Shown here: positions 1 through 64,000 of the stretch, one piece after another | How the letters are laid out: each line of letters begins with the position of its first letter | Numbering within the stretch: position 1 is the first letter of the stretch | Assembly: GCA_029964075.1 (NCBI GenBank) | Contig: CM057150.1 | Coordinates: 1,426,001-1,490,000 of the forward strand | Reading direction: 5' to 3' | DNA length: 64,000 nucleotides | Origin: Patiria pectinifera | Lineage: Eukaryota > Echinodermata > Asteroidea > Valvatida > Asterinidae | Notes under the pieces: model-generated | What the model saw: the letters and a program-made list of their open reading frames with translations, nothing else | Database searches by the model: none | What the model was told of the DNA's origin: nothing | Made by a program: the position numbers and the translations under genes

Positions 1-170
1 AGGACAATAATAATGTAGTCATTACAGAAAATACAATGTAGACTCAAGGAGACCTATGTGTAATGTAATGTACATGTAGGTGGAGATCAAACATGTAATA
101 AACCTCAAGGGCTCACTATTCAAAACATACTGCCCTTACAAAATTTGTTGTGGAAAACATGTCAACATAC

Positions 171-500
171 CTTCCACCATAAAAGTGAAGACAGCTTCAA
201 CATCTGGAAATATTGGGCCAATTTGCTTGTTTGTTGCAGAACAATTCAGCTTCACCTCTGGTGTTTCTGGGATAGTGACCGTCAATGTACTTGAACTGTC
301 AAACAGATTTCCTCCAACCGATGTGCTGGAATCAACACCAGTCATTGGTGTCTTATCAAGACTCCATTGAAATGATGCCGCAGGTTTGATGCCAGATACA
401 ATGCCGGTAAATGTGTAGCTCTTCGTTGCCACCAGCTCAATGCTGCTGCCATCATTTACAGGCTGATTATTATACATGAGACGAACGTCACTTGGTGGTA
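171..500 (-). CDS. RTK-C Ig domain 2 exon
   Basis: Opens VPPSDVRLMYNNQPVNDG and has the SGIKPAASFQWSLD core, LNC as the second cysteine and exit TFMVEG before GTATGT. It is most like RTK-A Ig 2. The position of the first cysteine of the usual pair reads as YTF (no Cys), so the canonical intradomain disulfide appears to be missing. The exon is otherwise clean. Confidence 0.8.
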
Positions 501-3500
501 CTATATAACAAATATACAAAACATGAAAGACAGACAAATATGTGTGAAATAAAAACAAAACTTAGATTGCAGGAAAAGTGTAGACTGGTTACCATTTTTT
601 TCCAGTGCAAGAGGAATGTTCATGTACATGAATGTTTCCAGTGAGCATTGCAAGCTAAGCTGCTATACAATGCTCTTAGTCCAAAGAAATTGTCCTGCTT
701 TCGGTTACCCGACTAACCCTATGTTTACGGCAGCGACCCTATTTTTGTTATTGGCAAGTTATTTTTGTTTTGCTTTTTATATTAATCCTGTTGTCTTTTC
801 TGTTTTCACAAAACGCCTCTAAACAACCTTTTTACGTAAAAAAAAGTTTGTAATAAGTTTGCCTACTTACATTTGCTATTTTTGAGAAGAAATCTCCGTT
901 ATTTTTTTCCCTTCGCGACTACCCCGTCGATGCACGATTGTGAAGAATTTTGCAGATAGAAAAAAAAGTCCGTATTGACAGCACACAGTACTTTCCTTCG
1001 TCATTCACTTCAACTGACTTGACTGTCAGAGGATAATTCTCACCAACTACAAACTCATGACGAGATGTTTTCACATTGTCTCCCAGAATAATTGCTGAGT
1101 TACTTGTTGAGTCATAGAAAAATGACGATATCACCATCCGCACAACTACAACGTCTCATGCAGCGGTGCGTTGGGGACTAGTGTTTCGAAAACGTCTAAG
1201 TCTACTTGGACGACACCATTTTCTACTCCCCCGATTTTGACTTGCATTTGGCACACCTTGACAGGGTTTTCATCAGACTTCAGGAACAGGGACTGAAGTT
1301 CAATCTCAAGCTGCAAAGTGCCATCTGCTTCGGCAAGCAAGAGAGTGCACTTTAATAGCACCGCTGGAATACTGTCCGGTCAGGGTTTTTGAGATTTTTC
1401 AGTTTCTTAAGACATGTCTGGAGCTCATCCATTGTGAAGAGACCAGTTCTTGTAGGTATTTTTCTGCTATTTGATGGTTGAAGAAGGGATCATTTAGATC
1501 AGTGTGGTTATCACTGGGCTTGCCGAGTAGATTGCTGATGTGTTGGTACCACCCATCAAGTCTCTCCTCGGTTGAGTCACCTTTAATGCGGATGACTGGA
1601 GAAGCCTTCTTATGCGTGACCTCTCTTAGAACTGACCATGCTGCTGCGTGTTTGTTGTCTATGTGCAGGCTCTCTAGTTCCTCCGTCCCAGTCTTGATTT
1701 GTTCTTCTATGGCATTAGTATAGGCACAGTCAAATGAAGTTTGGTCTTCCTAAGAAGTTGGAGTACAAACACAATAGGGGTCCCCGATTGCAGGCATATA
1801 CACACTTGTGTGTGTGTGTGTGGGGGGAGGGGGGCTGTCACTGTGTTTTTGCAAGGTAATAATGACATAATAGACATCGTTATTATGTTAAACGAATTTT
1901 TTGTACATCTAAATGGAACCATTGTTCTTGAATTTACTACCTTACGGAGACATGAACACAGTAGGGAACAAAAGATTGTATACGTCTCCAGAAGAACATT
2001 TCTAAAGATGAATACGTCTCCACAAGAATTTCACGAAATAGATATATGGATTTTACTCAAACACTAGGAATTTCCAAGGTAGGTTGATCCGTCGCAAATG
2101 GAAGAGTTTTAGAAAAGGGATATTTAGTCCAAATTTCAGCCCAGGAAATTAATTCTGGTTAAAATAAGAGCATTTTGAAACTTCAATTTCACACTCGAAA
2201 ACTTTACTACACGAGAACAAAGAAATGTCTCCACAGGAATACAAATTCCAGAATGGGTGATCACAACAGGGAGAGGAGAGCAACTGCACGATACAGCCTG
2301 CATATCCTTCACCATTCTGTGCAGGTTGGGCCATTTTAGAACTTGACACTGAATAAAACCCGACTCCACCGGGCACAACGGAGAATTAGTCGAGTCCTGT
2401 CTCCACTCTCATGAGAATTTGCGCACCCCTCCATACCTCTACCCCTAATTTTCTCCTGTACATCAGACCCCTGCTACAACCCCTGGACCCTCCTCACAGT
2501 CTTAGGCTCTTGTCAATCAACGACGACCTTTATCTTATCCGGGTCCACTGCTACTCCCCCTTGAACATCTGTTGTACTTCTGCAACAAAACACATAAGGG
2601 TAACAAACCAGCTGCATTCATGTCTGCCATCATCCCTCTTCCTTATAAGAAGGGTGATCTTCAACTACCACAGAACTACAGGGGCATCACCCTAGCACCT
2701 CTCGCCACCAAGATATACAACTCTATGCTGTAAAATCGGATCACGCCACATGTCGATCCTGTTTTAAGAAGTAACCAGAACGGAATTCGGAACAGAACGG
2801 AACAGGTCCACCCTCCCACAATTACTGGCACTGATCAGACGAATAATAGAATAACTCAAGATCTCAAAGAGAAGCTCTTTGAGAAGCGTATTTGTCGACT
2901 TCTCTAAGGCTTTCGATAGTGTCAATCGAAAAACCTTGCTTCATATTCTGTTGAACTATGGTATTCCAGAGGAGACTATCGGGGCAATTGCTACTATGTA
3001 CGAAAACCCCACTTGCTTTATCCAAAGCATGGACGGACCAACCAAAGAGTTTCTCACCACAACAGGCTTTTGCAAGGAGACACACTTGCACCGATCCTAT
3101 TTGTTATCATAGTTGACTATATCCTACGGCATTCTCTGGACGTCAGCAATTCCATAGGTCTCACCATCACACCGAAGTAATCCAGGCGATAACATTGGGA
3201 CCTATCGTGTTTTTCCTTATTTACCCATCCTATCAAGATTGAAAAAAAGTGAAAACAATGGCCCAGTTGAAGCCTTTTTTTTGTGAGAGCAGTGGCCATA
3301 AATATCATTTTATCTGTTTTCCACAAAATGAGCTTTAAAAGTTACATTTTTTTAGCTGAAAGGCACAAATACCATTTGTATCACTTAAAAGTACCATTTT
3401 CGGATGTGCCAAGGTATTTGTATCATCAGAAAAAATATAAACATTAATCATACAATTTTGCGAATAAAAACTGAAAGTTATTTTTTTTGAAAGGGCATTC

Positions 3501-6156
3501 CTCTTTAATTATTTGGTTCTCATTTCCGATCGACCCTATTTTTCATCTCCCGAACAAAGAAAAAACCAATATATTTCCCACAGACCCGGTCTGGAACCCT
3601 ATTCACACAAACACAAATCGCAAATGAAAACAGAATGGTGAATATTAAATGCGGGCAGACAGTCTATGTGTTATTTAATAAGCTATTGAAAATGAATACA
3701 TGGTTTGAGGCAAATTAAGGCCTACAGCAAGCAGTGAAATTCCAAAGGATGAGAGGATGTTGCCTCTTATCATATTTGGTGTCTATAGTCTCCCTTTACT
3801 GGTATGTCATGGCTGCCACTAGACCGTGTACATCTTGCCAAAAAGTTATATATTTTATTCAGTGGTATCAAAGCACGATAAACTCATCGCAATAAACAAA
3901 CCTAGATATTTTGATTCCTTGTATTGTTTTACCAACCGACCCTCTGTCAGAGGCAAAAAAATTTAAGAACCTACAAATACAAAGGGACGCCCAGTGTCAA
4001 CATAGGGTTTGTACGTAATACCACCTTCAAGTTGTTCCTAGGGAGCTATTGACAGAGTACATTTTGTTCACTAGTCAGAATTTTTTTTAAAAGAATACTC
4101 TAAAATAATATATATATTCATCTTTTTTTTACTAGTCCAAATCTTATTCTTTCTTTCTCAAATAACAAGTTTTTGTTTCCTTATTGATATCCTAGAAATA
4201 ATCATTTGTTATTAAACCCAAAACAGCTGTGGATTTGTCGAAGACAAATACAATATCTTTCTTCATATGTTACTTTTAAACATTATTATGAACATAAAAG
4301 CCAAGTAAATTTGGCTGTGTATAAAATATTTTAATTCCATCTCACGTATGATTACTTCAGCTTAATTTTACAACATTGCCTCACCTCTGATACGGAGGTC
4401 TGAACCTCCTCTTGTAGTGGTGAAATCACTCCTTGTAAGAGAACACCAGTACTTTCCCTCGTCAGCCACTTCAACTGATTTGATAGTCAGGGGAAAATCA
4501 CCACTAGCCACAAAGTCATATCGAGAAGCATTCACAGGTCCAGGTGTAACTGATGGGTCGGAGAATGAGTCGTACTGGTAGATCAGATAACCCCCTGAAA
4601 CACTATCTGCGCCAAGCTCAGTATGTATCCACTGGAGTTCAGTAACGACAATACCTGGCGCAATACAAGTCACTACAGTTTGCTGATTGATATTAGCCCA
4701 TCCTGCTGTGGTAATAATAACACTCTGAGCTGCTGTCCCTGAGCAAAAAAAAAGTGCACTTGTGAATTATTTTAGGTTAATTCTGGATAAGAGTTTTAAA
4801 ATGTACGAAATTTCAAAGGACACGTCATACTTGTAAATCGTTTTTATTTGGCAAGTAGACTAACCAAGCTTTCAAAAACAGTTTTTATTTTTCTTCTGCT
4901 GCACCTGGATTAATTTTAATCAAGGCTTGAAGTTTGGGGAAACGGAAATAGTTTTCCCCCTATTTTGTGATGGGAATTTGAGCTCCCCTCTGTTACAGTT
5001 TTTATGCTTCAAAGATATTTATTATTGGTTGACTATGAAGTCTGATTAACCCTCATTATCCACCACTTCAGACTTTTAACTCAAAAGATGAAATATGACA
5101 TTTTTGTACCATTGAAAAAAAAAGTATTTTTGTTACATGAAAACATATTTTGGGTTAAAAGTGGAATTCCTATCTTCTATCAAAGTGACCTCAAAATGAT
5201 ATCCTTTGATGCACAGTTATTCTGATATTGCATCTCAAAATCCGTCCCGTCAGTCACAATTTACTCCTTCGTTATATTTTTGTCCCGTCTGTCACATATT
5301 ATTTTGATCACCTCTATATTAAAAACAAGGTAAACATAAGACTCTTTGTACTTCATAGTATAGTTTATGTCTTTCTTAAAAATAATATGATTGACCAATT
5401 TATCAAAAAAGTAAACCAAATTTTAATTATAAAAACACCCTGTTCAGCCTTTTGGGCAGTCTTCAATTACTTTACCTGCCTTCTTAGCCATGTCAATAAT
5501 ACTTTGCTACTGTTTGCATGTACTGTGCATGCACACTACACAGGTGGTATATTAATGGTATTGGGAGGGGGTCCCTTAACCCTAAAGCAGCTGGGTTGTT
5601 TGGGACCATCTCTCAAACTTTTGCCATATTGCTTGTTTACTGTTTGGTAATCAGTTGATTGCTGCCTTCTCATTGACATATTGCCGATCCCCTCATTGAC
5701 GGTGGTATTGGTAACTGTCTGAGTTTAGGAGGTGTCGGTGTTTTAAACCGGTTGGAGTCTGGATGCTGATAATTACCCGAGCCTTAACCGGAGCCTTTTG
5801 GCTCGGGTAATGATCAATAACCTGACTCTAACCGGTCTTAAACAGAGTTTTTTAACTGACCCAGTACACAGTTATTCCCTTCAACTGATTACCAAACAAG
5901 CAATATGGCAAAGGTTTGAGAGATTAATCAAATAAACAACTTGCATCCTACAGTTATGTACTTCACAGCTGTCCGTATTCCCCGTTTTCGTCATAGCCGA
6001 ACAATTTTACAATCCAGAGTACAGAAGAATAAGATAACAATGTTACATTTCAAACAATATATTAATAAATCAATGACAGGTCGAAACTTTTTTGTTACCT
6101 CCATGAAAAAACGACAACCCAGCTACGATGATTTGAAAAATGACTACCAACGCCAT
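171..6156 (-). CDS. RTK-C: third Ig receptor of the array, 5' part only
   Basis: Partial gene running off the left edge. Exons seen: 6156-6099 (signal peptide), 4738-4385 (V-type Ig) and 500-171 (Ig 2), all with good AG/GT sites and phase 1. The first exon and Ig 2 match RTK-A and RTK-B in sequence and position. A tyrosine kinase end is therefore inferred but not visible. The intron between the V and Ig 2 exons holds a decayed duplicate V exon and LINE debris. The start is 12.4 kb from the RTK-A 3' end, similar to the 11.9 kb between RTK-A and RTK-B. Confidence 0.75.
960..1143 (-). pseudogene. Decayed duplicate V-type Ig exon of RTK-C
   Basis: The minus strand reads FFYDSTSNSAIILGDN, then NYPLTVKSVEVNDEGKY, closely matching the second half of the RTK-C V exon (FPLTIKSVEVADEGKYWC). 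One base is lost at the YWC codons, which shifts the frame. The 5' half of the exon is absent and unrelated sequence starts at about 1144. It is a relic of a tandem V-exon duplication, probably skipped in mRNA. Confidence 0.7.
1144..1740 (-). mobile_element. LINE fragment (linker and early RT region)
   Basis: Read on the minus strand, 1740-1380 gives a peptide with HIDNKHAAAWSVLREVTHKK, GWYQHISNLLG and a later LKKLKN. This is typical of the stretch between the endonuclease and reverse transcriptase of non-LTR retrotransposons (Craft/RTE-like). The part from about 1380 to 1144 is open in one frame but I do not recognise it. The fragment abuts the broken V exon. Confidence 0.55.
1925..2260. repeat. 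Dispersed 335-bp repeat, copy 1
   Basis: Matches 25957-26290 in the same orientation with about nine single-base differences. I do not recognise the family. The shared part starts TTCTTGAATTTACTACCTTA and ends CAGAATGGGTG. Confidence 0.8.
2560..3190 (+). mobile_element. LINE reverse-transcriptase fragment
   Basis: The plus strand contains IPLPYKKGD, NYRGITLAPLATKIYNSML, and then FVDFSKAFDSVNRK and NYGIPEETIGAIATMYEN, which are reverse transcriptase motifs of a non-LTR element. Stops (for example TAA right after KIYNSML) and frame changes show that it is dead. It lies in the RTK-C intron, in opposite orientation to the gene and to the LINE piece at 1144-1740. Confidence 0.75.
3191..4384. other. 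RTK-C intron, no recognised gene
   Basis: AT-rich sequence with short T-runs. I see no exon, RNA gene or terminal-repeat structure in it. Confidence 0.5.
4385..4738 (-). CDS. RTK-C exon 2: N-terminal V-type Ig domain
   Basis: A 118-residue exon opening TAAQSVIITTAGW, with cysteines in VTC and KYWC and the ADEGKYWCSL signature, exiting in DLRIRG before GTGAGG. It is open throughout, phase 1-1. The acceptor is TGCTCAG after a T-run. Confidence 0.85.
5608..5924. mobile_element. Foldback (inverted-repeat) element
   Basis: Outer arms 5608-5657 and 5882-5924 are inverted copies (CTCAAACTTTTGCCATATTG against its complement), one with a short insertion. Inside are two more nested stems: AACCGG...CCGGTT at about 5738 and 5839, and TAATTACCCGAGCC paired with GGCTCGGGTAATGATC. 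There is no coding sequence. It lies just 5' of the V exon of RTK-C, in intron 1. Confidence 0.7.
6099..6156 (-). CDS. RTK-C exon 1: signal peptide
   Basis: Encodes MALVVIFQIIVAGLSFFHG and ends GGAG before GTAACA in phase 1. It is 58 nt, the same as RTK-B exon 1, and the ATGGCG start is shared by all three genes. It was found by looking for the RTK-A/B pattern, so the identification rests on paralogy as well as on hydrophobicity. Confidence 0.75.
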
Positions 6157-6387
6157 TGCACTCCGTTTTGGGTTTAAGGGACTAGCCTACAGCACTGAAT
6201 GATATTATAACACTGTCAGATGCATAGTGTTATGCTGTGAACTTGTTGAATGCATGCACTGAGTTTGAACCCGGAAACCCTTTTATTAGGATGAATGAAC
6301 AATGCATGCGGGGACAAACACTCGCTTTTAGCGCTATGAAAGGAGTAATTGTGCAATACCACTGGGTGGAATGTGAGGTTCATGAGA

Positions 6388-6787
6388 AACTAGTTGTTAT
6401 GAAGCCCGGGAAGGGACAGGGTGGAATTTTTTTTTTGGAATTTCCTAATTCGTTCGCACGAATTACTAATTCGTTCGCACGAATTGCTAATTCGTTCGCA
6501 CGAATTCCTATTTCGTTCGCACGAATTCCTAATTCGTTCCCACGAATTAGTCATTCGTTCCCACGAATTCCTATTCGTAATTCGTAGTTCGCACGAATTC
6601 CTAATTCGTTCCCACGAATAACTAATTCGTTCGCACGAATAAGTATTTCGTTCGAATGAATTTCTAATTCGTGCGAACGAATTACTAATTCGTTCCCACG
6701 AATTTATTATTACTAAGTGCGAACGAATTAGCGAACTCCAAAAATTGTTTTCCACCCTGTCCCTTTCCGGGCTTCATAAGTTGTCCA
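6388..6787. mobile_element. Inverted-arm element enclosing a palindromic 21-bp minisatellite
   Basis: Arms ATGAAGCCCGGGAAGGGACA (about 6399) and its inverted copy (about 6759-6778) extend through GGGTGGAA. Between them (6437-6735) lie about a dozen units of AATTCGTTCGCACGAATTNCT, itself palindromic. Every reading frame across it gives repeated nonsense peptides. It sits about 230 bp upstream of RTK-C exon 1. Confidence 0.8.
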
Positions 6788-7681
6788 TATTAATTTCCTA
6801 AACTATGGCTGAATCACTTATTAATTAAAGAGGGCGCTCTTTAAAATATGCAATACATCGCAGTCCTTTATGGAGGAATGAATGGAGTTCTCAGACTCCT
6901 GGTTCTTTTCAGAACCTCACAAAGTCACGGAAGCGCTTCTTGTCACCTGGTCAATCCGTAAACTGACTCTTACTGCTTACTTTACCGAGCAAACCTTCAT
7001 ATCATATCTAACGTGTTTATTATGCGAGTTTTGTTCACATCTAGAGTGCATCACCCAAAGTAAATGTAGATTTTCTTTGGCCATAATCAACCAAATTTGG
7101 TTCATGTTCATTTTAACCCTCACTCTAGATAGCTATTCTTTGCATTCAATTTCGTGTTTGTTCCCTTATACTTGTGTTCTTATAAAGTTCATTAGCACGG
7201 TCATTTTAATTGGGGGGGGGGTATTTTCTTGAAAAGGGCACTCGCACATTCGTGCTGAAATATAGACACATTTTTTTTCTCCGGACACTTGGCCTCCGTA
7301 AAATCAAATAGTTTGGTGGTGGTGGTGGTGGTGGTGGTGCTTTTCAAAACCGATGACTGTGCACACTAATGGACAATAAATGGTGCTTTTCAGGGCAATA
7401 CATGAGATACATGCGCGAAATTCAAAACAAAGGCAACCACAACGGCAGATGGCACAAAAAACGGCACGATTTTTTTTTTTTAAAGGGCACTTGTTCAGGA
7501 AAAAAGGGCACCCTTTTACAAAATATTGGGGGTAAGTGCCGGTGAAAAAAAGGGCATTTGAATGGAAAAGGGCAGACTTTTCAAAATATTTGGGAGGGGG
7601 AATTCCCCCATTAACCCCCCCCCCCCCACCCACCCACCCTTCTGGCTACGCCTAAGTCTAGTTCAAATGGACCAACGTGTA
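6788..7681. other. Spacer upstream of RTK-C with low-complexity sequence
   Basis: Contains a (GGT)n tract at 7313-7340 and poly-G/poly-C stretches ending in GGCTACGCC at about 7640-7652. No gene is seen. Confidence 0.5.
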
Positions 7682-8200
7682 TTAAAGCCCGAGTCCATCA
7701 TTTGCAGCTATCCAAAAAAGTAACTGGCATAATTATTGTTGGAAAACATACTGGTTGAAAAATAGTAAGGGGACTAAACTCCCTGTGAAATTATCCTTTC
7801 TGGCAAGCTCTCATTTTGAAGAAATCAACGAAAGAAGGCATTTCCAACGGTGTTTCTTAAGAAGCACCGTAGGAAAATTTAAATTAGTTGTTCGTTTTGT
7901 TATTCGGCGCAGCGCGCACAAGCATTGGAACGACGCACAGGCGCGCGCGGTTGCTATAATTCGTCGGATCAGTGCGCGACATCGCGTAAAGCTGCAATTC
8001 AAAACAATTCGAAACATGATTTAGCAACTTTTGATTTTAAATTGAGATCCTAGAATGCTGTTTTTCTCGGAATATGAAGCTGAAGCTGAGCTGAAACTTC
8101 AACAAGTGAGTTGTTCAGTATCCTTTATTAGATTTTGAACACTTTTGTTGCTTCAAACGAACAAAAAGAACTTATTACAAATGATGGACTATAGCTTTAA
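7682..8200. mobile_element. MITE with TTAA-flanked terminal inverted repeats, copy 1
   Basis: Terminal repeats at 7682-7704 and 8178-8200 match at 20 of 23 positions (AGTCCATCATTTG core), and each end carries TTAA, as expected of a TTAA target duplication (piggyBac-like). It is about 519 bp and non-coding. A related, reverse-oriented copy ends at 34307. Confidence 0.7.
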
Positions 8201-8406
8201 GCAAGAGTTAAGATCAGATAATGCCGACATTGCTACTGCAAATTACAATGCCTTCATTAATTGCTTTCATCAATAAAATACATTATTGTTTGTAAATGTT
8301 TGAGTGTTCTTCTTTTGCATTACTGAATAATGCAGAATGCCCAAAACATTCTAAATCATAATTTCCATCACTCGACATTAGGCCTATTGTTTACTAATAA
8401 AAACAT

Positions 8407-8706
8407 TTCAACATAAAGCCTGGTGTTTAAACTTATCCATTCGTGTCTTTTGTCGTTGGAAGCCTGGCACCGTAATGTCTTTCCATGATGGCTCCATGTT
8501 GGCGATAAGGTAGCTATACTAGTGCTGGTAGTCAACTTATCAGCACCTGTAACATTCACAGAGACCAAGTGAATGATGCCGCTGGGTTGATGTCTGGTAC
8601 CTCACAAGTGAGCTGGTGATTCATACCTTCCAAAAGATACGCTGTATTACCAGCAGAAGGGTATAACTTGTGGATGAGTCCGATAAGAGGGTAGTTTTAG
8701 GTAGCA
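8407..8706 (-). pseudogene. Isolated, frameshifted Ig-domain exon
   Basis: The minus strand gives YLLEGMNHQLTCEVPDINPA and ASFTWSL, then a stop. In another frame follow VTGADKLTTSTSIATLSPTW and HGKTLRCQASN, then NTRLYVE. Together these are the two halves of an Ig domain (LTC...LRC) split by a frame change. A phase-1 style acceptor is visible at 8708-8707 but the donor is degenerate. It sits upstream of RTK-C, so it is a remnant of a lost array member or another Ig gene. Confidence 0.7.
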
Positions 8707-8814
8707 CTGAATCCAAAGAATTAGATTAAAAACAATAATGATCAGTAAATGCACTAAACACGTCAATACTGATTCTTGTCTGGTCGTTTATATTTTAAGT
8801 GAATTGAATAACGA

Positions 8815-9510
8815 GATGCAGTGGCAGGGTTAGCGAAAGTTGTGAGACGACTGCTTAGAATTGGGATTGATAGATGAAACAAGCAGCAGATCCATGAGTA
8901 TCTTAATCAAAACGAGATTATATGGGAATTCAACACACCGGCAGCTTCCCACACGGGAGGATCGTGGGAGAGACTAGATAAGAACAACCAGAAAAATTCT
9001 GAGCACTGTAATGAAGTAGCAAGTTCTGTATGATGAAAGCCTTTCAACCATTATGTGCTTGGTTGAATCAGTGATCAACGGTCGACCACCTTCAGTAGTA
9101 TCTGATGACGTGAAGGATCCAGAACCCTTGACACCAAACCATCTCCTGTTGCGTCAGAGAAGCGCGTTGCCAGTTGATGTGTTCAAGAAACATGACCAGT
9201 ACAGCCGTAACAGGTTGCGACAGGTGCAGTATATGGCTGATATCTTTTGGCACAGATGGATTAGAGAATATCTTCCCACACTGCAGCTGCGAAGCAAGTG
9301 GAATGAGCCAAAACGGAACATTAAGATCGAAGAAATCGTGCTCATTGTTTAGGAACAACCTAGAAACCAGTGGTCCTTGGAGAGATCGAGAGTCGTGGAG
9401 ATTTACGCTGGCGAAGACAAGCTGGTCCGATCGGCAAAAATATAGACAGATCAACTACTCTTGTATAGCCAATCCACAAGCTGTGCCTAATGGAGTCTGT
9501 AGAAGGTCGG
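8815..9510 (+). mobile_element. BEL/Pao LTR-retrotransposon fossil (3' pol part)
   Basis: The reading includes the end of an integrase region and the adjoining DUF5641-type segment (motifs such as DPEPLTPNHLL and RQVQYMADIFWHRW). It is a fragment only, broken in several places, with no gag and no long terminal repeats recognised beside it. Age is not measurable here. Confidence 0.75.
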
Positions 9511-11290
9511 GAGAGTGCCAGTAGAGATGAGACATCGGACTCTTATTTTAGCGGATTACTATACAGCAGTTTTTGGAGTACGGAGAAGGCAAGGGGAGAG
9601 TATTATTGTGTCATTTGTGAATTTTATATGATAATGTCATGCATTGAATCAAGACGGAGGTGCGAGCCGAGCCTCGTTTCTTCTTCGAGTTATTGATTTG
9701 GCCAGGCTCCTCCCTACATGTAGCAGGCTAAATCAGACACTTGTGGAACACCATGATAAGTCAACCAAGAAATAGTTCCCTCATTTCGGAGTTGAAGTTG
9801 TGCAATCATCAAGAACATTGCAATATGTTTTAGTCCGTTTTTGACATGACCAGAGGGCAACTTTAAGATTGACAAAATGAAATGTTGACATACATAATGC
9901 ATGCAAGTTGCATTTAAATGTTGTTTATATGCGTAACAGAAACGTGTGTTATTTACTACATTTGGATTAATGACCAATGTTGGATCTTATCTTGATATCT
10001 TACAGATCTGGAAAAGTTTTCATGGACCCTAAGAGTATGATTATGATGTTTCATGTGACAATGATGCTTATCTCTGTAATTATCTTGGATTTGATGATAT
10101 GCTGGTAATTTGACTCCCGTAGTGAACTTTGCTATTGCTCCAAAGAAAATCACAGTGTGCAGTTGATTTTCCCACGATTGATCAGTTTAACCAGTGTTTT
10201 ACATAGCATGTGTTCAGATTTCTGTGTTTGTGATTACTGATTTAACAGTTTGTGAAGACCTTTCATAGTTCTCTTAAATTAAGGAGTATCATAGTTTAGT
10301 GAAGTTTTTGGTAAATGATCGTAATTAGTATTCTCATTTAATTTAATAATACAAAAAACTACAGGTAATTTTTTTTTTTAAGTTTACGGAGGGACGTCAT
10401 AGGCGTAGATTTTCTTTGGCCGCAAGAGGACGCTCTATGCGCACCAGTACTGACACAATTTTCTGATTCGACAAAGGTTCCTTTGATTTTGCCTCAGATT
10501 TTTGAAAACGCCCAATGTTGTAAGTACCTTTATATGTTTGAAAATTTAAATAAAGAGTCAATGTTTACTGTGTATAAAGGGCGTAGGAATGACAGTCCAC
10601 AGATACAGTAATTGGGTCCAACTTTTAAACATAAAATTGAAAGGACTGGCGGTGCATGCTGAATACACGATAACGTTACATGATTGTATAATAATTCCCA
10701 CGTTAAGTTTAGATCTTTTGATATGAATTATAGTCATTAAGGTTAACTTTAAAAGACTTTGTGATAATATTTAATGTAAACATTGATGTTCTAGAGTAAA
10801 TTAAGTTGATATAAGTTGAGACAGAGAGACACAAATTATAGTTATGTGACTGAGAAAATAATTCACAATAGACACAAATACATGTTTTTGGAGATCCAAT
10901 TTTATCAGTTCATATTAAAATCGTTTGATATATGTGCAGATACATTTTGACATTATTATTGGACACTTATTGTATTTTTCGGTTTATGTTAATTACAGAT
11001 TGAACCGCACAAACTCGTCACACACCCGTAAACACACATTTTGCTAATTGAAACAATACAAGGGCAGAGAGTTTACAACATCGTCATCATTGGAATCTTT
11101 TCTGTGGAAGTCATCGGTCATAAAATGGTTGGTATGATTGTAGAAAACAAAACAATTATAAACTTATTCCACCATTATGTAACATACTAAATTTATTCTC
11201 TCAGGGACATTTTAGTGTCTTTAATACGAACATGCAATGGTTCACAATAAACGACGCGGAAGGCATGCTCGTAAACAGAACAAGACACAT
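9511..11290. other. Intergenic DNA, nothing recognised
   Basis: AT-rich sequence without convincing exons, RNA genes or terminal repeats. Confidence 0.4.
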
Positions 11291-11881
11291 ATCGTCAGTG
11301 TTTTCAGGAAGGGACAAATTTGGCCAAAAACCATATTTTGTTCAAAATTCGTTTTCCGGCCGAAATCGGTGAAGTGAACAGCAGCGAGCGTTTTGGCAAT
11401 TTTTTTTTTGGTCAAAATCAGTTTAAATCAACGAAATCGTGACAATCAATGACAATTTCACCTGAAGCGTATTTCGATTTTTTTTCAAACTCTATTACGT
11501 TGTTCTATGGGGCAAAAACAGCGCGTGTGTGGGATTTTAAGTTTTCACGAAGAGACGAATTCGAACAAAGAGTATGGGCGAAGGGAATTGGCAATTTGCA
11601 AAAACAACAGGCGCACGTGTGGGATTTTGAGTTTTTACGAACAGACAAATCTCTATGCAAATTAATTACTTCGCAATTAATTGCTCTATTATACCGTAAT
11701 TGGTACATCTTTAAAGTTTAAGATCTCAGCTTACTATCTGCATCAAAATTTAGTCGGCATGTGCTCCAAACATAGGCGAAATTTTTATTTCAAGAAGTAC
11801 CAATTTAAAACCCGTTTTTCTCAAAACCACTGTTCAACACCTGGTGGCCTAAATCAGTCCTTTCGTCAAAACGCTGACAAT
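11291..11881 (+). mobile_element. MITE with ATCGTCAG-type inverted ends, copy 1
   Basis: Ends 11291-11315 (ATCGTCAGTGTTTTCAGGAA) and 11857-11881 are inverted versions of each other. The interior matches 48026-48642 on the other strand, including TTTCACGAAGAGACGAATTC and GTGTTGAACAGTGGTTTTGA-type stretches. It is non-coding and about 590 bp. A lone end-like sequence recurs near 12070-12096. Confidence 0.7.
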
Positions 11882-13168
11882 GTCTTTATAGTGTTTGATA
11901 AAAATAAATTCTAATTACTTGGTTCACAAAGAAGTTTACCTTTCGAAGAATCATGTGAAGGATTCCTTACTGCAAACAGTTGTTGCAAAGAGGTAATTTT
12001 TTGCAGTTTTAATATAAAAGAAACTTGCGATTATCTCGAAAACGTTTTTCTTCAAAATTCACATGCCTGTCCCTTCGTGAAAACGATGACAATATGTCAT
12101 TCTATGGGGAAATGTGTAACATTTATTTACATAAATACATAACATTTAGAACCGGAGAATATTACTCATATACTCTCAGCCACAAGAGACTCTTTTGTTC
12201 TCATGAAAAAAAAATAGAATGTGATCTCTCGAAATACCCCTCACAAGCAAAAGATATTGGAGAAACAAGGTCTCCCTAAAAAAGCAAATCATTCAAGCAG
12301 ATGGTAATAAAATCGTTTTATACATAATGTACATGTTAATTTCGTATGCAATTCCCTCTAATTTGTCCCTGTCCAACCTCTGTTTTGTTGACGTGGCTTA
12401 GCAAAGATACGATGGCTGAACGCGAACAAAGAATAGCCACGGGCACTTCAACTCAATATTTGTTTTATATAACTGACATATAGATCCTTGTCATTTGATA
12501 TATTTGTACTTTTTTCAATACAAAACTGGAGGAAAATGTATTTCTCTTTTCCAAACCACCCCTTCACGAAAATGTTTGAACCCAACGCTGTAGCGCTGGC
12601 TCTTTGGAACAATACGCGCTACGCGCAACGCTGAACGCGCGAACCAACATGCATTTGCACACAAATACCGCGTCATGATCCTAACTGTTGAATATTATTT
12701 CCCATTCCCCATGGGCGGATAGTACTTTTGAGCCGCGGCATAAATGGGAGCAATAACGAATGCCACGTGATGTGAGTTCCACCAATCAAATGCCCCCCCC
12801 CCCCCAAAAAAAATCATTAATTAAAAACAATGTAGAGGGCTGTAGAAACCATGCACACAAGACGGTAATATTCTTAACAAGAAAATGAAATCTGTTAAAG
12901 AAGAATAAAAACTTAACAAATGTTGAAGAGTTTTCAGAAAGCAGTTTAGTTTATATAACCGACATACAGATCCTTGTCATTTGATAAGTGGATCTCACAT
13001 CACGTGGCATTCGTTATTGCTCCCATTCATGCCGAGCCTCAAAAGGTATTACTATACCTCATACATATTCATGATCGAGAGCCGAACGTTCACTGGTCAA
13101 TTCACCATCACGAGCCAGATGTTATTCTTGCTGTTTACCAAACGCGCGCGCGAGGATTCACGCACATT

Positions 13169-13238
13169 GTAAATACGCATGCGTAGTAGACTGTCGCATG
13201 GGTTACCCGTGCGACAGTCTACTACGCATGCGCTTTAC
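13169..13238. repeat. Near-perfect 70-bp palindrome
   Basis: The arms read GTAAATACGCATGCGTAGTA on one side and the inverted copy ending CGCATGCGCTTTAC on the other, with a centre at about 13204. It can form a cruciform or hairpin. Confidence 0.85.
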
Positions 13239-13583
13239 AGAGCAATCGAGGAACTGTCGCACGGGTGCAGTACGCACGCGCGAACATCGCCCAGGAAAGA
13301 TGCATGGTTGCATGGTTCGCGTAAATGTTAATTTCCAGAGCTCAATGATGCCGTACTGGAGAAAATTTATAGACCGTGTAAAGATGTCTCCTGTACAAAA
13401 GAAAGTTGTACACATTGCAAACAACTGTATTTACAACTGTAGTAACTGTATTATATTGCAAACGAACCGAACTAGTAATTGAAGTTGATTTTTTGGTGAG
13501 CTGTACAAGTTTCCCCGAATTTTGTTTTAGGTGCATAATAATAAACCAAAATTCGGCAACTGAATATGTATGAGGTATAGTAA

Positions 13584-13716
13584 AACAAATATAACATGGT
13601 TTATTTCGGGTGGACAGTCGATATTAGCTCCCCTCGCCTCGGGAACTAGTTTGTCAACTTCCAATACCTCGGGGAGCGAATATCGGCTGTCCACCCTCTA
13701 ACCATGTTATATTTGT
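13584..13716. repeat. Hairpin-forming inverted repeat
   Basis: Arms 13584-13640 (ACAAATATAACATGGTT, then GGGTGGACAGTCGATATTAG) and 13668-13716 are inverted copies around a short loop rich in CTCG. It is nested inside the long-TIR element. Confidence 0.8.
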
Positions 13717-13996
13717 ATACTATCCGCCCATGGGGAATGGGAAATACTTTTCAACAGTTAGGATCATGACGCGTCATTTGTGTGCAAATGCATGCTGGTG
13801 TGCGCGTTCAGCGTTGCGCGTAGCGTGTATTGTTCCAAAGAGCCAGCGCTATAGAGTTGGGTTCAAACATTTTCGTGAAGGGGTGGTTTGGAAGAGAGAA
13901 ATACATTTTGTATTGAAATAAAAGTTCAAATATATCACATTACAAGGATCTATATGTCAGTTATATGAAACAAATATTGAGTGGCTTTAAATTGTG

Positions 13997-14108
13997 AAAT
14001 GGGAGGATATTATCGCTCGGTAAAATCTGGACTTTTCCATTTCACTCGGCTTCGCCTCGTGAATTGGAAAAGTCCAGATTTTACATTGTGATAATATTCC
14101 TCCCATTC
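13997..14108. repeat. Hairpin-forming inverted repeat
   Basis: Arms 13997-14049 (GAAATGGGAGGATATTATCG) and 14060-14108 flank a CTCGGCTTCGCCTCG-like loop. It is the same architecture as 13584-13716 but a different arm sequence. Confidence 0.8.
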
Positions 14109-14341
14109 CACGCTGAGCCATTCAATATTTGTATAATATAGTAGGAAAACATTCTTATGAAAACACAAATCCAGGAATCCCCACCCACCGCGCACGTTTA
14201 GTGATAACAAGTTCTTAATTTATTTTATGAAGCAATAACAATAAATTTGAATTGCGATGGTGAAACGCAGTTATTTAGCACAATTTTTGTTTATTGGCTG
14301 TGCCGTAAAGAGAGAGTTTTGCCAGTCTCTTTGAATCTCGA

Positions 14342-14550
14342 CAAGTTCGGTGGTCTAGTGGTTAAGAATAAGACGTCTGCATGCACTAGAATGCAGGAGG
14401 TCATGGGTTCCAATCCCACCCGAGCAAGCTTGTGATTTTTTTCTTTCAAGCTCTCGGACAGCACCGAGTATGAAGTGCTTATTAATACTACGTCGGTGAA
14501 GAGCAAAAGCCAAATAATAGACTATTTTAATCTTAAAAAATCTCCCCGAC
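14342..14550 (+). mobile_element. tRNA-derived SINE, copy 1
   Basis: The RNA polymerase III A box (GTGGTCTAGTGGTTAAG) and B box (GGGTTCCAATCCC) lie about 45 nt apart, followed by a body ending ACGTCGGTGAAGAGCAAAAG. It is not a functional tRNA gene because the acceptor stem does not fold. Confidence 0.75.
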
Positions 14551-14611
14551 GCAAACAAACATCATCATCATCATTCATTCTTTGCGGTACAACCTGCTTT
14601 GCAGATTAGAA

Positions 14612-14800
14612 CCGGACAACCAATCGAGTCCCATCCGAGCAAGCTTGTGATTTTTTTTATTGGGGGGGGGGGGGGAGGTCGCATTCACTCGGACAGCACT
14701 GAGCATACAGTGCTTATCAATACTGCGTCGGTGAAGGGCAAAACCCAATATTAAAGATGTGCATCTTCCCGATGCGAAAAAAAAAATCATCATCACAATT
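14612..14800 (+). mobile_element. tRNA-derived SINE, 5'-truncated copy 2
   Basis: Shares CCGAGCAAGCTTGTGATTTT, CTCGGACAGCACTGAG and GCGTCGGTGAAGGGCAAAAC with the copy at 14342. It contains a G-run at about 14664-14677 and lacks the A box. Confidence 0.7.
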
Positions 14801-16214
14801 ATACTTGCGGGGAAGACCTTTGTTAACTGCAGTGCAAGACATGAAAATGTCAATGCAAGACATGAAAATGTACTATATTCTGCAGAGAACCCACCAAGCT
14901 CCAGCTGACAAAAAATAACGAAAACAATCAGGTTATTATTTTGTTCTCATTGACAAAAACATCGGTACTTTTCAGTCTCCTGCTGAAGACATATGGCGTA
15001 GACTTTGGCCATAGGAAAGTGGAGTTTTCAAGAAAAATTGTTATAAATATGGTATGTAAAGGTCATTGACACCTCCAAGGTCACTAGAAGTCAATATGAA
15101 ATGCCTCCACATCTGACAATTTTCTTCATGGCATGAAGAACCAACATGCAAAGTTTTTATGCTTCAGTCACAAAGTGCACAATTCTGTCACTTAACAGCC
15201 CCACTATACTATTGTATCACATAAATCAGCATTACTTAATTACCAGAAAATTTGAGATGAAGGGGTGGGGCTTGGGGAAAGGGGAAACTAATGTGTGTTC
15301 ACCTGTGACTTTTTCAGTTATACAACTTAAACTTGTTTCCTGTCCTAGAGTCATATTGTGCACCATTGTTTATCTCCCCAGATATGAAAAGACAAATGTT
15401 GGTCCTATTTGTACCCAATAAAAAGAAATTATTATGAGAACACCGGTAAGTTCATTTCTTAGTAGAAAATATGGGGTACAAATTTCAAATTTTGAAAGTT
15501 TAAAATTCCAGCTGTTTTGAAGGGTCTAAAATATACAAGGAGGGGTTCCAAAATGTGTTTTGCACTTTTTTTCAGGAAGGGTTAGCACAGTGCTTTGCAA
15601 TGATTCTGCAGTTAAGTGAAATTAATTTGCATTTCGGCTGGATGGCTTTACAAAAAATAAATCCAAAATCAGTTTTTGCGCCCCTGAAAATGCCCCCCCC
15701 CCCTTCCCCAATAATATTTAAAAAAGTATATTTTGGTAACTTACTCCCCAAGTACTTTCATTCCACAAAGATCTGGTTTTTTAACCGTGGGTTCGACCCC
15801 AAAGCCCAGAAGGTGCGACTCGTACGTCGCGAATTGCTGAAACGGATATTAAGAATGTCCGATTTCTTCAAAAATACTGATCGAGATGATTCCCCGTGAA
15901 TGCAAAAAACTCCGAAGGCTCATTTCACAGAAAGGGGTATATTTGGAGAGACAGATCAGAGTTTGATAAGTTACAGCAAGAAGCTGTCACATGCACAATC
16001 AGTACCAACATTTTTTTTTTTCAAAAACGACAGAGATCCCGAATGTCAGGGTCAAGATAACTAAAAGTATTTCTTTATGCTGATTTTTTTTCTGGTCCCA
16101 GAAAACCAGCCTAAATCATATGTGTACCAATCTTACTGATTGACAGGCTGACTGACTGACTCACAATTGTGAATTAAATTGCATACGATGGTAGACTATG
16201 TAGGCTTTCGATCG
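14801..16214. other. Intergenic DNA, nothing firm
   Basis: No exon with flanking splice sites or family signature. A 115-codon frame at 15555-15899 has no recognisable domain. C-runs occur near 15690. Confidence 0.4.
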
Positions 16215-16680
16215 TGTGTGACTTATGCAGGGAAGCGGAACCCAACCCCCCCCCCTCCCCCCAAAAATATATTTGATATTTAAAAAAATATGCAGCACCA
16301 AAACTAATAATGACTGGAAAGCTTATTTCATAAACTACTTTTACATGAAAAAAAATACTGAAATTGCTCAATCCGTTCAGCGTATATCACACCATTTAAA
16401 CGCAATGACCCTAGAACCTCTTTCGTCCACCAAGAAAAGTAGCAATTTACAGTGCGTTCTGACTGTTTGTAACAATAAAAAAAATGACACAGATTACTTA
16501 ATTCAACAACTGTAGTACACAATATCTTTATTAACAATCGTGCTTAGGCAAACAATAATATAAATTTAACTTTAAAAAAAACGGGCCTTCAAAAGGACGT
16601 TGTTGAATATTTGTAACCATTTTAAACCGAGGTTTTATCACTGATGTTTGCAGACAATGCTTGCTTGGACGTTCAAAAGG
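16215..16680 (+). mobile_element. TA-flanked MITE family, partial copy
   Basis: Matches the left and middle parts of 43659-44333, for example GACTGGAAAGCT, GCTCAATCCGTTCA and the block CTTTATTAACAATCGTGCTT. The right terminal repeat is not seen. Confidence 0.7.
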
Positions 16681-16789
16681 ATGTTGTCCACTCTGGGACC
16701 AGGTTTAATAGACTTGCATTGTCTTGCTTTCAGACAACCACAATGAAATATGAGGTATCTGTAGGGTGAATCCAGCATTCAGGAAACGG

Positions 16790-17010
16790 GGAGTTGTTGA
16801 TTTTCCCAAAAATCATACTCCTAGAAATGACGTTACTGTTCCCAATTCTCCCTCTATTATCCTCCTAGCAATGATGGTTCAGTGTTCCCCATTTTTCCTT
16901 AAAAAAATCCCCCAAGCCATGACGGTTAACGTTCCCCATTTTCCCTCATTAAATATCCTAGCAGCCATGACGGCTAGCGTTTTTTTATTTTCCATCCTAA
17001 CGAAGAGCGT
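16790..17010. repeat. Minisatellite of about 55 bp, array 1
   Basis: About four diverged units with the core TCCTAGCCATGACGG and GTTCCCCATTTTCCC-like tails. The same repeat forms the array at 63755-64000. Confidence 0.7.
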
Positions 17011-18191
17011 TTGTGTAATATTAATTTGCTGCTTAATTTGAATTTAAATAAATTTAAGTTTTCAATATCCACTCAATAAACTTTTTCTCAACTGACGTTC
17101 ACTCGGTTTATTGGCGTTGCCACTAAACCTTAAAAACTTTTTAATGGCTTTATAATAATGTGTGTATACTTTAATCATGAAGTGACGTTATTATCTGTGT
17201 CATCATCTGCTTAAACTACACTAGAGATCCTTAATTCGCCTTTCGTTAAAAGGCTGTTTGATAATTCAAGTGTCCATGAGTTCAATGGTTCTGCGATAAT
17301 AAATATCATTAGCAACTCCGTGCGAAAGTATTCTCGTTCACTAGTCTCTCCCTTTATTACCTAACACTTTTGTATCACTTCTACCGTGCCGAGCTTGACA
17401 GTGATTTATCTTTGACTGGTCGTCGAACTCATCAAAAGGCACTTTTGCGAACCCTTTCAACACCCTTTCAACCACGGAAGTTGTCTGATCGTCTGATGTA
17501 TCGCGAGGTACGTTTTATTGCTGCATACTTTATGTTTATAGCTTTATAAAAACAACGGAATGTTGATATGAAAGGAGGATATTAAGTGAAGGCGTGCCGA
17601 AGGCACTCCCTGCTGTCGTGAGGGTGGAGTCGGGGTGCCTCCTCTCTCCTTGGAAATCTACCATCTGTTTTTTTTTTTTTAATAAAAACAAAAACCCTTT
17701 ACATGCCTTTCCAGTTATCATACAAGTACATGTACCTCTTTGTTCATTTGTTCTTTAAAATAAAATTACGGTTTATAAAAAGTTCACAAATGACACTATA
17801 AGTTTGCTCTCTGAGTACTTCATCTGTACGAATAATATACACAACCGAAATAACAGTGTATTGCAAGCGAATTTAAAGAGATCCGAGTATAATGCATTGA
17901 TTATTCTTTTTTCAGATGGAATTTAAATGCATAATATATTTCCCCTTTAGGACTTTCCTCAGACATAATTTAGTTAAGAAACCCTGAAAATAATGATCGT
18001 AATACCATAAAACCTTTAAACATGTAGATGCATTATTTGACATTACGTTGATAAGCACATACTTGCTCTAAACAAGGTGTGAGCTAATATGTCACGTGAT
18101 GGCAATTACTTTTGTCCAGCTGATTCTGTGTTTTCTTCTGCTAGGCAGCAGGATGGAATTTGGATCAACACTGAAGTCTATTATAAGATGG
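17011..18191. other. Spacer downstream of RTK-A, nothing recognised
   Basis: AT-rich sequence without exon or repeat structure that I can name. Confidence 0.4.
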
Positions 18192-18340
18192 AATTTTGCG
18201 TCGGGGTGATATAAATCAAATTAGGTTTTGCCCTTCACCGACGTTTTTAAACACTGTATACTCAGTGTGTTACCTCCCGAGTGAAAGTTGGAAAAAATCA
18301 CTCGGGTGGGACTCGAACCCACGACCTCCTGCTAAAAAAC
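18192..18340 (-). mobile_element. tRNA-derived SINE, copy 3
   Basis: Reverse copy of the same family, with B box GGGTTCGAGTCCC and the GTCGGTGAAGGGCAAAACCT body. A further direct stub of the body follows at 18339-18365. It lies within 200 bp downstream of the RTK-A polyadenylation candidate. Confidence 0.7.
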
Positions 18341-18518
18341 GTCGGTGAAGGGCAAAACCTAACACTGAAGTCGATCCATTTTTTATGTCTTTGGCGTGTA
18401 ACGGGATTGATTTGCAGAACCGTGTGCCAGGAAGCACAGGATGGTTTTGGTGATGTATACAAAGGCAATCCAAAATTATCGACGTGCGTTTTTATATTCA
18501 AACCAAATTGCGCAATAT

Positions 18519-18524
18519 TTTATT
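18519..18524 (-). promoter_or_regulatory. Candidate RTK-A polyadenylation signal
   Basis: AATAAA on the minus strand lies about 18 nt after the RTK-A stop codon. It would give a very short 3' untranslated region; a more distal signal could be used instead. The hexamer is common in AT-rich DNA, so position is its only support. Confidence 0.35.
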
Positions 18525-18542
18525 TTAAAGATGGCTAAACTA

Positions 18543-37143
<18,601 letters not shown>

Positions 37144-39660
37144 TGTGGTGTTTGCAAGGTTTTTCACACAAACCAATCGCCGATTGAACCCGGAAATATC
37201 TTTATGCTAATTCGGTACCGTTCACAAAATAAACAGAGCCTATTATTACAGCTGAAAACGCATGTTTAGACGGAAACAAACTTTTGAAAGGAACAAGGGT
37301 CGAGTGGATTAATCGCGTGGAAAACTACATCAACTGTCAATGGAAGGTAAGTTCTGCATGTTTCGTGTCCAGTGATTTTTTTTCAATACTTGATGGAAAC
37401 TGAGGACTGCAGTGGCGGATATTATGGAGGGGGCATTCAGCATGTTACGATACTAGTAAAAATGGGGCTTAAAATATTAAATTGAATGCCAAAGTTCCTG
37501 TATTTATTTTTCCGTGGAGGGGGGGGGGGAGATGAATGCCCCCAACACCCCATGGCTTGGCTTCTAAACTCGGCCCCCATCACCTTGATAACCCCCCCCC
37601 CCCCCCCACCCGTTTATTGAAAGCTAGTTCCGCCCCAGACAATGAATCGGGCAGTGGTTGCGTTTTAATGTCAGGGACAGCACCTAAACACTATACGGAA
37701 AATATTAATGAGGAAAATTAACAGTCATCACTTATACTCATAGTGTCAATTCACAGTCCCGGAGCAATGGCAATTAAAATAGGGAAGGCTGTGCAACTAC
37801 ATAACTTGATTTCTTGCAAATTATCTATTTAGGTACGCTTGTTTACAAGTGACAGCTAACACTGCTGATGTAAATTGAGCTTTGACTGAAATTCTTATTA
37901 AAAGACAATATATTCAGAAATTTACTTGACATTTCTGAAATACAAGTGTATCCGGTTTTCTTTTTTGGAGGGGGGGGGGGACGCTCTCAGCAACCAATAG
38001 CTTGGCTTCTAAACTTCTTAACCTAAAATTCTGAACTTATCCCCCCCCCCCCTTATATTATCCCCAAATATCCTACCCCGTTTCCTGGAGGCTAGATCCG
38101 CCCAAGGCATAATATAAACGGATAATCTGAGTATCATCCGTTATCCACGAAGCGCAGACTCCTATCTAACGTCTGATATAAATATAAAAGCATGCAGATT
38201 AATGCTATGCCGCACCTCAGCCAATCGGGGTCGACTTTACTGAATCGTGACGTCATTTCATCTCAGATAAGGACTAAAATGTTTGATTGGTCAATTCGAA
38301 TGCAGTGCTTTGTAATACAACAACAGCCGGGCGCGTATCGCGTAATATAATAAACACATCCATGTATAAGACCCGATATAGAAAGCGCCCACTGATTGGT
38401 AAAAATCTAGATGTCAAGATGCGGTTGTCTTCTATAATTAATCAGCGAATTTGTTCGCCATGGTCTATTACATAGACTATCCCCAGGGTGCCGTTCAATC
38501 AAATTTCTCTTTGAAGGAAATTCAAAATATATAACAAAGGCCAAAAAATAAATAAATAAATAGTCGGTCTCTGGTCAGCGCGCGCGTCGATTTTAATCAT
38601 GCGCGTCGACCTTTTTTTTTCTTCTTCAAATTGTCCACGGTAGCTACAACAGCCTCCTCTATTGCCGCAACTTCTCAAATTTGTGTACCAAGGAATAGGG
38701 AAACCGCACCAAGGCAAATGATGGAGGACACCAATGTATATGAGGACACAACAAAGCAAAAAATAGTACCCCCCTTGTCTGTAGAATCCGTGCTTTAAAA
38801 AAAAGCCAAAGAAAAAAAAAAACGTGTCGCCGCATCCATTCCGGAACTTTGGTCTGGCCAGAGACCAACTATTTTTTTTTTTGGGGGGGGGGCAAATATT
38901 TAAATTTCGCACAAGTGTTATTAAAAATAAAGTGCATGGTACTACATGTGGTGTTTTTTTTTCGTTTTGTGTTAATTGTGGCGCGATTAATATTAATAAA
39001 TGCAGCATTTTGTTGCACAGAAGTATTTGCTTTATATTCTCAAGGTAACCCCAACCCTGCCTTAAAAAATGATCGGTTATGTTATAGGTAGTATAAGTAA
39101 ATGCTAGTTTTGTAAATACGACCCATTGACCATGCATGATGTCGGTTTGAAACAGTGCTCCCATGGGAAGATGGTGTCCAAATAGCTGCAGCCAACTTCA
39201 TATTGGTGACAATTGCTGACCTTCTTCCCCAATACAGATACCTTGATCCGTTTTTGTTTCCTAAACTAAATTAAGTTTCCCCAATGTATTGCTCCATTCC
39301 CAGGACTTAGTGTTAAACACGTATCGATGAACTTTCACCATTGAGCTGGATCACAAACGGACAAATAACATTTTCCTCGAAACCTCGTTATTTGGAACTT
39401 GCTGGAATTTTAATTACTAAAATGTTCGTGTCAATTTATGCTCAGTCTAGATGCAAGACAGGAACAAGCGTAAGGAGCATAACATGCTAGTACGGTGACC
39501 ACGTGACGTGAACCACCCCCGAAGTGTATGAGTTCGGAACAGTGGGCAGGGCATTAGTCCCGGATAATGGTCGCACGACCCGAAACATTTGAAACCAAAG
39601 CAAGACAGAATGGGACTACCTATAAGTAAGATTATTTTATTTTTTTATTTATTTTATTTC
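37144..39660. other. Region upstream of RTK-A, no gene recognised
   Basis: It would contain the RTK-A promoter, but no TATA box or initiator stands out. It has several G- and C-runs (37517-37530, 37583-37607, 37970-37981, 38041-38052) next to CCGCCC-type edges, and poly-A/T. A 221-codon minus frame at 38499-39164 runs through homopolymers and looks spurious. Confidence 0.5.
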
Positions 39661-39699
39661 TTTCTGGTAATGAAACCAAGGATTCCTCAAAAGTACCCT

Positions 39700-39925
39700 A
39701 AGCGCTGTAGCCCGAAAGCCTGATGAAACCTGTAAGGGAAGACAATGAGACGAAATTACAATTTGAGAGGTGGGAGGAAAAGACCGGAGGATTATAAAAA
39801 CCCACAGAATCAGATAGGGACTGAAAACCCAATCCACATATTGTCCCGGATGGGATTCGAACCCGGGTCACAGCGGTGGAAGGCGAGGAAAGTACCGCTT
39901 CGCCAGCCTGACTCCCCAAAGGTTA
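39700..39925 (-). mobile_element. tRNA-derived SINE (long variable arm type), copy 1
   Basis: On the minus strand it starts GTCAGGCTGGCGAAGCGGTA with B box GGGTTCGAATCCC, then a body with CCTCCCACCTCTCAAATTG. It shares the CAGCGGTGGAAGGCGAGGAA block with 57390-57600. Confidence 0.75.
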
Positions 39926-40328
39926 ATTGCTCACGCAAGTGGCGCTGAATAGACCACTGCTATATAAGAATGAATGCAGAAAAGAGTTCCGTAACAGCGT
40001 ACATTATGATAAGCGCGATGTATCTTTTGCGCTTTTCTAAATAGCGCGATGCAAAAACCGGTGACACGATCTTGCTTATGCAGCACGATAAAAGTGACAG
40101 GGGCACCACCCCCTCCTTTTTATTGGTCATTTTGTTACCGGAATATCAGGAGTTCTTTTGAGATATCTACAGGGGATGTGTTAGGTAACAATAGTCTAGA
40201 GCTTGCATATATAGGGTATAGGGAGATTGGGGGCGGGGATACCTCTGTCTCAAATATCGTGCTGGGTATACGATATTATGGACAGATAATACAATATTCT
40301 TGGGTATTAAAAGGTAGTGAGAAATATA

Positions 40329-40395
40329 GCATCGTGGTTGCGCACTCTGACAGCAAACCCGAGGATATGGGGGTTCGATTCCCCTGGTGCGTTGT
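40329..40395 (+). repeat. tRNA-like fragment (pseudo-tRNA or SINE head)
   Basis: GGGTTCGATTCCCC is a perfect T-arm/B box and GTGGTTGCGCACTCTGAC resembles an A box, spaced as in a tRNA, but the acceptor stem strands do not pair. A second A-box-like TTAGCTCAACGGTTGGGAC is at 40487-40505. Confidence 0.4.
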
Positions 40396-41163
40396 TTGGT
40401 TTTGAAAGCCCACGGTTTAGTGGTTAACTTTACGATATTTAATTGATCGTCTTAAAAATACCAATACAATTTAGCGACAACACGCCTTAGCTCAACGGTT
40501 GGGACAGTCCACGAGTAGTAAGTAGCATATCCTATCCGTAAAGGCACGGGGCTCTGTTTGCTGAACTCAACACCAGGGCATAGGGTGCTACCTCGTTTCC
40601 TCCCTTTTATGGTGTTTGACCTCCGGGTTACATGGATAGACATGAAAGAAGGTGATGTGGTGGGCCGGGAAATCCTAGTCCCAGAAGAGTTCAATACTTT
40701 CTTGAACAAAGAAAAAATGTGCAAGTCTGTTGCACCGTTTTCGAACTGTACATAATCAATACATTTTACGGGAAAATGATTGTCCCAATGACACCCAATT
40801 CGGAAAAAAACAAATGCTGTGTAGAACACCGTGGTCATGATAGAAACAGCGAATGTTGCTGTCTGATTTATTTAAGTGGTTATTTTATATGTTGTTTACT
40901 TTTTTCAACTGTGATATGAATTAATTTTAAAAAAAAAGGGAATTATAAGCCGAATTCGGACATTTTAGTTAACCGAACTATAAAATGCATCCGAGTATTA
41001 AGTTCTTTTAATCACTTTGTAATACGTCAGCTTTTCAAAACTGCAACGTGACATTCAGGCTAGGGGGTAAATGTAGCTCAGACTTATTTTATTTAAATGT
41101 ATTGTTGCCCAAAGATTTGCCCTGTCAGCATATATATACATACATGTATCTTGTTTAATATGA

Positions 41164-43022
41164 TGGACAGTCGAGGTCGTATCCGTCTATGGCCATCTGA
41201 TTTTAGCTGCGACTGCTCTGTAAATGGAACCTCATCCAATGTGACCGTCGTCAATGGCGAATTAATCTGTGTACCAGATGACTCGGAGTATATGATCACA
41301 CCAGGCGGTGACAGGAATGATTAACCTACAACATCAGTGACGACAACAGTCGGTCACAAGTCAACTGAGTACGGAGTCGGAGGAGGCCCAGTCTGCCAGG
41401 CAGGCGTAGCAATTGGTATCTTTAGTGGAGTGACCGTGGCCTTACTGTTTCTTTTGGTGGCTCTCGTTGTTGGGGTCATCTGTTGGAGAATAAAGGATAG
41501 GAGAAAGAAGCAGGGGTGAATGATCTGCACAAATCGGCAAATTGGCATGTAAAGCCGACTAAAAAATCAAATATATCTTCGAAAGGATAATCATTGAAAA
41601 ATGAATATATTTAGAACTTACATTGTTCTTGGTATGTTAAGCATTGGTGACGTGTTTTACTGACAATAAGAGGCTACACCTGCGAATCCAACTATTTTAA
41701 AGGTTTGAATTATTCCCTCTGAAATTGGATGCTGTTTTCTCTACCCAAAAGTAAATATTTTCCAGGGCAAAATAATTTAACTATTGACAGATATTTCATA
41801 TTTAATTTGTAACACGTATTTTGCTTTATTTCTTTTATTTATACAGGATTGACAAGCCGTTGACAGCAAACATACACACGGCTGCGTCAGACACAAGTAA
41901 TGGTGAGAATATTTTCGATAAATAACCCTAAAACCTGCAAATGCATATCTCAATTGCATATTAATCTGATCCTGTCATAATCTATAGAAAGATTTCCCAT
42001 CCACGATGACAAATCACATATAAAAATGACATTTAATTCTTTGCCGATTTCTTTACATGTCCATTGAGGGTTCAAACTATTTTGTCCCGGCTGAAACAAG
42101 TTCATGAAAGAAGCCCCCTTCGTAAAGTAATGTAATTTGTCCGAATGCTATATTTCAATTGCCTTGCTTTATTGTTTTCGTAGTCAATCCAACATACAGA
42201 TTGGATGACGATGATCATGTGACTGGAGGCATATTGAAACCCGTGGCAGCAGTTGATCCGAGAGTTTTGAAGTCGAATCCTCCGAATGCTTAATATGCCG
42301 ACATAAAGGTAAATGAATTGGGAAAGACATTCCCTTGACCAAAACAAATGGTAGAAATTAAACTTTAAAATACTATTTATATCCTGTAGCACTGATTTAT
42401 AACTTCATTGGATCATTGATATTAAGGTGTGTTCTAAGCAATAATTATTTAAAAGTATTTAAAGTCACTTTTCAGAATTACTTATTTCAGAAATCACGTG
42501 AGTTGTGCTTTAAACATAGAACAAGTTTAAACAAATATGAACCAAGATGAAACAAGATTTAGCATTTCCATACTCTGCCTAATTTCACTTGTAAAAGATA
42601 ACCGAATCTTTTTCTTTCCGATTGTGTCACCAGCCAAACGATCAGCCAGCCAGTGCAGCTGGGACCAGCGAAGCAGAGAGCTACGCCACCATCCACACCA
42701 TGTCTACACAGCCCTACAGGGTACCAATGACAGCAACAAAGGCAGCATTGCTCCCATCCCGTCTACTGGCTACGCAGCCAATAACCCAAAGCGTGGCAAT
42801 TACGTACATACAGGCCTCAAGAAAACCGGAAACGATTATGATGACGGTCCAGCGGTTCATACTCCGATCCAAAACAACGGTCCCAAACAAGACAAAGATG
42901 GCTCTGAGAACGAGTACATGGACCCAGAGGTTGTGATGATAGCACCATCTGGTCAGCGGAATGCTGCTAAGAGAGTCAAGGCACCAGTTCCTCCACCAAA
43001 GCCCAAGAACCTGACCAAGTAA
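41164..43022 (+). pseudogene. Decayed gene for a single-pass membrane protein with a tyrosine-rich tail
   Basis: Four exon-like blocks: about 41164 (or 41338 after an AG) to 41515, 41847-41902, 42184-42308 and 42634-43022, with good splice sites and matching phases (2, 1, 0). The first encodes a short extracellular stretch (SCDCSVNGTSS, ELICVPDD), the helix GVAIGIFSGVTVALLFLLVA and KDRRKKQ. The tail has PTYRLDDDD, YADIK, SYATIHTM, NYVHTGL, NEYMDPEV and a C-terminal PVPPPKPK, so it would recruit SH2/SH3 proteins. TAA codons interrupt at 41322 (if that part is exonic) and 42291, and the last exon changes frame near 42718. No ectodomain exons were found upstream. Family unknown. Confidence 0.7.
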
Positions 43023-43389
43023 ACAAGGGTATCGGCCAAAACTGACGAGAGTGAATATTCTACTTCGAACTTTTTTGAAGGGGCACTGAAGCCAAATGAT
43101 ACATTTCGTTTATGTTCAACATTTATAACGGGGAGAATCGAGGGTGGAAGTGGATCTCTGACATCTGGGGGGAGGGGGGGTGCACCATGCCCCCATGCCC
43201 CCGCCCCGTAGTTACGCCACTGTATTTACCTGAAATTCCATTCCCCTAAAAACAGACCTGCAGATAGAGATAAATCCCAATGACTGTAGGACTGCCATAT
43301 GTTATCTTCTTCCAAAGATTCAGCCAGGTTCAGCCAGGCTCTGTGACCCAGAAGGATTTGTTCTAATGATTCTGATTTCTCCCATCGTG

Positions 43390-44760
43390 CACAGTAACTG
43401 AAGAACAACGTTGTTCCCAGGGATCACAGCTCCCGCCGAGTTCAACGTGCCATTGCCAGAGACAAAATCTATCCACCCAAAAATTGGCTCTTAAAGAAAA
43501 AGCCTCCAGCGCCATTGTCAAACCCAAGACTCTCTTGGTCACCACCTTTCACCCCAATCTCCCTCTTCTTCGTTGAATCACTAATGACAACCATCACATT
43601 CTTCACACTTTAGATCGCCTTGCCCGCGCCATCCCTGACAGTCCAGTATTGGCTTATACAGGCTGAGTAAAAAAAAAAAAACGGAACCCAAACTCCCAAA
43701 AATATATTTCATACTTAAACAAATATGTAGCACCAACAATAATGATGACTGGAAAGCTACTTTCATAAACCACTGTTAGATGAAAAAAAATCTCAAATTG
43801 GTTGCTCAATCCGTTCAAAGAATCTCATCATTAAAACGCAATGACCTTAACACCTGTTTCGTAAAACAATAGCATATTTATTGTGTGTTCGGACTGTTTG
43901 GAACAACAAAGAAAATGACACAGTGTACTTGTTTCAACAACTGTCAACAACTGTAGTACACACTATCTTTATTAACAATCGTGCTTAGGCAAACAGTATG
44001 ATTTATAAAATCAACTTTTTAAAAAGACGGTCCTTCAAAAGGACTTTGTGTAATGTAATTTACTTTTAAATTGAGGTTTTATCGCGGGTCATGTTTGAAG
44101 CCAATTGTGACGACGATTCTTGAAATCGCAATTTTAGACGAAAGAGGTTTTAGGGTCATTGTGTTTAAACGGTGATAGACTTTGAACGGATTGAGCAATT
44201 TCAGTAATGCTTTAAAAGTAGATTATGAAAATGGCTTCCCAGTCATTATTATTTTTGGTGCTGCATATTTTTTTTTATGAAGTATATATTTTTGGGGTTT
44301 GGTTTCCGCTTTTTTTTTTTTTAACTCACCCTGTAGACGCCCCTGCAAGTTACGAGACCTGATTGTTCGATCCGAAGTCCCTACCTTGGATGCATCCCCT
44401 CCCACCAAGCATGGTGCTTTTAAGTGCAGTTCCAGATGTGTTCTTTGCCAGATCCACATCCAGGAGTCTGACTCCTTTTCTGGCCACTCCTCTGGCACTA
44501 CTCACAGAATCATTGGTAACATCACTTACAACACCTCTTATAAAATATATCTCATCTCTTGCAGGGTTTGTGGAGTACAGTATGTTGGGGAGACAAAGAA
44601 CACGCTGAAGAAGCGTTTCTATGGTTATCGATCAAATGTCAACACCAAGAGACTGGACACCCCTGTTGGTCCCCACTTTAAACTAAAACCATTCAATTTT
44701 TGATGTTACAGGGTATAGAGTCACTTAGCCGTCGCAAGGACTCGGTTCGTCTAAGCATGG
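43390..44760 (+). mobile_element. Penelope-like element fossil, split by a MITE
   Basis: Plus-strand coding traces of the late reverse-transcriptase region (to 43656) and of the GIY-YIG endonuclease region (44336-44703; motifs KIYLISCRVCGVQYVGET and KKRF) flank the MITE at 43659-44333. The element is a broken fragment with several breaks in the first part. Confidence 0.7.
43659..44333 (+). mobile_element. MITE with about 190-bp terminal inverted repeats and TA target duplication
   Basis: Begins CAGGCTGAGTAAAAAA and ends with the inverted TTAACTCACCCTG. TA lies directly outside each end (43657-43658 and 44334-44335). The arms pair over about 190 bp. A Tc1/mariner-type origin is inferred from the TA duplication. 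It is inserted into a Penelope-like fossil, so it is younger than that copy. Confidence 0.8.
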
Positions 44761-47700
44761 ATTAAATGTGGAGGAAGCGTCTTCGGACTGTTGAACCACA
44801 TGGTCCTAACATCCAACAAGGCAACGGAAAAAGTGCCATTTGTTTCAAATCCAGGCTGACCCTCTTGGTTTTACTCCTCCTTTGTTGCCCTCTCCTTTCA
44901 ATTTCACCATATATTCCTTTCCACATGCCTCCCCTTTTATGACCCTCCCCCCCCCCCCTCATTTACACGAACACCATATTCATCGCCCTCCCCTTTCAAT
45001 TTTACCCCTTTCCTTACCACTTGTTTTCCCCGTCCCTATTTTACCCCCGCTTCCCACATTCACACTCATACCACATTCATTACTACTCTCCATTGTTCCC
45101 CCTGCATCATTCCTTCCATCTTACCCCTTCCGTTCCTTTACCACCACACTCCTTTAAGCCTTTATCACCTTTTATCTGCACCCACATGCACTGGTCTCTC
45201 CCCTTCCATTCCCTTGTTTGTTATTTCTCCTTCCAGCCCTGCATGCTTGTGTTCTCCAAACATGTTTGTTTCTTGTTCCTCTGTCATTTGCCTCTGAGGA
45301 AGTCCTTGATTTTGTACTCAATGCATTGTACATAAGGAATGATTTGACAGATCTTTCATTTATAGAGTAAAGTTAAGATAATATTGAGTACCGCGTGTTG
45401 TTTTATTTGACATGCATGCTTTGATAAGATAACACTTAGATCAGCACAATATCCAGTCTGGGACACCGAAGCATCGGTGGTTGAATTGCTTTTATGTTTC
45501 CATTATAAGAGTAATCTTTTGCTAAACTACTATCAAACTAAATTGGACGGTTTCATAGTTTATCTTCTTATAGTTTACAATGACAATGAAACCTTGCTAC
45601 TAGTGTTCAATGTCCTATACATTGTATATAAGGAATGATTTTAAACCAAAAGTTATTCTAGCGAATATTCAAAGTGAGAAAACTAATATTGGAGTCTAGG
45701 TTTAAATTTAGGTTTAATTTAGTTTTGGATTTTTATTTGAAAACCGAGATAAAATAATCGCCGATGAAGAACATTATAAAAATAGAAATATTTTTGTTAC
45801 ACACTTTTCAGGATAACATTATCATGTTGGTTGATTTAACTATAAAACCTGAACTATATTGAAGCAACTTCCACGTGCAGTAAATTAACCTCAATGCAAC
45901 CTGGTCCAGAGGCATTTCAGCAACAGATCGTAGCATTTAGAGTTGACATTATTGTCTGTACATTATATTTTTGAAGGATTGCTGGGGGGATTTATGTAAG
46001 CAGGAGTAATGTGCAAAAATGACTGTTCATTTGTTGAATTGTGAAAGTAGATGTTAAGCTTAATCCATGCTTTATTTGTATTTTACACTGGTGAGGGATT
46101 TTGGATTTTACGCAGATTGTAAATTAATAGCAATGCTATAGGCGAAACGTTAAATTGCAATGGCATTTATTCCGATACTTATACGAGTTACTTTATACCA
46201 TTTATATTAATATACAAAGAGAAATGGCCATAAAAATGCTTACTTTTAAATTGCTATCATTAAAAACGGTTGATGATAAACGAGTTGCTTTTAAATCTGA
46301 TGTTGCAAATTGTTGCATGCATAATATTCAAAGCGAAATGAAATTTGGACGAAACTAAGTTGCTGTCGTTGAAAACGTTTTAGACGATTAGTTACGATGT
46401 CGAAACTAAATTTCCATACTACATGTACTGTAGCTTGTCATAATACACAAAGACAAACAAAAATGAAGTAGACAAAACATTAAACTTCCGAAGTCAACAT
46501 GAGTTGTTGCTAGTGTGAACGATGAGCAGAGTTATTACTGATTTTTTATCTTCGTACTTAGCACATACTAAATACAAGTGGCAATGTAACATTCGAAACT
46601 GTTCATTTCTAACGTTAGAAAAGTTTGAGATAATTAACCAGCAGACACTTTAAACATAAATTGCAGCTACTCGGCTTATGTGATTTTTAAATGCTCTAGG
46701 TATAACACTTGAGACAAATACGTTCGCTTTACTTTAACATAATTGAATCATACTACTCACTTTGTATTAAATATACAAAGAATAGGTGTCCTGTGTTAGG
46801 GATATCTTTAAATTTCTAATGTAAAAAATTTAATATGATTACGTGAGAGTTACTTTGTTTTGTGCGCCTCGGCTCAAATAAATGTAATGAGACAAAAGCG
46901 CCTAGAAAACTTAGATGAAGCGGGCGAAATGTCAAATTCCTTTCTTTAAAAAAACACAGCAATATTTACTTAAAAATATTTTTTTACGTGCTACTCAGGC
47001 TATATTAATATGTGAAGACAAGCGTTGGTGTAACATGCGGAATTTTAAACTGCTGCTAGGACAAAATACATATATAATGATAAAGTTTAATTACAAGTTA
47101 ATTAAAAAAAAAAGTTTGTTCTACTCAGCTTATATTATAATATTCCAAACGTATAACATAAGTAATACAAATGGATTGTACATGCGCTTAGAAAGGACTT
47201 GCTGTAAAATATGTTGCTTTGCTTAATACAATCACAGTGTTCTTCTTTGCATTTCATAAAACAGGAGTCGTCAGTTGTTACATTGGATTTAAAAAAAAAA
47301 CATATAACAAAAGTGTCAACTATTTCATAAAGTTTTACAAGTTTTATCGTTTACTTACAGTGTCAGGACTGATTTCAAGTTTTAATTTTCTGACAAGCCA
47401 CAGAGAAATGTATATTATTAGTATCACCATGTGCATGGAATTTACAATGCTTACCCTGGTAATCATGTGGCTGTACTCGGGTGCAGTGAATAGATGTATT
47501 GATATTGTTCAATGATACAATGGATTGGAATTACACTTTAACAGCAAACATTATCAACATATTAGGATAAACATTTGACTGATCAAACATTAGCTGTGTA
47601 CATATAGTAATGTTATGGTGCAGTGGCAAAATATTGAGGGTTTTTTTATGAGTTCTTATATTAGTCGATATATACACACTGCTAATTATGATGATTATTT

Positions 47701-48025
47701 TCCAATCGTCCTGGATTTTACCAGCCCAAACGATCAAAGTTTAACGTTAAGTTTGCCTGAATATATATAAAACGCTGCTGCTTTTTAATTTAAGAAAATC
47801 TGACGAAAATAAGCACTTAATTGAAGGAAGATATATTTACTGGGAAAAATACATGGATTAATTAAAATGTAGATGAGAGCAAGACGCTTGACATGATCAC
47901 AGTATTTTCATTTCTTTATTATTTCATTTTCTTCTCGTTTAAAACAAAATAGGAGAGGGCCGTGAAATTGAACGATAAAGGAGACAAACCAGGCGAAGAG
48001 ATCGTTCGTACCGTCAATGCACATA
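44761..48025. other. Spacer downstream of RTK-B, mostly AT-rich
   Basis: 44840-45310 is pyrimidine-rich (CCCTCCCC-type) and may be the tail of the Penelope-like fossil. 45300-48025 is strongly AT-rich, with loosely recurring motifs such as ACTCAGCTTATATTA and TTTTAAATTGCTA, perhaps an old degenerate repeat. No gene was recognised. Confidence 0.4.
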
Positions 48026-48642
48026 ATCGTCAGGGACGAATAGGCCCACGGCGTGTTGAACAGTGGTTTTGAAAAAAAATGTTAAGTTGGTCACTTTTTG
48101 AAATAAAGATTTCGCCTATTATTATTCGAGCACATGACGACTAATGTTTGATACAGAAAGTAAGCCGAGATCTTAAACTTCAAAGATGTACCAATTACAG
48201 TATAACAGTACAATTAATTGCATAGAGATTTGTCTGTTCGTGACAGTACAAAATCCCACATGCCTGTTGTTTTGGCAAATTGCCAGTACCCATTGCCCAT
48301 ACCCTTTGCGCGAATTCGACTCTTCGTTTTGCCCTTCGCGCGTACAATTCGGCTCTTTGTAAAAGCTGAAATTCCACACGCGCGTTGTTTTTGCCCCATA
48401 GGATAACGTGATAGAGTTTGAATTTGTCTCTTCGTGAAAACTCAAAATACGACTCAGGTGAAATTTTCCGTACATTGATTGTCATGATTTCGTTGATTTA
48501 ACCTGACTTTGACCCCAAACTCTTACCCAAACGTTAGTTGCTTTCACTTAACCGATTTCGGCCGGAAAAAAAAAGAATTTAAATAAGGACAAAATATGGG
48601 GTTTTGGGGCCTAATTCGTCTATTCGTGAAAACGCTGACGAT
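48026..48642 (-). mobile_element. MITE with ATCGTCAG-type inverted ends, copy 2
   Basis: Reverse-oriented copy of 11291-11881, with both ends present (the one at 48026 is shortened). It lies about 365 bp past the RTK-B stop codon, so it may fall in or next to the 3' untranslated region. Confidence 0.7.
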
Positions 48643-49006
48643 ATTTAATAGGTGGTCGTTGTTTGTGTAAAGTTTGGGGTCGATCTGATTACAGACGATG
48701 TCAGATCTGATTTGTGGAGCTTGAAATATCAGAGGATGACGTCATCGTGATGTCATTTCATACTTTGCATACTGTTAATATAATATGAGTACCCACAAAG
48801 ATTCAAGACAATCAGACATTCCCACATATGTATTAAAATTTTCCTGATACCAACTTTTTTGTTTCAAATGTATAATCTGAAAGCGGTCTCTTTGCTTTAT
48901 ATCTGGTAATACAGTAGTTTCCCTGGATACACTTCTAACAAAAGTAACATAATTGAAGAACAAAGAATTATTCGAAGTCTTTCATCTTAATGCGACCCAT
49001 TCCATC

Positions 49007-49084
49007 TTACACCTTCTCGCCTGCTTCTTGTTCCAGCACCACTTCATAATCGCTGTCTTGGAAATCCTTGATTGATATGAATTC
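49007..49084 (-). CDS. RTK-B exon 19: C-terminal tail
   Basis: Encodes [16 protein letters not shown] and nine further residues, then TAA at 49009-49007. It has the same 78-nt length as the RTK-A last exon. The first RTK-A tail tyrosine (EYISIKDF) is Phe here, while the second (DYEVV) is kept. Confidence 0.85.
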   Translation of the reverse strand, partial: EFISIKDFQDSDYEVVLEQEAGEKV

Positions 49085-52000
49085 CTGTCAACCAAATTTA
49101 AGGGGAACCAACCGTTATATTTGCGTAGCGCCCTCAACTCGGGAAATAGGGAAAATCACTGTTTTTACTCATCAATCTGTTTGCATTGACTTATAATTAC
49201 ACTAAGATGCGAGCGGTACCGACAGTTTATCTAGGCAATATTTTAATCAATAATAAATAACAAATATCAAGGATTTGCCTGCAAAGTAAAGTTGTTTTCT
49301 CAATGTCCTTAACAGAAATGTAGTTACTTTGTTACTTGAATTCCCTTTGTTTCAAAAGGAGTACCAATGGCTGTTCCCTAGTAGTCCTGATGATAGAAAT
49401 CGCATACCTTTCCCTTGTTGATGTACTTTTCCAGCTCGGCACTGATCATCGTAAAGGTCAGTCTGTTGTGTGGATCCTCATCCCAACATCTAAGCATCAT
49501 CGCATACCTGCAGGAAAAAATAGTATGCTGTAATAAGCCGTTTTGGACAATATTTAAAACAGATTCAGGGAAAAGAGTTCAACTATAACAGGGGAAAAGA
49601 AAAAAAAATAGCGAGATTGTACTCACAATTCTTGTACGCAGTGTTGTGGTTTGGGCATACGGTAGCCTGACTGAAGCTTATCAATCATCACATTCGCTGT
49701 CATAGCGGGGTATGGACGAGCACCTTTATATACACAATGCAAATAACATCTTTTAAAAAAAAAACCATAGATTTGCAGTTTTTTTAAATTGAAGACGATA
49801 TTAAGATATATTTGCATAAAATCCAAGAAAGCGAGCACATTTTTCTGCAGTTCGTCTTCCCGAGAAACTCAAACCATGAACCCCAGGATTGTTTTGCTGC
49901 AGATGTACAATGTATGAAATGGCGATCTTTTGGAATGAGCGTACGAACATTGCGTGTGGCCTAGCTCACATTCATTCATGCTGTATTTTGCTTCAACGTT
50001 TGACCAAAATGGAAACTGCTTTTGCTTGTTGTTTTATTATTCAGACGTAATTGCCGAAAATATTACCTAGAGTAACTATCTCCCACAGAAGTACGCCATA
50101 AGACCATACGTCACTCTCTGTTGTGTACACGTCATCCAAAATGGACTCAAGGGCCATCCAGCGCATGGGCAGTGCACCCTGCAAAATTAATGTGTCCACA
50201 ATTATTACAACTAATGATTTTGGAAGTTTAATGGAACCCCCAAAAATCCTGAATTTTTCTTCTCTTGTTTTGTCTTCGCCACACTCACCTGTGACCTTCG
50301 TTCATATACTCGGATGTTCATGACGTCACGAGCGAGTCCGAAATCAGACACCTTACACGTCATGTCCTCAGCCACAAGCACGTTACGGGCAGCAAGGTCC
50401 CTGTGAATGCACTGTGTATCAACAACGATTATTTCACTTAATTTACTGAAGCTGTCTTGATTTTTTTTTGTCAACAAAACTCCCGATCATAAAATTATAA
50501 TCATTTAGTGTACATGTCAGATTTGAATCAGGTGAAAACAGAAGGTACCTGTTGAGATGAGATGAAGGCCATTCCATCAGCGGCATCCTTGGCAAACTTC
50601 ATCAGATCCTTGCAGGTAAGTGACTTACTCATACCATGCAGGTTGCCATAGACACGCCCTCCCTTACTACGACTGTCTTTAAGAAAGTCTTTCAGATTGC
50701 CTTGGGATAGATATTCCACGATGATATATGGCGGGTCTGTGAAATAACGAGAAGTTAGGAAGCTTACTTTGCCGCTATCAATCAGTTAAGCCTTCTAGTG
50801 ACAATATGACCGATGTTTAGAAACACCATTTTACAAAACTCTCACATCTTACAACACGTCAAACTACCTTATTTGAAACTAGTAAGCACAAATAAAAACA
50901 AAATAAGGCTCAGTGCAACATCTGTTCAACCTAACGCGCCCTTTCACTTTGCACTAAATAAGCCTCTGTTCTGATGACGTCACACTTTGTTCACATGTGC
51001 ACTTTCCTATGGAGCCAGTGGGGGCCCACGGGTCCACTGAGCACCATAGGAAAGCACATACGAAAACAAAGTGTGACGCCATCAGTACATCAGGCTTATT
51101 GTATTGATTAGAATTGAAAGTATGTAGATGCGTTCAGAACTCACTCTTTTGCTTTATAGTAGTACAAAAGTATTAAATAGCACCATTAACTTTCCTGACA
51201 AAGTCCCACAAAAACTTTGAAATATCTTCCATGCTTTGCGAAATCACGTCGGTTGACTGTTTTACTTTATACCTTCCTCTACACAGAACCCAAGGAGCCT
51301 GACTACATTACAATGGTCTGGTAACTTCTTCATTAGGTCTAGCTCCCTCATCATGTCAGCTTTATCGCTCTGGCCGGCTCCCTCTGCGGAAGTGAGTCCA
51401 TGAAAAAAAATAGTAGTTATCGTTTGACTAGTCATCAATTCATGACCGCGATTTTTCTCACTTCCTTTCTCCTAAAGTAAAGTAAGTCTGTCCCGAGCCA
51501 ATGTGGCTCATCGGGCCGGCGTTTATCTCCGGTTTCAGTAGCATGAAATGACTGAAAATATTTCTACTCCCCCTGGATGGGATGCTAGTCCATCGCAGGT
51601 TACTCCACAGCTAATGCCGGTACCCATTTATACTCCTGGGTGGAGAGGGGCAAGTGGGGGTGAAGTGCCTTGCCCAAGGACACAATATATGACCAGCGGC
51701 TGGATTCGAATCCTGGACCCTCTGATCATGAGTCACGAACCCTAACCACTAGGCCACACACTCCCCTTCTCCTAAAACTCTGACTTAATTTGATGCTCCA
51801 ATCTACAAACTGGCAAAAGTGACAATATTTGGCAAATTACCAGGAAGACTATAACATCTTCCTCATAACATTCCATCTAACCTTTAAGTGTCTTGACAGC
51901 AACCAGTTTGACCTTTGACCCCTGTGTCATCCCCGAGGCTTCAGCTAGAAGCACAAGACCGAAGTTGCCATGTCCGAGCTCTTTGATGATCTTCAGCTGG

Positions 52001-55000
52001 TCACGTGGGAAAGCCTTATGTGAAGTTGGGACATTTGCATAATCCCCCCTTTCTGGTTCCTGATTGGTTGGCCGACTAATGACGGCTAATTCTAAAATAA
52101 ATTAATTCAAAACATATAAGCACCTCAAATAGTTGCGAATGTATAATTCGTTTTATTCATAATTCACACATTTTATTTTGAGCTATCTGGTAACATTAGA
52201 AAGTTCTCCATCTCGGCTATGTTGCCGAGAATAAATGTGAGAATACCTCATCAATTTTGAATCGTTCAGGTTTTAATGTCTGTAATTATGTTTTTCATTG
52301 TTTTGAATGTGGCACGTTTTGCTTGATTTTATTCTCGTCATTACTGGCCGAGGTATCCATTAAGCAATTTACTTCATTTTAAATTAGTTTATTGGGTGCT
52401 ATCATACCCGTTATTTCTTGGAAGGGTGACTGCGCATCGGATTGGGAAATTGTGGAATGACGTTGTACGTCTGTCCTGTTAAAAAAAAAGCAAGAAGAAG
52501 AATAAGCCGACTTGCATTGCAACAAAATGGATAATCAAGCACGACCGAGCATCAGGTTGTGTAATAAAGAAGGCTGCATTTCTTTCCTGTTTTCTCGCAC
52601 CGCAACAGCACTGAATACTCAACCAGAAACCATAATCGCCTTGATTTTATATAAGTTTTTATTGTGTCGGAATGATACTTAAACACTCACATCTCAAAAC
52701 GGAGGGCAATCTGTTATTCAGTCGCGGGCATTTTAAATTAACGATGACTAGGCCTATGGGTCATTGAACTTACATTGACAAATCCACGGTCTCTCTGTCC
52801 TCTGCAATTGAAAGCAATAATCTCAATTAAACGTCAATATTGGTTAAATTATATTTAAGGTGAATGTGAAAGGCAGGCCAGGGCGTCTTCTATACTATTG
52901 TGGACTGTGAGTTCATTTCAATTGATTGTTTCTGTTTCAATTCAATTTAAATTTCATGTTTGTGTGCAGAAGCATATTTTGAAAAACATACAGTTGTAGT
53001 CAACAAAAATCTAAGACAATAGACAGTGTTCCGTGACGAAGGCATATCACACTTCTCAGTCTTACCTTTGCCGTGATTTCCAAAGCTCCTGTTTGCGAAG
53101 ACTCCGAGCACGACGATGGCAATTAACACGAACAGTCCAACGACGACACCGACAATGACACCGACACTGATCCCGGGATTGTCACCAGGCATGTCGGTTG
53201 CAGGCGGATCTTTCACTTAAATATGAAACAAACAAACAACCAACCCAACAAACAAACTAATCAAAGTTTTGCTACTTCAAACACTTCTACAGCATTTGAA
53301 ATTTGTATTGCTACTAAAATCATTATTTTTTATTCGATTTTGAACTCATTATCTTACTTAAATGCCAATCAATTTAACATGACATCCTCGCCAACGTTTA
53401 CCTATAAAGTGTACGACTTTAGACTTGATTATACCTTTCCTGACATCCGCTGGTTCACTGCACAAACCACCAATGCAAAGTCTGGCGCGGACTGCTTAAA
53501 TGGCCCCTACAGCTCGTCTTCTTCTTTTCTGTGATGACGCACACCATTCAGAGAGGGTAACTGTCTGATCAGACTCAATGCAAGCTCCACACTCCTGCCA
53601 GGCATCGTTGCCTTGGTATTGGACTTCCAGCTGGATGCATCCATTCTCCTCCTTCAACCACTCGACTTTCACGGAACCAGAATACTCGATGATTTCCTCC
53701 GCCAGAAACTCGATGACGATCCCTGGAAAGATGTGCCACAATTTGGAGCAATAAGTTCCCAGCATGTAGTCCAGTCCGTTACAAGTCATCCGGTCCCAGT
53801 TCAACTCGCAAGCTATTCAATATGAACTTTTACAAAGATTGTTTCCTTTGTTATTGTTCATCCACTGCTAATTGTGACTTGACTTGCGGCTGAATCTGTG
53901 ACGGACTCGACTACATCCCTATCACTTCTTTCAGAATGGGGAGCAAGTACAAAAACCCAACTGAGCCGCTAAGTTAACTGTTTAATTTTGTCATCGATTA
54001 GAGTCCAGGTCAGAGTTAGCAAAAACTACAGAAAACCAATTGAGCCAGTTGATATCCGGTTCGTAAGTGACTTCGTCATACACGCGCACGCACCACTGAT
54101 TACGAGCGCCCATTGGTTAACACTCAAGTTGCGTTAACTTCCGGTTCCATTGGTGCCATGCCACACCATGTACAGTAAGTTGAGATGACGTCACACTTAC
54201 GAACCGGATACCGATTGGTTCGCTTACCTGTTTCCGGTGAGGGCGGGCTTGCTGAAAGGATGCAGATATGTTAAGCAAATCATGAAAACAAGAAGAAAAA
54301 AGAGCTGACTTATCTGAGAAAAATGAGTTCCATTGATCGTCTTCATAAGAAATGCACTTTTGAAGATATAAAATCTAATGCAATGAAAACATGCTTACAT
54401 CTGCTCAGATATCCTGAAGAGTGGGCATTGATGATGAACAGAGCACACTGTTCGAAACGTCGACTTAAAAACAACTCAGAACCACACAACTCAAGAGACA
54501 TTATTAGTATAATTATTACTCTTCGCTCAAATAACATAACAATAAACAACCTGTTGATTTCATAAGTTTCTATAAGAACATCTAAAGACAAAATAAAAGC
54601 GGAACTCTAGACCGTACTTACGCAGTGTATATCCCGCTGTGTTGCCATAACCAATGCTTTCACCAATGGCATTCCTGGCATACACCCTGATCTCATACTC
54701 TGTGTAGTCATCCAGACCCGTTGCTGTGGATGTTGTCTTCCCATCTGTCTCTTCAGTGAAGACCTCTGTGTAGTCTGATGTCTTGATGCAGCTGGCACGG
54801 AATGACTGAGTCTCACCGCCATCATAGCCAGCAGTCCATGTCACAATCAGAGACTCTGCCGTCCGCTCAGTGATCTCAACTCTAGTAGGCTTGTCTGGTC
54901 GTTCTGCAGGAAACAGGAATGTGTAAAGACAACTTCAACTAAATGAGTAAAACGCACATCAATAACAGAACAAGAGAATTTTGTACAGGATATCGGTTTC

Positions 55001-58000
55001 AATAATTATACATGTTGTCTGTGGATTATTATAGGAGGACAACAGTTGTCTTTATAGGAAACACAGGCAGTATATTAATTGTCGGTCTTTATTCTTATTA
55101 TAATTATTTAATGATATTCCAATCATTTAATAATTGACTTTATCATTTAATTGTATCATCTACGCCCCAAGTTTAATACATGTCAGACTGTTCAGTGATC
55201 GATATAACATGACAAGACATCTTATAGCGGAATACTTCATGTGCAACGTTATTTTATATTCCCGATTTTTTGAAATTATCTTACTTATTCCAGTAAGTGT
55301 GATGGTCAGTGAGTCTATTCTTCCGATGCCATTCGAACTGTTGCAGGTGTACACCCCGTAATCAACTCCGGAATCTACGGCGTTGATGGTTAACGTGCTG
55401 GTGACTTCAAGTGCAAACGTTCCGTCTCCACCAGATATCTCATTTGTAACAAGGAATTTTCCGTCCTGAGAATCACTAGTTATATCCGTGTTGTTTAGAC
55501 CATACCACTCCATGATTGGCCAAGGATTGCCCACAGCAATGCAGGTCAAGACAGCATCATCACCATCTTTGACTCCTACTTCGTTCATTGCTTTATTGGT
55601 GATGTTGACCTCGTCTGTGGGTAAAAATGATAGAGGTAATTAATTTAACCGCACCGTGTCTAGTTTATGCAGTCCCTTCAATTGGAAAAAAAGTGTTTTT
55701 TATTAAACATAACAAATCTGAAGACACAGATGCAGTGTCAATCTAAGTATGGTGTCTATGTCCATAAAATAATGGGAGTAACTAAAATCGTTGTTCATTT
55801 GTCTGTCCAAGCTTAGAAAGCGAGCGTGTAAATACCTTTAGGACTGCCATCAAACAAGTAAGAAGATAACTTGAACAAGTAAGACGATAAATGTAATAAA
55901 TCGAAACCTGTTTTAATCCGGACACGCTATCAATTTCATCGGCACAGCTAGTGTTCTCAGCATTGGAGGGCGGGGAGGGGCTGGATCTAACATTGGGGGC
56001 ATTTTTGAAGTATCCATGTTGAAAGGTAGATATCTTTTTGGACATCGGTCCCGGCCTCTGTAAATTCAAAACGCTTGGGAGGGGGCGCAATCGTAAAAAT
56101 ACACCCGCTCGTGAAAAGGAGCACATTTTCAGTGGTGGTGGTGGGGGGACGGGGACATTATTTTGTATGGGGGAGGGGGGTGCAGCTACGCCGCTGATTC
56201 CATCACGAAGGCTCCTCCACTGGCGAAAACATTGAACTAGCTATCATTCAGATAATCCATCACGGGGTAGTTGAATTGTACAATTTCATTCAATGCAACG
56301 GTTGCTCCACCGAAAGGGGGCGTCGTGAGTGTACGGTTATCACGGGCACGGATTTGTTTATCCTCCCAATGAAAAAATAGAGCAAGGTAACATGTAAATC
56401 TGTTATGGTAATATCGTTACATCATAACTTACACCGCACAATAACAGGGACTTTAGTTGAGACCACATCACTACTGGGATCGTCGGTAGGTACACCGTTG
56501 TTGGTTCTACAGGAGTAGTACCCAGACTGCTCCCTTGTTATTCTACCAAGAGTCAGTACACTGGCCATACTTATGTCACTGTACACGGACATATCAGAAC
56601 TTGGTGCAATACCAGGACCTTGCTTCTCCCAAATGATGTCATCGGGTCTTGGTTTGGCATCTACCAAACAGGACATGGACACATAGCGTCCTTCAAAAAC
56701 AGGGTTTGCGGGTGATGACACTGCTAAAAATACAGGAACATCTGATGGTGAAAACAATAAAGAAATTCGAACACAAAGAAAATCATTGTATGATCAAAGG
56801 AGACAAACATAAAACAAAACAAAGCAATGTTTGGTGAAACTTGACCAAGAGCCAAGTAAAATTCGACCACTTAAGACAGAATGGCTATTGAGTAGAATAG
56901 AATTCCTTTCTTGCACTTTTGAACACAATGGGCCGGACATGGAAAAAATTGAGGTCGTGGCCACGTGCTAGTCAATAGACATTTCGCGTAGTAATATAGG
57001 GCAATGGCTTTGTTTCCGGTGTCACATGAAAATCCGACTCCTATGAAAATCGGACCTCTATTTCTCGATTGTTGGTTGATCCCTCGCACGTGACAGGTCA
57101 CTCTCCCGAAACAATCCTAAAAAATAGCATCGTATCGTACTCACGCGTGCGCAGTACTACCAATGAGTCCACATTCCATGGAGTCGGATATTCACGCTAC
57201 ATCGGGATATGCATATAGTGAACCTTGTGTGCATTCACTTTCACGGAATCAAAATAACAAAATATGTCTTCTAAGATGGCCGCTACGTATAACAGTGGAC
57301 ATTCACTAAATTCGAGTCACGATTTACTCCCATCAACTGAATCTACAGTGAAATGTATTCAGTGGAATTTATTTAATTCTTATTTCAACAAGGTAGCCCA
57401 TTCAGTGGGATCAACTGGTCTCCCATGGGGCCAGAAATTAAATGAGAAGAAATTACATTTTCAGATGTGGGAAGGAAAACCCCAGAAGGATTCTGTGGAA
57501 AACCCAATTCACGTAGATGCCCAGGGCAGGAATCGAACCCGGGTTACAGCGGTGGAAGGCGAGGAAAGTACAGCTAGCCTGCCTGAATTGATTGAGTTTT
57601 CACACGAGTTTCCACTTTTTTCAGTGTATTTCAATAAAAAAAAATCGAAAAATTGTCTGCTGCCTTTTCAATCTTTGGGATTTATGGAGGATATCGTTTA
57701 CTGTTCATAAACTTACATCGTACGTCGATAGGTCCCAGCGTTCCTTGAGGGCTAACCGTCCACGAAGCTCTCCGTGCAGCACACGTTATGTTGTTTCCAC
57801 TATCCCCCCTTCTCGGAGTAAAGTTCAAAATGCTGGTAAAATTGAAGCGGCTACCTGCTGCAGATGAGCTCGTATTGGTACCAGTTATAGGTGAGCCTCC
57901 ATTGGACCAAACCAGAGTCCAGTCGTCAGGATATCCCATGCCTGCTGTACACGTCAGTATAGTTGGAGCATCTTCAGTCATTGCTGCGCTTCCAATGATC

Positions 58001-60864
58001 ACAGGGGTTGCAGGGGGACCTGGACAAGCAATAAGAAGGGTCTTCGTCAGTTCTGCCAATCAAGTACTGAGGTGAACATTTCGCATTACTGAAGTCACCA
58101 TCAAAATGGACTTCATTTTATAGATGCATTCCCCGTGGTATTTAGTATTTTAACACGAAAACATTTTGTCCTTAATTGCTTTTTTTTTTGATTACTTGCG
58201 GCCAAACAATAAATCCATTTTATTCAAGGTGTAGAGGTAGGCTGGTTCCCGCCCCACAATCAGTATCTATTATCTATGGACCTGGAGCCAGTCTGCTCCT
58301 ATAAAGGTGATTACCGTTTTGTCTTTTTGAGGGTTTCAGACATAGTGATAAGATGTAAGGCTAGGTTTACACTATCTTCCAGGCGGCCACGGCAATCACG
58401 TTTCTGGCCACCGTGGACAAAACGGTATGGACGTGAGACAACGCCGGGGGACGGGATGGGCAAACGTGACAGTCCGTGATTGCCGTGGATGCCGGGCCAG
58501 ATTGTTAAACTGTCAAAAAAAAAATTGCAACGGCAGTCACGGTGCGGATGAGAAACCTAGTAGGTCGTAGTAAAACGGGGTGAACGCAACAAAACGTGAC
58601 AGTACGTGATAGGCCGTAACAAAACTTGGAGTCGGTCCGTACGTATACTAGTGGGACGGGAAGCATGTGCATTCCCCGGCATATCTCACGGTCCATTCAA
58701 GTTTTGTCACGTCTGCCGCGTTTAGCGGGTGTTTTGTCACGGTTGCTGCGCGTATTGTCCAGTTTTGCTTCGTTTCTCACGGCAAGCTAGGGTGTACGGT
58801 AGCCGTTTCGTCGCGTTCAATCACGGCGCGTCCAGTTGTGTGACGGTTTACAGGCCCGGTGCGACGCGGCGCGTTGCGTTCTACTATACGGTCTGATACG
58901 GCGAACGCGGTCTGGGAGGGAGTATAAAAGCATACAATTCTTTTCATACCGTGGGCACAAACTTGCTCCGAAGCTGCCCGGCGTACAAGTTTCATCCGTA
59001 GAAAGCCTTGTTGACAGAACGCGGAAAACGTGTCAGACTTTGATAAGAACGTGAGGAACGTGAGGGACCCCAGAGGGACCCCATCAGAACGTGACAGGCC
59101 GGGAGGGAACGTACTGGCATCCGTGGTGGACCGCGGGCCGAACCGTAGTGCGCCTTGGAGCCTCCGGGACTCAGCAGCCCCCTTTCCCCCACGGCCCATC
59201 ACAGATACCGTGATAGACCGTGAGAAAACTTAGCAAGACCTAACAAAACTTGACTAAGGAGAAAAAAATTGCCAAAATCCCACGGCGCACTACGTTTTGG
59301 GCAAACGGGGCTGCCGTGACCGCCGGGAGCATAATAGTGTAAACCTAGTCTAAGATTGGAATAAAACCAAACCTAACATGGAACAAATCCAGTCGCAGTA
59401 AGATTATTTGTACTTATAATTTGTCCCAAAATCTCTTTCCCTAATTATGTTGCCCGACCTTTTCTACACTTGGGACTAACAGAAACTATGTTTCTCATGT
59501 TTACAATGGGTAACGAACGATAAGACCATGTTATTTTACATTCAAATAATGCTAACATAAAAAGGGAAATTAATACTTAAAAACACATTCTTTTAATTGA
59601 TGTGTGTTGAAAATACAAATTAAATGATTATGCTTAAAAAAATTAAAGATCAAAATTCCCCTACTCCTTCCGCCTAAGAATTAAGAGCCAACACCATGAT
59701 TCTGAAATTGCTATATAACAATGTTTGCCAAATTAGATATAGACATTTGTAATTGGAGGCAACGACATACTTTCCGAGATCAACGAACTTTTACTCTGGC
59801 TGTAATATAAGACAACCTGGAAACGGTAGGAAAGTTATAACGAATACTGACCTCTTACGCGCATTTCCTTGGTGGCTATGTGGCTTTGGAATGGACTCGG
59901 AGTGGAAATTTCACACCAGTACATTGCTTCGTCCTCAAATGTCACCGAATTAATGGTCATTGGGTATCCTGGGGAGTCCATGTCCAAGGAATAGTGGGAG
60001 CTGTTGTGGTTAATAAACTGATCCGTTATCACCAACCACTCTAAGAATGGAACTGCGTTATAATTAACGATTGGTTCCGCAACGGGACTTATGTGCCAAT
60101 TTAGGGCAAATATCGGAGTAGTATCAATCAGTGTGCATGTGAATACTGCGTCCTGCCCAGGATCTACCCAGTCAGGTCCAGTTAAAACAAGCTCCACGAA
60201 CGCCTCTGTAACAGAAAATACAAAAAAAAAAAAGGCCAAGGCGTTATAATGTTATGAGTTACACGTGGAATTCAGTACTATTTTAAATGTTTGAATTCAG
60301 TTTCCCTCAAAACTGTCTTGTATGTGAAGGTTAGCGGGTGGCGGTATGAACACCGATGATCTTGCATTTTTCAATCTGTAACACGATAATCCGCTCCAAA
60401 ACCTTACAACTCATATAGAATAGATATTTAGACTTGTCGGGTGCCCGGCAGAAGGGCATATGAGCGTTCTGACGCAAAAATCATTTTCAAGAAAATTGCA
60501 TTGAAAGGTTCCATTGTTCCCTCGCGCGCATTGTGTATCCAATGTTCTCCCACGCATAATATAAATCGTACGAATTTGAAATTTGTCCCACATATGAATC
60601 ATAAGTTTAGGAACAACGTGTATTAATTTCTGACGAAAATGTTATAATTTCACTAAAATGGAGGCAGTTTTCTGCATATGCCCTTTTGCTGGGAACATTT
60701 TGGTCATTACGCTACATTGCATAAGGGCATATGCACACTTATGCCCTTCTGCCGGGCACACGACGTTAATAAAAAAAAAAAAACAATTCAATGAAGTTGT
60801 TCTTACCTCCTTGAAAACTCAATAACCCAATTGCAAAAATGTGAAAAACGAGTGCCGACGCCAT
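49007..60864 (-). CDS. RTK-B: Ig/FN3 receptor tyrosine kinase paralogue with an internal stop
   Basis: Tandem paralogue of RTK-A, same strand. Exons in coding order: 60864-60807, 60205-59852, 58019-57717, 56741-56433, 55614-55285, 54903-54622, 54251-54228, 53722-53435, 53215-53066, 52801-52774, 52475-52408, 52091-51882, 51383-51273, 50736-50549, 50411-50289, 50178-50067, 49723-49627, 49507-49408, 49084-49007. Splice sites and phases all match, 3213 nt in total. The frame holds a TAA at 53498-53496 (codon 629), in the FN3-like domain just after the RRRR site, although the transmembrane and kinase exons downstream are open and well conserved. As read, the product is a secreted ectodomain of 628 residues; without the stop it would be a 1070-residue receptor. 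It may be a decoy, a polymorphic null, a young pseudogene or an assembly error. Confidence 0.85.
49408..52091 (-). CDS. RTK-B exons 12-18: tyrosine kinase domain
   Basis: Exons 52091-51882, 51383-51273, 50736-50549, 50411-50289, 50178-50067, 49723-49627 and 49507-49408. They contain the glycine loop [30 protein letters not shown] and [12 protein letters not shown]. All catalytic residues are kept and there is no stop. The C-lobe motif reads [12 protein letters not shown], with Leu replacing the usual Pro. Divergence from RTK-A is very low in the middle exons (3 of 112 nt in 50067-50178) and clearly higher in the last two (10 of 33 residues in 49408-49507). Confidence 0.93.
50957..51100. repeat. 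Foldback repeat in an RTK-B kinase intron
   Basis: Arms 50957-51012 and 51043-51100 are inverted copies (AATAAGCCT..., GTCACACTTTGTT, ACTTTCCTATGG against complements). The total length of about 144 bp suggests a small foldback MITE. Confidence 0.75.
51480..51771 (-). mobile_element. Full-length tRNA-derived SINE in an RTK-B kinase intron
   Basis: On the minus strand: A box GTGGCCTAGTGGTTAGGG, B box GGATTCGAATCC, then TTGGGCAAGGCACTTCACCC, GGAGTATAAATGGGTACC and an end in TACTTTACTTT. This is a recognisable SINE layout of marine deuterostomes. Confidence 0.8.
52408..53215 (-). CDS. RTK-B exons 9-11: transmembrane and juxtamembrane segments
   Basis: Exon 53215-53066 has a stalk ([14 protein letters not shown]) and a hydrophobic helix ([18 protein letters not shown]). 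Exons 52801-52774 (28 nt) and 52475-52408 (68 nt) encode the juxtamembrane part ending QSPFQEITG. The RTK-A tyrosine at SAYQDIT is replaced by Phe. These exons lie downstream of the in-frame stop. Confidence 0.8.
53435..53722 (-). CDS. RTK-B exon 8: FN3-like domain with RRRR site and in-frame TAA
   Basis: The exon encodes [10 protein letters not shown], then [31 protein letters not shown] and TAA at 53498-53496. RTK-A has GAA (Glu) at the aligned codon, so a single G-to-T change on the coding strand explains the stop. The 61 nt after it remain alignable with RTK-A (RARLCIGG) and end in a good GTATAA donor, so the exon has not decayed otherwise. A protein ending here would be almost identical to the N-terminal furin product. 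Confidence 0.85.
54032..54222. repeat. Inverted repeat in an RTK-B intron
   Basis: Arms 54032-54080 and 54184-54222 share GAACCAAT and ATATCCGGTTCGTAAGTG-type sequence in opposite orientation. The second arm ends a few bases before the microexon (54228-54251), overlapping the likely donor side of its intron. Confidence 0.7.
54228..54903 (-). CDS. RTK-B exons 6-7: FN3 domain and 24-nt microexon
   Basis: Exon 54903-54622 (residues 452-545) is an FN3 domain with [11 protein letters not shown] and [13 protein letters not shown]. Microexon 54251-54228 encodes SPPSPET. Between it and the next exon the intron carries an inverted repeat (54032-54222). Confidence 0.85.
55285..56741 (-). CDS. RTK-B exons 4-5: Ig domains matching RTK-A Ig 6 and Ig 7
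   Basis: Exon 56741-56433 (residues 239-341) has SMSC and YYSC cysteines with [12 protein letters not shown]. Exon 55614-55285 (342-451) has LTC and YTC with [15 protein letters not shown]. Both are phase 1-1 and correspond one-to-one with RTK-A exons 7 and 8. Confidence 0.85.
57390..57600 (-). mobile_element. tRNA-derived SINE (long variable arm type), copy 2
   Basis: Same family as 39700-39925, with the GAATCGAACCCGGGTTACAG block and CAGCGGTGGAAGGCGAGG. It lies in the RTK-B intron after the exon at 57717. Confidence 0.7.
57717..58019 (-). CDS. RTK-B exon 3: Ig domain (matches RTK-A Ig 4)
   Basis: Residues 138-238, [10 protein letters not shown] with LTC and ITC cysteines and the [14 protein letters not shown] core. 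It joins directly to the counterpart of RTK-A Ig 6, so RTK-B lacks equivalents of RTK-A Ig 2, 3 and 5. The T-phase-1 end codon fits the next exon exactly. Confidence 0.85.
58361..59348. mobile_element. GC-rich terminal-inverted-repeat element with internal subrepeats
   Basis: The ends are exact inverted copies of CTAGGTTTACACTAT (58361-58375 and 59334-59348). The interior is far more GC-rich than its surroundings and is built of diverged subrepeats such as AACGTGACAGTCCGTGA and CCGTGATTGCCGTGG, alternating in orientation. No transposase. It lies in the RTK-B intron between the V exon and the next Ig exon. Confidence 0.8.
59852..60205 (-). CDS. RTK-B exon 2: N-terminal V-type Ig domain
   Basis: Residues 20-137. 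Cysteines are in FTC and MYWC, with the EDEAMYWCE strand-F signature. The length of 354 nt equals the RTK-C V exon. The sequence is strongly diverged from the RTK-A V domain while the downstream FN3 and kinase parts are close. It is followed by an intron that contains a 1-kb inverted-repeat element. Confidence 0.85.
60807..60864 (-). CDS. RTK-B exon 1: signal peptide
   Basis: Encodes [19 protein letters not shown], a clear hydrophobic signal peptide, ending GGAG before GTAAGA in phase 1. Start codon, length and phase match RTK-C exon 1 (58 nt each). It defines the 5' end of the coding region, with 3.1 kb of repeat-rich DNA beyond it to the window edge. Confidence 0.85.
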
Positions 60865-61480
60865 CGCACCGAATTACGCACGTAGGCAACTTCACTGAAC
60901 GAGACGAAACGAATGCCAGGCCTACGGGATAGTGCATTAAACCTACTGAATCATTTTCCACCCAATCTAAACCAGGAATTCCCTCTTTTGGAGCTGACTG
61001 AACAAATTATAAAGCCTGACTGAAAGGATAAATACTTGCATTGAAACGACACGGGTCAGATAATTGCGCAAAACCCACACGATAGAGTGTATGCCTAGTC
61101 ATTCACACAAGGTACAGAGAAGGTCTATGGGCTTACGTGTAATTTGTCACGACGTGGTTTTGCTAGCGACCTTGGCAGACCTTTAAATCCAAGTTAATAA
61201 TGCTTGCAAGTTGTAACAGTGGACAAGGTGTGTTTATACTTTTGGGCAGCATACATTTGTATCGCAGGTCCACATAAAAAAACACCTGTGCAAACAATAA
61301 CGAATAAACGAAGACACTATATGCAATGCATTCACGGCGACAGTAATTCATTTTCACTCCTACAGTCCGATGACATCAAATCAAAATGTTTTGTTTAGAT
61401 GATTATTGAAATTCAATCAGTGTATTCTATACATGTTCTCTGGCCTGCTTGTAGCTTACAATCGATAATGCATTTTAGTA
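60865..61480. other. Region upstream of RTK-B
   Basis: It would include the RTK-B promoter. I see no TATA box, CpG cluster or conserved block shared with the regions 5' of RTK-A or RTK-C. Confidence 0.4.
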
Positions 61481-62580
61481 TAGGTTTTCCCGGCTATTTT
61501 AACACTTGTATCACACGAATTCCCTATATCGATACTTTAATTTCGTCCCCGAACATCGCCAAGCTCAATTCTCAATTTGAATTTCAAAAAGCCACCACTA
61601 GATTTCATTTAAGGTTCAGTATAATTCAAATTGTTAGCACTCCGATTCGTCCAAAATCTTTGAAATTCGTCTCGTGAAGCAATCGGCGTTGAATTGAAAA
61701 AGCAAATTCGTTTTTTGTCATTCGTTTTAATGTTATTGTCGTCACATTTCGTCTCTGGTGACTTAAAACGTTACCATTAAAAATGTGCCCAATCTTTGGA
61801 CTTGTTTGCGCATTAAATAAATTTTAATTTTTAACAAATATTTCCGTATAAATGAAAGTATAGCTGTAGGTTTTGAGTTTTCTTTGACAATTAACATTAA
61901 AATAAGAAATTGAACTTTCCCAATAATTATGCTCTTTGCTTAGCATATGAAAATTAAGCATTAAGATCAAACACCTTCGTAATGTTGCTCTTTGACATAT
62001 GTATATGAATAAAACAACAGAAATAAGGTATATCTATCAAAGAACAACATTACATGTAAGAAGGTCTTTGAACTTACAGGTAATGCTTAGTGTCCATGTC
62101 ATAAGTGCATATTGTGAAATGTCAATTCCTGACTGTAATGTTAATTGTGAAACACAGAAATAAAAATTCATACCTTACAGCCTACTACTTTTATTTATAC
62201 ATATAAGGAAATATATGTCGAATTATCATTGTTTTAATACGCATAATTCTTCAAATAAGTCTAAATATTGGGCGCATTTTCTAATCGTATACGATTTAAG
62301 CCACCGGGACGAAATGTAATGACAACAACATGAAAACGAATGACAAAAAACGAATTTGATTTGTCAATTCAACGCCGATTGCTTCACGAGACGAATTTCA
62401 AAAATTTTGGACGAATCGGAGTGCTAACAATTTGAATTACACTGAACCTTAAATGAAATCTAGTGGTAGCTTTCTGAAATTCAAATTGAGAAGTGAGCTT
62501 TGCGATGATCGGGGACGAAATTAAAGTATCGATATAGGGAATTCGAGTGATACAAGTGTTAAAATAGCCGGGAAAACCTA
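61481..62580. mobile_element. Long-TIR element, about 290-bp arms, TA-flanked
   Basis: Arms 61481-61770 and 62291-62580 are inverted copies starting TAGGTTTTCCCGGCTATTTT, with TA outside each. Shared stretches include ACGCCGATTGCTTCACGAGA-type sequence. The interior has a smaller inverted pair near 61975-62070 (AATGTTGCTCTTTG). It is non-coding and about 1.1 kb. Confidence 0.8.
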
Positions 62581-63754
62581 TATTAAGGACGATTGAGTGG
62601 GTTGAACCACCTTTTTAATGAGGGCGCTCTTTGAAATATGCAGTTTACGCACAGACTATGGCTGTGCACAACCAAGGTCATTCTTTTAAACCATGCTTTT
62701 AAACCAATTCTGCATCTTTCCAATGAATCCCAGAGGATTGGGGAACATAACAATATTTAATCTCAAGTGAAGTTTTCTATACTTGAATTCTGGAGCATGT
62801 GTTCCAGTCGTTTACGCTGGAATATTTGAATTGCTCCGCACAGCTACAGTATAAATATGAATATAAAAGTATAAGACATAGCAAGCACTTTCTTTTCCTT
62901 TTTTTGGAGCTGACATTTTAATAGTCTATGGAAATTAAGTCATACCTTTTTGATAAGTACAGATTTGGGGAGATTATTATGAGAGTTTTTGTAATTTATG
63001 TCACCATGAACCACGCTTTTGACAAGAATAACGTGCTTTCTATTTTCAATTTGCATTTTGCCATTTGCAATGGTGTTTGGTACCTTTTGGACCTAACGAG
63101 GATAACATGTGATTGAACTTAAGTGAGTATGCGTGGCCCATTTAGCCTTAACCTATCTCCGGAAGGACACATGGATTCCTGGAAACATTGTTTTTGCAGC
63201 AGCTAGGGGAAAGACACTTGGTATTAAACGAGCTTTAAATTAAAGAGAGCAACGTGAATACCCAGTAAACACAGAATAGATGACTTGAAGAGAAACCCAT
63301 TTAATTGTCTATTTTGTCTTCGTAATGAACAAACGTATATCTCATCAAAAACCTGACGCTCTTGACAGAATTATCTCGTGCCCCCCCCCCCCAAATCAGA
63401 CCCAATTTTATTTGTAATATATATCATATCAATCGGTTGAAAGGTATACTTTAGAAGTCAATGTATAATATCAGATGAACAACCATTAGCCTTATATTCG
63501 TAGTCCATTTTATTCTACTTGCATTTCCCATCATTGCAGCGGCGTAGTTCCGGGGAGGGGGGGGGTGGTGAGGGTGGCGCACGCCCCCAATGAAAAACAA
63601 TTGTTCCCTCCCCCGTGCCGCCCTCCCCCTCCCTGGAAATTTGCCAAACACAAAAAAATCCCGAAACCATGATTAGCGGGTTTAATAAAAGTGCCCATTT
63701 CAACATTTTAAAATATATTTTTAGGCGAACACCGCTGTTTATTTGAACGTCCCG
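62581..63754. other. Right-hand spacer with a G-rich module
   Basis: No gene. At 63536-63645 is a G/C-rich module with the edge GCGGCGTAGTTCCGGGGAGG, like others in the window. Confidence 0.4.
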
Positions 63755-64000
63755 TTTTAACAAATATCCTCCTAGCCATGCTAGTTAGTCTTCCCCAATT
63801 TCCTTTAAAAAAATATCCTCCTAGCCATGCCGGCTAATCCTCCCCATTTTTCTTTAAAAAAAAATATCCCCCTAACCATGCTGGTTAGTCTTCCCCATTT
63901 AAAAAAAAAAAAAATCCTCCTAGCCATTCCGGTTAGTTTTTCCCGATTTTTCTTCTAAAAAAATATCCTCCTAGCCATGCCGGTTAGTTTTCCCCAATTT
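63755..64000. repeat. Minisatellite of about 55 bp, array 2, runs off the right edge
   Basis: At least four units of TATCCTCCTAGCCATGCCGG, TTAGTCTTCCCCATTT and an A-run. They are homologous to 16790-17010. The array continues beyond the window. Confidence 0.85.

Follow-up and report, generated by a model that had tools for sequence, protein, structure and literature searches.

Drosophila SDR, a secreted decoy of InR, has a gene of its own and is a soluble relative of a receptor tyrosine kinase (RTK) ectodomain. DAF-2B of C. elegans is an ectodomain without a kinase that comes from an RTK gene by regulated alternative splicing, and it has been tested (available part of PMC7041946). Secreted VEGFR2-type decoys are isoforms of working receptors in which an intronic poly(A) signal follows the ectodomain exons. 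An antisense block of U1 at the upstream 5' splice site frees such intronic poly(A) sites, and these yield secreted decoy RTKs (available part of PMC3826338). The last FN3 domain of Sevenless (dROS1) has a poly-arginine run, placed in the loop that corresponds to the cleavage loop of the insulin receptor. The halves of the insulin receptor and of Sevenless remain associated after cleavage in this loop (available part of PMC11743138).

The window is a stretch of 64,000 nt from Patiria pectinifera (C22:1426001-1490000), and the genome searched was 613.5 Mb in 1,020 contigs. The window holds two tandem RTK genes, RTK-A and RTK-B, both on the minus strand. RTK-B has a premature stop codon. Like DAF-2B it would give an ectodomain without a kinase from an RTK gene, but through a nonsense codon in a conserved exon, and its product is predicted. 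Unlike SDR, RTK-B retains all of its kinase exons. It has an intronic poly(A) signal after the ectodomain exons as the VEGFR2-type decoys do, but these are isoforms of working receptors, whereas in RTK-B the AATAAA is at chance level and the donor is modestly weaker. In the array to which RTK-B belongs there is a basic site of furin type, probably in the FN3-type domain nearest the membrane, as in the insulin receptor and Sevenless. The array differs from them in its FGFR-like kinase and Ig-rich ectodomain, and in RTK-B the stop follows the site and no membrane half is left. RTK-B also resembles the young unprocessed pseudogenes of tandem receptor arrays. The duplicate is complete apart from a single nonsense lesion, and broken siblings lie nearby. 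It has fewer lesions than c2236, the sole other broken copy in which the kinase side was read.

RTK-B was assembled by homology to RTK-A and to a sister copy, B', together with splice sites and phase. The model has 17 exons and 16 introns, all of them GT-AG with matching phases. The frame runs from the ATG of the signal-peptide exon to the terminal stop in exon K8 and has 1039 codons including this stop. The sole in-frame stop ahead of the natural end is a TAA at codon 629. The layout is a signal peptide, four Ig domains, an FN3 domain, a micro-exon, the furin-site domain, a transmembrane (TM) segment, and an FGFR-like kinase (Table 1). The signal-peptide exon is identical to that of B' across the 120 bp compared. 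RTK-B has the ectodomain of an Ig-type RTK, with a signal peptide, Ig and FN3 domains, and one TM segment (Ig and FN3 by Pfam, signal peptide and TM by hydrophobicity). It also has the VAVK, HRD, and DFG motifs of the kinase. When the RTK-A kinase was compared to the PDB, FGFRs made up 59 of the best 60 of 2,492 rows. FGFR1 aligned with an E of approximately 3e-88 and the top row, labeled EGFR, with 6e-98.

Two Ig-like minus-strand ORFs (139-561 and 4371-4766) are present in the first 5,000 nt of the window. They resemble the Ig ORFs of RTK-A and RTK-B and are probably the 5' part of a neighboring copy, c1400. The region 43660-44110 is a dispersed repeat with many 83-87% copies genome-wide and inverted partner pieces adjoining. 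The stretch 43695-44105 had been considered as a 3' UTR and was rejected as it proved to be part of a dispersed repeat.

Table 1. Exons and features of RTK-B and the homologous furin-site exon of RTK-A, in window positions.
Feature	Position	Strand	Remarks
RTK-B signal-peptide exon	60807..60864	-	phase-1 donor; hydrophobicity judgement
RTK-B Ig1 (V-set) exon	59852..60205	-	Pfam
RTK-B Ig2 (C2-set/C1-set matches) exon	57717..58019	-	Pfam
RTK-B Ig3 exon	56433..56741	-	Pfam Ig
RTK-B Ig4 exon	55285..55614	-	Pfam Ig
RTK-B FN3a exon	54622..54903	-	Pfam fn3
RTK-B micro-exon	54228..54251	-	24 nt; inferred via splice sites and phase
RTK-B furin-site exon (FN3-like)	53435..53722	-	288 nt; phase 1-1; stop-bearing
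RTK-B RRRR furin-type site	53514..53525	-	
RTK-B premature TAA	53496..53498	-	GAA in RTK-A and B'
AATAAA in intron 53216-53434	53329..53334	-	also in B'
RTK-B transmembrane exon	53066..53215	-	hydrophobicity judgement
RTK-B K1	51882..52091	-	juxtamembrane, glycine loop, VAVK
RTK-B K2	51273..51383	-	
RTK-B K3	50549..50736	-	
RTK-B K4	50289..50411	-	HRDLAARN and DFG
RTK-B K5	50067..50178	-	
RTK-B K6	49627..49723	-	
RTK-B K7	49408..49507	-	RLTF where RTK-A and B' have RPTF
RTK-B K8	49007..49084	-	C-terminal tail and normal stop
RTK-A furin-site exon	24853..25125	-	GAA at homologous codon

The initial annotation of this DNA had described a GAA-to-TAA difference from RTK-A that ends the RTK-B frame five residues past RRRR. 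Both the position of the stop and the difference were confirmed by reading the assembly directly, and B' also has GAA. A TAA at this position was found in RTK-B alone among 20 genomic copies of the exon, and this disabling lesion is thus absent from the close paralogs. The annotation had also given eleven exons downstream of the stop, with splice sites, phases, and catalytic residues all kept. Only nine were counted here (TM and K1 to K8). Their splice sites and phases are kept, but the donor of the stop exon itself differs. VAVK, HRD, and DFG are likewise kept, but RPTF is altered and the glycine loop reads GHGNFGLV compared to GHGAFGQV in RTK-A and B'. RTK-B also carries one V to D and one K to N change relative to these two genes. 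Rescue of the stop by readthrough or editing was rejected, as TAA is the least leaky stop codon and Glu cannot be obtained by A-to-I editing.

No Pfam family was found for the domain encoded by the furin exon. Its best match in a PDB profile search (E 0.11) was to a protease and not to FN3, and profile comparison with FN3a gave no support. An AlphaFold2 model of the RTK-A furin exon was built from a two-row alignment (mean pLDDT 79, pTM 0.66; five models spanning 79 to 45). It has a strand at 47-50, a helix at 51-58, the RRRR in a loop, and a strand at 69-78. The best Foldseek matches of the model were cytokine-receptor and titin domains of the FN3 type, and were weak (best E 0.04, none at or below 0.001; query TM-scores 0.5-0.6). 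On this model the RRRR probably falls within a loop of an FN3-like domain next to the membrane. Thirteen distinct unbroken sequences were aligned, leaving out A' (one residue different) and c1289 (identical to c1191). Six cysteines are invariant among them, four before the furin site and two after, and R-[RK]-R-R is kept in all 13. This conservation argues that the domain matters in the family. Since the halves of the insulin receptor and Sevenless remain associated, cleavage of the working copies would by analogy probably give a two-chain membrane receptor without release of the ectodomain. The RTK-B chain ends before the TM, at the first residue of the modeled strand 69-78, and not at a domain border. 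The modeled last strand and two of the six invariant cysteines are removed, so the product would not be a clean natural ectodomain. The upstream Ig and FN3a exons are whole, and the domains that they encode could still fold.

The sister copy B' was matched at C22:2341478-2354813, approximately 0.87 Mb from RTK-B. With introns included, the two genes are 96.9% identical across 5,140 alignment columns and 91.4% identical across 4,241. B' is a paralog by position, although the haplotypes may differ locally in copy number. Were B' part of a second haplotype of the entire block, the 6 kb that separate RTK-A from RTK-B would be expected near B' as well. Besides dispersed repeats, this stretch was found in the window alone (40 of 7,935 candidates scored), and B' was rejected as a false haplotype duplicate. 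The match between RTK-B and B' ends approximately 70 nt beyond the last exon. The spacing of RTK-A and RTK-B is 28.6 kb compared to 136 kb between their counterparts.

The furin exon was searched against the genome and gave at least 18 matches at the DNA level and at least 21 at the protein level. Every match lay on C22, in the interval 0.05-2.4 Mb. One copy accounts for two protein rows, which leaves at least 20 copies. Eighteen of the 20 retain the basic site, the exceptions being c2219, which is frameshifted, and c1772, which is degenerate. The exon is unbroken in 15 of the 20. Besides RTK-B the broken copies are c2193, c2219, c2236, and c1772. Copy c2193 has a different TAA after the furin site and, on its own strand, a furin exon and a scrap of K8 with no other exon found in the 18 kb read. 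Copy c2219 has frameshifts, the same TAA as c2193, and Ns nearby. Recurrent selected truncation, with c2193 as a further case, was rejected. The TAA is common to c2193 and the frameshifted c2219 and c2193 is nearly exonless, and the two were therefore counted as one older event. Copy c2236 (C22:2228501-2238500) is A-like and has a frameshift and a TAG in the furin exon. It was considered as a second gene damaged in the furin exon alone, but on the kinase side K5 is damaged and RPTF has become TQTF. Because of these its sequence is that of a decaying general pseudogene. RPTF is thus altered in both RTK-B and c2236. At Ig4 and K1 a stop was present in none of the best 15 rows (at least 66% and at least 77% identity, respectively), and the lower rows for both exons include split or stop-bearing copies.

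Copies c1191 and c1289 (C22:1191443 and 1289664) encode an identical furin-exon protein and by sequence are a very recent duplication. More distant kinase and Ig relatives were present, among the matches listed, on C22 at 2.4-3.0, 9.4-9.6, 13.4, 15.4-16.1, and 25-34 Mb and on C9 near 7.0-7.5 Mb. Judged from these alignments there is a very large RTK expansion on C22 and beyond. No fitting report of such an RTK expansion was found among the literature matches listed.

Changes in RTK-B and B' were polarised with RTK-A as the outgroup, and those that could not be polarised were omitted (31 before the stop and two after). After the stop there were 6 synonymous and 9 nonsynonymous changes in RTK-B and 6 and 3 in B'. 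Before the stop there were 6 and 14 in RTK-B and 13 and 15 in B', or 3 and 8 and 5 and 6, respectively, without the furin exon and the likely converted FN3a exon. A second kinase outgroup gave 5 and 9 for RTK-B and 5 and 3 for B' in the exons after the furin exon. Compared to the neutral expectation B' was constrained both after the stop (p 0.005) and before it (p 0.006). Constraint was not detected in RTK-B, in which changes are few (p 0.09 after and 0.31 before). The direct contrast between RTK-B and B' was not significant (Fisher 0.40 after the stop and 0.37 before), and neither was that between the two parts of RTK-B (6/14 before and 6/9 after, Fisher 0.72). The part of RTK-B before the stop is no more constrained than the part after, and thus nothing shows that the ectodomain alone was kept. 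The unconstrained share of the RTK-B branch, taken from the kinase, was 0.09-0.34 depending on the earlier constraint assumed, with ranges of approximately 0.01 to 0.95. The selection data allow a young stop, and an old stop is also compatible with them. Four of the nine nonsynonymous changes after the RTK-B stop fall in two glycine-loop codons. This cluster was seen in RTK-B alone. A genome-wide search for a donor of these changes with a degenerate pattern gave an exact match in RTK-B only.

Synonymous divergence between RTK-A and RTK-B varies by exon. It is 0.06 in FN3a, 0.09-0.13 in K3-K5, 0.22 in K2, 0.5-0.7 in K6-K8, 1.05 in Ig3, and 1.4 in Ig2. Exon identity is 92-97% in K2-K5 (20478-22174 and 50067-51383) and in FN3a (28935-29216 and 54622-54903). 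The FN3a exon of RTK-B is closer to RTK-A (dS 0.06) than to B' (dS 0.14) and was likely converted. The 60-nt intron flanks of FN3a, K3, K4, and K5 aligned no better between RTK-A and RTK-B than shuffled sequence. Only two of 28 flanks aligned better (upstream of Ig4 and downstream of the furin exon). The simplest reading of the likeness would be exon-limited gene conversion, the alternative being strong synonymous constraint. Conversion may perhaps have been templated by spliced RNA, as three neighboring exons are alike and their introns are not. Since K3-K5 are homogenised between RTK-A and RTK-B while the introns are unrelated, the intact catalytic motifs of RTK-B are weak evidence of kinase use.

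A premature stop with exon junctions downstream is expected to trigger mRNA decay. Nine junctions lie downstream of the RTK-B stop and decay of its mRNA is therefore expected. The stop would be tolerated if its exon were rarely used. Joining the micro-exon to the TM exon would yield a kinase that still spans the membrane but lacks the furin-containing domain. The exon suits this, as 288 nt with phase 1 at both ends keeps skipping in frame, and the downstream frame and splice sites are intact. Its donor is GTATAA in RTK-B and GTAA in 18 other copies, c1772 being without a donor. The RTK-B donor is weaker than that of B' (7.16 compared to 9.12 bits; U1 duplex -5.7 compared to -6.6 kcal/mol). It is not the weakest of the family, however, since c634, c52, c1022, and c2273 share donor letters that score lower (5.19 bits, -5.0 kcal/mol). 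GTATAA also serves as the K2 donor in both RTK-B and B', and the acceptor of the furin exon is the same in the two genes. Besides the stop the RTK-B furin exon has three synonymous and no nonsynonymous polarised changes, and the conserved cysteines and basic site speak for the importance of the domain. Skipping is unlikely on this evidence. An error of base calling in the assembly is distinctly unlikely. A single base in one assembly is concerned, and near-identical copies hamper the placement of reads. The change is a substitution and not an indel, however, and misplaced reads would copy a sister, while the TAA is absent in the other 19 copies. The next codon, GCA, is unlike that of RTK-A and B'; c2193 and c2219 have it too. 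This codon and the donor both differ from RTK-A and B', so the stretch is distinct in RTK-B.

RTK-B may alternatively be a dedicated secreted decoy, in which Ig1-4 and FN3a bind the ligand of the sister receptors without signaling. The RTK-B frame is open and undamaged through the signal peptide, Ig1-4, and FN3a, and a transcript that ended at the intronic AATAAA would escape decay. This signal lies 162 nt past the stop and approximately 100 nt into the intron, with GT-rich sequence further down. Among the 16 copies compared within 400 nt of the donor, AATAAA was found in RTK-B and B' and is absent in 13 of the 14 others, the exception being c2273 (+374). A U1 block at donors releases intronic poly(A) sites (available part of PMC3826338), and the RTK-B donor is weaker than that of B'. 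Against this, the chance probability of AATAAA in an intron of this length is approximately 0.24, B' has the signal without the stop, and four other copies have lower donor scores. The initial annotation had proposed a natural soluble ectodomain, and this was not supported. The stop lies inside the FN3-like domain and the chain ends in half a domain, decay is expected, and constraint is no stronger on the ectodomain than on the kinase. A dedicated decoy is distinctly unlikely. That RTK-B is a decoy at birth, combining the stop, the altered 5' splice site, and the intronic poly(A) signal with kinase exons that have not decayed, is the least probable of these readings.

The best explanation is that RTK-B, as part of an array that evolves by birth and death, recently acquired a nonsense mutation and is a young null copy (probability approximately 0.62). 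It is one of approximately 20 Ig/FN3 RTK genes in a recently expanded array on one chromosome. Its mRNA would be mostly removed by nonsense-mediated decay, and the scant protein would end in half an FN3-like domain and form no useful receptor. The downstream exons would look intact because the mutation is young and the catalytic exons are refreshed by conversion. The null-copy reading is supported by the presence of the TAA in RTK-B alone among the 20 copies with GAA in B', by the four other broken furin exons, and by the detection of constraint in B' and not in RTK-B. The RLTF change, at a motif altered in c2236 too, the nine downstream junctions, and the loss of a modeled strand with two invariant cysteines also speak for it. 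The non-significant Fisher contrast and the glycine-loop clustering count against it, as do the kept splice sites and the occurrence of one premature stop in 1039 codons. The initial annotation had offered a very young change, polymorphism, bypass by splicing, and a decoy as options, and the first of these is the best fit. The stop is perhaps still polymorphic.

If RTK-B is a young null copy the finding is ordinary, yet it records how copies arise and are lost in a large animal RTK array and offers a clean comparison of RTK-B with B'. Should the form with the stop prove to be both secreted and polymorphic, it would be possible to trace within a single species how a decoy receptor originates. 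The RTK family may merit more attention than the stop. It combines an FGFR-like kinase with a V-set-bearing Ig ectodomain, a furin-type site that is conserved and lies in what is probably an FN3-like domain, and what may be exon-limited homogenisation.
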